From positions 1 through 64,000 of the forward strand of contig JALCQM010000014.1 of assembly GCA_022651245.1 (NCBI GenBank): 64,000 nucleotides of DNA. The letters run 5' to 3'. This document shows, in pieces, positions 1 through 64,000 of this stretch. A model generated the notes under the pieces. That model was not told where the DNA came from. It saw nothing but the letters and a program-made list of their open reading frames with translations, and did no database searches. Both the position numbers and the translations under genes were made by a program. Position 1 is the first letter of the stretch; each line of letters starts with the position of its first letter. The stretch is from Lactobacillus sp. Lineage in GTDB: Bacteria; Bacillota; Bacilli; Lactobacillales; Lactobacillaceae.

Positions 1-32
1 TTCAATCACCACAATCGGTCGGCACAAAGAAA

Positions 33-67
33 CGGCCTCACCCCAGATGAATACTGGGGTGAAGCCG
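33..67. terminator. Rho-independent terminator-like hairpin downstream of pyk (minus-strand gene)
   Basis: Inverted repeat CGGCcTCACCCCA / TGGGGTGAaGCCG read directly. Confidence 0.6.
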
Positions 68-210
68 CTTAGAAACAGACAAAATTTTATATTATTTCAT
101 CTGTCAACTTGACAGGGCATAGTGCAGGATTGCCTCGGTAGGGGCTTTTTCTGTGCTTAAGCGCCTTTATGGTTTTGCTGACTTGCAGGGTGAAGCACGC
201 TTAGTCGCAA

Positions 211-1641
211 TTAGTCGGCGATGCGGCGAAGCATCACGTTGTTGGTCGAACCAGGTTCGTAAAGTGGTAACCCAGCAACGATCACCACCACGTCGCCGCC
301 TTTGAGCTCACCATCGGCAACCAGTTTGGCTTCCGCTTCCGCTACTAAAGCTTCAAAGTCATTGCCTTTGGCGAAGACCATCGGGGTGACGCCCCACGAG
401 AGGAGCAAGCTGGAAGCGGTGCGTTCATCGTAAGTAATGGCAACGATCGGTGCTTGTGGCTTCAAACGGGAGATCTGCCGGGCGGTGTAACCGCTGGAGG
501 TTAAGGTGATGATTGCTTTGGCGTTGACTCGATCTGCCGCGGTGACTGCTGCAATGGCAGTGGTCGTGGTGATCGAGCCAGAACTCTTGAGTTCCTCTAG
601 AACTGGAGAATGTTTTGGCAACATCTTATCGGTACGCTCGTCGATCACAGCCATGGTATGGACAGATTGAACAGGATAATCACCGTTAGCAGATTCACCA
701 GATAACATGGTGGCATCAGTCCCTTGCAAGACTGCAAAAGCAACATCGGTCACTTCGGCGCGTGTCGGCCGCGGGTTTTCTTGCATCGAATCGAGCATTT
801 GGGTTGCTGTGATCACGGGTTTGCCGGCAAGTAAGCATTTGTGGATCAATTCTTTTTCAACGGCAGGGACTTCTTCAAAAGGAATCTCGATCCCCATGTC
901 GCCGCGCGCGACCATCAAACCGTCGGCGACTGCTAAGATGTCATCGGCGTTGTTAATTCCCTCTTGTGATTCGATCTTAGGGATGATCAAAACATCTTCG
1001 CCACTGACTTCAGTCAGCACGTCTTTGATTTCTTGAACGTCAGAAACTTTGCGGACGAAAGACGCAGCGATGAAGTTGATGCCTTGGGCGACGCCGAACC
1101 GGATGTCATCTTTGTCTTTGTCTGTGATGCCTTTAAGCTGCAAGGAGACACCAGGCGAGTTGACCCCTTTTTTGGAGCCTAAGACAGCGGGATTTTGTAC
1201 TTCAAGGGTTAATTCGCGCTTTTTAGGGTCTTTAGCGATGATCTCAGTGTCCAATAAACCGTCATCGAACAAGACATGATGGCCGATCTCGACGTCATCG
1301 TACAACCCACCATAGGTAATATCGATCGCGCCTTTTTCGCTGAGTTTGCCCGTGTTCATTGATAAGCTGATCTTGTCACCAGTGGCGTATTCGACTTTGA
1401 CACCATCTGTCGTGGCAGTGGTGCGAATTTCGGCGCCTTTGGTATCCAGCATCAAGCCAACCTTGACACCGGTTTCTTGCATGGCTTGTTTGACCAAGTT
1501 CATCCGGCCAAGCTGTTCAGCGTGATCACCATGCGAGAAGTTGAAACGGAAAATGTTGGCACCTGCGTTGATCAGGGCTTTGATGGTTTGTAAGTCGTTA
1601 GACGCTGGGCCCAGCGTCGACACGATTTTGGTTTTGCGCAT
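211..1641 (-). CDS. pyk: Pyruvate kinase, short form (476 aa from internal ATG)
   Basis: MRKTKIVSTLGPAS..., FNFSHGDH, ATQMLDSM, VARGDMGIEIP; the internal Met at 1641 fits the family N-terminus and has an SD-like GGAGG upstream. Confidence 0.95.
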   Translation of the reverse strand: MRKTKIVSTLGPASNDLQTIKALINAGANIFRFNFSHGDHAEQLGRMNLVKQAMQETGVKVGLMLDTKGAEIRTTATTDGVKVEYATGDKISLSMNTGKLSEKGAIDITYGGLYDDVEIGHHVLFDDGLLDTEIIAKDPKKRELTLEVQNPAVLGSKKGVNSPGVSLQLKGITDKDKDDIRFGVAQGINFIAASFVRKVSDVQEIKDVLTEVSGEDVLIIPKIESQEGINNADDILAVADGLMVARGDMGIEIPFEEVPAVEKELIHKCLLAGKPVITATQMLDSMQENPRPTRAEVTDVAFAVLQGTDATMLSGESANGDYPVQSVHTMAVIDERTDKMLPKHSPVLEELKSSGSITTTTAIAAVTAADRVNAKAIITLTSSGYTARQISRLKPQAPIVAITYDERTASSLLLSWGVTPMVFAKGNDFEALVAEAEAKLVADGELKGGDVVVIVAGLPLYEPGSTNNVMLRRIAD

Positions 1642-1889
1642 GTTAACTATTTCCTCCAAAAATTTATGTAAACGTGATAAAAATCTCACCTTTATATTTT
1701 AGAGAATATTAATACATTAAACCATTACAGTTGTGTGTCAGTTAAGCTGAAAGGACCGCAGAATTTACCAATGAATGAGATTGATTTGCATAGAGAACGC
1801 CTAGTCGCAGCGATTGCATTCTTTGTTAAATCAGTTACAATTTCATTAGAAGCTTAAACGGCTAAGCCGAACCGATAGGAGTGATTAAT

Positions 1890-2450
1890 GTGAAATTTGT
1901 CGCAATTGTGGGCACGAACGCCAAACGCTCATATAATCGAATGCTTTTACACTACATGCAAAACCATTTTGACCAAGCGACGATAACGGTTGTTGATATC
2001 CAGGGCATTCCAATGTTTAACGAAAATCATCCGGAAACGGATCCTGAAGCCGTGGTCGAACTGGCAGCAGCAATCGCAGAGGCGGATGGCGTGATCATTG
2101 GCTGTCCGGAATATAACCACAGTGTGCCATCGCCGTTGAAGAGTGTGATCGAATGGCTGTCTTACCGCCTGCATCCATTTGCGGACAAGCCAGTCATGAT
2201 CGTTGGGGCATCCACTTATCCCCAAGGTTCATCGCGCGCCCAATTGCATTTGCGCCAGATTTTAGATTCACCAGGGGCCAATGCTCAGGTCTTTCCAGGA
2301 AATGAGTTTTTACTTGGCCAAGCCAATCGGGCGTTTGATGATGAAGGCAACTTGAAGGACTCGGGCACCATCGATTTTTTGACGCAGTGCTTTGACGGGT
2401 TCTTGGACTTTGTCGCCATGCACCAGCAATTCAAGAAGGGGGACGCCTAA
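1890..2450 (+). CDS. NADPH-dependent FMN reductase family protein
   Basis: Flavodoxin-like fold motifs [11 protein letters not shown] and [21 protein letters not shown]; start GTG 1890 after TAGGAG (the ORF track uses 1881). Confidence 0.85.
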
Positions 2451-3559
2451 TGTTACTGACTGCGATTGTCGGCACGAACGCCGACTTTTCTTATAACCGG
2501 CTCTTACTGCAGTATATGCAAAAACATTTTAAGGGACTCGCAAACATCCGGATCGTCGAGATTGATACGTTACCACCATTCAGTGAGGATACACCAGCTG
2601 ATATGGCGGTGTGGCGCTTTAAAAAAGCAATTCAGCTTTCAGATGGGGTGATTTTTTCGACACCGGAATATGATCATTCCATTCCAGCAGCACTAAAAAG
2701 TGCGATCGAATGGCTGTCATACAAATCAGAAGTCTTGAAGCACAAACCGGCAATGATCGTCGGCACTAGTTATGGTCCCCAGGCATCGTCACGCGCACAA
2801 GAACATTTGCGACAGATCTTGGCTTCACCAGATTGCGATGCGTATACTTTGTCTGGTAATGAAATGTTGATTGGCAATGCGGCTAAGGTATTTGTCGATG
2901 GTAACGTGACGGACCGGCGGATACAGGCCGAGTTGGAAGAGTATTTTGTCAACTTCGTTAAATTTATCGATCAAACTGCAGAGGGGGACGACGCGATGTC
3001 GATGCACCAACCTTATTTAGATGACGCTTATATCAATTTTCCTACCGGACGCTTGAGCTTCCGTGAGGTGCAACAGATTTTTAGTACGATTCCATTTGAA
3101 ATCGATTTGATCGATCATAATGACAAATTCTCATGGTTTTCGAACAAGCCGAATCGTGAGCACGTTCGCTCGGTTCGAGAAATCGGCGAAGGGGTTGAAG
3201 AATGTCACCCACCTAAGGCGTTGCCGATTGTCATGAAAATTATTAACTCGTTTAAAGACGGTAGCCAAGATTCTGTCAGTCGGCCGTTGATGATGCACGG
3301 GCACCGCGTGTTGATCCAGTATTATGCGTTGCGAGACGTTGATGGGTCGTATTTAGGCACCATCGAGTTTACGGGTAGTGTCGAACACATCTTGAATTTT
3401 TACGAGCAAGGCGCGTGGTCTGACGCCGCCACTGGGGCTTCGCAAACAGACGGGACGACGGGGGCTTCCGAGCATGCCGAAACGGCACCGGATGAGACAC
3501 CTGAGCCCAAACCTAAAGCCGATTCTAGCGACGGGACTAGCGGTGCATCTGAACATTAG
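2450..3559 (+). CDS. NADPH-dependent FMN reductase fused to a C-terminal PAS/DUF438-like domain and a low-complexity tail
   Basis: N-terminal half parallels the upstream gene (VGTNADFSYNR, STPEYDHSIPAALKSAIEWLS); C-terminal half ...IFSTIPFEIDLIDHNDKFSWFSN... resembles PAS_10/DUF438-type PAS; tail contains GASEH repeats. Confidence 0.8.
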   Translation: MLLTAIVGTNADFSYNRLLLQYMQKHFKGLANIRIVEIDTLPPFSEDTPADMAVWRFKKAIQLSDGVIFSTPEYDHSIPAALKSAIEWLSYKSEVLKHKPAMIVGTSYGPQASSRAQEHLRQILASPDCDAYTLSGNEMLIGNAAKVFVDGNVTDRRIQAELEEYFVNFVKFIDQTAEGDDAMSMHQPYLDDAYINFPTGRLSFREVQQIFSTIPFEIDLIDHNDKFSWFSNKPNREHVRSVREIGEGVEECHPPKALPIVMKIINSFKDGSQDSVSRPLMMHGHRVLIQYYALRDVDGSYLGTIEFTGSVEHILNFYEQGAWSDAATGASQTDGTTGASEHAETAPDETPEPKPKADSSDGTSGASEH

Positions 3560-3574
3560 TAACGAGGCAAACGC

Positions 3575-4489
3575 ATGAAACAAACAAAAGTGGGACACGG
3601 CTTGGGGACGACGATCACCCTCACCGTGTTTGGCGAATTAACCAGTGTAGCGCTTGACGCCGCATTTGCGTTAATTGCTGAATATGAAGACCGGCTGACG
3701 GTCAACCGCGCCGTATCCGAGGTAATGGCGGTCAATCATGCTGCGGGCGAACATCCCGTCGCGGTCTCGCATGCCACCTATCAATTGGTGCAGCGAGCGG
3801 TTGCCGCTAGTCGTGAAAATTTCGGTTTCAACGCTTTGATCGGCCCGCTAGTCAAGCTATGGGCGATCGGCTTTGCGGACGCGCATGTCCCGGCCGAAGC
3901 AGACATTACGGCGCGCCAGCAATTGATTGATCCCCAACAAGTCCTGCTCGATCCAGACGCCCAAACCGTGTTTTTACAGCAGTCTGGCATGGAGCTAGAT
4001 CTTGGCGGCATCGCCAAAGGTGAAATCGCCGATCGGGTGGCCGACTTATGGCGTGCTTATGGCGTGGCTAGTGGCATTATCGACCTTGGTGGCAATCTCG
4101 TGTTTGTCGGGGCCTCACCTCATCGTCCAGACGGTGAGTGGGTGATTGGGGTACAAGATCCTCAGCGTGCTCGGCACGAAGAGGTGGGGCGCGTGTGCCT
4201 ACCGGCTTGCACAGCGGTCACCAGTGGGATCTACGAGCGCTTCTTGATCGTTGATGGGCAACAGTATCATCATCTCCTAGATTCGCGGACCGGACACCCC
4301 TTACAAACCCAGTTGTCTGGGGTGACCGTTTTTGCGACACAATCTGTGGTCGCTGAGACGGAAGCCAAGCGGTTGTTCTTTGCCGGTGCCCCCTTACCAG
4401 GTTGGCACCAGAAGCCGGGTATCTTCGGTGCTGTTTTTGTTTATCAAGATGGCCGAGTCGTTGCTGATGGGGTGACGTTGCAGCATTGA
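3575..4489 (+). CDS. apbE: FAD:protein FMN transferase (ApbE family)
   Basis: ELDLGGIAKGEIADRVADL, IIDLGGNLVFVG, AVTSGIYERF, HLLDSRTGHP motifs typical of ApbE. Confidence 0.9.
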   Translation: MKQTKVGHGLGTTITLTVFGELTSVALDAAFALIAEYEDRLTVNRAVSEVMAVNHAAGEHPVAVSHATYQLVQRAVAASRENFGFNALIGPLVKLWAIGFADAHVPAEADITARQQLIDPQQVLLDPDAQTVFLQQSGMELDLGGIAKGEIADRVADLWRAYGVASGIIDLGGNLVFVGASPHRPDGEWVIGVQDPQRARHEEVGRVCLPACTAVTSGIYERFLIVDGQQYHHLLDSRTGHPLQTQLSGVTVFATQSVVAETEAKRLFFAGAPLPGWHQKPGIFGAVFVYQDGRVVADGVTLQH

Positions 4490-4512
4490 GGCGGAATCGT
4501 TAAAAAGAAGTT

Positions 4513-4550
4513 CGGTAAGCAGTCGGAGTCATCGCTGCTTACCGTTTTTT
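4513..4550 (+). terminator. Rho-independent terminator after apbE
   Basis: CGGTAAGCA...TGCTTACCG followed by TTTTTT. Confidence 0.75.
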
Positions 4551-4702
4551 GCGCACAGCACAGTTTGTGGCAATTTAAGAATTCATTACGGGAATTCCCA
4601 GTATGAATGTGATAGCGTATAATGATTGCAGGCAATTTATAATCCGTTTCAGCGTTGATACAATGAATCACAGCTAATGGAATGAATAATCTGGGGGTTA
4701 AT

Positions 4703-5884
4703 ATGGAAGAAGTCGTGATCATCAGTGCCCAGCGAACACCGATTGGGAAGTTTGGCGGGGCTTTGAGCACTATGAATGCGGTGGCTTTGGGTGAGCACGC
4801 CGCAAATGCTGCGATCCACGCCGCGGGGATTTCTCCTGAGTTGATTGATCAGGCGATTTTCGGGAATGTCTTGCAAGCTAATTCAGGACAAAATGTCGCC
4901 CGTCAAATTGCTTTGGGGGTTGGGATGCGGCCCGAAAGCACTGCAATAACGATCAATGAGGTTTGTGGCAGTGGGCTCAAAGCCGTTCGCCTGGGGCAAA
5001 GTGCAATTGTTATGGGTGATGCTGAAGTCGTGTTGGTCGGCGGAACAGAGAATATGAGTCAAGCCCCTTTTTATGCGCCGAATATGCGTTTTGGGAAGAA
5101 ACTCGGGGATGTGGCGTTCGTGGATGGCATGATGCGCGATGGCTTAGCGGATGCGTTCACCAATGAGCCGATGGGCGTCACCGCCGAAAATGTGGCTGCG
5201 GAATACCAAGTATCGCGAAAAGCACAGGACGCTTTTGCGTTGGCATCGCACCAAAAAGCCATCGCGGCAACGGCACGCGGTGATTTTGATGCCGAAATTG
5301 CCCCTGTGACTGTTGAAACGCGTCAAGGCGCCGTGGTGGTGCGACATGATGAAGGACCGCGAGCGGATACCAACGCGGAGAAGTTAGCTAAGCTGCGACC
5401 GTCTTTTCGGGCCAATGGGACGGTGACCGCCGGTAATGCGAGTGGCATCAATGATGGCGCCGCCGCTTTGATCTTGATGACTCGGCGTAAGGCAGAAGCC
5501 CTTGGCCTAGATTGGCTAGCGACAATTACGGGCTTTGCCGAAGGTGGCATCGCACCGCGAGTGATGGGCTATGCGCCGAAAGCGGTGGTTGAAACGCTGC
5601 TGCAACGGACACATACCGCACCAGAAGCAGTCGATATTTTTGAGCTGAATGAAGCGTTCGCAGCCCAAAGTGTCGCAGTGGTGCGTGATCTGGGCTTAGA
5701 CACCGCGGCGGTTAACCCGTTAGGCGGCGCGATCGCGTTAGGCCATCCTTTGGGCGCCTCTGGTGCTCGCTTATTGGTGACGTTAGCGCATCAACTCAAG
5801 CGTCATCAGCAACACATTGGGGTGGCAGCCTTGTGCATCGGCGGCGGTATGAGTGTCGCGATGCAAGTGGAGGCGGCACAATGA
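4703..5884 (+). CDS. Acetyl-CoA C-acetyltransferase (thiolase)
   Basis: VVIISAQRTPIGKFGG, NEVCGSGLKAV, GGTENMSQAP, NPLGGAIALGHPLGASGAR, CIGGGMSVA. Confidence 0.93.
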   Translation: MEEVVIISAQRTPIGKFGGALSTMNAVALGEHAANAAIHAAGISPELIDQAIFGNVLQANSGQNVARQIALGVGMRPESTAITINEVCGSGLKAVRLGQSAIVMGDAEVVLVGGTENMSQAPFYAPNMRFGKKLGDVAFVDGMMRDGLADAFTNEPMGVTAENVAAEYQVSRKAQDAFALASHQKAIAATARGDFDAEIAPVTVETRQGAVVVRHDEGPRADTNAEKLAKLRPSFRANGTVTAGNASGINDGAAALILMTRRKAEALGLDWLATITGFAEGGIAPRVMGYAPKAVVETLLQRTHTAPEAVDIFELNEAFAAQSVAVVRDLGLDTAAVNPLGGAIALGHPLGASGARLLVTLAHQLKRHQQHIGVAALCIGGGMSVAMQVEAAQ

Positions 5885-7122
5885 AGTTTTATCAACTCGA
5901 TGCGGCACAACGTCGACAACAATTGGTGGCCGAAGGGTATTTGACCTCGGAGGCTGCGGCTGCGTGGGCACAGCCAGCACTACCGAGTAGTGTTGGCCAG
6001 GCGTTGAGTGAAAATACGATCGGAGAGTTCGCCTTACCCGTGGGGATCGCGCGCCAGCTGCAGGTGAATGGCCAGGTGTATCAAGTGCCAATGGCCACCG
6101 AAGAGCCTTCTGTTGTGGCTGCCGCATCGAATGGCGCCCGGCTCGCAGCACTAAACGGTGGCGTAACGGCGACCACAACAGCACATTTGGTGACCGGTGA
6201 AATCGTCTTTGCGGATCTACCAGATCCTTCGAAGGTTCAAGCTTTGATCACCGAGCGCCAAACGGTCTTGATTTTAGCTGCCCAAGAGGCGCACCCTTCG
6301 ATCGTTCGGCGAGGTGGCGGGGTACAACTGATCACCGCTACAGTCCTAGGCCGCTTTTTGAAAGTGACCGTCGTCGTCGATACGCAGGCCGCAATGGGGG
6401 CTAACATTGTCAACACGATCTGTGAACACCTCGCTGCCGTGCTGGAACAGTGGGTCAAACAAACTGCGCTGGTAGCGATCTTGAGTAATGCCAGTGCCCA
6501 GCTGACAACAGCGACAGTCACATTGGCGCCCGAGACGCTGGCGACTAAGGCAGTCGCAGGTGCTGAAATCGCGTCGCGCATTGCCTTGTTAAGTGAGTTA
6601 GCCCAAGTCGATCGTGATCGCGCGGTGACGCACAACAAAGGCATCATGAATGGTGTTGAAGCAGCGGTACTGGCAAGCGGTAATGACACGCGTGCCGTGA
6701 GCACCAGCGTCGGAGAATATGCGGCGCATACTGGGCAATACCAACCCCTAAGTACTTGGCAACTTGATCAAGGGCTGTTGGTAGGGACTTTACGCCTGCC
6801 ATTGCCGGTCGGTATCGTGGGTGGGGCCATCTCCGCATTACCACGAGCGCAAGCCGTGAAGGCCTTAGGGCGATATGATACTGTGGCGACGTTGCAGCAA
6901 GTCTTAGCCAGCTTAGGGTTGGTCCAAAACTTAGCCGCGTTGCGGGCTTTGGCGGGGCCGGGCATTCAAGCAGGACATATGGCCCTTCAAGCCAATGCAT
7001 TAGCCATGGCGGCAGGGGCACATGGTCCCGAGATCGGCACAGTGGCGAAGGCACTACAGCACACCACCAAGGACTTGGCAACGGCGCAAGCACTTTTAGC
7101 AGATTTAAGACAAAAAGGATGA
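5881..7122 (+). CDS. Hydroxymethylglutaryl-CoA reductase, degradative-type (class II)
   Basis: ATEEPSVVAAASNGARLA, DTQAAMGANIVNT, THNKGIMNGVEA, LPVGIVGG; ATG overlaps the thiolase stop (ATGA). Confidence 0.92.
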   Translation: MKFYQLDAAQRRQQLVAEGYLTSEAAAAWAQPALPSSVGQALSENTIGEFALPVGIARQLQVNGQVYQVPMATEEPSVVAAASNGARLAALNGGVTATTTAHLVTGEIVFADLPDPSKVQALITERQTVLILAAQEAHPSIVRRGGGVQLITATVLGRFLKVTVVVDTQAAMGANIVNTICEHLAAVLEQWVKQTALVAILSNASAQLTTATVTLAPETLATKAVAGAEIASRIALLSELAQVDRDRAVTHNKGIMNGVEAAVLASGNDTRAVSTSVGEYAAHTGQYQPLSTWQLDQGLLVGTLRLPLPVGIVGGAISALPRAQAVKALGRYDTVATLQQVLASLGLVQNLAALRALAGPGIQAGHMALQANALAMAAGAHGPEIGTVAKALQHTTKDLATAQALLADLRQKG

Positions 7123-7128
7123 GAGCAC

Positions 7129-8292
7129 GTGAAAATTGGAATTGATCAGATCGGTATGGCAACGCCGGCTTTTTATCTCGACTTAATTGAGCTGGCTCAA
7201 GCACGAGGAGATGAACCGGAGAAATATACCATCGGCATTGGCCAAGACCAGCAAGCCGTCGCCCCGAGCAGTCAAGATATCGTGACGCTGGGTGCCAGTG
7301 CGGCCAACTTCCTGTCGGCTACTGATCGTGAACAGATTGGGTTGATCGTTGTGGGGACCGAAACTGGGATCGATGCCTCGAAAGCGAGTGCGTTATACAT
7401 TCACGATCTGCTCGAATTAAGCCCTTGGTGTCGGGCCTTGGAGATCAAGGAAGCATGTTATGGTGGAACGGCAGCCTTGATGATGGCTCGCGATTTTATT
7501 GCGGCCCATCCCCAGCAAAAAGCGCTAGTGATCGCGGCTGACATTGCGCGCTACGGCCTGGCGAGTGGTGGGGAAGTGACTCAAGGAGCCGGGGCTGTGG
7601 CGATGTTAGTCAGCACCTCACCGCGGTTACTCGCTTTGCAAGACGACTCCGTGGTCAAAAGCGGGTCGATCATGGATTTTTGGCGGCCACAATACACTGA
7701 TTTAGCCTTAGCGAAGGGCAAGTATTCAACTGAACAATACCTGGCTTTTTTTCAGGCGACATGGACGCGCTATCAGGTTGAAACGGGACTGGATTTGAAT
7801 GATTTCGCCGCCTTATGCTTTCACCTACCGTACACGAAGATGGGGTTGAAAGCCTTGAGGACCGCACTGCCAGCGGTCGATGAGGCTAAGCAAGCAGCTT
7901 TAAAGGCGCATTTTGAGGCTAGTTGCCAATACAGCCGGCGAATCGGTAACTTATACACGGGTTCGTTGTATCTCGGTTTGCTCTCGATGTTGGAATTGGA
8001 CGGCCACCTTCAGGCTGGTGACCGGATTGGTTTGTTCTCGTACGGTTCAGGAGCCGTGGGAGAATTCTTCAGCGCGGAATTGCAGCCGGGGTTTGAACAG
8101 CAACTGCATGCTGTTGCGCATCAACACCTGTTAGATTCACGCCAACGCTTAGCCGTGGCGGAATATGAAGCCGTCTTTACGGACAAGGTACCTTATGGTC
8201 CAAAAGACTATCAGGCGAATTCAAAATACTTTGCTGGACCGTTTGTCCTGACAGGCGTCACTGATCAAGAGCGCCAATACCAACGGCTATAG
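7129..8292 (+). CDS. mvaS: Hydroxymethylglutaryl-CoA synthase
   Basis: MKIGIDQIGMATPAFYLDL, EIKEACYGGTAALMMA, GSLYLGLLSML, FSYGSGAVGEFFS; GTG start. Confidence 0.95.
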   Translation: MKIGIDQIGMATPAFYLDLIELAQARGDEPEKYTIGIGQDQQAVAPSSQDIVTLGASAANFLSATDREQIGLIVVGTETGIDASKASALYIHDLLELSPWCRALEIKEACYGGTAALMMARDFIAAHPQQKALVIAADIARYGLASGGEVTQGAGAVAMLVSTSPRLLALQDDSVVKSGSIMDFWRPQYTDLALAKGKYSTEQYLAFFQATWTRYQVETGLDLNDFAALCFHLPYTKMGLKALRTALPAVDEAKQAALKAHFEASCQYSRRIGNLYTGSLYLGLLSMLELDGHLQAGDRIGLFSYGSGAVGEFFSAELQPGFEQQLHAVAHQHLLDSRQRLAVAEYEAVFTDKVPYGPKDYQANSKYFAGPFVLTGVTDQERQYQRL

Positions 8293-8355
8293 CCCAAAAG
8301 CTGTGCACTTTCCGGAATGCGGGCAGTCGGGTTGGCTGCAATCTACAGAAACACA

Positions 8356-8404
8356 AATGACCGCACCCCACGATTCGTGCCTTGAATCGTGGGGTGCGGT
8401 CATT
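8356..8404. terminator. Long perfect-stem bidirectional terminator between mvaS and gpx; member of a shared-apex hairpin family
   Basis: AATGACCGCACCCCACGATTC-gtgcctt-GAATCGTGGGGTGCGGTCATT, 21 bp perfect stem. Confidence 0.85.
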
Positions 8405-8464
8405 GTTATTGTGGACACAAACCACGCATGCTTTTGCCTAGTGCTTTGTGTCCTAGGGGGTGCG

Positions 8465-8935
8465 CTACAGGAGTTTTTCGATGGCTGGGATCATTTTCTC
8501 CGGATTCGTTTTAGGCGCGAACCGTTCGACGACGTTGCCTTGACGGTCAACTAAAAACTTGCAGAAATTCCACTTGATGGCTTCACCAAGGGCACCAGGC
8601 GCTGCATGTTTGAGAAATTGGAACAACGGGTCAGCATCGGGTCCGTTCACTTTGACGAGGGTATGCATTGGAAAACTGACACCATAGGTTAATCGGCAGG
8701 CTTCTGCCGCGGCACTGCCGGAATCGAGTTCTTGTTTGAATTGGTTGGAGGGAAAGCCTAAGACCATGAGCCCTTGGGCCTGATATTGCTGGTAAAGGGC
8801 TTCGAGTTGTGTGAATTGCGGCGCAAATCCGCACTTAGTGGCCGTGTTGACGATCACAAGCGGTTTGCCGCGGTAGCGAGACAGGGCATAAGTCTCACCG
8901 TTTTCTAGGGTTGTTGTGTAATCATAAAGCATCAT
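8465..8935 (-). CDS. Glutathione peroxidase family protein
   Basis: VIVNTATKCGFAPQFTQLEALYQQY, GFPSNQF, WNFCKFLVD. Confidence 0.93.
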   Translation of the reverse strand: MMLYDYTTTLENGETYALSRYRGKPLVIVNTATKCGFAPQFTQLEALYQQYQAQGLMVLGFPSNQFKQELDSGSAAAEACRLTYGVSFPMHTLVKVNGPDADPLFQFLKHAAPGALGEAIKWNFCKFLVDRQGNVVERFAPKTNPEKMIPAIEKLL

Positions 8936-9075
8936 AACACCACCTTTTTTTCAGTATACCGCGTTGAATTCGATCGTGTACAATGTTTTTGCTTTTAAAC
9001 GGACGCTAGCGGCTTCTGGCTGGCCGGTATCGTGCTTCAGGAGCGGTAAGGGGACTTGTCCTATCAATTTAAAGC

Positions 9076-9534
9076 TTATAGACTCGCTTGTTTGTCCACT
9101 AATGCTTTCGTAAATGCCTCAAGGGCTTTGATGTCATCATCTTCAGGTGCTAGGTCGATTTTGACGTTTTCGGCCCCCTTAGTGGCGCCTGTTTTGGCGA
9201 ACGCTTTGGCAAAGTCGTCCACGCTGGTGCAAAAGTCGTCGTAGAAACGGTCGCCGGAACCGCAACAACCATAGACTTTTCCTTTAAGGTCAAGTTCTTC
9301 GAGATCTTCATAGAAATCGACGGCCTCATCTGGTAAGACGCCGTCACCGACATCAGAATAGGTGTAGGTCGCAACGACGCAAATATCCACGTCTTCAAAA
9401 TCCTCGGCATCGGCTTGTGAGACTTCAGTCGTTTCGACTTCGACGCCATACTTTTCAAACTCTTCTTCAACGATCCCTGCGATTTCTTCGTTGTTGCCAG
9501 TCATACTGGCGTATACGATTGCTGCTTTGGTCAT
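9076..9534 (-). CDS. Flavodoxin
   Basis: AAIVYASMTGNNEEIA phosphate loop, TYTYSDVGDGVLPDEAVDFYEDL, highly acidic. Confidence 0.93.
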   Translation of the reverse strand: MTKAAIVYASMTGNNEEIAGIVEEEFEKYGVEVETTEVSQADAEDFEDVDICVVATYTYSDVGDGVLPDEAVDFYEDLEELDLKGKVYGCCGSGDRFYDDFCTSVDDFAKAFAKTGATKGAENVKIDLAPEDDDIKALEAFTKALVDKQASL

Positions 9535-9789
9535 GGCGCTCTTCCTTCCTGGATATGGCCTAGCAATGCTTTGGCCGAATTTGCAACGGGTGGCGGCTCT
9601 TTTTTCGCCAACGAGACTATTGTACCCGCAATTATGAACGGCGGCAATTGTTTCAGTATTGGGTCGGTATTCGTCCCATAAGATTTAAAAAAAGGGGCTA
9701 GGCGGGTAGAAATTGTCCGCTGAAAAATAGATTATGGTAGGATTGTAGCAGAGACCCAGGCGCTGTTGGCGCGAGGAGGAAATTAACGA

Positions 9790-10722
9790 ATGGCAAAATA
9801 CCTTGTCACCGGAGGAGCCGGTTTCATCGGTTCTAACTTAGTGGATACACTGGTTCAAGAGGATAATCAGATCGTTGTGGTCGATGATCTGTCGATGGGC
9901 TTGGTTGAGAACTTACCGCAATCAGATAAGGTCCGGTTCCTTGAGCATTCCATTACAGACCATGCGTTCATGCGGGCGTTATTGCAAGAGGAACACTTCG
10001 ATTATATCGTCTTGTTAGCGGCGATCGCTAGTGTGGCCGATTCTGTCGAACGGCCCTATGAAACCCACCAAGTGAATCAAGAAGCCAACCTGAACATTAT
10101 CGAGACCATCCGCCAAGAACAGCTGCCATTGAAGAAATTGTTCTTTGCTAGTTCTGCTGCCGTGTACGGTGATGATCCCGCCTTACCGAAACAAGAAGAG
10201 ATGGCGGTGAAGCCGTTGACGCAATACGCAGTGGACAAGTATGCGACTGAGCGCGCGATCATTAACTATTCGCGGTTATACGACCTGCCGTTTGTGGCTG
10301 TGCGCTTTTTCAATGTCTTTGGGCCTAAGCAAAATCCGTCCTCGCCCTATAGTGGGGTATTATCGATTTTGCTCAATGCCTTGACGCATGATTTGCCGTT
10401 CACTTTCTTCGGAGATGGTGGGCAAACCCGTGATTTCACTTTCATCAATGATGTCGTTTCAGCGATTGTGGGGCTGTTGCACACCCCTGAAGCAAAAGGT
10501 GAGGTCTTCAATATTGCCAATGGGCAACAGACGAGCTTGCAAGCAGTTGCGACCACGATGCAGCAAATTACCGGCAAGACGTTGGCTGTGAGTTACCAAG
10601 CAACGCGAGCAGGCGATATTCGCGATTCTTACGCGAACGTTGATAAAATCAACGCGTTAGGCTTCATGACGCACACCCCCTTAGCAGAAGGGTTGCGCGC
10701 TTATGTGGCTTCTGTCCAATAG
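9790..10722 (+). CDS. NAD-dependent epimerase/dehydratase (UDP-glucose 4-epimerase-like SDR)
   Basis: YLVTGGAGFIGSNLVD, SSAAVYGD, YAVDKYATE, VRFFNVFGPKQNP. Confidence 0.9.
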   Translation: MAKYLVTGGAGFIGSNLVDTLVQEDNQIVVVDDLSMGLVENLPQSDKVRFLEHSITDHAFMRALLQEEHFDYIVLLAAIASVADSVERPYETHQVNQEANLNIIETIRQEQLPLKKLFFASSAAVYGDDPALPKQEEMAVKPLTQYAVDKYATERAIINYSRLYDLPFVAVRFFNVFGPKQNPSSPYSGVLSILLNALTHDLPFTFFGDGGQTRDFTFINDVVSAIVGLLHTPEAKGEVFNIANGQQTSLQAVATTMQQITGKTLAVSYQATRAGDIRDSYANVDKINALGFMTHTPLAEGLRAYVASVQ

Positions 10723-10726
10723 GCTC

Positions 10727-10752
10727 AAAGCCGCGGTTGACGCGGCTTTTCT
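10727..10752 (+). terminator. Rho-independent terminator
   Basis: AAAGCCGCGgttgaCGCGGCTTTT. Confidence 0.75.
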
Positions 10753-10812
10753 TGTTTGTTGCGAGTGTGTTACACTATGTGATGCAGATAAAAAAATAGG
10801 AGATGCAAGCAT

Positions 10813-11631
10813 TTGATCACACTGAAATCAGAACGTGAAATAGAAGGCATGGCGAAGTCCGGCGCGATTTTGGCTGGCATGTTGGAAAAGCTTGAAGCGA
10901 TTATTCGGCCAGGGGTCTCAAGTTGGGAAATCGAAAAATTCGCGAATGAATGGATCGAATCGCATGGTGCTATCGCCGAAGAAAAAGGTGTTGAAGGCTA
11001 TAACTACGCGACTTGTGTCTCGATCAATGATGAAGTTGCCCACGCGATTCCGCGCAAAGGGTTGATCCTTCAAGAAGGCGACATTGTGGCGGTTGATACC
11101 GTGGTCAACTGGCAGGGGTATATGTCGGATGCTTGCCGTACCTATGCTGTTGGCAAGGTCTCGGCTAAGCGTCAAAAGTTAATGGATATCACGAAGCAGG
11201 CTCTTTATCTTGGCATCGAACAAGCTCAAGTCGGTAATCGGCTAGGAGATATCGGTTATGCGATTCAGCATTTTACTGAAGATGAGAATGGTTATGGTGA
11301 TGTGCGTGAACTCATCGGCCACGGCATTCAGCCAACGATGCACGAAAGCCCTAACGTTCCGCATTACGGTGATGCGGGGCATGGCTTACGCTTAAAGGCA
11401 GGGATGACGATCACCATTGAACCAATGATCACCACCGGCACCTGGAAAATTGCAGCCAAAGAAGTTCCTAATGAAGATTGGGAGTATTATGTGACGGCAG
11501 ATGGTTCCGATTGCGCTCAGTTTGAGCACACGATTGTGATCACCAATGACGGACCTAAGATCTTGACCAGCTACGATCCAGAATTTGACGCCAAATATTT
11601 GCTGGCCCCTGTGACTCCCGACGTCAAGTAG
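10813..11631 (+). CDS. map: Type I methionine aminopeptidase
   Basis: TLKSEREIEGMAKSGAILA, CVSINDEVAHAIP, DTVVNWQGYMSDACRT, GHGIQPTMHESPNVPHYG; TTG start. Confidence 0.95.
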   Translation: MITLKSEREIEGMAKSGAILAGMLEKLEAIIRPGVSSWEIEKFANEWIESHGAIAEEKGVEGYNYATCVSINDEVAHAIPRKGLILQEGDIVAVDTVVNWQGYMSDACRTYAVGKVSAKRQKLMDITKQALYLGIEQAQVGNRLGDIGYAIQHFTEDENGYGDVRELIGHGIQPTMHESPNVPHYGDAGHGLRLKAGMTITIEPMITTGTWKIAAKEVPNEDWEYYVTADGSDCAQFEHTIVITNDGPKILTSYDPEFDAKYLLAPVTPDVK

Positions 11632-11680
11632 CACCTAGCGGATTGCGAAAAAAGTAAAATCAGGTTCCGCGTCTCTCATA

Positions 11681-11727
11681 AAAACGCCACCGTCTACGAT
11701 TTCTTCAGTCGTGGACGGTGGCGTTTT
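11681..11727. terminator. Bidirectional terminator between convergent map and MFS gene
   Basis: AAAACGCCACCGTCTACGA...TCGTGGACGGTGGCGTTTT. Confidence 0.85.
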
Positions 11728-11753
11728 GCTTTAGCCAATATGGCTGCTGTGGG

Positions 11754-12956
11754 TTATGGATCAACGACAGGCGCTTTTGCGGTCGGGGTTTGGTCATCGG
11801 CAACGTCTACGTCGCGAACCCCAAAAACGAGTATTCCTAGCGCGATCAATAACAAGCCGACGAACAAGCCGAAGACGCCTGAGATCCCGACTTTAGCGTC
11901 GAACAGCCAGCCGACTAGGAAAGGCCCGATTGTTGCGCCAACGCGACCGATCGACTGCGCAATGCCCATGGCGGTTCCCCGGATCAGTTGAGGAAATTGA
12001 CCTGGCGTTAAGGCAATCAAGGTGCCCCAAGCGCCAAGGTCGAAGAAAGAAAGGGCCGCACCGGCGATCAAGATCACGACGGTTGAATTCGCGGTGCCAA
12101 AAAGGAGACTGGCAACAATGGTGCCCGTTAAGTAGAGCCCCATGATCACTTTGCGGCTGATCTTGCGCATGAGCCAGGCTGCTAAGTAATACCCTGGTAG
12201 TTGGGCGATACTCATGGCCAGGGTATATCCCAACGAATTGACGATCGAAAACCCGCGCATGGTCAAGACGCTTGGCAGCCATAAAAAGATTCCATAATAC
12301 GTTAACATCACGATGAACCACATGAGGCTCAGTGAGATCAGTGGCTTGAGGTGTTGTGGTCGCACGACGACCGTGAACGGTGCGCGGTTGTCAGTGCTAG
12401 GAGTCGTCTCTTCTGGGAGGTGTTCGCGCAAAATAAAGGCGTACAAAGCGGCAATTAACGTCACGCCGACCGCGATCCGCCAGCCAAAGGCGGGCATAAC
12501 AAGGTAGGCAATCAAAGAAGCCACAATCCATCCCCAGGCCCAAAAACTATCTCCTAAGACGAGCATCTGGGAACGCTTGACGCCGTGGTAGTGGTCAGCC
12601 AGTAAGGTGGCAGCGACTGGCAATTCCCCTCCAAGGCCGATGCCCGTTACAAAGCGGATCGCCATGAACCAACCGACGTTTGGGGCGAAGGCTAATGCGA
12701 GGTTGCTCAGTGAAAAAAGGATCAAGGTGCCCATAAGCACTGGCTTGCGACCATAGGTGTCTGCTAGCCGGCCGCAAGCGACTGCGCCTAAGATCATGCC
12801 GATAGAGGTCATCGCACCCACTAGTCCTAACTGCGTGGCGCTAAGTTGCCACTCAGTTTTTAATAATGGCATGATGAACGAGAGTAAGGCGACATCCATG
12901 GCGTCGAAGAGCCAAGCGGTGCCGACGATCAATAATAAGTGTTTCGGGGTATGCAT
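11754..12956 (-). CDS. MFS transporter, metabolite:H+ symporter / NiaP-like
   Basis: 12-TM pattern, WLFDAMDVALLSFIMPLL, GRLADTYGRKPVL, GIGLGGELPVAATLLADH. Confidence 0.85.
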   Translation of the reverse strand: MHTPKHLLLIVGTAWLFDAMDVALLSFIMPLLKTEWQLSATQLGLVGAMTSIGMILGAVACGRLADTYGRKPVLMGTLILFSLSNLALAFAPNVGWFMAIRFVTGIGLGGELPVAATLLADHYHGVKRSQMLVLGDSFWAWGWIVASLIAYLVMPAFGWRIAVGVTLIAALYAFILREHLPEETTPSTDNRAPFTVVVRPQHLKPLISLSLMWFIVMLTYYGIFLWLPSVLTMRGFSIVNSLGYTLAMSIAQLPGYYLAAWLMRKISRKVIMGLYLTGTIVASLLFGTANSTVVILIAGAALSFFDLGAWGTLIALTPGQFPQLIRGTAMGIAQSIGRVGATIGPFLVGWLFDAKVGISGVFGLFVGLLLIALGILVFGVRDVDVADDQTPTAKAPVVDP

Positions 12957-13173
12957 AATAGCCTCCTTAAATCATATAAAAGTCACCAAAACTTTTATTG
13001 ACGGTATGGCGAGAGTGTACGCGATATTGACACCCGTGTCAAGATATATTGAAATGTGTTCAATTTTAAAAACAATTTTATATGAAACCTGACTTATTAC
13101 TCTCGACAAAATTGGGTACACTAAAAGTAATTAGTGACCAATCGCGTATTCTATAATAGAAGGAAGGGATTTG

Positions 13174-14436
13174 ATGACCTCAGAAGCCTTAGCTGGATTA
13201 TTGGCAAAAAATCGCTTAGCATTTCGTCAATATGTGGATTATCCGCGGGTGCTGGAACGAATGCCGGAGTCAGCGGTCGACGAGGCGTTGGTGGATTTTT
13301 TGACCTTGTTAAGTGCGTTACGAACGGCGCCAGTGACCAAGTGGGACGCATTAACGTTGCGGTTGATGTTGACCGCGTTACGGCAGTTGTGTTTACGACA
13401 ATTACCGCAAGTCGCTGCGAAGTTGGAGGCGATATGTGGTGTTGGGCGGATCTATTTGCAGATGTTGGCCGCCAGCGGTCAGTTACGATTATCGCTCGAA
13501 ACCGTTCAACACATTATGGCGACAGAACGGCACTTGAGTATTGCGATGAGAGCTGTGGAGAAGGAAGCGGTGGGCGCAAAACTGAGGTGGCTGCGGCAAG
13601 AATTGTTACCGATGCAGGCGGTGAACGGTGCGTGGACAGCCCCTAAGTTGGCATTGCTTGCAGAAAAAGTTCCGGTTGGGCGATTGACGGATGACGATTT
13701 GGTCGAATGGGTGTCTACGCTTGACGTGCTCATGCAAGCCGAACATCACCAACGCTTCGATCAATGGCAGCCACAGGCGTTGACCGATGAACTACTAGGC
13801 GTGATCGTGATTGTTGGCGAGACGCAGCCGCAAACACTTGGACGGGTTTTGGGAGCGTGGGTGATGCTGCAGCAAGATATTACCCACCAGACGGCGAAAC
13901 AGTTACAGTTGGCATTAGCGCATGTTGAGCGCCGCTTAGCAGGGATTTTGGTGGCCGCGACACCGGCCGTTGAAGAATCTCAGGCCGTCGTGAATCTTGC
14001 GGCGACCTTTTCAGCGGCATTGTGGCAGCAGCGCCACGACTATGCCTTGCCAGATAGGGCCTCGCAAGCGGATGTTCAATACTGGACCAAGGATCTACTG
14101 ATCACGATCGCGACATGTGCCCATTTATTACCCTCTAACTGGCGGGCACCAGCAGTGGGGGAAGCTTGTACGGTCATCTTGCCGCAGTTACCTAGAGCGT
14201 CACGTATTAGCTTTTTGGCTTGTGTTCGCGGCTTAGTAAAGTTGGTGGCCCAGTGGTATGCGTTCATGCCGCTGCGCCAAGCACAAATCGTTGCTAGTCT
14301 TACCGTGTTGGAACGGGGATGGGCCAAACGTGAATGGCACGCGCCCAAAGTGGCGATCAAATTGCCTGATCAAAAAGCGCAGGTTATCGATTTGCAGCAA
14401 GCCAAAGCGCGCAGGGAGCAGCAACCGAAGGATTAA
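13174..14436 (+). CDS. Hypothetical helical protein, about 420 aa, no family recognised
   Basis: Long ORF with SD-like AAGGAAGGG upstream; L/A/Q-rich helical composition; no motif recognised. Confidence 0.7.
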   Translation: MTSEALAGLLAKNRLAFRQYVDYPRVLERMPESAVDEALVDFLTLLSALRTAPVTKWDALTLRLMLTALRQLCLRQLPQVAAKLEAICGVGRIYLQMLAASGQLRLSLETVQHIMATERHLSIAMRAVEKEAVGAKLRWLRQELLPMQAVNGAWTAPKLALLAEKVPVGRLTDDDLVEWVSTLDVLMQAEHHQRFDQWQPQALTDELLGVIVIVGETQPQTLGRVLGAWVMLQQDITHQTAKQLQLALAHVERRLAGILVAATPAVEESQAVVNLAATFSAALWQQRHDYALPDRASQADVQYWTKDLLITIATCAHLLPSNWRAPAVGEACTVILPQLPRASRISFLACVRGLVKLVAQWYAFMPLRQAQIVASLTVLERGWAKREWHAPKVAIKLPDQKAQVIDLQQAKARREQQPKD

Positions 14437-14641
14437 CAAAGAAACAATTGTCATCTAATTGAAATAATTGTATTATAAGGCTACAAAAATAGGCACCAAG
14501 GTGTTTAGGACCGTATTGTGGGTTTAATCATGATTGATGAGACGGGATTTTCGCAGTATCTTCACAAACTGATTTTAGAATTAGCCTGTGATACAATAAC
14601 GGCGAAACGCACTGCGACATTTTCGCAATCAAGGAGAAGAC

Positions 14642-16012
14642 ATGTCGATGAAGAACAAACGGGTTTTGCTAGGCGGCCTCGTTGCCGTTGCCGTGATTGC
14701 CATTGGTGGGTATGCGATGCGTAGCCACCATTATCAAGAACGCTTTTTGCCTAAGACCGCTGTATTAGGGGTCGATGTTAGCGGGCAAACCGTGGCGAAG
14801 GCGAACCAAACGCTCAGGACACATTTTACGACGAGTAAGTTGAAGTTAACTGATAACGGTAAGACCGTCGCGACTGCTTCGGGGACCCAACTCGGATTGA
14901 AGCGCGATTTTACCACACAACTTAAGAAATTGTTGCAGGATCAAAACCCGTGGGCCTTATCCGCAACGGTTCTGGCTAGTAGCGACGATAAACAGGCCTT
15001 GACTAAAGGCAACGCGCAGCTGGTGAGCTATAGCAAGACGACAGCTGACCAATTGAACCAAACGCGTCAGGCGCCGGTCGATGCCAAGGTGGTTGCGCAG
15101 TCTGGCCAGTTTGTGGTGCAAAAGGAAAAAGCAGGTAACCAGATCAATGCGGCAAAGCTAGCTACCGCAGTGACTCAGGCGGTCAGTGATGAAAAGCAAA
15201 GCGTCGACGTGGCGACCACCTACAACAAGCCACAAGTGACGTCAACTTCTGACACCTTGAAGAAAGCAGCAACGGCGCTTTCTAAGATTGCTGCGATCAA
15301 GGCGCAAGTCAAAGTCGAAAACCATGTGATTACGATTCCAACGAGTGACCTGCAAAGTTGGCTGAGCTATGATGGTGGCGTTCAGGTCAGTGAAACTAAG
15401 GTTGCGGCTTATGTGGCCAACTTAGCGAGCCAATACAATACCTATGGCACCTCCCGCAGCTTCAAGTCGACGAAGCGAGGCACGGTGACTGTTCCTGGCG
15501 GGACCTATGGCTGGTCGATCGCCGAGCAAACGACGGCCAAGGCGTTGATTGCTGCGATCAAGCAAGGGCAAGACTTTACGAAAGAGGTTTCGCACAGTGG
15601 GTCGGGCTACAATGAAGACGGCACTGACATCGGGAACACCTATGTTGAAGTCGATGTGACGAATCAGCACGAGTATTTCTATCAAAACGGGAAACTTGTT
15701 TTGGATTCTGCCGTGGTGACCGGCAAGCCTGGTCAGGATACGCCGCACGGGGTTGATTTCGTCTGGAGCAAGGAACGCAATAAGACGTTGAAGGGCTCTA
15801 ACGATGACGGCAGTGCCTATGCGAGCCCGGTTGATTATTGGATGCCGGTCGATTATACCGGGGTTGGGTTACATGACAGTTCCTGGCAGAAAAAGTATGG
15901 TGGCGATTGGTATAAGACGCACGGGTCCCATGGTTGTGTCAACAATCCGCCAAGCTTTATGGCCAAGTTATACGCGGCGGTTCCACTAGGGACGCCAGTT
16001 ATCATTTTCTAG
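14642..16012 (+). CDS. L,D-transpeptidase (YkuD) with N-terminal TM anchor and PG_binding_4-like repeats
   Basis: MKNKRVLLGGLVAVAVIAIGGYAM anchor; GVDVSGQTVAKANQTL; catalytic HGSHGCVNNP. Confidence 0.92.
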   Translation: MSMKNKRVLLGGLVAVAVIAIGGYAMRSHHYQERFLPKTAVLGVDVSGQTVAKANQTLRTHFTTSKLKLTDNGKTVATASGTQLGLKRDFTTQLKKLLQDQNPWALSATVLASSDDKQALTKGNAQLVSYSKTTADQLNQTRQAPVDAKVVAQSGQFVVQKEKAGNQINAAKLATAVTQAVSDEKQSVDVATTYNKPQVTSTSDTLKKAATALSKIAAIKAQVKVENHVITIPTSDLQSWLSYDGGVQVSETKVAAYVANLASQYNTYGTSRSFKSTKRGTVTVPGGTYGWSIAEQTTAKALIAAIKQGQDFTKEVSHSGSGYNEDGTDIGNTYVEVDVTNQHEYFYQNGKLVLDSAVVTGKPGQDTPHGVDFVWSKERNKTLKGSNDDGSAYASPVDYWMPVDYTGVGLHDSSWQKKYGGDWYKTHGSHGCVNNPPSFMAKLYAAVPLGTPVIIF

Positions 16013-16026
16013 CGTTGCGAAATCAG

Positions 16027-16071
16027 CGCCTTCACCTGACGGTTCGTTCCTTGAATCGGCGGGTGAGGGCG
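16027..16071. terminator. Terminator-like hairpin after L,D-transpeptidase; shared-apex family
   Basis: CGCCTTCACCTGACGGTTC-gttcctt-GAATCGGCGGGTGAGGGCG, then TTTT. Confidence 0.75.
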
Positions 16072-16201
16072 TTTTGCGTCTGGTACATGGTGATTGGTGC
16101 CTGTTGTGGCCGCTTTTTTAGCGCTTGAAGCCGTGGTATCATAACGGTTAAACTGTTGTGGCGGAGTTCTTTGACCCGTCACAAGGATCGGGGGCACAAG
16201 C

Positions 16202-17497
16202 TTGGACTATCAGTCAAGCGTTACATTTATTCATCAACAGCCACGGTTGGCAAAGGATGGGAGCCATGACCGCATCAACGCGTTGTTGGCAGAACTTGGC
16301 CATCCTGAGCGGCAACAGCGGTATGTTCATGTTACGGGCACGAACGGGAAAGGGTCAGTCGCCAATGCGATCGCCCATATTTTAGAAGCGAGCGGCTTGA
16401 CGGTCGGCTTATTCACCTCGCCGTTCATCATGCGCTTTAACGAGCGGTTTATGCGCGATCACGTGCCACTGGCCGACGATCAGCTGGCCGCTGCGGCAAC
16501 GGTGACGAGGGCCGCGCTAGAACGGTTGCAGGCCCAGACGGCCGGGTTTGTGGTGACGGAATTCGAGTTTATCACGGCCATGGCGTTGTGGGTATTTCGT
16601 CAAGCTAAAGTGGATGTGGCCGTGATCGAAGTCGGGATCGGCGGCAAGGAAGATTCAACCAATGTGATCACGCCTCAAGTTTCAGTGATCACGAGTGTTG
16701 GGTTGGATCATCAAGCCTTGCTCGGGAACACTTTAACTAGCATCGCCACTCATAAGGCGGGGGTCATCAAGTCTGGTATTCCAGTTGTGACGGGGGCGTT
16801 ACCGCCTGAAGCCGAAACCGTGGTCGCCGATCAGGTCACCGCAACGGGTAGTTCTTGGTGGCAATGTGGCCGTGATTTCACGGTTAGTTCGGGGCGGGTC
16901 TTCGATTGGGGTCAGCACTTTGATTATCAAGATGAAGCGGGTAAAATGCCTGACATCGAAGTCCCATTAGTCGGCACGTATCAACCGGGCAATATGGCCG
17001 TTGCGATCCGTGCCGCTAAAGCATACGCTACGGCGGTCGCTTGGCCACTATCGACTCGTGAGATCCGTCAAGGATTGGCGGCGAGTGTTTGGCCGGGACG
17101 GATGGAGAAAATCAGTACAGAGCCTTTGATCATTTTGGACGGGGCGCATAATCCGCAGGGGGTACACGCCCTGTTGCAGACGATGACGCAATTGTTTGGC
17201 CAACAAGAGGTCACAGTCATTGCGGGCGTCTTGAAAGACAAAGACGTCACGACAATGGTTGACGCTTTAGGCCGAGGGCCACATCGTCTGTGGGTGGTGC
17301 CGGTACCGGGGACGCCACGCGCGACCGCAGTGCAAGATTATCCCGCCACGGTTCGGCATTTTGCTCAGTGGCAAGAAGCTTTGGCGGCACATTTGCAGAC
17401 GCATGCTGATGAACCGTTAGTCGTGACGGGGTCACTGTATTTGGTGGCGGCGGTGCGACAAGCGTTGTGCGGACAGGAGGTAGACCATGATCGCTAA
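16202..17497 (+). CDS. folC: Folylpolyglutamate synthase / dihydrofolate synthase
   Basis: VHVTGTNGKGSVANAIAHILEASG, TSPFIMRFNERF, DGAHNPQGVHAL; TTG start. Confidence 0.95.
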   Translation: MDYQSSVTFIHQQPRLAKDGSHDRINALLAELGHPERQQRYVHVTGTNGKGSVANAIAHILEASGLTVGLFTSPFIMRFNERFMRDHVPLADDQLAAAATVTRAALERLQAQTAGFVVTEFEFITAMALWVFRQAKVDVAVIEVGIGGKEDSTNVITPQVSVITSVGLDHQALLGNTLTSIATHKAGVIKSGIPVVTGALPPEAETVVADQVTATGSSWWQCGRDFTVSSGRVFDWGQHFDYQDEAGKMPDIEVPLVGTYQPGNMAVAIRAAKAYATAVAWPLSTREIRQGLAASVWPGRMEKISTEPLIILDGAHNPQGVHALLQTMTQLFGQQEVTVIAGVLKDKDVTTMVDALGRGPHRLWVVPVPGTPRATAVQDYPATVRHFAQWQEALAAHLQTHADEPLVVTGSLYLVAAVRQALCGQEVDHDR

Positions 17498-18119
17498 CGT
17501 ATTATTTGACCTCGACGGGACGTTGGTGGACACCGAGCGGGTGTTTTTAGCTGGCAACGTCGCGGCAGCCCAACACTTGGGACTCGAACGGACGCAAGCC
17601 GATTTTTTGCCGTTGGTCGGGGCGGCAGGCGATGTTGAAGCGGCCTTGATCGCGCAGATCGTGGGCGCTGAGCACGTGCGGGCATTTACTGACGCGACGA
17701 TGGCGTTTGTGGATGAGCGACTCGATCATGGGGACTCGATCGCTTTACCTGGTGCGACGGCGTTGTTACACCGTTTGCGGCAAAATGGTCGGACTGTGGG
17801 GGTCGTCACCAGTTCTAGTCAGCACCATCTCGACCAGGTCTTGGCGAATACCGGATGGCAACAGGCGTTTGATTGCTATGTCAACTTGACTCATGGGCGA
17901 CCCAAACCAGCGCCTGATCTCTATCAGCACGCGCTGCAACAAGCTGCCTTGTCTGCACCGCAAACGATCGCCGTCGAAGATACGCCGGTTGGTGTGCAAT
18001 CGGCTAAAGCGGCAGGTTTGCGGTGTTTGCAAGTGCCTGATTTGGCGCCGGTCAGTGCAGAGGCGACTGCGCATTTTGATGATTTAGACACTGTTGGACA
18101 GTGGATCTTGGCCCACTAG
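17487..18119 (+). CDS. HAD superfamily hydrolase (beta-phosphoglucomutase-like)
   Basis: VLFDLDGTLVDTERV, GVVTSSSQHHL, KPAPDLYQHAL, VEDTPVGVQSAKAAGL. Confidence 0.92.
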   Translation: MIANVLFDLDGTLVDTERVFLAGNVAAAQHLGLERTQADFLPLVGAAGDVEAALIAQIVGAEHVRAFTDATMAFVDERLDHGDSIALPGATALLHRLRQNGRTVGVVTSSSQHHLDQVLANTGWQQAFDCYVNLTHGRPKPAPDLYQHALQQAALSAPQTIAVEDTPVGVQSAKAAGLRCLQVPDLAPVSAEATAHFDDLDTVGQWILAH

Positions 18120-18149
18120 CGTAATCTCTCTGACATAAAGGGGGAAATC

Positions 18150-18818
18150 GTGATGGCAGGATTGTATGAACGTGTCGCGGCGCATAGTGCTGGCGGCTTG
18201 TCTGATGCGGAGCTCATGCAGGTTTTGTTACGCAGTGGCACAGCCAGTGTCCCGGTCCAAGAAACCGTGGCGATGTTATTGGCACGCTGGCCGGCACTGA
18301 ACGGGCTGGCGCAGGCGAACGTCGCGCAGTTAACGGCGATTCCTGGGATCGGGTTGAGCAAAGCGGTGGGGCTCGTTGCGGGGATCGAATTTGGCCAGCG
18401 CGTCTGGTCACAAACCACGTTGCGGTATGGGGCTGCCGTGTCCAGTGAGGCATTGGGGGGCCACTTGGTTCGGCGTTTGCGTGGCCAGCGGCGGGAGGTC
18501 ATGTTGACTGCGTATCTGGATACGCAGATGCGCATGATCCAGGAAGCGACGACCGCTTTAGGCGGCTTAGATGCCGCCGCTGCAGATCCGCGGGTCGTTT
18601 TTGCCAACGCGTTACGGCAAAATGCGGGCCGCTTGATCATTGCGCATAATCATCCTAGTGGTGATCCTACGCCTAGTTCAGCAGATGTTGACGTGACGGC
18701 ACGCTTCGTCGCCGCTGGCCAGTTGTTGGGGATCCAGGTTGTTGATCATCTCGTCATTGGCAACGGCAGTTATTATTCGTTTGCGGAACACGATGAAGAC
18801 TTAAGTTTTTTCAAATAA
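18150..18818 (+). CDS. radC: RadC family (JAB/MPN domain) protein
   Basis: [15 protein letters not shown], helix-hairpin-helix-like [21 protein letters not shown] motif [17 protein letters not shown]. Confidence 0.93.
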
Positions 18819-18924
18819 TCGTTGCCAAAAGGGATTTGCGGCCAACGTGTCTATAGTCGCTGTGGGCTTTTGTGCTATAATGCGAGAGACCACATTACAG
18901 AAACGCGTTGAAGGAGAGAACATC

Positions 18925-19929
18925 TTGTTTGGATTAGGCTCAAAGAATATCGGGATCGATCTCGGCACCGCCAATACTTTGGTGTACGTCGATGGAAAAG
19001 GGATCGTGTTACACGAACCGTCCGTCGTTGCGAAGAACACCCAGACCGGCGAGGTCATCGACGTTGGCGAAGCGGCGCGGGCGATGATCGGCCGTACTCC
19101 GGCCAACGTTACCGCGATCCGGCCGATGAAAGACGGCGTGATTGCCGATTATGATACGACTGCCGCAATGTTGAAATATTTTATGGAAAAAGCTTTAGGT
19201 GGTTCTGGAAACCATCCGCAAGTGATGATCTGTGTCCCGAGCGGCGTGACTGAAGTTGAAAAACGAGCCGTGATCGATGCTGCGAAGGTGGCAGGGGCCA
19301 AAGAGGCCTTCGTGATCGAAGAACCGTATGCCGCTGCAATCGGCGCAGGGTTGCCCGTGATGGATCCGACCGGGAGTATGGTAGTCGATATCGGTGGTGG
19401 GACTACCGACGTGGCAACGATTTCTCTAGGAGGGATCGTCTCGAGTCGTTCGATTCGAATGGCAGGCGATAAGATGGACGAGTCCATCATCACCTATGTT
19501 CGCCAGAACTATAACTTATTGATCGGGGAACGCACGGCTGAAGATATCAAGATGCAATGCGGTTCTGCATCTGCAGAACGCGCTAAAGAAATTGATGGGA
19601 TGACCATCCGCGGTCGTGATTTGTTAACTGGCCTCCCAAAGACGATCGAGATTACCGCCGTGGATGTCGCCACCGCTATCCACGAAGTCGTTGTCGCGAT
19701 CATCGAAGCGGTTAAGGAGACCCTGGAAGAGACCTCTCCTGAAATTGCTGCGGATGTGATCGATCACGGGATCGTTTTGACCGGTGGCGGGGCTTTGTTG
19801 AAGCACCTGTCTGAAGTCATCTCCGATGCGGCACAAGTACCGGTCTTCATTGCTCAAGATCCGCTGGATTGTGTTGCTATTGGCACTGGTGAGTCTTTGA
19901 AGAACATCGACGACTTGAAGAAGCACTAG
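18925..19929 (+). CDS. mreB: Rod shape-determining protein MreB
   Basis: [48 protein letters not shown]; start TTG 18925 preceded by AAGGAGAG. Confidence 0.96.
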
Positions 19930-19936
19930 TGACGCG

Positions 19937-19967
19937 AGCCGGTGACCGTTGTGGTGCCGGCTTTTTT
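19937..19967 (+). terminator. Terminator-like hairpin between mreB and mreC
   Basis: AGCCGG...CCGGCT followed by TTTTTT. Confidence 0.55.
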
Positions 19968-20008
19968 CAAGAGCGACACACTAGCAAATCAATGAGAGCG
20001 AGTATGAC

Positions 20009-20869
20009 ATGAACAAGTTCTTTTCCAACAAAAAGTTGATCGTGGTCATGATTGCCTTGCTACTGAGTTTAGGATTGGTGTCTTATTCTGTCGCGGTTCG
20101 CGATAAGCGCAACACGCCGCCTGTCATCCAACAGATCGGCAACGATGTGGTGGGGATCGGCGCGCGCATCGTGACGGCACCTGCCCAATGGCTCAAAGGC
20201 GGTTTAGACGATATCGACGATTTGATCAATACTTACAGTGAGAATAAACAGCTGAAGGCGCAGATTGAAGACCTTGCGCAAACTAAGGTGCAAGCGCAGA
20301 CGCTGAAACGAGAAAACGCGGCGCTCAAAAAGCAGCTCAAATTAGATGGGACGCTGACCGATTATAGTCAGATCAATGCCAGCGTGATGCTGCGCAGTCC
20401 AGACGACTGGCGCAATATCGTTGTGATCAACAAAGGCTCTGGTGCGGGTGTGAAGAAAAATATGCCGGTCATGTCAGGCTCAGGTGTCGTTGGGCGAATC
20501 GTTGAGGTCAATAAGACTAATGCGAAAGTCGAAATGTTGTCGACTGACAACAAGGCGGCTGATCATTTTGCGGCGCAGATCACGACGGCTGGTGGGGCAA
20601 CCATCAATGGGGTCATCACGGGTTATAGTCAAAAACGTGGCGAGTTGATCTTGGGTCAATTGAATACCGACAAAAATATTAAAAAAGGGCAGAAGGTGGT
20701 CACCTCTGGTCTCGGTGGTGCCACCCCGAAAGGCTTGTTGCTCGGAACCGTGCAGTCTGTCGATAAAGATGACTATGGTTTGGCCAATACCGTCTACCTC
20801 AAACCGGCGGCAAACCTCGATGATCTCAGCGTGGTCACAGTGATCGCCCGGACCATTGCCAGTGATTGA
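20009..20869 (+). CDS. mreC: Rod shape-determining protein MreC
   Basis: N-terminal TM, coiled coil, VMLRSPDDWRNIVVINKGSGAGVKKNMPVMSGSGVVGRI. Confidence 0.95.
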   Translation: MNKFFSNKKLIVVMIALLLSLGLVSYSVAVRDKRNTPPVIQQIGNDVVGIGARIVTAPAQWLKGGLDDIDDLINTYSENKQLKAQIEDLAQTKVQAQTLKRENAALKKQLKLDGTLTDYSQINASVMLRSPDDWRNIVVINKGSGAGVKKNMPVMSGSGVVGRIVEVNKTNAKVEMLSTDNKAADHFAAQITTAGGATINGVITGYSQKRGELILGQLNTDKNIKKGQKVVTSGLGGATPKGLLLGTVQSVDKDDYGLANTVYLKPAANLDDLSVVTVIARTIASD

Positions 20870-20877
20870 GCGCGGGT

Positions 20878-20904
20878 AAAGGGACGCTTCGGCGCCCTTT
20901 TTTG
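20878..20904 (+). terminator. Terminator-like hairpin between mreC and mreD
   Basis: AAAGGGACGCttcgGCGCCCTTTTTT. Confidence 0.6.
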
Positions 20905-20959
20905 CCGTGAGGTGGGTTAACGAGAATCGCTGAGAGGCGGGTCTAGAAAGGTGGTAAGT

Positions 20960-21490
20960 ATGCAGACAGAACATCCCTTCACAGGCCATGGGTGGATCGC
21001 GCTATTGCTATTTGTGGCCTTGTTGCTCGATGGCGTCTTGAGCTTGGTGCTCGGGCAATGGTTGTTGACCCCGCAATTTAGTGGGGTGCCACAGCTGACC
21101 TTGATCACGCTATTGATGATCGTGATTTTTTTGCCTGAAGAGCAGTACGTGGTCGTCTTTGCCGTTGGCTTCGGCTTATTGTTTGATGTGGTGTATACCG
21201 GGATTTTAGGGATTACTGCCTTATTGTGGCCGGTGATCGTCTACATTGCCGTCCAATTACGCAGGTACATTCCCCGCTCGCCACTATTTGTTGGGGCCTT
21301 GGTCGTGATTGCCGTCACGCTTTTCGTCGCGTTCAACGATGTGCTGAATCAGTTGATCGGTTATGGGACCAGCGCGTTTGTCTTGCTGGTCACGGCGCAT
21401 TTGGGTCCGGCGTTATTAGTGAATGTGGTCGGTTTTGCGATTGTTTATTTGCCTTTGAGCCGAATATTGATAAACTTAAAGAGAAGTTAG
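20960..21490 (+). CDS. mreD: Rod shape-determining protein MreD
   Basis: Small polytopic protein immediately after mreC; GFGLLFDVVYTGILGITALLWPVIVY. Confidence 0.9.
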   Translation: MQTEHPFTGHGWIALLLFVALLLDGVLSLVLGQWLLTPQFSGVPQLTLITLLMIVIFLPEEQYVVVFAVGFGLLFDVVYTGILGITALLWPVIVYIAVQLRRYIPRSPLFVGALVVIAVTLFVAFNDVLNQLIGYGTSAFVLLVTAHLGPALLVNVVGFAIVYLPLSRILINLKRS

Positions 21491-21567
21491 TGAGCGCCAC
21501 CGGCTTGCCGGTGGTGTTTTGCTAACCTGATGAAGGCTGGTACTGCGGTGCCATACGAGGTGAGAAA

Positions 21568-22224
21568 GTGGATGCAGTGATTTTAAAAGGGCGCAAGGAC
21601 GGCTTTGAGCTTCAATTAGCGGATGAAGCGGATTGGACCGCGATCTTGTCGGGGTTGGAAGCCTTATTGCAAAAGCTGGCCCAAGATACGCCTGAAGGTG
21701 ACGTCGAGTTCTTGTTGACAACGGGCAACCGCTTGTTGTCGGCGGACCAACAAACGCAGGTGCGGCGGGTTTTTGATCGTTTTCCTCGCTTTGAGGTCAA
21801 GACGATCCAAGCGGCCGTGGCGGACAGTGCCACATTGAAGGCGCAATGCTTGGCGCGCTCTGTGCATTTAGTCGGCGGCATTATTCGCTCGGGCCAAGTC
21901 GTGTCGTATACGGGAGACGTGCTGTTTATGGGGACGTTGCACCGCAGCGGGACACTGCAGGCGACTGGGAGCATTTTTGTGATGGGCGGGGTCGAAGGTC
22001 TCTTGATTGCAGGGGCTAGCGGTGACCAGCAGGCAGTGATTGTTGGGGATATCGGCCATGCTGGGCAGATTCGGATCGCCGATACCGTCGAGATCATTGA
22101 AGATAATGCGTACTCGGCGCAAACGCTCAGTTACATTAATGATCTACATATTTTGGAGCATGGGCAAGTGGCGGCACTCGCGCAATTACGTCCAAAACTT
22201 TTCCGGAAACTGGAGGACTTTTAA
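21568..22224 (+). CDS. minC: Septum site-determining protein MinC
   Basis: VILKGRKDGFELQL; beta-helix C-terminus LVGGIIRSGQVVSYTGDVLFMGTLHRSGTLQATGSIFVMGGVEGLLIAGASGD; GTG start. Confidence 0.93.
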   Translation: MDAVILKGRKDGFELQLADEADWTAILSGLEALLQKLAQDTPEGDVEFLLTTGNRLLSADQQTQVRRVFDRFPRFEVKTIQAAVADSATLKAQCLARSVHLVGGIIRSGQVVSYTGDVLFMGTLHRSGTLQATGSIFVMGGVEGLLIAGASGDQQAVIVGDIGHAGQIRIADTVEIIEDNAYSAQTLSYINDLHILEHGQVAALAQLRPKLFRKLEDF

Positions 22225-23019
22225 GTGGGAACAGCATTAGTTGTCACCTCAGGCAAAGGTGGGGTCGGTAAGACGACCACCAGTGCAAATATCGGGACGG
22301 CATTGGCTTTGCAAGGCAAGCGGGTCGTCTTATTGGATCTTGACATCGGTTTGCGTAACTTAGACGTGGTGTTAGGCCTCTCGAACCGCATCATCTATGA
22401 CATTGTGGATGTTGCGACCGGGCGTGCCAAGTTGCATCAAGCTTTGATCAAAGATAAGCGCTTCGATGATTTGTTGTACGTGTTGCCTGCCGCGCAAAAT
22501 GCGGAAAAAGACGCGTTAGAGCCGGAACAAGTCCAAACGATCGTCACGACCTTGCGTGATGAATTTGACTTTGTGATCTTAGATTCACCGGCGGGGATCG
22601 AGCAAGGCTTTCGGAATGCAATCGCCGGTGCAGATGGGGCGATCGTGGTCACGACCCCTGAAATCAGTGCCGTATCGGATGCCGATCGGGTCGTCGGGTT
22701 GCTCGAACAGCGTGACATGGTTTACCCACCGCGGCTAGTGATCAACCGCATCCGGCAGCGCATGATGGATGACGGGCGGTCAATGGATATCGATGAGATC
22801 ACGCAGCATCTGGGAATCGACTTGTTGGGGATCATCATCGATGATGATGATGTGATCGCAACCTCGAATAAGGGCGACACCGTTGTCATGGACCCGGATA
22901 ATTTGGCGAGCCGGGGGTACCGTAATATTGCGCGGCGGCTGTTAGGCGAATCGGTGCCATTGATGAAGCTGGAGCAAAAAAAGCCCGGTTTTTGGGCCCG
23001 GTTATTCCATCGTGGCTAA
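22225..23019 (+). CDS. minD: Septum site-determining protein MinD
   Basis: ALVVTSGKGGVGKTTTSANIGTALA, membrane-targeting C-terminus; GTG start. Confidence 0.96.
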   Translation: MGTALVVTSGKGGVGKTTTSANIGTALALQGKRVVLLDLDIGLRNLDVVLGLSNRIIYDIVDVATGRAKLHQALIKDKRFDDLLYVLPAAQNAEKDALEPEQVQTIVTTLRDEFDFVILDSPAGIEQGFRNAIAGADGAIVVTTPEISAVSDADRVVGLLEQRDMVYPPRLVINRIRQRMMDDGRSMDIDEITQHLGIDLLGIIIDDDDVIATSNKGDTVVMDPDNLASRGYRNIARRLLGESVPLMKLEQKKPGFWARLFHRG

Positions 23020-23084
23020 CGCGAAGGCGAAAAACCGCTTGACAATGGATTAAAAACTGATTAAAGTAAGCATTAATAAATCAA

Positions 23085-23332
23085 TGCGTTGAGTGGAACT
23101 GGTTCAGGCCTGCGACATCAAGCGAATCCGGAATGGTGAAAGCCGGATGGCCGCCCTGAAACCTCACGTCCACGAGTGCACGGCTGAATCAAGTAGGCTA
23201 TGCCGGTTGGCTCGTTATCGCCGTGGTTGAAAAACACAATGAGGCTGTTGCGGTGACGTGACGGCGAACATGAGGTGGTACCACGGCTTACCAGTCGTCC
23301 TCAAACAGCTTAGGCTGTTTGAGGATTTTTTT
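23085..23332 (+). promoter_or_regulatory. T-box leader, first (complete) unit with Stem I, upstream of amino-acid ABC transporter
   Basis: Stem I helix TTCAGG/CCTGAA; distal GGTGAAAGCC; T-box AGGTGGTACCACGG at 23273-23286; terminator TCCTCAAACAGCttagGCTGTTTGAGGA+T7 at 23298-23332. Confidence 0.85.
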
Positions 23333-23351
23333 GTTGCCGGGGGTTTTCAAC

Positions 23352-23446
23352 CACATGAGGTCAGTGTAGTGATGCACTGGCGAAGTGAGGTGGCACCACG
23401 CATCAGCGTCCTCTCGTACCGTTACGGTATGAGTGGACGCTTTTTT
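23352..23446 (+). promoter_or_regulatory. Second T-box antiterminator/terminator module lacking its own Stem I
   Basis: T-box AGGTGGCACCACGC at 23388-23401; terminator GCGTCC...GGACGC+T6 at 23406-23446; resembles 23235-23286. Confidence 0.85.
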
Positions 23447-23478
23447 GATTCAATGCAATTTAAGGGGAGGCAATATTC

Positions 23479-24135
23479 ATGGACTATGTATTACAGATCT
23501 TACCGGCATTATTATCTGGACTAAAAATGACCCTCAGCGTCTTTTTTCTTACCTTGATCGGCTCGATTCCGCTAGGGATGTTGTTGTCGGTGGGGTTAAT
23601 GCATAAGGCGAAGTCTTGGTTAGGACAGTTAGGCAACTGGCTTTTGACCGCGTATGTCTGGCTGTTTCGGGGCACGCCACTGTTATTGCAGTTGATCTTC
23701 GTCTTTTATGGATTGCCATTGATCGGGATCGTGTTTGATCGCTTCAACGCCGCGATTTTCGCCTTCATCTTGAATTACGCGGCGTATTTTGCCGAAATTT
23801 TCCGCGGGGGCTTTGGTGCCGTTGAAGTTGGCCAATTCGAAGCCGCGACTGTTTTGAACTTGACCCGTTGGCAGACCTTACGTTACGTGGTGATTCCTCA
23901 GGTTTTGAAGATCGTGCTACCTTCAATGGGCAACGAAGTGATCAACTTGGTCAAAGATTCTAGTTTGGTTTATGTGATCGGGTTAGGCGACTTACTGCGG
24001 GCCGGTAATGTGGCGACATCCCGTGACGTCACGCTGATCCCGTTGGTCTTAGTCGGGATCATTTACCTCTTGATGACGGCCGTGTTGACGTGGGGACAAA
24101 AAAAGGTCGAGAAGTCGTTCTCGTATTACCGTTAG
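23479..24135 (+). CDS. Polar amino-acid ABC transporter permease
   Basis: AYVWLFRGTPLLLQLIFVFYGLP, NYAAYFAEIFRGGFGAVEVGQFEAA, EVINLVKDSSLVYVIGLGDL. Confidence 0.93.
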   Translation: MDYVLQILPALLSGLKMTLSVFFLTLIGSIPLGMLLSVGLMHKAKSWLGQLGNWLLTAYVWLFRGTPLLLQLIFVFYGLPLIGIVFDRFNAAIFAFILNYAAYFAEIFRGGFGAVEVGQFEAATVLNLTRWQTLRYVVIPQVLKIVLPSMGNEVINLVKDSSLVYVIGLGDLLRAGNVATSRDVTLIPLVLVGIIYLLMTAVLTWGQKKVEKSFSYYR

Positions 24136-24147
24136 GAGGCCAATGTG

Positions 24148-24789
24148 ATGTTAGAACTGAAAAATATTAATAAGACGTTCAATAACCAAGCTGTCTTGCG
24201 CGATATCAATGTGGTGATTGAAGACCATAAGACATTGGCAATCGTAGGGCCTTCCGGTGCGGGGAAAACGACCTTACTACGGATCATTGCGGGGCTAACA
24301 CCAGCGGATGAGGGCCAGTTCTTATGGCAAGGGCAAGCGACAACGCCTCAACAGCTGCGTAAGGATGGCATCATTGGCGTTGTGTTCCAAGGCTTCGAGC
24401 TGTTCCCGAATATGACGGTATTGAAAAACATCACGCTGGCTCCGACCTTGCAAGGCGTTTCGGCAGCAGAAGCGGAAAAACGGGCACGGGATCTGCTCAC
24501 GCAACTCGATTTGCCCGATCAAGCAGAGGCGTATCCCTTCTCGTTGTCGGGTGGTCAAAAGCAGCGGATCGCGATCGCCCGCGCGCTTGCGTTGAACCCG
24601 CAGATTTTGTTATATGACGAGCCGACATCGGCCTTAGATCCGAACTTGCGGCATTCAGTGGCAAAACTAGTCAACCGCTTCAAAGCAGACGGGATGACAC
24701 AGGTTGTGGTGACCCATGATATGGATTTTGCTCAAGAAGTTGCTGATACGGCCTTCACGGTGTCGAAGCTAGGCGGTGACGTTCAATGA
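24148..24789 (+). CDS. Amino-acid ABC transporter ATP-binding protein
   Basis: Walker A GPSGAGKTTL, signature LSGGQKQRIAIARAL, Walker B ILLYDEPTSALD. Confidence 0.95.
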   Translation: MLELKNINKTFNNQAVLRDINVVIEDHKTLAIVGPSGAGKTTLLRIIAGLTPADEGQFLWQGQATTPQQLRKDGIIGVVFQGFELFPNMTVLKNITLAPTLQGVSAAEAEKRARDLLTQLDLPDQAEAYPFSLSGGQKQRIAIARALALNPQILLYDEPTSALDPNLRHSVAKLVNRFKADGMTQVVVTHDMDFAQEVADTAFTVSKLGGDVQ

Positions 24790-25601
24790 AAAAATGGTTG
24801 CGAGTGGCACTGATCGCCATCATCGCCATTGTCGCCGTCGGGGCGACAGGATGTGCTCGCCGAGCAGCCAAAAATTCTTGGCCGCGCATCAAGCAGACTA
24901 AAAAAGTTGTGATTGGATTAGACGATTCGTTTGTCCCCATGGGTTTTCGGGAAAAGAACGGGAATCTAAAAGGATTTGATATTGATTTGGCTAAAGCAGT
25001 TTTTAAGTTGTATGGGGTCAAGCCGGATTTTCAATCGATCGAGTGGTCGATGAAGGAAACGGAGTTAAAAAATCAAACGATCGATTTGATCTGGAACGGG
25101 TATTCGAAGACGCCGGAGCGTGCGAAACAAGTGGCGTTTTCGGATGATTACCTGGTCAATCACCAATTGTTGGTGACCAAGACCAAAGACCACATCAATT
25201 CTTATGCCGATATGCGAGGCAAGACGCTAGGCGTGCAAACTGGATCTAGCGGGGCGGCGGCGTTAGATAGTGAGCCGAAGTTGTTGAAGCAATATATCAA
25301 GGGCCAAGATCCGGTGTTGTATGATACCTTCACCAACGCCTTTTTGGACCTCAATGCGGGCCGGATCCAAGGAATCTTCATGGACGAGGTGTACGCGCGT
25401 TATTATGTGGCCCATCAAAGCGATCCGCAAAGCTACAAGATCTTGACCTCTAAAGGCTTTGAGTCTGAGGCTTTTGCGGTGGGGATGCGGCAGTCTGATA
25501 CCGAGTTACAGGCAAAGATCAATCAAGGCTTCAAGACGCTGGAGAAAAACGGCACCATGGCGAAGCTGAAGAAGAAGTGGTTCGGGACAGGCGCGGAGTA
25601 A
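24786..25601 (+). CDS. Amino-acid ABC transporter substrate-binding lipoprotein
   Basis: Lipobox AVGATGC; VVIGLDDSFVPMGFREKNGNLKGFDIDLAKAVF (SBP family 3). Confidence 0.93.
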   Translation: MKKWLRVALIAIIAIVAVGATGCARRAAKNSWPRIKQTKKVVIGLDDSFVPMGFREKNGNLKGFDIDLAKAVFKLYGVKPDFQSIEWSMKETELKNQTIDLIWNGYSKTPERAKQVAFSDDYLVNHQLLVTKTKDHINSYADMRGKTLGVQTGSSGAAALDSEPKLLKQYIKGQDPVLYDTFTNAFLDLNAGRIQGIFMDEVYARYYVAHQSDPQSYKILTSKGFESEAFAVGMRQSDTELQAKINQGFKTLEKNGTMAKLKKKWFGTGAE

Positions 25602-25620
25602 CCACGCAATATGCTAAACT

Positions 25621-25655
25621 GAAAGGGCAAGCCAAAGCGGGCTTGCCCTTTTGCG
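25621..25655 (+). terminator. Terminator-like hairpin between SBP and cls
   Basis: AAAGGGCAAGCCaaagcGGGCTTGCCCTTTT. Confidence 0.75.
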
Positions 25656-25717
25656 ATGCGTGCGGCCAAGCTGGGTCAGCCAAGCCAATGGGGCGAGTTT
25701 TGAGGGAGGAGGGTGCG

Positions 25718-27148
25718 ATGGTGGTCGGGTTAGTCATTACGATCATCGTGATCAATGCAATATTGGCAATGATCACGGTGTTTTACCAATCACGTGATAT
25801 TGCGTCAACTTGGGCGTGGTTACTGGTCTTATTGGTGTTACCCGTTGTGGGCGCGGTTTTGTTTTGGGTCTTTGGGCGTAAGCTTTCGAGTGACAAGCTG
25901 ACAGCGCTGGTAACCCAACAACGTTTGGGCATCGATCAGATGGTCGCCTCACAAAGAGAGGCCATTGCCGTTGGCCAAAACCTCATCGGTAGCCAGCAAG
26001 GGGCCGGTGTGCCCGAGTTGGTGCGGGCACTGCTCCAAAGTGATGGGGCCCTGGTGACAACCATGAATGCGGTGAGTTTACAATCACAACGGGCCGATTT
26101 TACCGCGGCCTTGTTTGCGGACATCACCGAAGCGCAAGACCATATTCATATCGAAGCCTATACCATCGAACCAGACGCCACTGGCAGGCAACTACGGCAT
26201 TTGTTGACGCAAAAGGCCCAAGCAGGGGTCCGCGTCCGGGTCTTGTATGATGCTTTTGGCTCGCACCGGTTAAGTGCGCGGTGGTGGCGCCCCTTACGCC
26301 AAGCGGGGGGGCAAGTGGAACCTTTTTTCGCCACTAAAATGGCCCGAGCCAATCCGCGGATCAATTTTCGTAACCACCGCAAGCTTAGCGTGATCGACGG
26401 CCGGGTGGGATATATGGGCGGGTTCGATATCGGGGATTCGCCCAAGCACCTCACGATTCGGCGCGATACCCAATTGCGCTTTACCGGTCAGACGGTGGCG
26501 GTTTTGCAGGCACGGTTTTTTATGGACTGGAACACGATGGCGAAAATCAAGAAGGTCCACTTTCAAAAGGCCTATTTTCCGGATGCGCTTGATGAAGGGC
26601 AAACGACCATGCAAATCGTATCTAGCGGGCCAGAACAGTCTCAAGAGACTTTGAAGCTTGGGTATTTTCGCTTGATCTCGATGGCTAAACATAGTATTTG
26701 GATTCAAACGCCCTATTTTGTGCCGGATGACAGTTTACTAGATGCCCTGATCATTGCGGCCAATGCCGGTATCGATGTGCGCATTATGGTGCCGCGCCAT
26801 ACGAACCAACCGTTGATGGCTAAAGCCACGATGTTTTATTTGGATCGCATCGTGACTGGTGGCGGACGAGTTTACCTGTATGAAAATGGATTTTTGCACG
26901 CTAAAACCATCGTGGTGGATGACCGGATCTTAGCGACGGGAACGGCAAATTTTGATATTCGTAGTTTTCGGTTGAATTTTGAACTAGCCGCCTTTATTTA
27001 CGATCAGCGACTCGCCCAACAAGCCGCGGCGTTATTTCAAATCGACTTGCGCCACGCCTCAGCGTATACGGCGGCGATGGTCGCCAACAAACCACGTCAC
27101 CAACGGCTAGGTGAAGAATGGTCGCGACTGCTCGCGCCGATTCTTTAA
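25718..27148 (+). CDS. cls: Cardiolipin synthase
   Basis: Two N-terminal TM segments; two HKD motifs NHRKLSVIDGRVGYMGGFDIGD and HAKTIVVDDRILATGTANFD; start ATG 25718 after GGGAGGAGGG. Confidence 0.94.
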   Translation: MVVGLVITIIVINAILAMITVFYQSRDIASTWAWLLVLLVLPVVGAVLFWVFGRKLSSDKLTALVTQQRLGIDQMVASQREAIAVGQNLIGSQQGAGVPELVRALLQSDGALVTTMNAVSLQSQRADFTAALFADITEAQDHIHIEAYTIEPDATGRQLRHLLTQKAQAGVRVRVLYDAFGSHRLSARWWRPLRQAGGQVEPFFATKMARANPRINFRNHRKLSVIDGRVGYMGGFDIGDSPKHLTIRRDTQLRFTGQTVAVLQARFFMDWNTMAKIKKVHFQKAYFPDALDEGQTTMQIVSSGPEQSQETLKLGYFRLISMAKHSIWIQTPYFVPDDSLLDALIIAANAGIDVRIMVPRHTNQPLMAKATMFYLDRIVTGGGRVYLYENGFLHAKTIVVDDRILATGTANFDIRSFRLNFELAAFIYDQRLAQQAAALFQIDLRHASAYTAAMVANKPRHQRLGEEWSRLLAPIL

Positions 27149-27206
27149 ACTTGGCAGGGGTGTTGGCCTGTGGTATGATGACGCTGTTATTAAAACTAAA
27201 GAGCCC

Positions 27207-27290
27207 GTCACAAAGGGGAGCCAGTGGCTGAGAGTGGGGAAACCCAGACCCTTCGAACCTGTTCGTTAATACGAGCGTAGGGATTGTGAA
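27207..27290 (+). promoter_or_regulatory. TPP riboswitch (THI element)
   Basis: CACAAAGGGGAGCCAGTGGCTGAGAGTGGGGAAACCCAGACCCTTCGAACCTGTTCGTTAATACGAGCGTAGGGATTGTG. Confidence 0.95.
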
Positions 27291-27342
27291 CGTCGTTTTG
27301 CGACCTTCTTTGTGTCCGGGTAGACCAGAGGAGGTCTTTTTG

Positions 27343-27945
27343 ATGCAACAAAGTCACCAAAAGCTTCAAGTTTTGTTGGAAGTCGCCATTATCGCTGCTT
27401 TTGCCATGGCATTGGAATATGTGCCTCATAAGACGGGCATCAGTTCCGTCGAAATGAGTTATGGCTTGATTCCGATCAGTGTTTTGGCTTTGCGGCGTGG
27501 CGCCGGGCCAGCGTTAGCGGCGGGTTTTACTTGGGGGATCTTAGATCTGTTGTTGATCGGGATTGGCGAAGGGAGCGTCTTGAACGTGACCCAAGGGTTT
27601 ATTGAGTATCCAGTGGCCTTTACGGTGGCTGGATTGGGTGGGCTTTTGTATCAGCCTTTCCAAAAAGCACTGCAAGCCAACAAGCGTTTGACCAGCTTGG
27701 CTTTAGCTTGGGGCGCCGTGGCCTTAGGGGTCGTCGCAAAGTACCTGTGCCATTTCTATGCTGGCTGGGTCTTCTGGGGAGCGTATGCGCCTAAGGGGAT
27801 GGCCGCTTGGCTGTACTCGTTAGTGATCAACGGCTTATCCGCCGTTTTCACCGGCGTATTAACTTTGATCGTCGTGACGGCGTTAGTGACGATCGCCAAG
27901 CACCTTTTCATGCCAAAAACAACGGCCCGACTCGCCCATGAGTAA
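27343..27945 (+). CDS. thiT: Thiamine ECF transporter S component ThiT
   Basis: ALEYVPHKTGISSVEMSYGLIPISVLALRRGAGPALAAGFTWGILDLL, downstream of a TPP riboswitch; ATG 27343. Confidence 0.94.
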   Translation: MQQSHQKLQVLLEVAIIAAFAMALEYVPHKTGISSVEMSYGLIPISVLALRRGAGPALAAGFTWGILDLLLIGIGEGSVLNVTQGFIEYPVAFTVAGLGGLLYQPFQKALQANKRLTSLALAWGAVALGVVAKYLCHFYAGWVFWGAYAPKGMAAWLYSLVINGLSAVFTGVLTLIVVTALVTIAKHLFMPKTTARLAHE

Positions 27946-27973
27946 GCAGCTTGAGGCCTGATCTCGACAGACA

Positions 27974-28012
27974 GAAGGGGCGTAAACCGACTTTGGGTTT
28001 ACGCCTCTTTTT
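27974..28012. terminator. Bidirectional terminator between thiT and the small minus-strand gene
   Basis: AGGGGCGTAAACCgactttGGGTTTACGCCTCTTTTT. Confidence 0.8.
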
Positions 28013-28035
28013 ACGATCGTGATTTGTCGTCTGGG

Positions 28036-28146
28036 TTACGAAATAGCTGCGAAGACCCCTAAGATCACACCTAAGAGGGTGACAACGAGCATGGCCCATG
28101 CTGCGATGTGCGTGATCCACCAGAATTTGGTGCGCTCATTTTTCAT
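28036..28146 (-). CDS. Small single-TM protein, DUF4044-like (36 aa)
   Basis: Translated by eye: MKNERTKFWWITHIAAWAMLVVTLLGVILGVFAAIS*; SD AAAGGGG upstream; below the ORF-track length cutoff. Confidence 0.8.
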   Translation of the reverse strand: MKNERTKFWWITHIAAWAMLVVTLLGVILGVFAAIS

Positions 28147-28270
28147 TTAATCACCCCTTTCCTGCGTTTATCTTTGTATAGTTTACCTGTTTCTTAAGAG
28201 CACGGCAAATCGTTTTACAAAGGGTTCCTAAAAAAACCCAAAACCGGTATGATACTCGTGGAGGTGCACG

Positions 28271-28600
28271 ATGAGCCGTATACTTGCGATTGGCTTGCCC
28301 TGTTTATTGTGGGTGGCTTTGTTGACTTTGGTCGCTAAGACCCATTATCGGAAGAATTTTTTCTTCTTCTTTGTGAGCGCCAGCCTGCTTGTCGCGACTT
28401 GGCAGTTGACGCAGATACGGGCTGCCAACTACTTATGGGTGGTCTTACTGTGTGCCGTCGGGGTTGCCGCTTTGGTGGCGCTCTTGTTGATCACCAGCGA
28501 GCATGATTTGATATTATCCCGTTATTGGCACTGGCTAGCCCGTTTGCTGGTACTCGCCACCACCTGGTGGTGGCTAGCCGCCATTTTCCTCACTCGGTAG
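28271..28600 (+). CDS. DUF3397-like membrane protein
   Basis: Small polytopic protein directly upstream of mraZ, KTHYRKNFFFFFVSASLLVATWQL. Confidence 0.7.
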   Translation: MSRILAIGLPCLLWVALLTLVAKTHYRKNFFFFFVSASLLVATWQLTQIRAANYLWVVLLCAVGVAALVALLLITSEHDLILSRYWHWLARLLVLATTWWWLAAIFLTR

Positions 28601-28633
28601 GGAAGAAGCCCCACCTTTCACCACAGAGATAGA

Positions 28634-28664
28634 CCCTTGCAGCCACGCGGTTGCGAGGGCTTTT
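28634..28664 (+). terminator. Terminator-like hairpin upstream of mraZ
   Basis: CCCTTGCAgccacgcggTTGCGAGGG followed by TTTTTT. Confidence 0.6.
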
Positions 28665-28771
28665 TTATTACAATTGTTAAGTTTTGAATTTTGTCAAGCG
28701 GAATTAGCGGGTTGTTGTGGTGGGACGTGGGGGATTGTGGTAGACTAAAAACAACGTTGGGAGGTGATCCC

Positions 28772-29203
28772 ATGCTCATGGGCGAGTTTCATCACAGCAT
28801 CGATACGAAAGGACGGTTGATTGTTCCGGCGAAATTTCGCGAGACTCTCGGACCTGCTTTTGTATTGACCCGGGGCATGGACGGTTGCCTGTTTGGTTAC
28901 CCACTCTCAGAGTGGCAGAAACTGCAAGAAAAATTGGCCAGTCTGCCATTGGCCAAGAAGAGTGCCAGAACATTCAGCCGCTTGTTGTTATCTGGCGCAG
29001 CGGAATGCGAACTGGATAAGCAAGGGCGGATCAACCTTCCCAAAAATCTCATCACCCATGCGGCGTTGAGTAAGGAATGCGTCTTGATCGGGGTGTCTAG
29101 CCGGATCGAAATCTGGAGCGTTGAGCGTTGGCGTGACTATGCGACACAAGCAGAAGATGATTTTGACGATATTTCCGAAAATCTAATCGACTTTGGACTG
29201 TAA
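28772..29203 (+). CDS. mraZ: Transcriptional regulator MraZ
   Basis: [44 protein letters not shown] 28772 after GGGAGGTGATCC. Confidence 0.95.
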
Positions 29204-29206
29204 ATT

Positions 29207-30166
29207 ATGACTGAATTCAAACACGAAACGGTGTTGTTGACTGAAGCGGCTGATAACTTAGCCATCGTTCCGACTGGCACATATGTTGACGCAACGTTAG
29301 GCCGAGCAGGGCATACGAAGCGGATCTTGAAGCAGCTGACCACCGGACAACTATATGCTTTCGATCAGGACCAAGCGGCCATCGCAGCGGTCACGCAAGA
29401 CTTAGCGCCTTTGCCAAGCAACCTACACCTCATACATACAAACTTTCGTTATTTACAAGCGGCGCTCACGCAAGAAGGCGTTGCTGGCGTTGATGGGATC
29501 TTATATGATCTTGGCGTGAGTTCACCACAATTTGATGACTCTCGTCGGGGGTTTAGCTATCGGTTCGATGCCCCGTTAGATATGCGGATGGATCAGAGCC
29601 AAGCCCTGACGGCCAAAGAAGTGATCAATGATTGGTCGTTCAATGATTTGGTGCGGATTTTTAGCCGTTATGGGGAAGAAAAATTTGCTAAGCAAATCGC
29701 TCGTCAGATCGAACGGGCGCGTGCTGATCACGAAATCGCCACGACGTTTGAATTAGTCGACTTGATCAAGGCTGGCATTCCGGCAAAGGCACGACGGACT
29801 GGTGGTCATCCGGCCAAGCGGGTTTTTCAGGCCGTTCGCATCGCTGTCAACGATGAACTTGGTGCCTTAGAAGCGTCGCTGACGCAGGCGGTGTCATTGT
29901 TAAATCCCGGTGGGCGGATCAGTGTGATCACGTTTCAGTCTTTGGAAGACCGCCTGGTCAAAGCGATGTTTCGTGAGTTGACCTCGATCAAGGATGTCCC
30001 GCGTGATCTGCCGGTATTACCACCGGAAGCCCAACCGGATTTCCGCCTGGTATCCCGCAAGCCGATTTTGCCATCGGCGGTGGAATTGGCCAATAATCAC
30101 CGGGCGCATAGCGCTAAACTACGAGTCCTTGAGCGACTCGATAAAGGAGGAACGGCAGATGCTTGA
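29207..30166 (+). CDS. rsmH: 16S rRNA (cytosine1402-N4)-methyltransferase
   Basis: [74 protein letters not shown]. Confidence 0.96.
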
Positions 30167-30542
30167 TAATACAGCAAGACAATTACAAGAGCCGGTCCCT
30201 GCTGCGCCGCAGCCGGCCCCTAAGCCGCAAGCTGCACCACAAACAGCACCGCAGCCAGCCGTTAATCCGCGAACGTTCAGTCCTTTTGAACGGGTGTTGA
30301 GCGCGTTGTGCGGTGTCGTGGCAGTGGGGGTATGCCTGTTGTATCTCGGTGGACAGACGCATTTAGCCAATACGGATCGAACATACCAAGATGTTCAAGC
30401 GCGGATTGCGACGCAAAATCAAAGTGTCACGGATCTTAAGCAAACGATTGGCGAACTATCCAATTCGAATCGACTCAGTAACTATGCCAAGGCTCATGGC
30501 CTAACGGTGATCGAAGGCAATATTAAGCGTGTGACGAAGTAA
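30159..30542 (+). CDS. ftsL: Cell division protein FtsL
   Basis: Single TM, coiled coil and position between rsmH and pbp; ATG 30159. Confidence 0.85.
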
Positions 30543-32707
30543 TGACGAAAAAATCCCCACAAAGACAGGCGAACGCGATCCATCCGACTCGTAACCGTAA
30601 ACGTTTCGGCATCATCTTGATGCTGTTAACTACGGTGGGGTTGGTCGCGTTCGCCTGTCGTTTTGCGTATGTGGCCTTAGGTGGTAAAGTCGATTCGGCT
30701 AATTTAAGCCAATATCGGCAAAAAGTGATCGCGCAAAAGACCGTCTTGAAGGCTAAACGCGGCACGATCTATGATCGTAGTGGTAATGTGATCGCTGAAG
30801 ATTCCAATACCTATACGGTTTACGCCGTTTTGGACCAAAATTATGTGGATGGCAAAAAGAAACTTTACGTCACCGACAAAGCGAAGACGGCGAAAGTTTT
30901 AGCTAAATATTTACCTTTGAGTGAGGCCAAGATCTTGGCCTTGTTGAATCCGAAGTCAAAGAAAACGTTTCAAGTCGAATTCGGTAGTGCCGGGACTGGC
31001 TTGAGCTTGGCAACGAAGCAACAGATTCAAGCTGAAAACTTATCAGGGATCAACTTCACGGATTCGCCTTCCCGACTTTATCCCAATGGTGTGTTTGCAA
31101 GCCATGTCGTCGGCTTGGCCCAACCGCAAAATAATGCCAAAAGCACGGATCAGCTGGTCGGTGTGATGGGCCTCGAAAAGCAGTTTAACAATGTTTTGAA
31201 AGGGTCGAATGGTTACCGGACGTCCCAAACAGATGCTTATGGGTATCAGCTGCCCGATTCGCAGGTCAAGGCTAAAGCGGCTGTCAATGGTGGCGCGGTG
31301 ACGACCACCATCGATTCGAGCTTACAGAGCTACTTGGAAACCTTGATGACCAGTGTGGCGACCAAGTATCAGCCTAAATCGTTGTCAGCGGTGTTAGAAA
31401 ATCCCCAGACTGGGGAAATCTTGGCCGCCTCCCAACGCCCGACGTTTGATCCTAGCACTGGCGAAGGGCTAGGAAACATGTGGCGCGACATCTTAGTAGA
31501 AGATAACTACGAGCCAGGCTCGGTGATGAAGATCTTCACCTTAGCCGCTGCCATTCAAAGTGGTAAGTATTATCCTAATTCATACTACAAATCTGGTACC
31601 GTGAAGGTCGCCGATACCACCATCAAAGACTGGAACACAACCGGGTGGGGGACGATTCCGTTAAGCCAAGCCTTTCCGCGGTCCAGTAACGTCGGGATGG
31701 TCAAAATCGAGCAAAGCATGGGGGCAACAGTCTTCAGTGAATATTTGCGGAAATTTGGTTTTGGTCAGCAAACGGGAGTGGCCTTGCCAGGTGAAACGAG
31801 CGGCACCTTTGACTTTGGCTCATACTTGGATTCGGCCATGGCCAGTTTTGGTCAGAGTATTGATGTGAATACGATGCAGTTAATGCAGGCCGTCTCCGCC
31901 GTGGCGAATGACGGTACGATGGTCAAACCGCGCTTAGTCGAGAAAATCACCGATAAGCAAGGTAAGACCACAACGTATAAACGCCAAGTGGTGTCAAAAC
32001 CGATCAGCAAGGCAACAGCAGATCAGGTGACCGAAGCGATGCGGCAAGTGGTGACCGCCAGTTACGGGACGGGTGCGGCGTATAAGATGAACGGCGTCGA
32101 TCTCGCGGTCAAAACTGGGACGGCGCAGATCGCTGGTGCCAGTGGGAATGGTTACTTGACAGGGGACAGTAACTACGTGTTCAGTGTGATGGGCATGGCA
32201 CCTGCAAGTCACCCCAAGTACGTCTTATACATCGCAATGAAGCAGCCGCAGAAAATGACGGCCCCAGCTGAATCGATCATGGCAGAGATTTTCAAGCCGA
32301 TGATGGCGCGGGCTTTGGCGCTTGATGGCACCAGTGATACAGCCGCTAATGATAGTGAGGTGGCGAGTGTGCCTAATGTGACGAACACGGCGTTGGCGAC
32401 CGGCCAGCAAAAGCTGCAAAATGCCGGCTTTGCCGTGGCGACGATCGGCACGGGCAATCAAATCGTGCAACAATTGCCCACTGCCGGTGGGAGCGCCCTT
32501 AAAGGCGCCAGGGTCTTGGTGCTGACCAATGGCGCAATGACCATGCCGGACGTCTCTGGTTGGTCTAAAGGCGATGTGTTAAAATTGGCACAATTGACTG
32601 GCAAAAAGTTCAGTCTTAAGGGATCCGGCTATGCGACCCAGCAAAGCCTGAAGGCAGGGTCTTTGCTGGGGGATGACCAAGTCGTCATCCAATTTAAACA
32701 AAAATAG
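30542..32707 (+). CDS. Penicillin-binding protein 2X-like transpeptidase with PASTA domains
   Basis: [43 protein letters not shown]-terminal [26 protein letters not shown]. Confidence 0.95.
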
Positions 32708-32724
32708 AGATAAAGGGGCATATC

Positions 32725-33690
32725 ATGCAGTTAGCACAAATGTTGATCCCGATGGTCGCGGCATTCGCGATCACGGTAATGGCCTTGCCGTTGTTTATCG
32801 GCTACATGCGGTTCAAAAAGGAAGGTCAAATGATCCGCGAAGAGGGACCAAAGTGGCACGCGAAGAAAAGTGGCACGCCGACGATGGGCGGCGTGGTCTT
32901 CATTATTGCAATCGTGGTGGCTGCAATCGGTAGCGCAATTTGGCAACACAGCTTGGACACTAGTGTCTACGTCGCCTTGTTCATCTTGTTATTGTATGGG
33001 GTGCTCGGGTTCATCGATGATTTCGTTAAGTTGTTCCATCACCAAAACCAAGGATTAAAGGCGTGGCAGAAGCTTCTAGGGCAGATCATCGGTGCCGTGG
33101 TCGTGGTGATTGCCTACTTACACGATGGTTTTAGCCACGGGTTGTTCGTGCCGTTTTTCGGTACGGTACAAGCCGTGTGGTTCTTTGCGGCCTTTGCGAT
33201 CGTCTGGCTGGTCGGGTTCTCCAACGCGGTTAACCTTTCAGATGGGTTAGATGGTTTGGTGGGGGGCTTGAGCACAATCGCTTTTGGCACGTATGCCGTG
33301 ATCGCGGCCCACGATGGCAGGACCGATGTGTTAGTGATTTGCCTCGTGACGGTTGGCGCCATGGTTGGCTTCTTATTGTTTAATCACAAGCCAGCGCAAA
33401 TCTTTATGGGGGATGTTGGTTCCTTGGCGCTCGGGGGCATGTTGGCGACCGTGTCGATTCTGTTGAATCGTGAATGGTCGTTATTGTTGATCGGGCTGGT
33501 CTTTGTGTGTGAAACGGCCAGTGTCATGATTCAAGTGGCGGTCTTCAAAACCACCGGTCACCGCGTTTTTAAAATGAGCCCGATCCACCATCACTTTGAA
33601 ATGCTTGGCTGGTCCGAGTGGCGCGTCGATATCACGTTTTGGCTCGTGGGCTTAGTCGCAAGTCTCATTTACTTACTCATTTTTCTGTAG
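32725..33690 (+). CDS. mraY: Phospho-N-acetylmuramoyl-pentapeptide-transferase
   Basis: [59 protein letters not shown]. Confidence 0.97.
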
Positions 33691-33705
33691 AAAGAAGTTA
33701 GGGTT

Positions 33706-35073
33706 ATGTTGGATATCAAGACGTATCAAAACAAAAAGGTATTGGTCTTAGGTTTAGGCATGAGCGGCGTCAACGCCGCACGCTTATTGAATTCGCTTGG
33801 CGCAATGGTGACGGTCAACGATAAGCAAAAATTCGATGATAACAAAGCCGCGCAAGCATTATTGGCAGACGGGATCAAAGTGATCACGGGCAGTCACCCG
33901 GTTGAATTACTCGATGAACATTTTGAGTTGATGGTCAAAAATCCTGGGATTCCTTATTCCAACCCGATGGTGCAGCGGGCGCTGGCGTTGAAGCTGCCGA
34001 TCATCACGGAACCAGAACTGGCTTATCAGATCAGTGACAGTGACTGGATCGCGGTCACTGGTTCTAATGGTAAAACCACCACGACGACCTTGATCGGCTT
34101 GATGCTCAACGAAGCGGGACAGACGGCTTATGATGCGGGGAACATCGGAATCCCAGCTAGTCAAGTAGCGCAAAAGGCAACCGCTGAAGATACGATCGTC
34201 GCTGAATTGTCGAGTTTTCAGCTGTGTGGCATCCGCACGCTACATCCCCACATCGCAGTGTTGACCAATATTTATGAGGCCCATCTGGACTGGCATGGCG
34301 ATCGTGAACACTATGTGGCAGCGAAAATGCGCATCACCATGAATCAAACCGCCGATGATTATTTCGTGATGAATTGGGACCTGCCCGAAATGCATGAGTT
34401 GGCTAAGCAAAGCCAAGCGCAGATCGTGCCGTTTTCTCGCACAGGCGTGACAGGTGCGCGGGCGCAGCTGCAAGCTGGGTGGCTGTGTTTTGATGGCGAG
34501 CGGATCATGAAAGCAGAAGACCTGCAGATTCCGGGTACGCACAACATCGAAAATGCCCTGGCTGCGATCGCGGCGGCCAAATTGGCCGGGGTGGATAACG
34601 CATCGATTCAGGCTGTTTTGGGCCGGTTTAGTGGGGTCAAACACCGTATTCAGTACGTTCAAACCATCAACGGTCGAAAATTTTACAACGATTCAAAAGC
34701 GACCAACGTCGAAGCGGCTAGCGTGGCAATCAACGCCTTCAAGCAACCCATCGTTTTGTTAGCTGGCGGTTTAGACCGGCACTTGTCGATGGCTGACTTG
34801 ATCCCATTAGTTCAAGAGCATGTGCGGGCCATGGTCACGTTCGGTGAAACGGCGCCGCTGATGAATGCTGTAGCAGAAAAAGCGGGCGTGCCGTATCAGC
34901 AAACCAAAAACGTTAAAACTGCGGTCCCGTTGGCTTATGCTGCCAGTGAATCAGGGGATGTCGTCTTATTGTCCCCCGCAGCAGCTAGCTGGGATCAGTT
35001 TCCTAACTTCGAGATCCGCGGCGATGTCTTTATTGACGCGGTCAAAACCTTAGCGGAAAGCGAGGAAGCTTAA
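33706..35073 (+). CDS. murD: UDP-N-acetylmuramoylalanine--D-glutamate ligase
   Basis: VLVLGLGMSGVNAARLL, VTGSNGKTTTTTLIG, LAGGLDRHLSM, LSPAAASWDQFPNFEIRGD. Confidence 0.97.
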   Translation: MLDIKTYQNKKVLVLGLGMSGVNAARLLNSLGAMVTVNDKQKFDDNKAAQALLADGIKVITGSHPVELLDEHFELMVKNPGIPYSNPMVQRALALKLPIITEPELAYQISDSDWIAVTGSNGKTTTTTLIGLMLNEAGQTAYDAGNIGIPASQVAQKATAEDTIVAELSSFQLCGIRTLHPHIAVLTNIYEAHLDWHGDREHYVAAKMRITMNQTADDYFVMNWDLPEMHELAKQSQAQIVPFSRTGVTGARAQLQAGWLCFDGERIMKAEDLQIPGTHNIENALAAIAAAKLAGVDNASIQAVLGRFSGVKHRIQYVQTINGRKFYNDSKATNVEAASVAINAFKQPIVLLAGGLDRHLSMADLIPLVQEHVRAMVTFGETAPLMNAVAEKAGVPYQQTKNVKTAVPLAYAASESGDVVLLSPAAASWDQFPNFEIRGDVFIDAVKTLAESEEA

Positions 35074-35074
35074 G

Positions 35075-36166
35075 ATGCGTGTGATCGTCAGTGGCGGTGG
35101 CACCGGAGGCCACATCTACCCTGCTTTGGCGCTGTTAGAACAGCTCAAAGCCCGTGGACTGCTCGATGAAGTCCTTTACATTGGCACCGAAAAAGGCTTG
35201 GAAAGCCGAATCGTTCCCAAGGCCGGGATTCCGTTTGCCACCATTGAATTGCAAGGCTTCAAGCGCAAGCTGACGCTAGAAAACGTCAAGACGGTAACCG
35301 TTTTTCTTCAAGGCCTGGGGAAGGCTAAAAAGATTTTACGCGATTTCAAGCCTGACGTCGTGGTGGGGACCGGGGGGTACGTTTCGGGTGCGATCTTATT
35401 TGAAGCCGCCCGACTACACATTCCGACGGTGATCCATGAGCAAAATTCAGTGGCTGGCGTGACGAACAAATTTTTAGCCCGGTTTGTCGACAAGATTGGG
35501 ATCGTTTTCCCAGAAGTAGCGGCAGCTTTTCCAGCGAATAAAATCGCAACGGTGGGGAATCCCCGCGCCCAGCAAGTGGCAGATCTGAAGCCGAATGACC
35601 GGCTTGCGGACTTTGGCTTAGATCCCAAGCGGCGGACCTTGTTGATTTTTGGTGGTTCTCGCGGGGCGCCGAAGATCAACCAAGCGGTTCAAGAAGCACT
35701 GCCCGCGTTTGGCCAAGCCGATTTTCAAACCTTATTTGTCACCGGGCGGCGGCATTTTGAGTCTGTGCAATCCCAGTTACACGGCTTGCCAGCTAACGTG
35801 AAGGTGGTGCCGTACGTAGATGATATGCCGGCCATCTTACCCGATATTGCGCTAGTGATCGGGCGCAGTGGCGCGACGAGTATCGCTGAGCTGACAGCGT
35901 TAGGCATCCCAAGTATTTTGATTCCCAGCCCGAATGTGACGCATAATCACCAGATGATCAATGCACAAAGCCTAGGCAAGGCTGGCGCGGCGGTCGTCAT
36001 TCCAGAAACAGCTTTGACGGCTGACTTTGCGACCACAGTGGTCGATTTGATGCAAGATGACGCGCGGTTGGTCGAAATGACCCGTGCTGCTAAGCATTTG
36101 GGTGTGCCAGATGCGAGTGACCGGTTGATCGCGCTGATGCAAGCGGCGATACAGGCGCACCAATAG
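35075..36166 (+). CDS. murG: UDP-N-acetylglucosamine transferase MurG
   Basis: VIVSGGGTGGHIYPALAL, GTGGYVSGAILFEA, IHEQNSVAGVTNKFLA. Confidence 0.97.
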   Translation: MRVIVSGGGTGGHIYPALALLEQLKARGLLDEVLYIGTEKGLESRIVPKAGIPFATIELQGFKRKLTLENVKTVTVFLQGLGKAKKILRDFKPDVVVGTGGYVSGAILFEAARLHIPTVIHEQNSVAGVTNKFLARFVDKIGIVFPEVAAAFPANKIATVGNPRAQQVADLKPNDRLADFGLDPKRRTLLIFGGSRGAPKINQAVQEALPAFGQADFQTLFVTGRRHFESVQSQLHGLPANVKVVPYVDDMPAILPDIALVIGRSGATSIAELTALGIPSILIPSPNVTHNHQMINAQSLGKAGAAVVIPETALTADFATTVVDLMQDDARLVEMTRAAKHLGVPDASDRLIALMQAAIQAHQ

Positions 36167-36181
36167 AGGAGAGGTGACAAA

Positions 36182-36988
36182 ATGGCTTGGTTTAAAAAGT
36201 CGAAATCAACAGATCCACTGACACCGTGGGAGGCTTACCAAGCCAAGCAAAAGGCAGCGACGCCAAAACGGCAGCCGCTACCGTTGCCGCACCTCAGCTC
36301 GACGCGCCGATCAAGGCGGCGACGGAACTTGGCGTTGATCTTGACCCCGTTGGTGCTCTTGGCCGCGTTTTTCGGGTATATGGTCTCGCCGTTAGCGAAA
36401 GTTGACACGATCAGCGTCCGCGGCGAAAAAACGTTACCGGCGCAAAATGTGATCGATGCCAGCGGCTTAAACCATTCGCAGGCGATTTTGGACCTCTTGT
36501 GGCACCGGCAGCGGGTGACGGCGCGCGTTGAAAAGCGCCTACCGCAAGTCCACCAGTTGACGGTTTCGGTGCACGGCTTCAACCAAGTACTATTAACGGT
36601 CACAGAATACGCCCCATTAGGCTATTGGCAAAAAACTGACGGGTACCATGTCCTATTAGCAAGTGGCCAAGTGGTGCCCACGGCAACGATGACCCCCAAA
36701 AGTACTTACCCGATCTTTACGGGTTTCAAGCATACCGAAGTGATCAAGCTGGCCAAAGTGGTGCAAGACTTTCCACCAGCAGTGCGGCGCGCCGTCTCTG
36801 AGGTCAAAGCCACGCGTGGGGCAGCTAATCCGTATCAAATCACATTAAGTATGACGGATGGCAATTTGGTGGTGGCAGATTCCCGTACAGTGGCCAAAAA
36901 AATCAAGTACTACCCGAAACTGCTGGCCAAGGTCACCAAAAAAGGAACAGTCGACCTCGAAGTAGGCGCCTTTTTCACGCCATATTAA
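36182..36988 (+). CDS. divIB: Cell division protein DivIB/FtsQ
   Basis: Cytosolic basic region, TM, POTRA-like VDTISVRGEKTLPAQNVIDASGL; position in cluster. Confidence 0.92.
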   Translation: MAWFKKSKSTDPLTPWEAYQAKQKAATPKRQPLPLPHLSSTRRSRRRRNLALILTPLVLLAAFFGYMVSPLAKVDTISVRGEKTLPAQNVIDASGLNHSQAILDLLWHRQRVTARVEKRLPQVHQLTVSVHGFNQVLLTVTEYAPLGYWQKTDGYHVLLASGQVVPTATMTPKSTYPIFTGFKHTEVIKLAKVVQDFPPAVRRAVSEVKATRGAANPYQITLSMTDGNLVVADSRTVAKKIKYYPKLLAKVTKKGTVDLEVGAFFTPY

Positions 36989-37113
36989 TTAAAAACGCCA
37001 AAATCGATCAAGTTTAGTTGGATTTGGTGAGTAGGGTCTAAGATCTGTGGTAAAATCAAAACAGTATTACGTTTTCATAAGTGATCAATTCCAGTCCAGG
37101 AGGTTCCGTCGTC

Positions 37114-38403
37114 ATGGGAAATCAAGACATCTATGTTGGACTTGATATCGGGACCACCTCAATAAAAGTCATTGTTGCCGAGTATATTCAAGGTCAAATG
37201 AACATTATTGGTGTGGGGAGTCAACGATCGGCCGGGCTTAGCCGCGGTGTGATCGTCGATATCGACAAGGCAGTTTCGGCGATACGCCAAGCCGTCAGTC
37301 AAGCAGAAGAAAAAGCAAGTATTAAAATTGATAGTGTCGTCGTTGGTATTCCGGCGAATATGTTGCAAATCGAACAGGTCACCGGGATGATCGCGGTGGG
37401 GGATGCCAGCAAGGAGATCACCGATGCGGACGTGCAGGCGGTTGCGAGTGCGGCGTTGGTCCGCAATTTACCCCCTGAACGCGAAAGTCTGACCTTGACG
37501 CCGACCGAATTCATCGTTGATGGGTTTGATGACATCAAAGATCCGCGTGGGATGATCGGGGTACGCCTCGAAATGCACGGCATCTTGTTCACCGTGCCCA
37601 AAACCGTGCTGCACAATACCAAAAAAGCGTTAGCCAAAGCCGGTTTGGGTATCCGCACCGTCGTTGTGAGCCCTTTGGCGACCGCACAGGTGGCCTTGAG
37701 TGACAGTGAGCAGGATTTCGGGACCGTGTTGATCGATATCGGCGGCGGTCAAAGTACCGCAGCCGTCATCCATGATCATAAGCTGAAATTGACGTCAGTC
37801 GATCAAGAAGGCGGCGAGTTCGTCACTAAAGATATTTCAGTTGTTTTGAATACGGGGTTTAAAGACGCGGAAAAACTCAAGCGAGACTATGGCAATGCCG
37901 ATAGTCTCGCCACGCGTGAAGACGAAACCTTCCCCGTGACAGTGGTTGGCAAGACGGAACCGGTGATGGTTTCAGAGAAGTACCTGTCAGAGATCATTGA
38001 GGCGCGTCTAGGGCAGATCTTCAAACGGCTTAACGGGACCTTGCAACAAGCCGATGCCTTACAGTTGCCTGGCGGCATCGTGATCACAGGTGGCACGACA
38101 GCGATCCCTGGGATCGTCGAGTTGGCGCAAGACATTTTTGGTCGCGATGTGAAGCGGTACATCCCTGATGAAATGGGCCTACGACATCCTGCCTTTACAC
38201 AGGCTTTGGGATTGATCCAGTATGCAGCCGGATTGACAGATATTGATCTGTTGGTCGGCAGTGTGACGACGACCCCAACCGCTGCGCCAAAGCCGGAAGT
38301 AGCGTCGAGTACGCCGCTTCCTGAGGCCGATGAACCGCAAAGCGAACCGGAACCTAAGAAGCCGTCAGCGTTGCGTCGCTTCTTCGGTAATTTCTTCGAA
38401 TAA
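37114..38403 (+). CDS. ftsA: Cell division protein FtsA
   Basis: [44 protein letters not shown]-terminal amphipathic [14 protein letters not shown] 37114. Confidence 0.96.
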
Positions 38404-38425
38404 ACACTCTCTAGGAGGAACGACA

Positions 38426-39643
38426 ATGGAATTCTCACTTGATGCACAAAATGATACCGGCGCAGCGATCAAAGTGATCGGTGTTGGCGGTGCTGGCGGT
38501 AATGCCGTTAACCGGATGATCGCAGAAGACGTGAAAGGCGTCGAATTCATCGCGGCCAATACGGACGTGCAGGCGTTATCGAATTCAAACGCCGAAACCA
38601 AGATCCAGTTAGGGTCGAAATTAACCCGTGGTCTTGGTGCCGGGGCCACCCCAGAAATTGGTCAAAAAGCAGCTGAAGAAAGTGAAGAACAGATTCAAGC
38701 TGCCTTAAAAGGCGCAGACATGATTTTCGTGACCTGTGGTATGGGTGGCGGCACCGGGACAGGTGCTGCCCCTGTCGTGGCCAAGATTGCTAAGGATATG
38801 GGCGCTCTGACGGTTGGCGTGGTCACACGTCCGTTTACCTTCGAAGGCCCACGCCGAGCAAAGAATGCGGCAGAAGGAATCGCTAATCTCAAGGAACATG
38901 TCGATACCTTGGTGATCATTGCCAATAATCGCTTGCTTGAGATCGTCGATAAGAAGACGCCGATGATGGAAGCCTTCCATGCCGCAGATAACGTGTTGCG
39001 CCAAGGGGTCCAAGGGATCTCTGACTTGATCACCAGTCCTGGCTTTGTCAACCTGGACTTTGCTGATGTGAAAACCGTCATGGCGAACCAAGGGTCTGCC
39101 TTGATGGGGATCGGGAGTGCAAATGGTGAGAACCGCACGATCGAAGCAACCAAAAAGGCGATTTCCTCCCCATTACTGGAAGTTTCGATCGCTGGGGCCA
39201 AGCAAGTCTTGCTGAACATCACAGGGGGTCCAGATTTGAGCCTGTTTGAAGCGCAAGACGCCAGCGAGATCGTCGCCCAAGCGGCTTCTAACGATGTGAA
39301 CATCATCTTTGGGACGTCGATCAATGAAGACTTAGGCGATACCGTCGTGGTTACCGTGGTGGCGACTGGTATCGATGTGGCTGAGGCACAAAAGCGTGGC
39401 TCGCGGGCACCAGAAGTGACCAGCAAGCCAACGACGACGCAAACAACGACGACCAATGACGATCCGTTTGTGGATTGGGACTTGCGTCGTGAACCAAACA
39501 AGCACGAGCAAGCGGCGGATACGAGCCAAAGTTTTGATAACGTCAAGAAGACAGATTTCGACATCTTCGAAAGCCAACCGAGCCAAGATCAAGATGGTGC
39601 TGGCGATGACCAGCCCCCATTTTTCAAGCGCCGCCGGCAGTAA
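38426..39643 (+). CDS. ftsZ: Cell division protein FtsZ
   Basis: [33 protein letters not shown], ...[10 protein letters not shown]-terminal tail; ATG 38426 after TAGGAGG. Confidence 0.97.
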
Positions 39644-39664
39644 TCACTGAAGGAGGAATGCAAG

Positions 39665-40111
39665 ATGGCATTCGACAAACTCGGGAGTAAGTTCAATTCG
39701 TTTTTTGCAATGGATGCAGACGAAGCGCCTCAAGACGACGCCCCGACTGCGCCGACACAGCCAGAAAAGCCGAAACCTCAGGCTTTTCGTGGCAATAAGG
39801 TGGTGGCGATGAGTCAACCAACAGAAAAAACGGCTAAGATCGTGGTGTACGAGCCACGGATCTATTCTGATGCCAAAGAGATCGGGAGCCATTTGTTGAA
39901 TAATAAAGCAGTGGTGGTTAATTTCGATCGGATCGACGCGGATTCAGCGACCCGGATCGTCGACTTTCTGACGGGGTTGGTGTTTGCCATCAGCGGTGAG
40001 ATCAAGCGCATCGGCGAGCAGATCTTCCTAGTGACGCCCGCTAACTTCCAAATCGATGGTTCCCTAGCAGAAAGCTTAGGCGTCGATGCGGACATTCAAA
40101 TGACAGAATAG
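39665..40111 (+). CDS. sepF: Cell division protein SepF
   Basis: YEPRIYSDAKEIGSHLLNNKAVVVNFDRIDADSATRIVDFLTG. Confidence 0.95.
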   Translation: MAFDKLGSKFNSFFAMDADEAPQDDAPTAPTQPEKPKPQAFRGNKVVAMSQPTEKTAKIVVYEPRIYSDAKEIGSHLLNNKAVVVNFDRIDADSATRIVDFLTGLVFAISGEIKRIGEQIFLVTPANFQIDGSLAESLGVDADIQMTE

Positions 40112-40124
40112 GAGGAGGCCGTTC

Positions 40125-40409
40125 GTGCAATTTTTGTTATTCTGGCTTTGGCGCGTTGCCAGCTGGGCCCTGTCACTGTATAGTGCCATGCTGGTGGTGT
40201 ATGTCTTGTTGTCGTGGTTCCCTGGCGCACAAGACAGTAAGCTTGGCCGGCTTCTCGAACGTTTGGTCCAGCCTTTCTTGGGCTGGTTTCAACAATTCAT
40301 TCCGCCGCTGTTTGGGTTAGATTTTTCGCCGATTGCGGCCTTTCTGGTGTTAGGCTTGTTCGAGAAGTTTCTCGCAATCGTCTATAACTTCTTAACAGGG
40401 ACATTCTAG
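40125..40409 (+). CDS. YggT family membrane protein
   Basis: YVLLSWFPGAQDSKLGRLLERLVQPFL; position after sepF; GTG start. Confidence 0.93.
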   Translation: MQFLLFWLWRVASWALSLYSAMLVVYVLLSWFPGAQDSKLGRLLERLVQPFLGWFQQFIPPLFGLDFSPIAAFLVLGLFEKFLAIVYNFLTGTF

Positions 40410-40418
40410 GTGTGAGTC

Positions 40419-41198
40419 ATGGAAAACGTTTATCAACACTTCCGTAAAGATGAAGGCCCGTTTATCGACCAGGTGCAAGAATTGATTGCGCAGGCCGCCT
40501 CGGAATACCGACCAGTATTAACTGATTTTTTGGATCCCCGTCAGGTCTACATCACGCGGGTCTTGGCCGGTAGTGTCGAAGGCGTTAAGGTATTGCCTTT
40601 TGGCGGCTTTGCGCAGGCGGAACGGTGCCGGGTGATGCTGGCGCCAGACTATTATGTCCCTGAGCCTGCTGATTATGAGCTCGCCGTATTGGCGGTCAAC
40701 TATCCCGAGAAGTTTGCAACGTTGCACCATAGCACGATCCTAGGCACTTTAGCGAATACCGGTATCCAGCGGGACCTTTTCGGTGATATCATTACTGATG
40801 GGCACGCGTGGCAGGTGATTGTGGCCGCTAGCATGAGTCAGTGGCTACAAAGTAACGTCACGCGGTTTGGCAAAATCGGGGTGCGTTTTGAACCGGTCGC
40901 ACTCGAGCAAGTCCTACAGCCACAAAATGATTGGGAAAAGGTGCAAACGACACTGCCATCTTTGCGCATCGATGCGGTGGTGGCCCATGTTTTTGCCATG
41001 TCCCGGCAGCGCGCGAAGGGCTTGGTTGAAGGCGGTAAGATCCGGTTAAATTTTGCGACGACGACACGACCAGATGTGGAAGTCGCCGCGCACGACATCG
41101 TCTCGGTACGCGGGTTTGGCCGCTTGCGGCTCCAAGAATTATTGGGGACCACCAAGAAGGACAAACTCAAGGTCACCGTTGACGTGATACATAAGTAA
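40419..41198 (+). CDS. YlmH-like S4-domain RNA-binding protein
   Basis: QRAKGLVEGGKIRLNFATT S4 domain; position between yggT and divIVA. Confidence 0.93.
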   Translation: MENVYQHFRKDEGPFIDQVQELIAQAASEYRPVLTDFLDPRQVYITRVLAGSVEGVKVLPFGGFAQAERCRVMLAPDYYVPEPADYELAVLAVNYPEKFATLHHSTILGTLANTGIQRDLFGDIITDGHAWQVIVAASMSQWLQSNVTRFGKIGVRFEPVALEQVLQPQNDWEKVQTTLPSLRIDAVVAHVFAMSRQRAKGLVEGGKIRLNFATTTRPDVEVAAHDIVSVRGFGRLRLQELLGTTKKDKLKVTVDVIHK

Positions 41199-41235
41199 CG
41201 GTGGTACGAGACATGGTAATTAGGAGGCAGACACA

Positions 41236-41922
41236 ATGGCATTGAGCCCACTGGATATTCATAACAAAGAATTCAACGTCCGCATGCGCGGGTATGATCA
41301 AGATCAAGTCAACGATTTTCTCAGCCAAATCATCAAGGATTATAGTGCCTTGCTGAAACAAAACGAGGAAATGCAAAAGCATCTGGCAGACGCTGAAGAG
41401 AAGGTCAAATACTACAACGACCTCAAGGATGCGTTGAATCAAAGCATTATCGTGGCTCAAGAAGCGGCCGATAAAGTCAAGACGAATGCCGAACAAGAGG
41501 CGGACTTGATCCAGCAACAAGCTGAAAAGAACGCCCAAGACTTGCTGACTTCCTCGACGGAAAAAGCCAACCGTATCGTTGGTGATGCCAGTGAAAAGGC
41601 AAAGAAGATCACGGTTGAAACTGAGGACCTCAAGCGACAAACCCGCGTCTTCCGTCAGCGGTTGCAGGTGATGCTCGAATCGCAGCTGGAAGTGGTCAAG
41701 AGCCCAGAGTGGAAAGAATTATTGTCGAGTTCTGATACCGCGCCTGATGTCTTGGATCCTGCGAATATCCAATCTAACCTTGACAACCAACCGGCTCAGC
41801 CAGTAGAATCAGAGCAAACAGCAGTCGCTGATGATGACCAGCCGGGGTATACGGAGATCATCTTCCCACAAGAAGATGATGACGCGACGCCGGCGGCACC
41901 AGCAGACGATACTGAAAAATAA
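41236..41922 (+). CDS. divIVA: DivIVA domain protein
   Basis: LSPLDIHNKEFNVRMRGYDQDQVNDFLSQIIKDY and coiled coil. Confidence 0.95.
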   Translation: MALSPLDIHNKEFNVRMRGYDQDQVNDFLSQIIKDYSALLKQNEEMQKHLADAEEKVKYYNDLKDALNQSIIVAQEAADKVKTNAEQEADLIQQQAEKNAQDLLTSSTEKANRIVGDASEKAKKITVETEDLKRQTRVFRQRLQVMLESQLEVVKSPEWKELLSSSDTAPDVLDPANIQSNLDNQPAQPVESEQTAVADDDQPGYTEIIFPQEDDDATPAAPADDTEK

Positions 41923-41929
41923 TAACGCA

Positions 41930-42145
41930 TGGACACGCGTCGTGATGCGTCAGCCGGTAAAGCGACCCAGAGTTTGGTGGAAGTCTGGGACGGCTCGCGT
42001 TGCGATATCAGTCCGTTAGTTGCTGAGGCGATAGGTAGTCTCAGCCGGGTAACGCCGTTATGGGTTCTAGAGGAGTGCCAGCTGGCACTCGAACTTAGGT
42101 GGTACCACGATGATCTCGTCCTAACTGGACGGGATCTTTTTTGTT
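41930..42145 (+). promoter_or_regulatory. T-box leader upstream of ileS, candidate Ile specifier ATC
   Basis: GCGATATCAG candidate specifier region; T-box AGGTGGTACCACG at 42097-42109; terminator GATCTCGTCCtaactGGACGGGATCT6 at 42112-42142. Confidence 0.92.
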
Positions 42146-42194
42146 GCCGCCAAGACTAACGACTCAGCGCCAGGTGCGTGGAAGAAGGGTATAA

Positions 42195-44984
42195 ATGAAA
42201 GTCAAAGAAACATTGAACTTAGGCAAGACGCCATTTAAGATGCGCGCCGGGCTTCCCAACAAAGAACCTAAGCTCCAAGCTGCATGGTATGAAAACCATG
42301 TGTATGAAGAACGCCAGAAGCTCAATGCAGGCAAGCCAACGTTTGTCCTACATGATGGCCCTCCATTTGCCAACGGCAATATTCACATGGGGCACGCCTT
42401 AAACAAGGTGACCAAAGACATCATCGTGCGGTCCAAGTCGATGAGCGGCTACCGGTCACCATATGTACCTGGCTGGGATACCCACGGCTTGCCAATTGAA
42501 CAGCAGCTCGCTAAAAAAGGGGTTCGCCGCAAGGAAATGTCGATGGTGGACTACCGCGAAATGTGCCGCCAGTTTGCCATGAAGGAAATCGACAAGCAAC
42601 GCACTGACTTCAAGCGCTTAGGGGTCTTGGGGGATTGGGACAATCCGTACATCACCTTACTGCCAGAATTTGAAGCACAAGAGATCCGGGTTTTTGGCAA
42701 GATGGCTGAAAAAGGCTATATTTATCACGGCTTGAAGCCGGTGTACTGGTCTTGGAGTTCTGAATCGACGTTAGCCGAAGCCGAAGTCGAATACCACGAT
42801 GTGAAATCGCCATCTATTTACGTGGCGTTCAAGGTGGTTGATGGCAAAGGCTTACTGGATACGGATACCGCCTTCATCATTTGGACGACGACGCCGTGGA
42901 CGATCCCTGCTAACTTAGGGATCGCAGTCAACCCCCGGTTTGAGTACGCCCAAGTCGCCGTTGACGGCAAAAAGTACGTGGTCGCTTCCGAGATGTTGGC
43001 CAAAGTGGCAGAAGAGTTGGGCTGGTCAGATTACCAAGTGCTCAAGACGTTCCCAGGAACGGCCTTGGATAAAATGACGGCCCAACACCCATTGTATGAC
43101 CGCACGAGCTTGCTGATGAATGCCGATCACGTCACGTTGGATGCCGGGACCGGGTTGGTGCATACCGCGCCTGGCCATGGGGAAGATGACTACAAAGTCG
43201 GGGTCAAGTATGGCTTACCGATCTATTCTGTGGTTGATGAAAAAGGGCTGATGACTAAAGACGCGCCGGGTTTTGAAGGGGTCTTTTATGACGACGCCAA
43301 CCGCATGGTGACCAAGGCCTTAACGGAAAAAGGCGCGCTACTCAAGCTCGATTTCTTTACGCATAGTTATCCGCATGACTGGCGGACCAAAAAGCCTGTG
43401 ATCTACCGGGCAACGACGCAGTGGTTCGCATCGGTCCAATCTTTCCGTCAAGAGATCTTAGACGAAATCGATAAGGTCCAATTCTTCCCAGATTGGGGCA
43501 AGACCCGCCTGCACAACATGATCCGTGACCGCGGTGACTGGGTGATTTCGCGTCAGCGGGCATGGGGGGTACCACTCCCAATTTTCTACGCGGAAGACGG
43601 AACACCGATCATTGAAAAAGCGACGATCGACCATGTGGCGGACTTGTTTGGCGAATTTGGCTCGTCGGTATGGTTCGATCGTGAAGCCAAAGACCTGCTG
43701 CCAGCAGGTTATACTAATGCGCATTCACCGAACGGTAAGTTCACCAAAGAAACCGACATCATGGATGTGTGGTTTGATTCTGGGTCTAGCTGGGCAGGGT
43801 GTGTGCAGGCACGCACGGACCTCACGTATCCAGCGGATATGTACATGGAAGGCTCTGATCAGTATCGTGGGTGGTTCAACTCCAGTTTGATCACCTCTGT
43901 TGCTGCTAATGGAATCGCCCCGTATAAGCAGATCCTATCGCAAGGGTTTACCTTGGACGGCGAAGGGCGCAAGATGTCCAAGTCGTTGGGCAATACCATC
44001 GTGCCGGATACCGTCGAGAAGCAGTTCGGCGCCGAGATCATTCGGCTATGGGTCGCTTCTGTTGATTCGAGTTCTGACATGAAGGTGTCGATGGACAATT
44101 TTGCCCATACCTCCGAAACCTACCGGAAGATCCGCAATACGCTGCGGTTTATGTTGGCGAATACCAGTGATTACGATGAAACCACCGATGCCATTTCGTA
44201 TGCCGAACTTGGGGCCGTCGATCAATATATGTTGGTACGCCTGAGTCAGGTCATCAAAGAAGCCCGGGCCGCTTACGACGCCTACGACTTTGCCACGATC
44301 GTTAAAACGATCACCGCCTTTTTGACCACGGATATGTCGGCGTTTTACCTTGATTTTGCCAAGGATGTCGTTTACATCGAAGGCGAAAAGAGCTTGGCGC
44401 GTCGGCGGATGCAAACGGTGATGTACAAGGCACTGGTTGATGTTGTCGAACTCCTCACACCGATCCTGTCTTTCACCGCTGAAGAGATCTGGCCGTTGTT
44501 ACACCAAGACCGGCAGTTTGCTGCCTTGGCAGAGTTCCCAGAGCCAACCGGGTTCACCAACCAAGACGAGTTGTCCGCACAATGGCCCGCTTTCATGGCT
44601 TTTCGTGAAAAGGTGCAAAAAGCGTTAGAAGTTGCGCGTGATGCCAAAGTGATCGGCAAGTCGCTCGAAGCCCATGTGACCGTGTATGCGGATCAAGACT
44701 TGCAGCAGTTGCTGGCAGGGTTAGAGGCGAATGTGATGCAGTTGTTGATCACTTCTGGCTTTACCGTTGCTGACTTGGCGGATGCGCCTGCAGATGCGCA
44801 AGACATCGATGGCGTCAAGTTAGTCGTGGCGCGTGCTGAAGGCGAAGTTTGTGACCGGTGCCGGATGACGACCACCGATGTGGGGAGCGACAGCCGCTAT
44901 CCGCACTTCTGCGCGCGGTGTGCCGCGATCGTTGCGACGAACTTCCCGGAAACTGCAGCCGCTGATTTTGCATTCGAGGGCTAA
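42195..44984 (+). CDS. ileS: Isoleucyl-tRNA synthetase
   Basis: [45 protein letters not shown]-terminal zinc site CDRCR...CARC. Confidence 0.97.
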
Positions 44985-44987
44985 GCG

Positions 44988-45188
44988 ATGGAAGGAAGAG
45001 TTAAGACATTTAACGAAGAAAAAGGCTTCGGCTTTATCGAAACACCAGATCAACCCGATGTCTTTGTTCATTTCTCTGCAATCCAAGGGGGTGGTTATAA
45101 GAACCTCACCCCAGGGCAGACGGTTAAGTTTGTGATCGTTGAAGGCCCCCGCGGCCCGCAAGCCGCAAACGTCACGGTCGTCGATTAA
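44988..45188 (+). CDS. Cold-shock protein (CSD)
   Basis: [33 protein letters not shown]. Confidence 0.95.
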
Positions 45189-45212
45189 AGCCTGATTGCT
45201 ACTGATAACGTC

Positions 45213-45262
45213 AACACCCTCGTTTCACGGTTTGTTTCTAAAATCGTGAGGCGAGGGTGTTT
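45213..45262. terminator. Long hairpin after csp; divergent shared-apex family member
   Basis: AACACCCTCGTTTCACGGTTT-gtttcta-AAATCGTGAGGCGAGGGTGTT. Confidence 0.75.
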
Positions 45263-45361
45263 ACTGTGAGGCAAGGGTTACTGTTGCACGCCTTAAAAAA
45301 GCGCTAAGTTTGGGTGGTTGAGGAAAACAACGATGGGCGGGTCGTATAATGGAAGCTATGA

Positions 45362-46990
45362 TTGGGGGTGTCGGCGATCGCTGATCGACAAGCACAAAAG
45401 GCCCTGGTGACCGGTTCGGCGTGGATGACGGCGGGCAGCATTTTTTCCCGCATCTTAGGCGCGATCTATGTGATCCCGTGGTATCTGTGGATGGGGCATG
45501 CGGCGGCTGCAGGCAACGCTTTGTTTGCCCGCGGGTATAATATTTATAGCCTATTTTTGATTATTTCGACGGCGGGGATCCCCAGTGCGGTGTCAAAGCA
45601 AGTCGCGCATTATTTGGCTAGTGGCGCGTATGCCTCGGCTAAGCGTTTGTTTGAGCGCAGTTTGGTGTTGATGATCGGGTTAGGGGTCGTTAGTGCCGGG
45701 GCGCTGTGGGGATTGACCCCTCTGTTGGCGCTGCAAAATGGCCAGGTCGATCCCCGAATGTTACCGGTACTGCACGCCTTAGTGTGGCCTTTATTGCTGA
45801 TCCCACCGATGAGTATCTTTCGGGGGTATTTTCAGGGCTTTGCCGAAATGGCGCCGAGTGCGATTTCGCAACTTTTGGAGCAATTCGCCCGCGTCGTGTA
45901 TATGTTGGGCTCGACTTATTTGATCATGAAAGCGGGGAGCGGGGATTATGTTCAAGCGGTCGCCCATTCGACTTTTGGCGCGTTTGTCGGGGCGGTTTTG
46001 GCGTTAGGCTACTTGATCGGAGTCTACTGGCGTCGGCACGAGGCCTTTGTCGAGGTCACGGCGGTCCCGCCGGCCCCGACCAAAACGCTCCTGCAAGAGG
46101 TGTTACGGCAGTCACTACCGTTTATTATTTTGGATGCTGGGACCGTCTTGTATCAGTTCTTTGACCAGTATAGTTTTCCAGAGTTGCTGCACCACTTCTT
46201 TTTAGTTTCTGAACCGCAACAAGAATACTTGTATGGGCTGTTTGCTTTCAATACGAACAAGCTTGTGATGATCGTCGTCTCGTTGGCTTCAGCAATGGCG
46301 GTAACCGCGATCCCGTTATTGGCCACGGCTTATACGCACCGTGATCGGCGTGGGGTCGCCGACCAAATCGAGAATATCTTACGCTTGTTTTTCTTGGTGA
46401 TGTGGCCTAGTGCCTTGGGGATGGCGGCAGTGGCGCGGCCACTGTACACTTTGTTTTACGTGGATGACCACTTAGGCGAGGCGATGCTCGCCTTCGATGC
46501 GTATGTGGCGATTTTTATGGGCTTGTTTACCGTCTTGGCTGCGGTCATGCAAGGGCTGTACCAAAACCGGCAGGCGATCAGGTACTTCTTGATCGGCTTG
46601 GGGGTCAAAATGCTTGTCCAATACCCTTTGGTGTTTTGGACGGTCAGCTTTGGGCCATTGGTCGCAACGTTGATCGGCATGGCCACCACGGTGGTGTTGA
46701 TGTTGTTGGCGCTTGATCGTCAGTATGACCTCGATTGGGCGCGATTAGGTCACGACGTCACGCAATTGTTGCTCGCGAGTTTAGTCATGTTCGGTTGCGT
46801 CGTCGTGGTCGTCGGCGGTTTGAGTGTGGCCATCGGCGGGATGCGGAAGCTGACGGCGGTGCCGGTACTCCTGGTTGGGGCGACGGTTGGCGTGGCGGTT
46901 TACGGTTACTTGATTTTACGCTGGCGGTTGGCTGATGACCTGTTTGGCCCACGGTTGGCGGCAATTCGACGCCGGTTACGGATCCGCTAG
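45362..46990 (+). CDS. Polysaccharide/lipid II flippase-like protein (MATE/PST, YtgP/MurJ-type)
   Basis: LVTGSAWMTAGSIFSRILGAIYVIPWYLWMG, polytopic about 540 aa, STAGIPSAVSKQVA; TTG start. Confidence 0.88.
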   Translation: MGVSAIADRQAQKALVTGSAWMTAGSIFSRILGAIYVIPWYLWMGHAAAAGNALFARGYNIYSLFLIISTAGIPSAVSKQVAHYLASGAYASAKRLFERSLVLMIGLGVVSAGALWGLTPLLALQNGQVDPRMLPVLHALVWPLLLIPPMSIFRGYFQGFAEMAPSAISQLLEQFARVVYMLGSTYLIMKAGSGDYVQAVAHSTFGAFVGAVLALGYLIGVYWRRHEAFVEVTAVPPAPTKTLLQEVLRQSLPFIILDAGTVLYQFFDQYSFPELLHHFFLVSEPQQEYLYGLFAFNTNKLVMIVVSLASAMAVTAIPLLATAYTHRDRRGVADQIENILRLFFLVMWPSALGMAAVARPLYTLFYVDDHLGEAMLAFDAYVAIFMGLFTVLAAVMQGLYQNRQAIRYFLIGLGVKMLVQYPLVFWTVSFGPLVATLIGMATTVVLMLLALDRQYDLDWARLGHDVTQLLLASLVMFGCVVVVVGGLSVAIGGMRKLTAVPVLLVGATVGVAVYGYLILRWRLADDLFGPRLAAIRRRLRIR

Positions 46991-47036
46991 CGGCAACCAT
47001 AACCAAGCTGAGACATAAAGCGGTTTTAGCCCATAA

Positions 47037-47093
47037 CACAAGCGCCATTGCGTCACGATTCGTTCCTTGAATCGCGGCGCAATGGCGTTTGTG
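47037..47093. terminator. Long bidirectional hairpin between flippase and convergent PstS-like gene; shared-apex family
   Basis: CACAAGCGCCATTGCGTCACGATTC-gttcctt-GAATCGCGGCGCAATGGCGTTTGTG. Confidence 0.85.
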
Positions 47094-47155
47094 TTTCTGG
47101 GCGTTGCTTTATGGAACGCGATTACTGATTTTTGTCTCGATCTCGTTTGTGTGGC

Positions 47156-48019
47156 TCAGTGGGTATCTTCGATTTGGCCAGCGGCGGTGCGGGCGACTTG
47201 CATGGTGGCCAATGGTAAGTAGCCACGTTGGGCTAACGCCTGTTGGCCGCGTTGTGATTGGAGGTACTGGATCAAGCGGGTGGTTGGCGCATCCGGCGAC
47301 CCCAAACTGTACAGGTGTTCGTAGGTCCACAGTGGCCAACGGTTGGTTGCCACGTTAGCGGCGGTCGGGGCTTGTTGGTCTAAGGTCAGTTGGCGATCGT
47401 TAGGCTTTCGTGCCGAAAATGCCAGGTAGCTGATCGCACCCGGGGTGTGGGCGACGCGGGTACGGACAGCCGCCGATGACGCCACGGTGGTGGCCGCAAG
47501 CGGTGGGGTGCCACCTAAAACCAGCTGATCAAAAGCGGCACGAGTGCCGGAAGTTTCTGGGCGGTTGATCACGGTGATCGGTAGCATGTGGCCGCCGAGT
47601 TGTTGCCAATTGGTTAGTCGGCCCGTGAAGATCTGCTGCAACTGTTGGTGGGTCAAGTTAGTCACCCCTGTTTCGGCCCCTGCGATGATCGTGATCCCAA
47701 CCACCGCGATGGGCTGATCGACGAGTTTGGTCGTCGGTAGCGTCTTTTGGGTGGCCGCAAAAATATCGCTGGCCCCTAGCGTCACGGTGTGGTTGGCAAC
47801 TTGCTTTAACCCACTGATGCTGCCCCCGCCATGCAGCGTGATCGCCAGATCAGGGTTAGCTTTTGCTGCCGCGCGCAGTAGTGGTTGCATCGCCGTCGAG
47901 CCGGCCACCGTGATCTTAGGGGCCGGGGCCGCTTTCGTCAAGTGGTTCAAGCCTAAAGCGACACCTAACAAGCCCACGAGGACACCGGCTGTCCATAATC
48001 GTTTATTGTGCATCAACAT
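47156..48019 (-). CDS. PstS-like phosphate-type substrate-binding protein
   Basis: KITVAGSTAMQPLLRAAAKANPDLAITLHGGGSISGLKQV, GASDIFA, NRPETSGTRAAFDQLVLGG. Confidence 0.9.
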   Translation of the reverse strand: MLMHNKRLWTAGVLVGLLGVALGLNHLTKAAPAPKITVAGSTAMQPLLRAAAKANPDLAITLHGGGSISGLKQVANHTVTLGASDIFAATQKTLPTTKLVDQPIAVVGITIIAGAETGVTNLTHQQLQQIFTGRLTNWQQLGGHMLPITVINRPETSGTRAAFDQLVLGGTPPLAATTVASSAAVRTRVAHTPGAISYLAFSARKPNDRQLTLDQQAPTAANVATNRWPLWTYEHLYSLGSPDAPTTRLIQYLQSQRGQQALAQRGYLPLATMQVARTAAGQIEDTH

Positions 48020-48158
48020 GACCTCCTAGATGAGTCCAGCATACCCAGCGGATGTAAAGACTGATGCCTTTTGGTGTAACGATCAGGTAAGAAAAGTGTA
48101 ATTAACGTGAATTCGCGGTATAATTCACCATGAGTTTTCAGAAAGTAGAGGATCAGTC

Positions 48159-49598
48159 GTGTCAAATTATGTTAACGATCCCACGGTGCAAAAACACCGG
48201 TGGTGGATCATTACGGCAGTGGGGATGTTTACGATCATGTCGACATTGGACGCATCGATCGTCAATATCGCGTTGCCCGTCATGTCAAAAGACCTACATA
48301 TTCCGATGAACCAGGCGGAATGGGTGGTCTCGATTTATTTGATCGTCATCTGTGCGTTATTGCTCTTGATGGGCAAACTCGGGGACACGCTCGGTAAGAT
48401 CCGCATCTTTCGGATCGGTACGGGCCTTTTCGTTGGTGGCTCCTTGCTCGCTGGGTTTAACCACAGTTTGGGGTTGTTGCTATTTGCGCGGGTTATGCAA
48501 GCGTTAGGCGCTTCCATGACGATGGCCAATAACAACGGGATCATCACCGAAATTTTTCCCCAAAACGAACGCGGCAAAGCGCTAGGCTTGATCGGGTCGT
48601 TCGTGGCGGTGGGGTCGATTGCCGGGCCTGGGATCGGGGGCTTAATCCTCGGGGTGCTGCCTTGGGGGTACATTTTTTGGATCAACATTCCGATTGGGAT
48701 CGTCACGATGATCGTTGGCCATTTTGTTTTGCCAAAAGACACCCAAGTAAGCAAGCAGCCCATCGACTGGGCGGGGTTTGGCAGTTATGTGGTCGCGATC
48801 GTGCCGCTGTTTTTGGCGATTTCGCTCGGGCAAGAGGCTGGGTTCACAAAGCCGTATATCTTGGCGTTGTTCGCCATCGCGGTGGGTGGCTTGTTGGGGT
48901 TTGGCTATCTTGAGCAACACCGGCAACAGCCGTTGGTTTCGTTTAAACTATTTGGCAATGGCGAGTTTTCGATCAGCCTTTTGACGGGTTTTTTGATTTT
49001 CGTGACCAACTTCTTTTCCAATGTGATCACGCCGTTTTATTTGGAAAATGCCCGCGGTTTCTCAGCAACTCAAGCGGGCTACTTGATGATGATCTTTCCC
49101 ATCGTCCAAGTCGTAATCGCGCCGTTGTCAGGAGCTTTATCTGATAAGATCGGCCCGTACTTTTTGACGTTAGTCGGGTTAGCCGGCATCTTATTGGCCC
49201 AAGTGGGTTACGTGTTGTGGCATCTGAGTTCGCCACTGTGGCTGATCGGGCTGGTCATTGCGATCAATGGTTTTGGTAACGGGGTTTTTCAGTCGCCGAA
49301 TAATACGATCATTATGTCTGCCGTGGCGCCAAGCGATTTGGGTATCGCCGGCGGGTTGAACGCGTTGGCGCGTAACTTAGGCATGGTCGTCGGGATCAGC
49401 GCCGCAACGACCACATTATTTGCGGCGATGAGCCACACCGCTGGGCGGAAAATGACCACGTACCCAGTTGGCCACGCCGCCTTATTCATTTCGGGGATGC
49501 GCGTGGCGTTCGTTGTGGCGATCGGCTTGTGCGTCGTCGCGTTTGTCTTGACGGCTTACCGGATGTGGGCTCAGCGGCAGTCACGGCCGACAAAATAG
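48159..49598 (+). CDS. MFS transporter, DHA2 (EmrB/QacA-like, 14 TM)
   Basis: TIMSTLDASIVNIALPVMSKDL, GKLGDTLGKIRIF, RVMQALGASMTMANNNGIITEIFP; GTG start. Confidence 0.93.
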   Translation: MSNYVNDPTVQKHRWWIITAVGMFTIMSTLDASIVNIALPVMSKDLHIPMNQAEWVVSIYLIVICALLLLMGKLGDTLGKIRIFRIGTGLFVGGSLLAGFNHSLGLLLFARVMQALGASMTMANNNGIITEIFPQNERGKALGLIGSFVAVGSIAGPGIGGLILGVLPWGYIFWINIPIGIVTMIVGHFVLPKDTQVSKQPIDWAGFGSYVVAIVPLFLAISLGQEAGFTKPYILALFAIAVGGLLGFGYLEQHRQQPLVSFKLFGNGEFSISLLTGFLIFVTNFFSNVITPFYLENARGFSATQAGYLMMIFPIVQVVIAPLSGALSDKIGPYFLTLVGLAGILLAQVGYVLWHLSSPLWLIGLVIAINGFGNGVFQSPNNTIIMSAVAPSDLGIAGGLNALARNLGMVVGISAATTTLFAAMSHTAGRKMTTYPVGHAALFISGMRVAFVVAIGLCVVAFVLTAYRMWAQRQSRPTK

Positions 49599-49616
49599 TG
49601 GTGCCTTGATGGCATG

Positions 49617-49664
49617 CAAAAATTCCCTCACGCCCAAGTTTTTCTTGAGGTGAGGGAATTTTTT
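49617..49664. terminator. Bidirectional terminator between convergent MFS and telA
   Basis: AAAAATTCCCTCACgcccaagtttttcttgagGTGAGGGAATTTTT. Confidence 0.85.
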
Positions 49665-49673
49665 TAACCATGC

Positions 49674-50864
49674 TTACATATGCGTCCCGTTGCCCATGCT
49701 GCCTTTGGTGTAATCCAGTAAGTGATTTTTGAGGTCGTTTTCCATATTGGATAACTCTTGTTCGGCCGCTTGGCGCTTCGTGCGGCCTTCTTGCTGGATC
49801 TGTAGCGTTTGTTGTAAGGTTTCGACCAAGTCGTTTTGCGTCTGCGTGAGCGTTTCGATATCGACGACCCCACGCTCGTTTTCTTTAGCCGTTTCGACCG
49901 CAGAGATCTTCAGCATCTCGGAGTTCTTCTTCAGTAGATCATTCGTGGTTTCAGAGACTTGCCGTTGGGCCGTGACCGCGTCTTTTTGCCGCAGTAGGGT
50001 GAGGGCGATCGCCACTTGGTTTTTCCACAGTGGAATGGCGGTGTTGATCGAGGCCTGGATCTTTTCGGCCAGCGCTTGGTTCGTATTTTGAATCAAGCGG
50101 ATCTGAGGCGCTTGCTGCAAGGTGATCTGGCGCGCCAGTTGCAAGTCGTACGCCCGCTTTTCAAGCCGGGCTTGGAATTGCTTGAGGTCATTGACTTCTT
50201 GTACTTGCATTTGGTCGCCAGAAGCCTGTGCTTTGGCCATGGCTTCCGGGATGGTGGTCGCGTCTAATTCTTGCAGTTTGATCTTGGCCGCCGCGATGTA
50301 GATATTCAGCGCATCAAAATAGGCTTTATTTTGCGCGTAAAGCTCTTCGAGCATCTTGTTATCAGTCAACAGGCCTTGTTGTTCTTTCTCCAGGCGCGCG
50401 GCGATACTGTCGATTTGGGCGCCGATCTTTTGGTATTTGGCTGTGATTTCGAAGATCGAACGCCGGACCTTGCCGAACAGTTTCTTGAAAATATTGCTAT
50501 CTTCGGCGCGCAATTCATCAGGATTGGCTTCATTCAAACGAGCCATTAAGCTGGTCAAGGCGTCGCCGACAGCCCCGGTATCTTGGCTTTGGACCTTATT
50601 GAGCATGGTTTGAGAGAATTGTCCCAGTTGCTTTTGGGCGTTGGCCCCATAGCTCATGACGGCTTCTTGGCTCTTAACGTCGATTTGATCGGCGAGTTGT
50701 TGCGCTTGCGCTTCTTGTTCGGGGGTTAAGCCCGCCGGCTTGGCGGCTTGGGTACCGGTTGTATCAGTTTGCACCGGTGCTTCGGTGGCCCCAAACGGGT
50801 TCGCGAGGAGATCATTCACTAACGCTTGATCAGGGGTATTTTGCTCGGTAGGTTGTTCACTCAT
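49674..50864 (-). CDS. Toxic anion resistance protein, TelA family
   Basis: [45 protein letters not shown] and paired XpaC gene. Confidence 0.92.
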
Positions 50865-51580
50865 CAGACGTGCTCCTTTTCCTTCATGCCAGACAAGTCG
50901 ACGCGGCGATCAAGCGTCGTGGTTGACTCTGGCAGTTGTTTTTTGGCAAGGTTGATATCGGCTTCGAGGTCGTCGATATCGGTTTCAACGAAGTGGGCGT
51001 AATCGTCCCGAATCGCATTGGCCAGGTCGGCAGTCGTGTTCGCCGCGGTGGTTAAAACCGCATAAGTATCTTCGGTTTTAACTTCGTGGTGACTGATCGC
51101 TTCATACTTCTTGGCAATCCGGACTAAGTTAGGGAGTTGCTCGTAGATAAAATGGCCGGCCGCTCCCATTTGTTTGGGGTTTTCGACGATGGCTTTGAAG
51201 TAGGCGTGCAAAACCGCCACAATGTCGGTATTCAAAGCGATGCGCTTCAGCTGGGGGACGCGGTTGGTGATGTCTTCGAACGATTGGATCTGGGCCGCGA
51301 CATCGTCCATCGTTTCGCGAAAAAGGGTGACTTCGCTGTCATCGAGTCCAGATTCTTGATAATGCAGCGCCATTTGCGTCGATAGCGGCGGGGTCGTGGC
51401 ATCGGGTGTCGGCTTAGGGCGCGAAAGTTCGCCGATGAGCCGCGCGAACGCGAAAACCAGCCCAACGAAAATGGCGATGCCAATATGTCGCGCGATCAGT
51501 CCCAAGGCCAGGCCGCCTAGCGCCCAGACGCCGACGCGCCACCAACGGATACGTTTTGGAGTTTTTTTCACCTGGTTCAC
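50864..51580 (-). CDS. XpaC-like (5-bromo-4-chloroindolyl phosphate hydrolysis) membrane protein
   Basis: Two TM segments then helical domain; immediately upstream of and overlapping telA. Confidence 0.82.
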
Positions 51581-51726
51581 TTCCTATTCGGTGTATGCAC
51601 ACAGTTTACCATATAAGTGGCAGGCCAATATCCGCCTTGGGGTGGAGATTCACAAAGAAATCCTTAAGACCTTTGCAGTCAGGGGTGAGGTTGGTATGAT
51701 GGACACATTGAAAGGATGTGGACGGC

Positions 51727-52269
51727 ATGTGTGAAGAACGAGTGGTCGCAGAAACCACCCTTTATTCTGGGCGGGTGGTCACGTTGACGAAACAAACGGT
51801 GGCGTTGCCGACGGGACAGTCGGCGGTCCGCGAAGTCGTCCATACCAGTGGCTCAGCGGGGGTGTTGGCCTTGGCTTCTGGTCGCGCCTTGTTTGTGCGG
51901 CAGTGGCGAGCGCCATTACAAAAAATGACCTTAGAGCTGATCGCAGGCCGCATCGAACCCGGCGAAGCGGGTCTGGCGACGGCACAGCGGGAGCTGAATG
52001 AGGAAGCCGGCATGGCCGCGCAGACTTGGCGACCGCTGACGGCTTTTTATCAGGCTGCGGGGTTCAGTGACGCTTACTGCCAGCTGTTTTTAGCGACCAA
52101 CCTCACGTCTGTTGCGCACAAGCGCCCGCTTGATGCCGGTGAAAGGGTGACCCAAGTTTGGTTGACCTTACCCGAGGCGCTGGTGGCCCAAGCGACAGGG
52201 GAGCTTTGTGATGCCAAAACAGTCATTGGGTTAATGCACTGGCAATTAATGGAGGAACGAAATGGCTGA
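51727..52269 (+). CDS. NUDIX hydrolase (ADP-ribose pyrophosphatase-like)
   Basis: ELIAGRIEPGEAGLATAQRELNEEAGMAA Nudix box. Confidence 0.92.
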   Translation: MCEERVVAETTLYSGRVVTLTKQTVALPTGQSAVREVVHTSGSAGVLALASGRALFVRQWRAPLQKMTLELIAGRIEPGEAGLATAQRELNEEAGMAAQTWRPLTAFYQAAGFSDAYCQLFLATNLTSVAHKRPLDAGERVTQVWLTLPEALVAQATGELCDAKTVIGLMHWQLMEERNG

Positions 52270-52525
52270 TAAAGAACCCACGACGCGCAAGGCGTACCGC
52301 GAAGCGCAACGGCAAGCGCAGACTGAGGCGCAAGACCGCGATCACCAACGCCAAACTGTCGAGCGCGACTACGCACGCCAACAAAAGCGACAAAAGGCGC
52401 CACTCGGGCGTTTTGATGAGGTGACGTACAAAAAGGTCAATAGCTTAAAGAAAAAGCTGAATTGGGCGATCGGGATCGTGACCGCCTTGTTGGTCATTGT
52501 GGCATTGGTTTTATTCTTGGTATGA
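52262..52525 (+). CDS. Small C-terminally membrane-anchored hypothetical protein
   Basis: Charged N-terminus and a single C-terminal TM WAIGIVTALLVIVALVLFLV; overlaps the nudix stop. Confidence 0.75.
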   Translation: MADKEPTTRKAYREAQRQAQTEAQDRDHQRQTVERDYARQQKRQKAPLGRFDEVTYKKVNSLKKKLNWAIGIVTALLVIVALVLFLV

Positions 52526-52605
52526 TTGCGGCTTACGATAGGTAAGCGTACACTAGATACTGACTGTGCCCACTGGGTACGAAAATTTTTTAAGGAGTGA
52601 CATTT

Positions 52606-53298
52606 ATGACGATCGGCGTGATCTGCGCGATGGAAGAAGAACTGCGGGCGTTACTGGCGCAGCTCAAGAATCAACACGAAACCGTGGTGGCGAATCAGCA
52701 TTATTACCAAGGCACCATTGACGGCACAGCGGTGATCCTGGTCGAATCTGGGATCGGCAAGGTCCAAATGGGGATGACTGGCGCGATTCTGCTGGCGGAA
52801 TTTCATCCGGATGTGGTGATCAATACCGGTTCTGCTGGCGGCATTGGCCAAGGCTTGCACGTGGGGGACGTGGTGTTATCTAGCGCCGTCGCTTATCACG
52901 ATGCCGACGCGACCGCATTCGGTTACGCGCCTGGACAATTACCCCAACAGCCACAAAAGTTTACGGCAGATGCGCAGCTGGTGGCGGACATCGCGGCCGC
53001 AGCGCAAGCGGTCAACTTGCAGACACAAGTGGGCTTGATCGTCAGTGGCGATCAATTTATTGCCAGTGCTGATGCGACGCAGCGGATCTTGGCGCTTTAT
53101 CCAGAGGCGTTGGCTGCCGAAATGGAAGGCGCCGCGATCGGCCAGGTAGCGACGCAATTCGGGACCCCATTCGTTGTGATCCGCGCGATGAGTGATGTGG
53201 GCGATGAAGAAGCCGGCCAATCTTTCGATGAATTCATCATTGATGCTGGTAAGCGCAGTGCCCAAATGTTATTGGCTTACATTCATGGCTTGAAGTAG
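52606..53298 (+). CDS. mtnN: 5'-methylthioadenosine/S-adenosylhomocysteine nucleosidase
   Basis: IGVICAMEEELRALL, VINTGSAGGIGQGLHVGDVVLSS, EMEGAAIGQVATQFGTPFVVIRAMSD. Confidence 0.96.
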   Translation: MTIGVICAMEEELRALLAQLKNQHETVVANQHYYQGTIDGTAVILVESGIGKVQMGMTGAILLAEFHPDVVINTGSAGGIGQGLHVGDVVLSSAVAYHDADATAFGYAPGQLPQQPQKFTADAQLVADIAAAAQAVNLQTQVGLIVSGDQFIASADATQRILALYPEALAAEMEGAAIGQVATQFGTPFVVIRAMSDVGDEEAGQSFDEFIIDAGKRSAQMLLAYIHGLK

Positions 53299-53308
53299 GA
53301 GTGTAAAA

Positions 53309-54466
53309 ATGCAACACGTGTATTTAGATAATGCGGCCACCACCCCGATGGCCCCTGAAGTGATCACAGCGATGACGCAGCAGATGCAAGGGGATTTTGG
53401 TAATGCGAGTTCCACCCATTGGTTTGGGCGCCAGGCCCACACCGTCTTGGACGCGAGCCGCAAACAGATCGCGGCGTCTTTGAACGCCAAGCCTGACGAC
53501 ATCATTTTTACCAGTGGGGCGACAGAAAGCAACAATACCGCGATCATGCAAGTGGCCCACGCGTTTGCCGCTCGCGGCAAGCATATTATTACGACGGCGA
53601 TCGAACACCCGAGTGTTTTGCAACCGTTGAAGCAACTAGAGGCAGAAGGGTTTCGCGTGACCTACCTACCGGTGGATACCAAAGGCGAGATCAGTCTCGC
53701 CGATTTTGACGCCGCCTTGGATGATGAGACGATCTTAGTGACCATCATGATGGGTAACAATGAGGTCGGCAGCCGGATGCCGATTGAAGCAATTGGGGCC
53801 CGTCTGGCCACGCATCAGGCCGTTTTTCATACGGATGCGACCCAGGCATACGGCCTGGTGGCGATTGACGTCCAGGCGCTGCACGTCGACTTATTGTCCA
53901 CATCGGCGCATAAGATCAACGGGCCTAAAGGCGTCGGTTTCTTGTACCGCCAGCCGAAGTTACTCGTGCACCCCTTTTTACGTGGTGGTGAGCAAGAGAA
54001 AAAGCGGCGTGCAGGAACTGAAAACATTGCCGGTATCGCGGGTTTTGCGCAAGCGGTCGCCTTATTGACGCCTGCGGTCAAAGCCCAACACCAAGCCGAT
54101 TATCTGGGCTTCAAGCGACAGATCATGGCAGCGCTAGACGAAGCGGGGGTCGCGTATGCGGTCAATGGCAGTGTCCAAGCGGATAATTTGAATCATGTTT
54201 TCAACCTTTGGCTAAAAGGCTTATCCACCTATGCCTTGCAAACAAATCTTGACCTGGCGGGTTTTGCGGTTTCTGGGGGCTCGGCTTGCACGGCAGGTTC
54301 CTTGGAGCCATCGCACGTCTTAACGGCGATGTTCGGTGCCGATAGCCCGCGCATCGGGGAGTCGATCCGGATCAGTTTCGGCGCCTTCACGACAGCCGCG
54401 GATGTGGCTGCGTTTGCGCAAGCCTTGGTCAAGATCGCCCAACGCCTATCCGCCCGCGCCAAGTGA
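53309..54466 (+). CDS. Cysteine desulfurase (IscS/NifS-like)
   Basis: VYLDNAATTPMAPEV, GNASSTHWFGR, STSAHKINGPKGVGFLY, GSACTAGSLEPSHVL. Confidence 0.96.
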   Translation: MQHVYLDNAATTPMAPEVITAMTQQMQGDFGNASSTHWFGRQAHTVLDASRKQIAASLNAKPDDIIFTSGATESNNTAIMQVAHAFAARGKHIITTAIEHPSVLQPLKQLEAEGFRVTYLPVDTKGEISLADFDAALDDETILVTIMMGNNEVGSRMPIEAIGARLATHQAVFHTDATQAYGLVAIDVQALHVDLLSTSAHKINGPKGVGFLYRQPKLLVHPFLRGGEQEKKRRAGTENIAGIAGFAQAVALLTPAVKAQHQADYLGFKRQIMAALDEAGVAYAVNGSVQADNLNHVFNLWLKGLSTYALQTNLDLAGFAVSGGSACTAGSLEPSHVLTAMFGADSPRIGESIRISFGAFTTAADVAAFAQALVKIAQRLSARAK

Positions 54467-54512
54467 GCCTTTTCATGGTAAAATAAAGCTAAACGACTGT
54501 GGAGGGGATTGT

Positions 54513-54854
54513 ATGGCACTCGCAACAACTGGGTCAGCCCAAGGCGACCCGAAGACGTATCAGATCAGCGCACAAGTGAAGCGGTACACCTTGATGGACT
54601 TAGGTTTTACCAAGACTAAAAACGGCAACTTCCAACTGGAGCGCTCGCTGGATCCGAATTCACCGTTTACGGCGGCCAATAAGTTGAAGATCACATTCAA
54701 AGCCGACCTATCCGCTTTTCAAATGAGCGTAACGACCGGCAACGGGTTGAAGGCGCTCAACATTTTTAAAGACGCTAGAAACGCCGATAATGTGGAACAG
54801 TATCATTACATCATCGCCGAGCTGATCGAGCGGCAGGTGCTCGAAGACCTGTAG
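54513..54854 (+). CDS. DUF1831-like protein
   Basis: 114 aa, between cysteine desulfurase and mnmA, YTLMDLGFTKTKNGNFQLERSLDPNSPF; ATG 54513. Confidence 0.85.
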   Translation: MALATTGSAQGDPKTYQISAQVKRYTLMDLGFTKTKNGNFQLERSLDPNSPFTAANKLKITFKADLSAFQMSVTTGNGLKALNIFKDARNADNVEQYHYIIAELIERQVLEDL

Positions 54855-54909
54855 GCGACACCACTGCCAATTGGCGCGCCAGGTACTGGTGGGTGAAAAG
54901 CCCGGTGTC

Positions 54910-54942
54910 ATAGGCCGCAACGAATGGTTGCGGCCTATTTTT
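54910..54942 (+). terminator. Rho-independent terminator
   Basis: ATAGGCCGCAACgaatgGTTGCGGCCTATTTTT. Confidence 0.85.
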
Positions 54943-54998
54943 GCGGGATTTTTTTGACGCTCACAGGCGAGTAGGGTATCTTTAAGACCGCAAAGGGG

Positions 54999-55535
54999 AT
55001 GAGGAACTTGTTAAAAATTGGGGCATTGATCCGCACTGAGCGCGAACGGGTGGGTTTGTCGCAAAGTGAATTGGCAGCCCAACTGCAGGTGACGCGCCAA
55101 ACCGTTTCGAAGTGGGAATTGGACAAGAGTTATCCCGATGTGGCGATGTTAGTCACGTTGGCGCAAACGTTGCATTGTGACGTCCGCGTGCTTTTGGGGA
55201 TGAAGCAAAAGCAACCCTTGCGGCATTGGTTTCAGTGGCGCAAAGAAGACAAAGAGGTCAAATGGTACGCTGGCGGTCAAGAGCGGCGGCGGGTGGCGGT
55301 AGCCTTATTAGCCGAAATGTTGCCGTTATTGCCACCAGAGCAAGCAGCACTGAAACAAGTTTTGCAAAAGCAGTATGCCCTGTTAATGGCGGATGGCACA
55401 TCGGTACCGTATATTTTAATGGCGATGAATGTGGAAGTCGCAGGGGTGATGCACAAAGAACACTTGATGTTGTCGCCACAAGCTGAGGCGTTATATCAGC
55501 GGCTCATGCGCCTGAGCAATATTCGCTATCGGTGA
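54999..55535 (+). CDS. XRE-family HTH regulator with C-terminal extension
   Basis: GALIRTERERVGLSQSELAAQLQVTRQTVSKWELDKSYPD. Confidence 0.9.
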   Translation: MRNLLKIGALIRTERERVGLSQSELAAQLQVTRQTVSKWELDKSYPDVAMLVTLAQTLHCDVRVLLGMKQKQPLRHWFQWRKEDKEVKWYAGGQERRRVAVALLAEMLPLLPPEQAALKQVLQKQYALLMADGTSVPYILMAMNVEVAGVMHKEHLMLSPQAEALYQRLMRLSNIRYR

Positions 55536-55603
55536 TACTTATTTTTTGTGAGTGTTGCAACCCACATTGAGATTGGTATAATGAAAGATACTGGAATTCA
55601 TGA

Positions 55604-56767
<1,164 letters not shown>

Positions 56768-56774
56768 TGCTTAC

Positions 56775-56800
56775 GGTCCGCGATGGCGGACCTTTTTTTT
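56775..56800 (+). terminator. Rho-independent terminator after mnmA
   Basis: GGTCCGCgatgGCGGACC followed by T8. Confidence 0.85.
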
Positions 56801-56867
56801 CGTGTCCTGAATTGCAATTTACAGGTAGTGCGCCTATACTTTGCATTGCAAGGTAGGAGGGGAAAGG

Positions 56868-57209
56868 ATGGCGAAGATCCCGTCACAACTCTTAAAGGGG
56901 ACCCTAGAAGGGGCGCTACTTTTGATCATTGCGCGTGGTGAAACCTATGGTTACGCGGTACAAACGACATTAGCCGAGTTAGGCTTTGGGACGGTTCCTG
57001 AAGGGACGATCTATCCATTGTTATTGAAGATGCAAAAGCAAGGTTTGATCGCGGCTGAACGGCATGCCTCTAAAACTGGACCAGACCGTAAATATTATCA
57101 CCTGACTGCAGCAGGGCAAACGGCAATCGCCAGTTTTGTCCCGCGGTGGCAGCAGTTGGCACAGGCAATGGCACGCTTGGTGGAGGCGAAAGATGAAACG
57201 AGTCAATGA
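56868..57209 (+). CDS. PadR-family transcriptional regulator
   Basis: PSQLLKGTLEGALLLIIARGETYGYAVQTTL, GTIYPLLLKMQKQGLI; ATG 56868 after GGAAAGG. Confidence 0.93.
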   Translation: MAKIPSQLLKGTLEGALLLIIARGETYGYAVQTTLAELGFGTVPEGTIYPLLLKMQKQGLIAAERHASKTGPDRKYYHLTAAGQTAIASFVPRWQQLAQAMARLVEAKDETSQ

Positions 57210-57954
57210 TCAACACTTAGCACAGTTGCATGGCCTAGATCATGCGTACATGGACACTTTGATCACGTATTTGCGCCGAGATTGGGGTAAAGATCCGCAG
57301 GCCATCGAAAGTGTGATTCAAGACCTCTTGGAAGGTGCGCTCACTGCGAGCCAATCAGGCGTGTCGGCCAAGGGGTATTTTGGGGCTGATCCACAGGTTG
57401 CGGCTGATGCGATTCTTGCGGAGTTGCCTCGGCGCACCGCAGCCCAATGGCGTCAATTGTTATGGCCGCTCGCCAACTTTTATTTAGCGTTTGCGTTTTT
57501 GGAGGGGCTGTTGCGCCAACCAATGCGGTGGACGCTTGGTGATTTGCGGTTACTCGTGATCCCGTTTGTCATGGTGGCAACAACATGGTTTTTCCGGGGT
57601 ATTAGCTTTAACCGCTTGAATCAGCGGACGAAACGGCGCGTCTTGGTGGGGATGGTGCTTTTTTTAGCGATTCCTTTAGTGGATGGTTTCGTTGGGGAAG
57701 TCATCACCTTTCCGTCATTGCCTGCTAATGCGCTACTAGGGGTGATCGCGCTGATGCTAGTTTGGGACCTGGCGGCTTGGCGCAAGCGTCGAGATGCCGC
57801 CTGGTGGGTTGGCGTCTGGGGCGTTTTGGCCGCAACTGTGGTGATCAGTCAGTGGTCTGTGGCCAATGGGCTGTTAGTCTTGATCGCCGCTGTGAACATC
57901 GGGTTATGGCTCGCGGCGTTGTTGGTCACGCAGGTCGCGGACGTGGCGGTATGA
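57193..57954 (+). CDS. Membrane protein with N-terminal HAAS/DUF1129-like helical domain, PadR partner
   Basis: Overlaps padR; helical N-terminus then about 6 TM segments; ATG 57193. Confidence 0.75.
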   Translation: MKRVNDQHLAQLHGLDHAYMDTLITYLRRDWGKDPQAIESVIQDLLEGALTASQSGVSAKGYFGADPQVAADAILAELPRRTAAQWRQLLWPLANFYLAFAFLEGLLRQPMRWTLGDLRLLVIPFVMVATTWFFRGISFNRLNQRTKRRVLVGMVLFLAIPLVDGFVGEVITFPSLPANALLGVIALMLVWDLAAWRKRRDAAWWVGVWGVLAATVVISQWSVANGLLVLIAAVNIGLWLAALLVTQVADVAV

Positions 57955-58242
57955 CGAACGTCGCTTGACGCTGTTGAGCGCATTTTACGGCGCGGGGATG
58001 ATTGGACTCGTCGTGGTGGAATGGTCTACCTGCAATCATGGTTTAGACAGCGGCTTTTGACGTCGCCTTTTTGGAGCTGTTCGCTGTCGTGAGTTAACGA
58101 TTTCGTGAAGCATAGAGGCCTAGACATGAGCGGCCTTTAGGTGAATTAGCTGAAGACAGTTTTTGATATTGGTCTACTAATGTAAAAAGTTTGTAAAAGT
58201 TTATGTAAGGGGTTCCATTTACGGCAAAAGCTGGTATACTGA

Positions 58243-58614
58243 CCTTAGCTTATACAGCTGGGTATGGTGGTGGCCACTCCATATGCTTTCCCAGTTGTAA
58301 CAGTGGGGGTACCAGTCGATGATCCTTGTCGGCCTCCACACACGCTAAGGGATAAATCCTGAAAATGGCCTAGAACTGATTGGGCACAGGCGAGACATCT
58401 GGTAGTACGACCCTCATGGCGGGACCAACCCGCGTGAGGCCGCTGTTATCCAAGCCCTGAGCGTCAACTCAGGCACCGTAACCAAAGCTTTTCGCGGTTC
58501 GGCAACCGCGCCTCTTCATTTGGGGAATCGCCTGGGACACGTTTGGGGAGACCTGACGTGTCTTTGTTGTACGCAAAAAGACGCCACCAGAAAAATTCTG
58601 GTGACGTTTTTTTT
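58243..58614 (+). ncRNA. Candidate structured non-coding RNA, class not recognised
   Basis: Extended -10 TGGTATACT at 58232-58240, at least eight helices read by eye, and terminator ACGCCACCAGAAaaaTTCTGGTGACGT+T8 at 58581-58614; no plausible ORF. Confidence 0.65.
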
Positions 58615-58618
58615 GCGC

Positions 58619-58834
58619 TCAATGATTGGCTTCAAAAACCGCGATATCCTGCCAGCCCGTGATTTGGTGGACGTTGGCGATGAAGGTGTTGGGCGCGGCG
58701 AGTGACAAGCAAGACCAGTGGTTGCCTTCAGTTTCAAGCCACTTGCCAAGTGTCGAAAGTTCTGGGTAATCGGTAAAGTGGTGTTCAGTGGCCACTCGGA
58801 TCTGCACATTATGACGACGGTGAATACGGATCAT
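58619..58834 (-). CDS. Hypothetical small protein (71 aa)
   Basis: MIRIHRRHNVQIRVATEHHFTDYPELSTLGKWLETEGNHW...; SD AAGGGAGAA upstream; shares the bidirectional terminator at 58581-58607. Confidence 0.6.
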   Translation of the reverse strand: MIRIHRRHNVQIRVATEHHFTDYPELSTLGKWLETEGNHWSCLSLAAPNTFIANVHQITGWQDIAVFEANH

Positions 58835-59055
58835 GGCATTTTCTCCCTTGGGTGATGACTATAGTGTATCTGAAAAAAGGCTGGGTTCTGCGCAAAAAGC
58901 TTAAAATTGACACCGAATTTAGTCGGTGCGTGCGGCTGCGTGAAATCATTCGGGTGCCTACTTCGCCGCGATTACCATGATTATCCTGTCGGAGCGGTTG
59001 AATTCAAGGGTCAAAATCGCGATAATGAAAGGTAACATTCAAGGGGGACGCAACG

Positions 59056-59718
59056 GTGACACGATTATACTTTGTTCGACATGGTAAAACAGAATGGAAC
59101 TTGCAAGGGCGCTACCAAGGCGCAAATGGGGATTCGCCGCTATTACCGCAGAGTTATGATCAGATCCACCAGTTGGCCCATTTCTTGAAGCCGGTCCACT
59201 TTGCCCATTGCTATGTCAGTCCACTGCCGCGTGCGCAAACGACCGCCAAGACGTTACTTGCCGACCTAGCACAGGCGATTCCGACAACAACCACCGTCGG
59301 AATGAGAGAGTTCAACCTAGGTAAAATGGAAGGCATGAAGTTCACCGAGGTGGCGAAGAAATATCCGCAGGAGCTGCATGATTTTCGAACGGCGCCTGGT
59401 GATTATGATCCTTCCAAAATTGCTGGCGAAAGCTTTCCGGAGTTGATCGCCCGAATGCAGCCTGTCGTGTTAGATGCGGTCCAGCAAGACCAAACCGGTC
59501 AGGCGAACCTCCTTTTCATCAGCCATGGTGCCGCGTTGGTGGCGCTGATTCAAAGTCTACTAGGCACGCCGATCAAAGACTTGCGCAAAGACGGGGGCTT
59601 GACCAATAGTAGTGTGACAATTCTAGAAACGCACGGGACGCAGCTGCCGTTCAAGTTGATCAAGTGGAATGATACCGAGTTTTTGACGAAGAAGCTCGAT
59701 CCGACAGACACGATTTAA
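59056..59718 (+). CDS. Histidine phosphatase (phosphoglycerate mutase-like) family protein
   Basis: LYFVRHGKTEWNLQGRYQG, FISHGAALVAL. Confidence 0.93.
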   Translation: MTRLYFVRHGKTEWNLQGRYQGANGDSPLLPQSYDQIHQLAHFLKPVHFAHCYVSPLPRAQTTAKTLLADLAQAIPTTTTVGMREFNLGKMEGMKFTEVAKKYPQELHDFRTAPGDYDPSKIAGESFPELIARMQPVVLDAVQQDQTGQANLLFISHGAALVALIQSLLGTPIKDLRKDGGLTNSSVTILETHGTQLPFKLIKWNDTEFLTKKLDPTDTI

Positions 59719-59729
59719 AGGAGGTCGTT

Positions 59730-60398
59730 ATGAGTCAACAGAATATGATCACCCAGTTCAATGACGGCAAGCATGATGAGGCGATCCACCGCGCCGTTCA
59801 AGCCATCGATGAGCACCCTAAAGACCCCAAACGGTACGCGACGCTAGCCACCATGTTGATCGCGATCAAGGCCTATGATGAAGCCACCCAGCTGTTGCAA
59901 CAGGCGCTAGGCTTGTTCCCAGACGACAAGGAGCTGGTGTATAACTTTGGGCTGTTGCAGTTTGCGCAAGGCAATTGGACCTTAGCCGTGCAATATTTTA
60001 ACCAACTGGCCAAACAGCAAAGTGCGCTGGGCACCGATGCGCAGTACATGATCGCCTTGAGTTATCAGCACGCGGAACAGCCGCAAAAGGCGTTAGCGTT
60101 TGCGTTAACGGCGTACGAGGCCAATCCGGCAAGGCTGGATGCCAGTTTGTTGTGTGCAGAGTTATTGTTGGGGCTGGGGGCGTTTCAGGAAGCAGCAGAG
60201 CGGTTGGCGCCGCAATTACGCACCAAAAACGCGCAAGTCTTGTTTACCTATGGCATGGCCTTGTTAGGCATGGGCCAAGATGGGCAGCAATACCTAGACG
60301 AAGCGAAGCGCCTCGATCCGGATGGCTATGATCAAAAGGCCAACCAAGTACGCGATATCGCCGGATTTTTGAAGCAACAAGGGGTAAGTGATGAGTGA
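59730..60398 (+). CDS. TPR-repeat protein
   Basis: Repeated A..L...Y..A..LL..AL helices; upstream of recD2. Confidence 0.88.
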   Translation: MSQQNMITQFNDGKHDEAIHRAVQAIDEHPKDPKRYATLATMLIAIKAYDEATQLLQQALGLFPDDKELVYNFGLLQFAQGNWTLAVQYFNQLAKQQSALGTDAQYMIALSYQHAEQPQKALAFALTAYEANPARLDASLLCAELLLGLGAFQEAAERLAPQLRTKNAQVLFTYGMALLGMGQDGQQYLDEAKRLDPDGYDQKANQVRDIAGFLKQQGVSDE

Positions 60399-62787
60399 CG
60401 AACCACAAACCGTCTCCGGGCGGGTCAAAAGTATTTTCTTTCAGAATCCGAATAACTTTTTCAAAATCTTACTGATCACGATCACGGCGACCAACATCAC
60501 TTGGCCAGAAGCTGAAATCGTCGTGACCGGCTCGTTTGGGGACGTGAAAGAAGACGAGACTTACCGGTTTACGGGGCATGTGGTCGACCACCCGAAATAC
60601 GGGCAGCAATTCGCGGCGGATAACTATCAGGTGGAAAAACCTAGCTCGAAACAAGGCTTGATCGGTTATTTGAGCTCTGACAAATTTCCTGGGATCGGCG
60701 AAAAAACAGCGACGAAGATCGTTGACCTGCTAGGGGTGACGGCGATCGATAAGATCTTGAAAAACCCTAGCGTGTTGGTGCCGCTCAAACTCAAGGCGGA
60801 CAAGCAAGCCGTGTTAGTGGATAACCTGAAGGCCAACATGGGCATGGAGCAAGTGATCATCGGGTTGAATGATTACGGCTTTACGGCAAATATGGCGGCG
60901 AAGATCTATCAGCTATATGACACCGATGCCTTAGAGGTGATCGAAGAAAATCCCTACCGCCTGATCGCAGACGTTGAAGGGATCGGCTTTAAGCGGGCAG
61001 ACGCGATCGCCGCGAAGATGCAGGTCGCCGCTGATGCGCCGATCCGGCTGCAAGGGGCGGCGATGGAAGTCCTCAACGAGCTGACAGAAGGTCAAGGCGA
61101 TACCTATGTGGCGCTGGACGTTTTGCTGGACGGCACCATCGGTATGCTAGAAGGGGCGCGTAATCAGGAGATCACGCCGCAGAAGGTGGCGGATGCGATC
61201 GTCGCGTTGGCGCAAGCAAACAAGCTGGTGGCCGAAGAAAAGCGGATCTTCCCTAAGAAATTGTATGACGCCGAATTTGAAATTGCTAACCGCTTGAAGC
61301 GCTTGGGGAGCGCTCTCGATGTCCCTGAAGCCGCAGCGATCACCAAGGCGGTCAAGCGCGTCCAAAAAGCGGCGGGGATCACCTATGATGAGACGCAAAC
61401 CCACGCGATCAGCACGGCGATGCAGTCGGGGATCTTCCTGTTGACTGGGGGCCCTGGTACGGGAAAAACCACCGTGGTCAATGGCATCGTCCGCACATAT
61501 GCCGAGCTTAACGAGCTGTCATTGGACATCAATACCTATAAGGATAAGGAGCAACCTTTCCCAATCATGTTAGCTGCACCCACAGGGAGAGCCGCTAAGC
61601 GCATGACTGAAACGACGAACCTGCCGGCTAGCACGATTCACCGGCTTTTAGGGTTGGCAGTGGATAGTGACGACTATGAGCCGAAGGACTTGCCGGATGG
61701 CTTGTTGATCGTGGACGAAATGTCGATGGTCGACACGTACTTGTTCCGGACCCTTTTGGCTGCGGTCCACCCAGGCATTCGCTTGATTTTAGTCGGGGAT
61801 AAAGACCAGTTGCCTAGCGTGGGGCCAGGACAAGTGTTCGCCGATTTGTTGGCGAGCCAAACCCTACCGGCGCAGGAATTGACCCATATTCACCGCCAAG
61901 ATGCGCAAAGCTCGATCATTACACTAGCCCATGCGATCAATGCTGGCCAGTTGCCGGCAGATTGGCAGCAACCGCGAGCCGACCGCAGCTTTATTTTATG
62001 CCCGCCTAACCAACTCGCTCAGGTCGTCGGGCAGGTGGTAGGCAAAGCGAAGTCGAAATTCACCTTGGCGCAGATGCAGGTGTTAGCGCCGATGTATCGC
62101 GGCGCAGCAGGTATCGATCAGCTCAATAGCCTCTTACAAGACATCGTCAATCCCAAAAAAAGTGACCGCAGCAAAGAAGTCGATTTTGGGGATAAGCATT
62201 ACCGGATCGGCGACAAGGTCTTGCAGCTCGTCAACAATCCAGAACAAAACGTCTTCAACGGCGAGATCGGGATCGTCACCGGGATCATCCCGGCCAAAGA
62301 AGCACCGTCCAAGACGGATGAGTTGGTTTTAGATTTTGACGGGAACGAGTTGACCTATAAGCGTTCTGATTTCAGTAAATTAACCTTGGCATATGCCACC
62401 TCGATCCATAAGGCGCAAGGTAGTGAGTTTGATTTGGTGATCCTGCCCTTGACGCTGGGCAGTCGGCGGATGTTGCGGCGAAACTTACTGTATACCGCCG
62501 TGACCCGGGCCAGCCGCTCATTAGTGTTGTTGGGCGATCCGCGGGCGTTCGAGTACGCCGTGGAAAGTCTGGCTGATAACCGCAAGACTCGGCTCGTGGC
62601 GCGTTTGCAGGCGGTGTTAGAAACGGTTGACAGTCCCGAAGGTGTCTTGGATAATAAGCATACTGATAATACGCCTGAAGCACACGTCTTAACGGCAGCG
62701 TTGATCGCCAGCCAGACCATCGATCCGATGATCGGGATGGGCGATTCTCGGCCGCAAGATTTTGCCGGCGCCAAGACCACGAACTGA
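60391..62787 (+). CDS. recD2: ATP-dependent RecD-like DNA helicase (RecD2)
   Basis: LTGGPGTGKTTVVNGI, LLIVDEMSMVDTYL, LAYATSIHKAQGSEFD, LLYTAVTRASRSLVLLG. Confidence 0.95.
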   Translation: MSDEPQTVSGRVKSIFFQNPNNFFKILLITITATNITWPEAEIVVTGSFGDVKEDETYRFTGHVVDHPKYGQQFAADNYQVEKPSSKQGLIGYLSSDKFPGIGEKTATKIVDLLGVTAIDKILKNPSVLVPLKLKADKQAVLVDNLKANMGMEQVIIGLNDYGFTANMAAKIYQLYDTDALEVIEENPYRLIADVEGIGFKRADAIAAKMQVAADAPIRLQGAAMEVLNELTEGQGDTYVALDVLLDGTIGMLEGARNQEITPQKVADAIVALAQANKLVAEEKRIFPKKLYDAEFEIANRLKRLGSALDVPEAAAITKAVKRVQKAAGITYDETQTHAISTAMQSGIFLLTGGPGTGKTTVVNGIVRTYAELNELSLDINTYKDKEQPFPIMLAAPTGRAAKRMTETTNLPASTIHRLLGLAVDSDDYEPKDLPDGLLIVDEMSMVDTYLFRTLLAAVHPGIRLILVGDKDQLPSVGPGQVFADLLASQTLPAQELTHIHRQDAQSSIITLAHAINAGQLPADWQQPRADRSFILCPPNQLAQVVGQVVGKAKSKFTLAQMQVLAPMYRGAAGIDQLNSLLQDIVNPKKSDRSKEVDFGDKHYRIGDKVLQLVNNPEQNVFNGEIGIVTGIIPAKEAPSKTDELVLDFDGNELTYKRSDFSKLTLAYATSIHKAQGSEFDLVILPLTLGSRRMLRRNLLYTAVTRASRSLVLLGDPRAFEYAVESLADNRKTRLVARLQAVLETVDSPEGVLDNKHTDNTPEAHVLTAALIASQTIDPMIGMGDSRPQDFAGAKTTN

Positions 62788-62818
62788 TGTACGCAACTAA
62801 AAGGAGTGAAAGTCGGCG

Positions 62819-64000
62819 ATGGACGACAATATACGCAAAGAACTGACCATCAAACCCGTGACCTTAGATTACTTGGACCAGTTTAACGATTTGTTAGCTT
62901 ACGTTTTTCAAGTGACCGCCAAAGAGGTCGAAGAGTCTGGGTATGAAGAAGGCGAACTCGAACGGGCTAAGCGCCCGGTGTTGGAAAAATCCGATGTCAT
63001 CGGCTGGTTCCATGAGGACCAGTTGATTTCACAGCTGGCCATCTACCCGTGTACCGTGAACTTACATGGTCGGCAAGTCAAAATGGGCGGCTTGACCGGG
63101 GTCGGGACTTATCCCGAATACGCCGGCCACGGTTTGATGCACGATCTCGTTCGGCTGGCCTTGCAGCACATGCGCGCGCATAAGCAGTGGCTGTCTTATC
63201 TCTACCCGTATAGCATTCCTTTTTACCGGAAGAAAGGGTGGGAGATCATGTCTGATCATTTGACCTTCGAATTGAAAGACACGCAGTTGCCGAAGCCGGT
63301 GGCGGTTCCTGGCCACGTTGAACGTCTTGAGATCGATGATCCAGATGTGATCGCGACGTATCAAACCTACGCGTTGCATAATCATGGCGCCATGATCCGG
63401 AACCAATTGAACTGGGATGAATATTGGCGCTGGGAGAATGAAGAGGAGCGGATCGCCGGGGTGTATTATGATGCCGACGATCACCCACAAGGCTATGTGT
63501 TGTATTGGATCGCTGAGGAAGTCTTCCACATCAAAGAAATGGTGTACAACACCCAAGAGGCGCGCGTCGGGTTATGGAACTTTGTTAGTGCCCATTTTTC
63601 GATGGTGGAGCTGGTGCGCGGCAACATTTACAAGAATGAACCGCTGCATTTTCTGTTGTCAGACGGCGACATCAAACAGACGATCCACCCGTATTTCATG
63701 GCGCGGATCGTCGATGTGGCTGAATTTCTGCAGGAGTATCCTTTCGCCGAAAGTGGCCAGCCGGTGCACTTTGTGGTGAGCGACCCACTGGCTGATTGGA
63801 ATAACCGGACGTTTGGTTTGTGGTGGGATGCTGCCGGGCAAGTTCACGTGACAGCACGACCAGTTGGGGAAGCCGTCACGCTGGATATTCAGACCTTGAC
63901 CACCATGTTGATGAGTTATCGCCGCCCATCATACTTAGCCAAGATCGAGCGGCTACAAGCGTCCAAGGCAGCGCTAAAGATACTGGAAAATATTATCCCG
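62819..64000 (+). CDS. Eis-like GNAT N-acetyltransferase, truncated by window end
   Basis: Translated by eye: MDDNIRKELTIKPVTLDYLDQFNDLLAYVFQVT...GGLTGVGTYPEYAGHGLMHDLVRLALQHM...YPYSIPFYRKKGWE; no stop before window end, so absent from the ORF track. Confidence 0.85.
   Translation, partial: MDDNIRKELTIKPVTLDYLDQFNDLLAYVFQVTAKEVEESGYEEGELERAKRPVLEKSDVIGWFHEDQLISQLAIYPCTVNLHGRQVKMGGLTGVGTYPEYAGHGLMHDLVRLALQHMRAHKQWLSYLYPYSIPFYRKKGWEIMSDHLTFELKDTQLPKPVAVPGHVERLEIDDPDVIATYQTYALHNHGAMIRNQLNWDEYWRWENEEERIAGVYYDADDHPQGYVLYWIAEEVFHIKEMVYNTQEARVGLWNFVSAHFSMVELVRGNIYKNEPLHFLLSDGDIKQTIHPYFMARIVDVAEFLQEYPFAESGQPVHFVVSDPLADWNNRTFGLWWDAAGQVHVTARPVGEAVTLDIQTLTTMLMSYRRPSYLAKIERLQASKAALKILENIIP

Follow-up and report, generated by a model that had tools for sequence, protein, structure and literature searches.

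The DNA analysed here, referred to as the window, is a stretch of 64,000 nucleotides from a Lacticaseibacillus genome, and at 58243-58614 it holds a locus that a sequence-only reading had described as a stand-alone structured RNA without a credible ORF and with its own promoter and terminator. The locus raises the question of whether such an RNA gene exists, whether it belongs to a described class and what it might do. The sequences quoted in that reading (extended -10, helices, terminator) are all present where they had been placed, and the lack of a credible ORF in 58243-58614 is borne out; copies of the locus differ by single-base indels.

The promoter and RNA locus

The promoter and RNA at about 58181-58575 belong to a family of structured-RNA genes that is present in many copies; the features of the window copy are summarized in Table 1. 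Several near-identical stand-alone RNA genes with their own predicted promoters were found, and copy number, covariation and conserved promoter elements together argue for the proposed stand-alone structured RNA with its own promoter. A check of the sequence gave the extended -10 as TGGTATACT. Across the copies in the window's own genome (G000), the -10 and -35-like hexamers are constant in place and variable in letters. A generic sigma-70 scan of the window did not report the RNA's promoter because the -35 is weak. TGTAAA boxes (type A) lie upstream of most stand-alone own-genome copies, with an AT-rich type B instead in L030, L032 and L033. Direct repeats of the TGTAAA sort are bound by OmpR/PhoB-type regulators.

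The predicted RNA is approximately 325-330 nt long. It had been judged not to be an obvious leader, and this holds: the downstream gene is in opposite orientation in 8 of the 12 own-genome copies (ORF calls), so the RNA is not a cis-regulatory leader. The 3' neighbour of the window RNA is a convergent small ORF of 71 aa (58619-58834, minus strand). The window locus, which precedes a mutase gene at 59056, is not syntenic in relatives.

Table 1. Features of the window locus, in window coordinates
Feature	Position	Strand	Description	Remarks
Direct repeats TGTAAA-TGTAAA-TGTAAG	58181-58209	+	Starts 58181, 58192, 58204; spacing 11 and 12; upstream of -35	Putative response-regulator-type operator (promoter type A)
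Promoter (predicted)	58213-58240	+	-35-like TTCCAT 58213-58218, 16-nt spacer, extended -10 TGG-TATACT 58232-58240	Same position in own-genome copies
RNA body	58247-58575	+	Putative start 6-7 nt past -10	3' limit is end of region conserved among copies
5' hairpin ACAGCTGGG/CCCAGTTGT with inner TATGG/CCATA	58254-58298	+	Helices 1-2 of A1	3 pairs with two-sided changes
Second hairpin GTGGGGG/CCTCCAC	58303-58339	+	Helix 3 of A1	2 pairs with two-sided changes
Two small hairpins	58349-58385	+	58349-58360 and 58368-58385; helices 4, 5 of A1	One two-sided-change pair each
Long-range helix around 3' half	58389-58533	+	58389-58392 with 58529-58533; helix 6 of A1	One-sided changes only
Hairpin CCTCA-GCGGG-accaa-CCCGC-TGAGG	58412-58439	+		By eye, type-1 copies
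Hairpin CCTGAG/CTCAGG	58454-58474	+	Helix 9 of A1	3 pairs with two-sided changes
CGTAA motif	58477-58481	+		Also 5' of terminal hairpin in G007/G013 and G021/G022 RNAs
Hairpin CGCGGTT-cggc-AACCGCG	58493-58510	+		Conserved, mostly invariant
Terminal hairpin GGGACACGT..ACGTGTCTT, then UUUGUUGUACGC tail	58534-58575	+	Helices 13-14 of A1	
Intrinsic terminator	58581-58614	+	Sequence and terminator scan	Outside conserved unit

Membership in a described RNA class can be assessed by several searches. An Rfam 15 scan of the window, at both gathering and lax thresholds, gave no match at the RNA, in agreement with the earlier reading, in which no known class had been recognised. The sole Rfam match in the window is a TPP riboswitch (RF00059, 64 bits) at 27204-27300, and ARAGORN found no tmRNA or tRNA in the window. 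Matches to RcsR1, SNORD112 and miRNA families were far below cut-off and were rejected. The size and fold of the RNA, taken alone, would suit a divergent 6S, RNase P, tmRNA, SRP or riboswitch-leader RNA, but such an identity is extremely improbable given approximately 20 copies per genome and no credible match even at the lax threshold in a scan that does recognise RNase P RNA and SRP RNA at other places in the loci examined. Judged by sequence comparison, this is a real, conserved, multicopy structured-RNA family without a matching described class.

Copies in the window genome and a related species

When the own genome and 60 relatives were searched at the DNA level, 11 copies turned up in the own genome, and the only other species with related copies was Lacticaseibacillus baoqingensis (G002). 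After further searches the own-genome set comprised partial copies and 12 full-length copies of type 1, which have 88-96% identity to the window copy; the L. baoqingensis copies have approximately 72% identity to the window RNA. A covariance model matched 18 times in the own genome and 12 times in L. baoqingensis, and a more divergent RNA, type 2, is present in both. Contigs C11, C17, C26, C33, C53 and C68 of the own-genome draft break off inside an RNA copy or beside one, which makes its copy number a lower bound.

The covariance model gave no credible window-type RNA in 28 other genomes of the genus; weak matches in G023, G027 and G008 look like chance. In a set of 301 family genomes that does not include G002, the window RNA had matches in the own genome only. 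The RNA had also been called housekeeping-like, a description that does not fit an RNA that is multicopy and, in the genomes covered, restricted to certain species of Lacticaseibacillus.

Fold and covariation

Folding energy was compared with shuffles for the 372-nt stretch (z -4.24), for its reverse strand (z -2.37) and for 58247-58570, which excludes the terminator (z -1.88). Part of the first value thus comes from the terminator. Since the last value is so small, energy is weak evidence, and the real evidence for the fold is covariation. The homologue and covariation check that had been suggested turned out positively, with approximately 20 own-genome copies and compensatory base-pair changes in 20 aligned copies. 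In this alignment of 20 window-type copies (A1), 98.0% of cells are paired, and 60 cells have two-sided changes vs 19.1 in shuffles (0/500), which are inflated by relatedness but are a better control than slid positions, as these favour a structure derived from the same alignment.

The helices that had been read by eye fared unequally. Support from the 20 aligned copies extends to ACAGCTGGG/CCCAGTTGT, TATGG/CCATA, GTGGGGG/CCTCCAC, CCTGAG/CTCAGG and GACACG/CGTGTC, the last being mostly invariant, and CCTC-GCGGG/CCCGC-GAGG and CGCGG/CCGCG can be followed by eye in type-1 copies, the latter again mostly invariant. Most L. baoqingensis copies have GCAGG/CCTGC at the 58412-58439 hairpin, with pairing preserved. 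The GGATAA/TTATCC helix is not supported by the aligned copies. The outer CCTTAGC/GCTAAGG helix is absent from L. baoqingensis copies, and its 5' arm lies 3-9 nt past the -10 and would thus be mostly upstream of the putative transcript start; with this helix unsupported, the closed three-way junction that it was thought to complete is likewise unsupported, and it is not conserved.

The 3' end

The strong terminator noted at 58581-58614 is real and was also found by scan, but it lies outside the conserved unit, which stops near 58575. Similarity among copies runs through the hairpin GACACG..CGTGTC and the brief tail after it; past that point own-genome copies are mostly unrelated. Strict intrinsic terminators occur within 140 nt downstream of 6/12 own-genome, 10/29 G007/G013 and 0/9 L. 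baoqingensis copies (baseline: 5% for positions picked at random, 0.6% for tails after shuffling), and they differ from copy to copy. Because the terminators vary and the sequence past the tail is mostly unrelated, the one at 58581-58614 is local and not part of the unit; it is probably bidirectional and common to the convergent gene.

A second dispersed repeat was observed in these regions, namely hairpins of approximately 120 nt (GAGCGTGA...) at L034-L042 in L. baoqingensis and at L127 and L030 in the own genome. These are often in tandem, directly 3' of L. baoqingensis RNAs and of type-2 copies of both species.

Partner proteins A and B

In several copies the RNA is divergent to a gene pair encoding protein A (approximately 280 aa) and protein B (230-250 aa). 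A is found in this arrangement on own-genome contigs C1, C2, C53 and C11 and on L. baoqingensis contigs C18 and C7, and all close A copies (4/4 in the own genome, 2/2 in L. baoqingensis) lie beside an RNA. More distant A homologues were found by a genus search in G007, G013, G021, G022 and others. An RNA-like unit is present divergently upstream of A at approximately 20 of the 22 A loci inspected, in seven species, and A is usually followed by B. With a broader A profile searched against 401 family genomes, A was found only in Lacticaseibacillus. Two A homologues, L157 (G000:C72) and L154 (G002:C1), are in apparent operons with no RNA upstream; at C72 there are two in tandem.

A and B are paralogous (hhalign 98.3%). 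No credible match was obtained for A in Pfam, NCBIfam, PHROGs, PADLOC or PDB, or for B in Pfam and PDB, the two searched, and no transposase or reverse transcriptase family was matched by A (Pfam, NCBIfam, PHROGs, PADLOC) or B (Pfam). The best PDB profile match of B, at a weak E of 0.45, is phage ORF34P2, a single-stranded-DNA-binding protein with an SSB-like OB fold. Single-sequence AlphaFold models are too poor to be of use (pLDDT 55 for A, 35 for B); a PDB fold search with the A model gave no match, which for such a model carries no information, and the low-confidence model of B has N-terminal strands. The ORF34P2 resemblance and these strands would fit nucleic-acid binding as a weak hint and prove nothing.

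Other RNA types beside A

In G007 and G013, the gene for A is preceded by a divergent conserved unit of approximately 400 nt. Most copies have a TTGAC..TATCAT promoter and a terminal CCACGAAA/TTTCGTGG hairpin with a TTTGTTGTGC-like tail, and the place of the long-range helix of the window RNA is taken by a long-range GGC/GCC helix (helix 7 of alignment A4). A4 contains 72 two-sided cells vs 24.9 in shuffles (0/500). The model built for this RNA gave 35 matches in G007 and 38 in G013, the weakest few being marginal, and no match in the rest of the genus. A third type occurs in G021 and G022, with four near-full copies each plus fragments and a 3' end of CACGTAA..GGGGCCTttcgGGGCCTC-TTTGTCGTG. 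L. baoqingensis C6 and G004 each have a further, single type upstream of A. No credible Rfam match was found for the G007/G013, G021/G022, C6 or G004 types.

The RNA types have in common their architecture, the terminal hairpin and a UUUG[K][Y]GYG-like tail, and most have a CGUAA motif, which is absent near the tail in L149 and L239. In a scan with a pattern chosen after seeing the sequences, a terminal hairpin with UUUG tail was found 466-588 nt from the start of A in most A loci. The scan missed L123, L126, L124 and L155 (short sequence or variant tail), where the RNA was found by model or direct reading, and it found no hairpin-tail at the operonic A homologues of own C72 and L. baoqingensis C1. 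Profile HMM and model cross-searches detected no sequence similarity between window-type and G007/G013-type RNAs. As the cross-searches fail, homology of the types is argued from position, architecture and 3' end rather than from sequence, and on these features the dissimilar RNAs are presumably homologous.

Evolution of the copies

Flank comparison revealed six positions at which a copy lies between the same genes in the own genome and in L. baoqingensis, yet a tree of copies groups them by species and type, not by position, which indicates concerted evolution or repeated replacement. Genes flanking the RNA copies are mixed, protein A excepted. In G007/G013, similarity between copies usually ends 66-84 nt upstream and 7-10 nt downstream, and the upstream modules vary, with at least four promoter modules each common to a subset (L161-L190). 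These copies often begin right after the terminator of the upstream gene. The single orthologous site that was compared, glnP-hflX, is not a clean empty site in other species, being occupied there by short spacers or by small genes without relation to the RNA. Searches of phage, plasmid and viral collections gave no match.

Such dispersal would be expected of a selfish or mobile element with an autonomous form, RNA plus A/B, and a non-autonomous form that has spread as RNA-only copies. The presence of as many as 38 dispersed copies in one genome, their near-identity within it, the excess of RNA-only over A/B-bearing copies and the bounded similarity in G007/G013 all favour this reading. It is nonetheless unlikely, since copies with one and the same RNA body can have different promoter modules, six loci occupy orthologous positions in two species, A (four libraries) and B (Pfam) match no transposase or reverse transcriptase, and the phage, plasmid and viral collections yielded nothing. 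The dispersed, intergenic location, often just past another gene's terminator, could also point to a DNA-level element, i.e. a chromosome-organisation or recombination site without RNA function. This is very improbable in view of the conserved promoter elements, the covariation and the constant divergent orientation to gene A.

Proposed mechanism

The window RNA family is probably part of an undescribed RNA-protein system. Each copy would use its own promoter, with operators that differ between copies, to give the same folded RNA of approximately 325 nt, which may work in trans as a ribonucleoprotein with the paralogous A and B. As a protein-binding or 3'-end element, the strongest candidate is the conserved terminal hairpin together with the single-stranded UUUG[K][Y]GYG tail that follows it; we infer that the RNA is transcribed, that A and B bind it and that the tail is the binding site. 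That one product has so many promoters suggests that its supply responds to more than one signal, so that several regulators may feed one pool. The main reason for proposing a ribonucleoprotein is that a fast-changing RNA is linked to the same protein family in approximately seven species. Counting against the partnership, most RNA copies have no adjacent A/B, and the A homologues at own C72 and L. baoqingensis C1 have no RNA. Weighing these points from sequence data, we give trans action with A/B on a pool fed by many promoters an even chance of being correct.

Several promoter or operator types on otherwise alike copies, the many copies and their location away from any one target gene would also suit a regulatory sponge or a family of base-pairing sRNAs (LhrC-like), with A/B unrelated or merely titrated. 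We consider this quite improbable, because the length and elaborate conserved fold exceed those of a simple base-pairing sRNA and because the A/B linkage recurs over several RNA types. The ribonucleoprotein reading is preferred to a sponge. If it is right, part of Lacticaseibacillus may hold an undescribed bacterial ribonucleoprotein class, made up of a fast-evolving RNA in 12-38 differently controlled copies and a paralogous nucleic-acid-binding pair; for this wider claim the balance of belief and doubt is about equal.

Large structured bacterial RNAs are usually single-copy, and here there are up to 38 copies. With its exchangeable promoters, within-species homogenisation and uncharacterised protein pair, this would represent an RNA-based system of a new kind; should it be only a multicopy regulatory RNA, its newness would be correspondingly less. 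The claim of newness derives from the fact that neither the RNA nor the proteins matched a family, and no description of the RNA/A/B system was found among the open-access papers searched. The RNA can be tracked past sequence recognition via its neighbouring protein, and Lacticaseibacillus includes culturable food bacteria.

Comparison with known systems

ROOL, GOLLD and OLE are described as large, highly structured bacterial RNAs, some of them in Lactobacillales (PMC12286853). The present RNAs differ from these in having no Rfam match to them, many copies per genome and linkage to A/B. MITE-like elements and IS200/605 derivatives resemble the family in their dispersed near-identical copies with fairly well-defined ends, but here promoter modules are exchangeable, no transposase was found and some positions are orthologous. 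LhrC of Listeria, a small RNA with few copies, provides another likeness in that several copies of one RNA have their own promoters. It has been linked with stress on the cell envelope and with a two-component system (PMC4132741), and the window copy similarly has two-component-type direct repeats upstream. Unlike LhrC, the RNAs found here are 300-420 nt long with an elaborate fold, occur in 12-38 copies, are recurrently linked to A/B and, in G007/G013, are preceded by at least four promoter modules.
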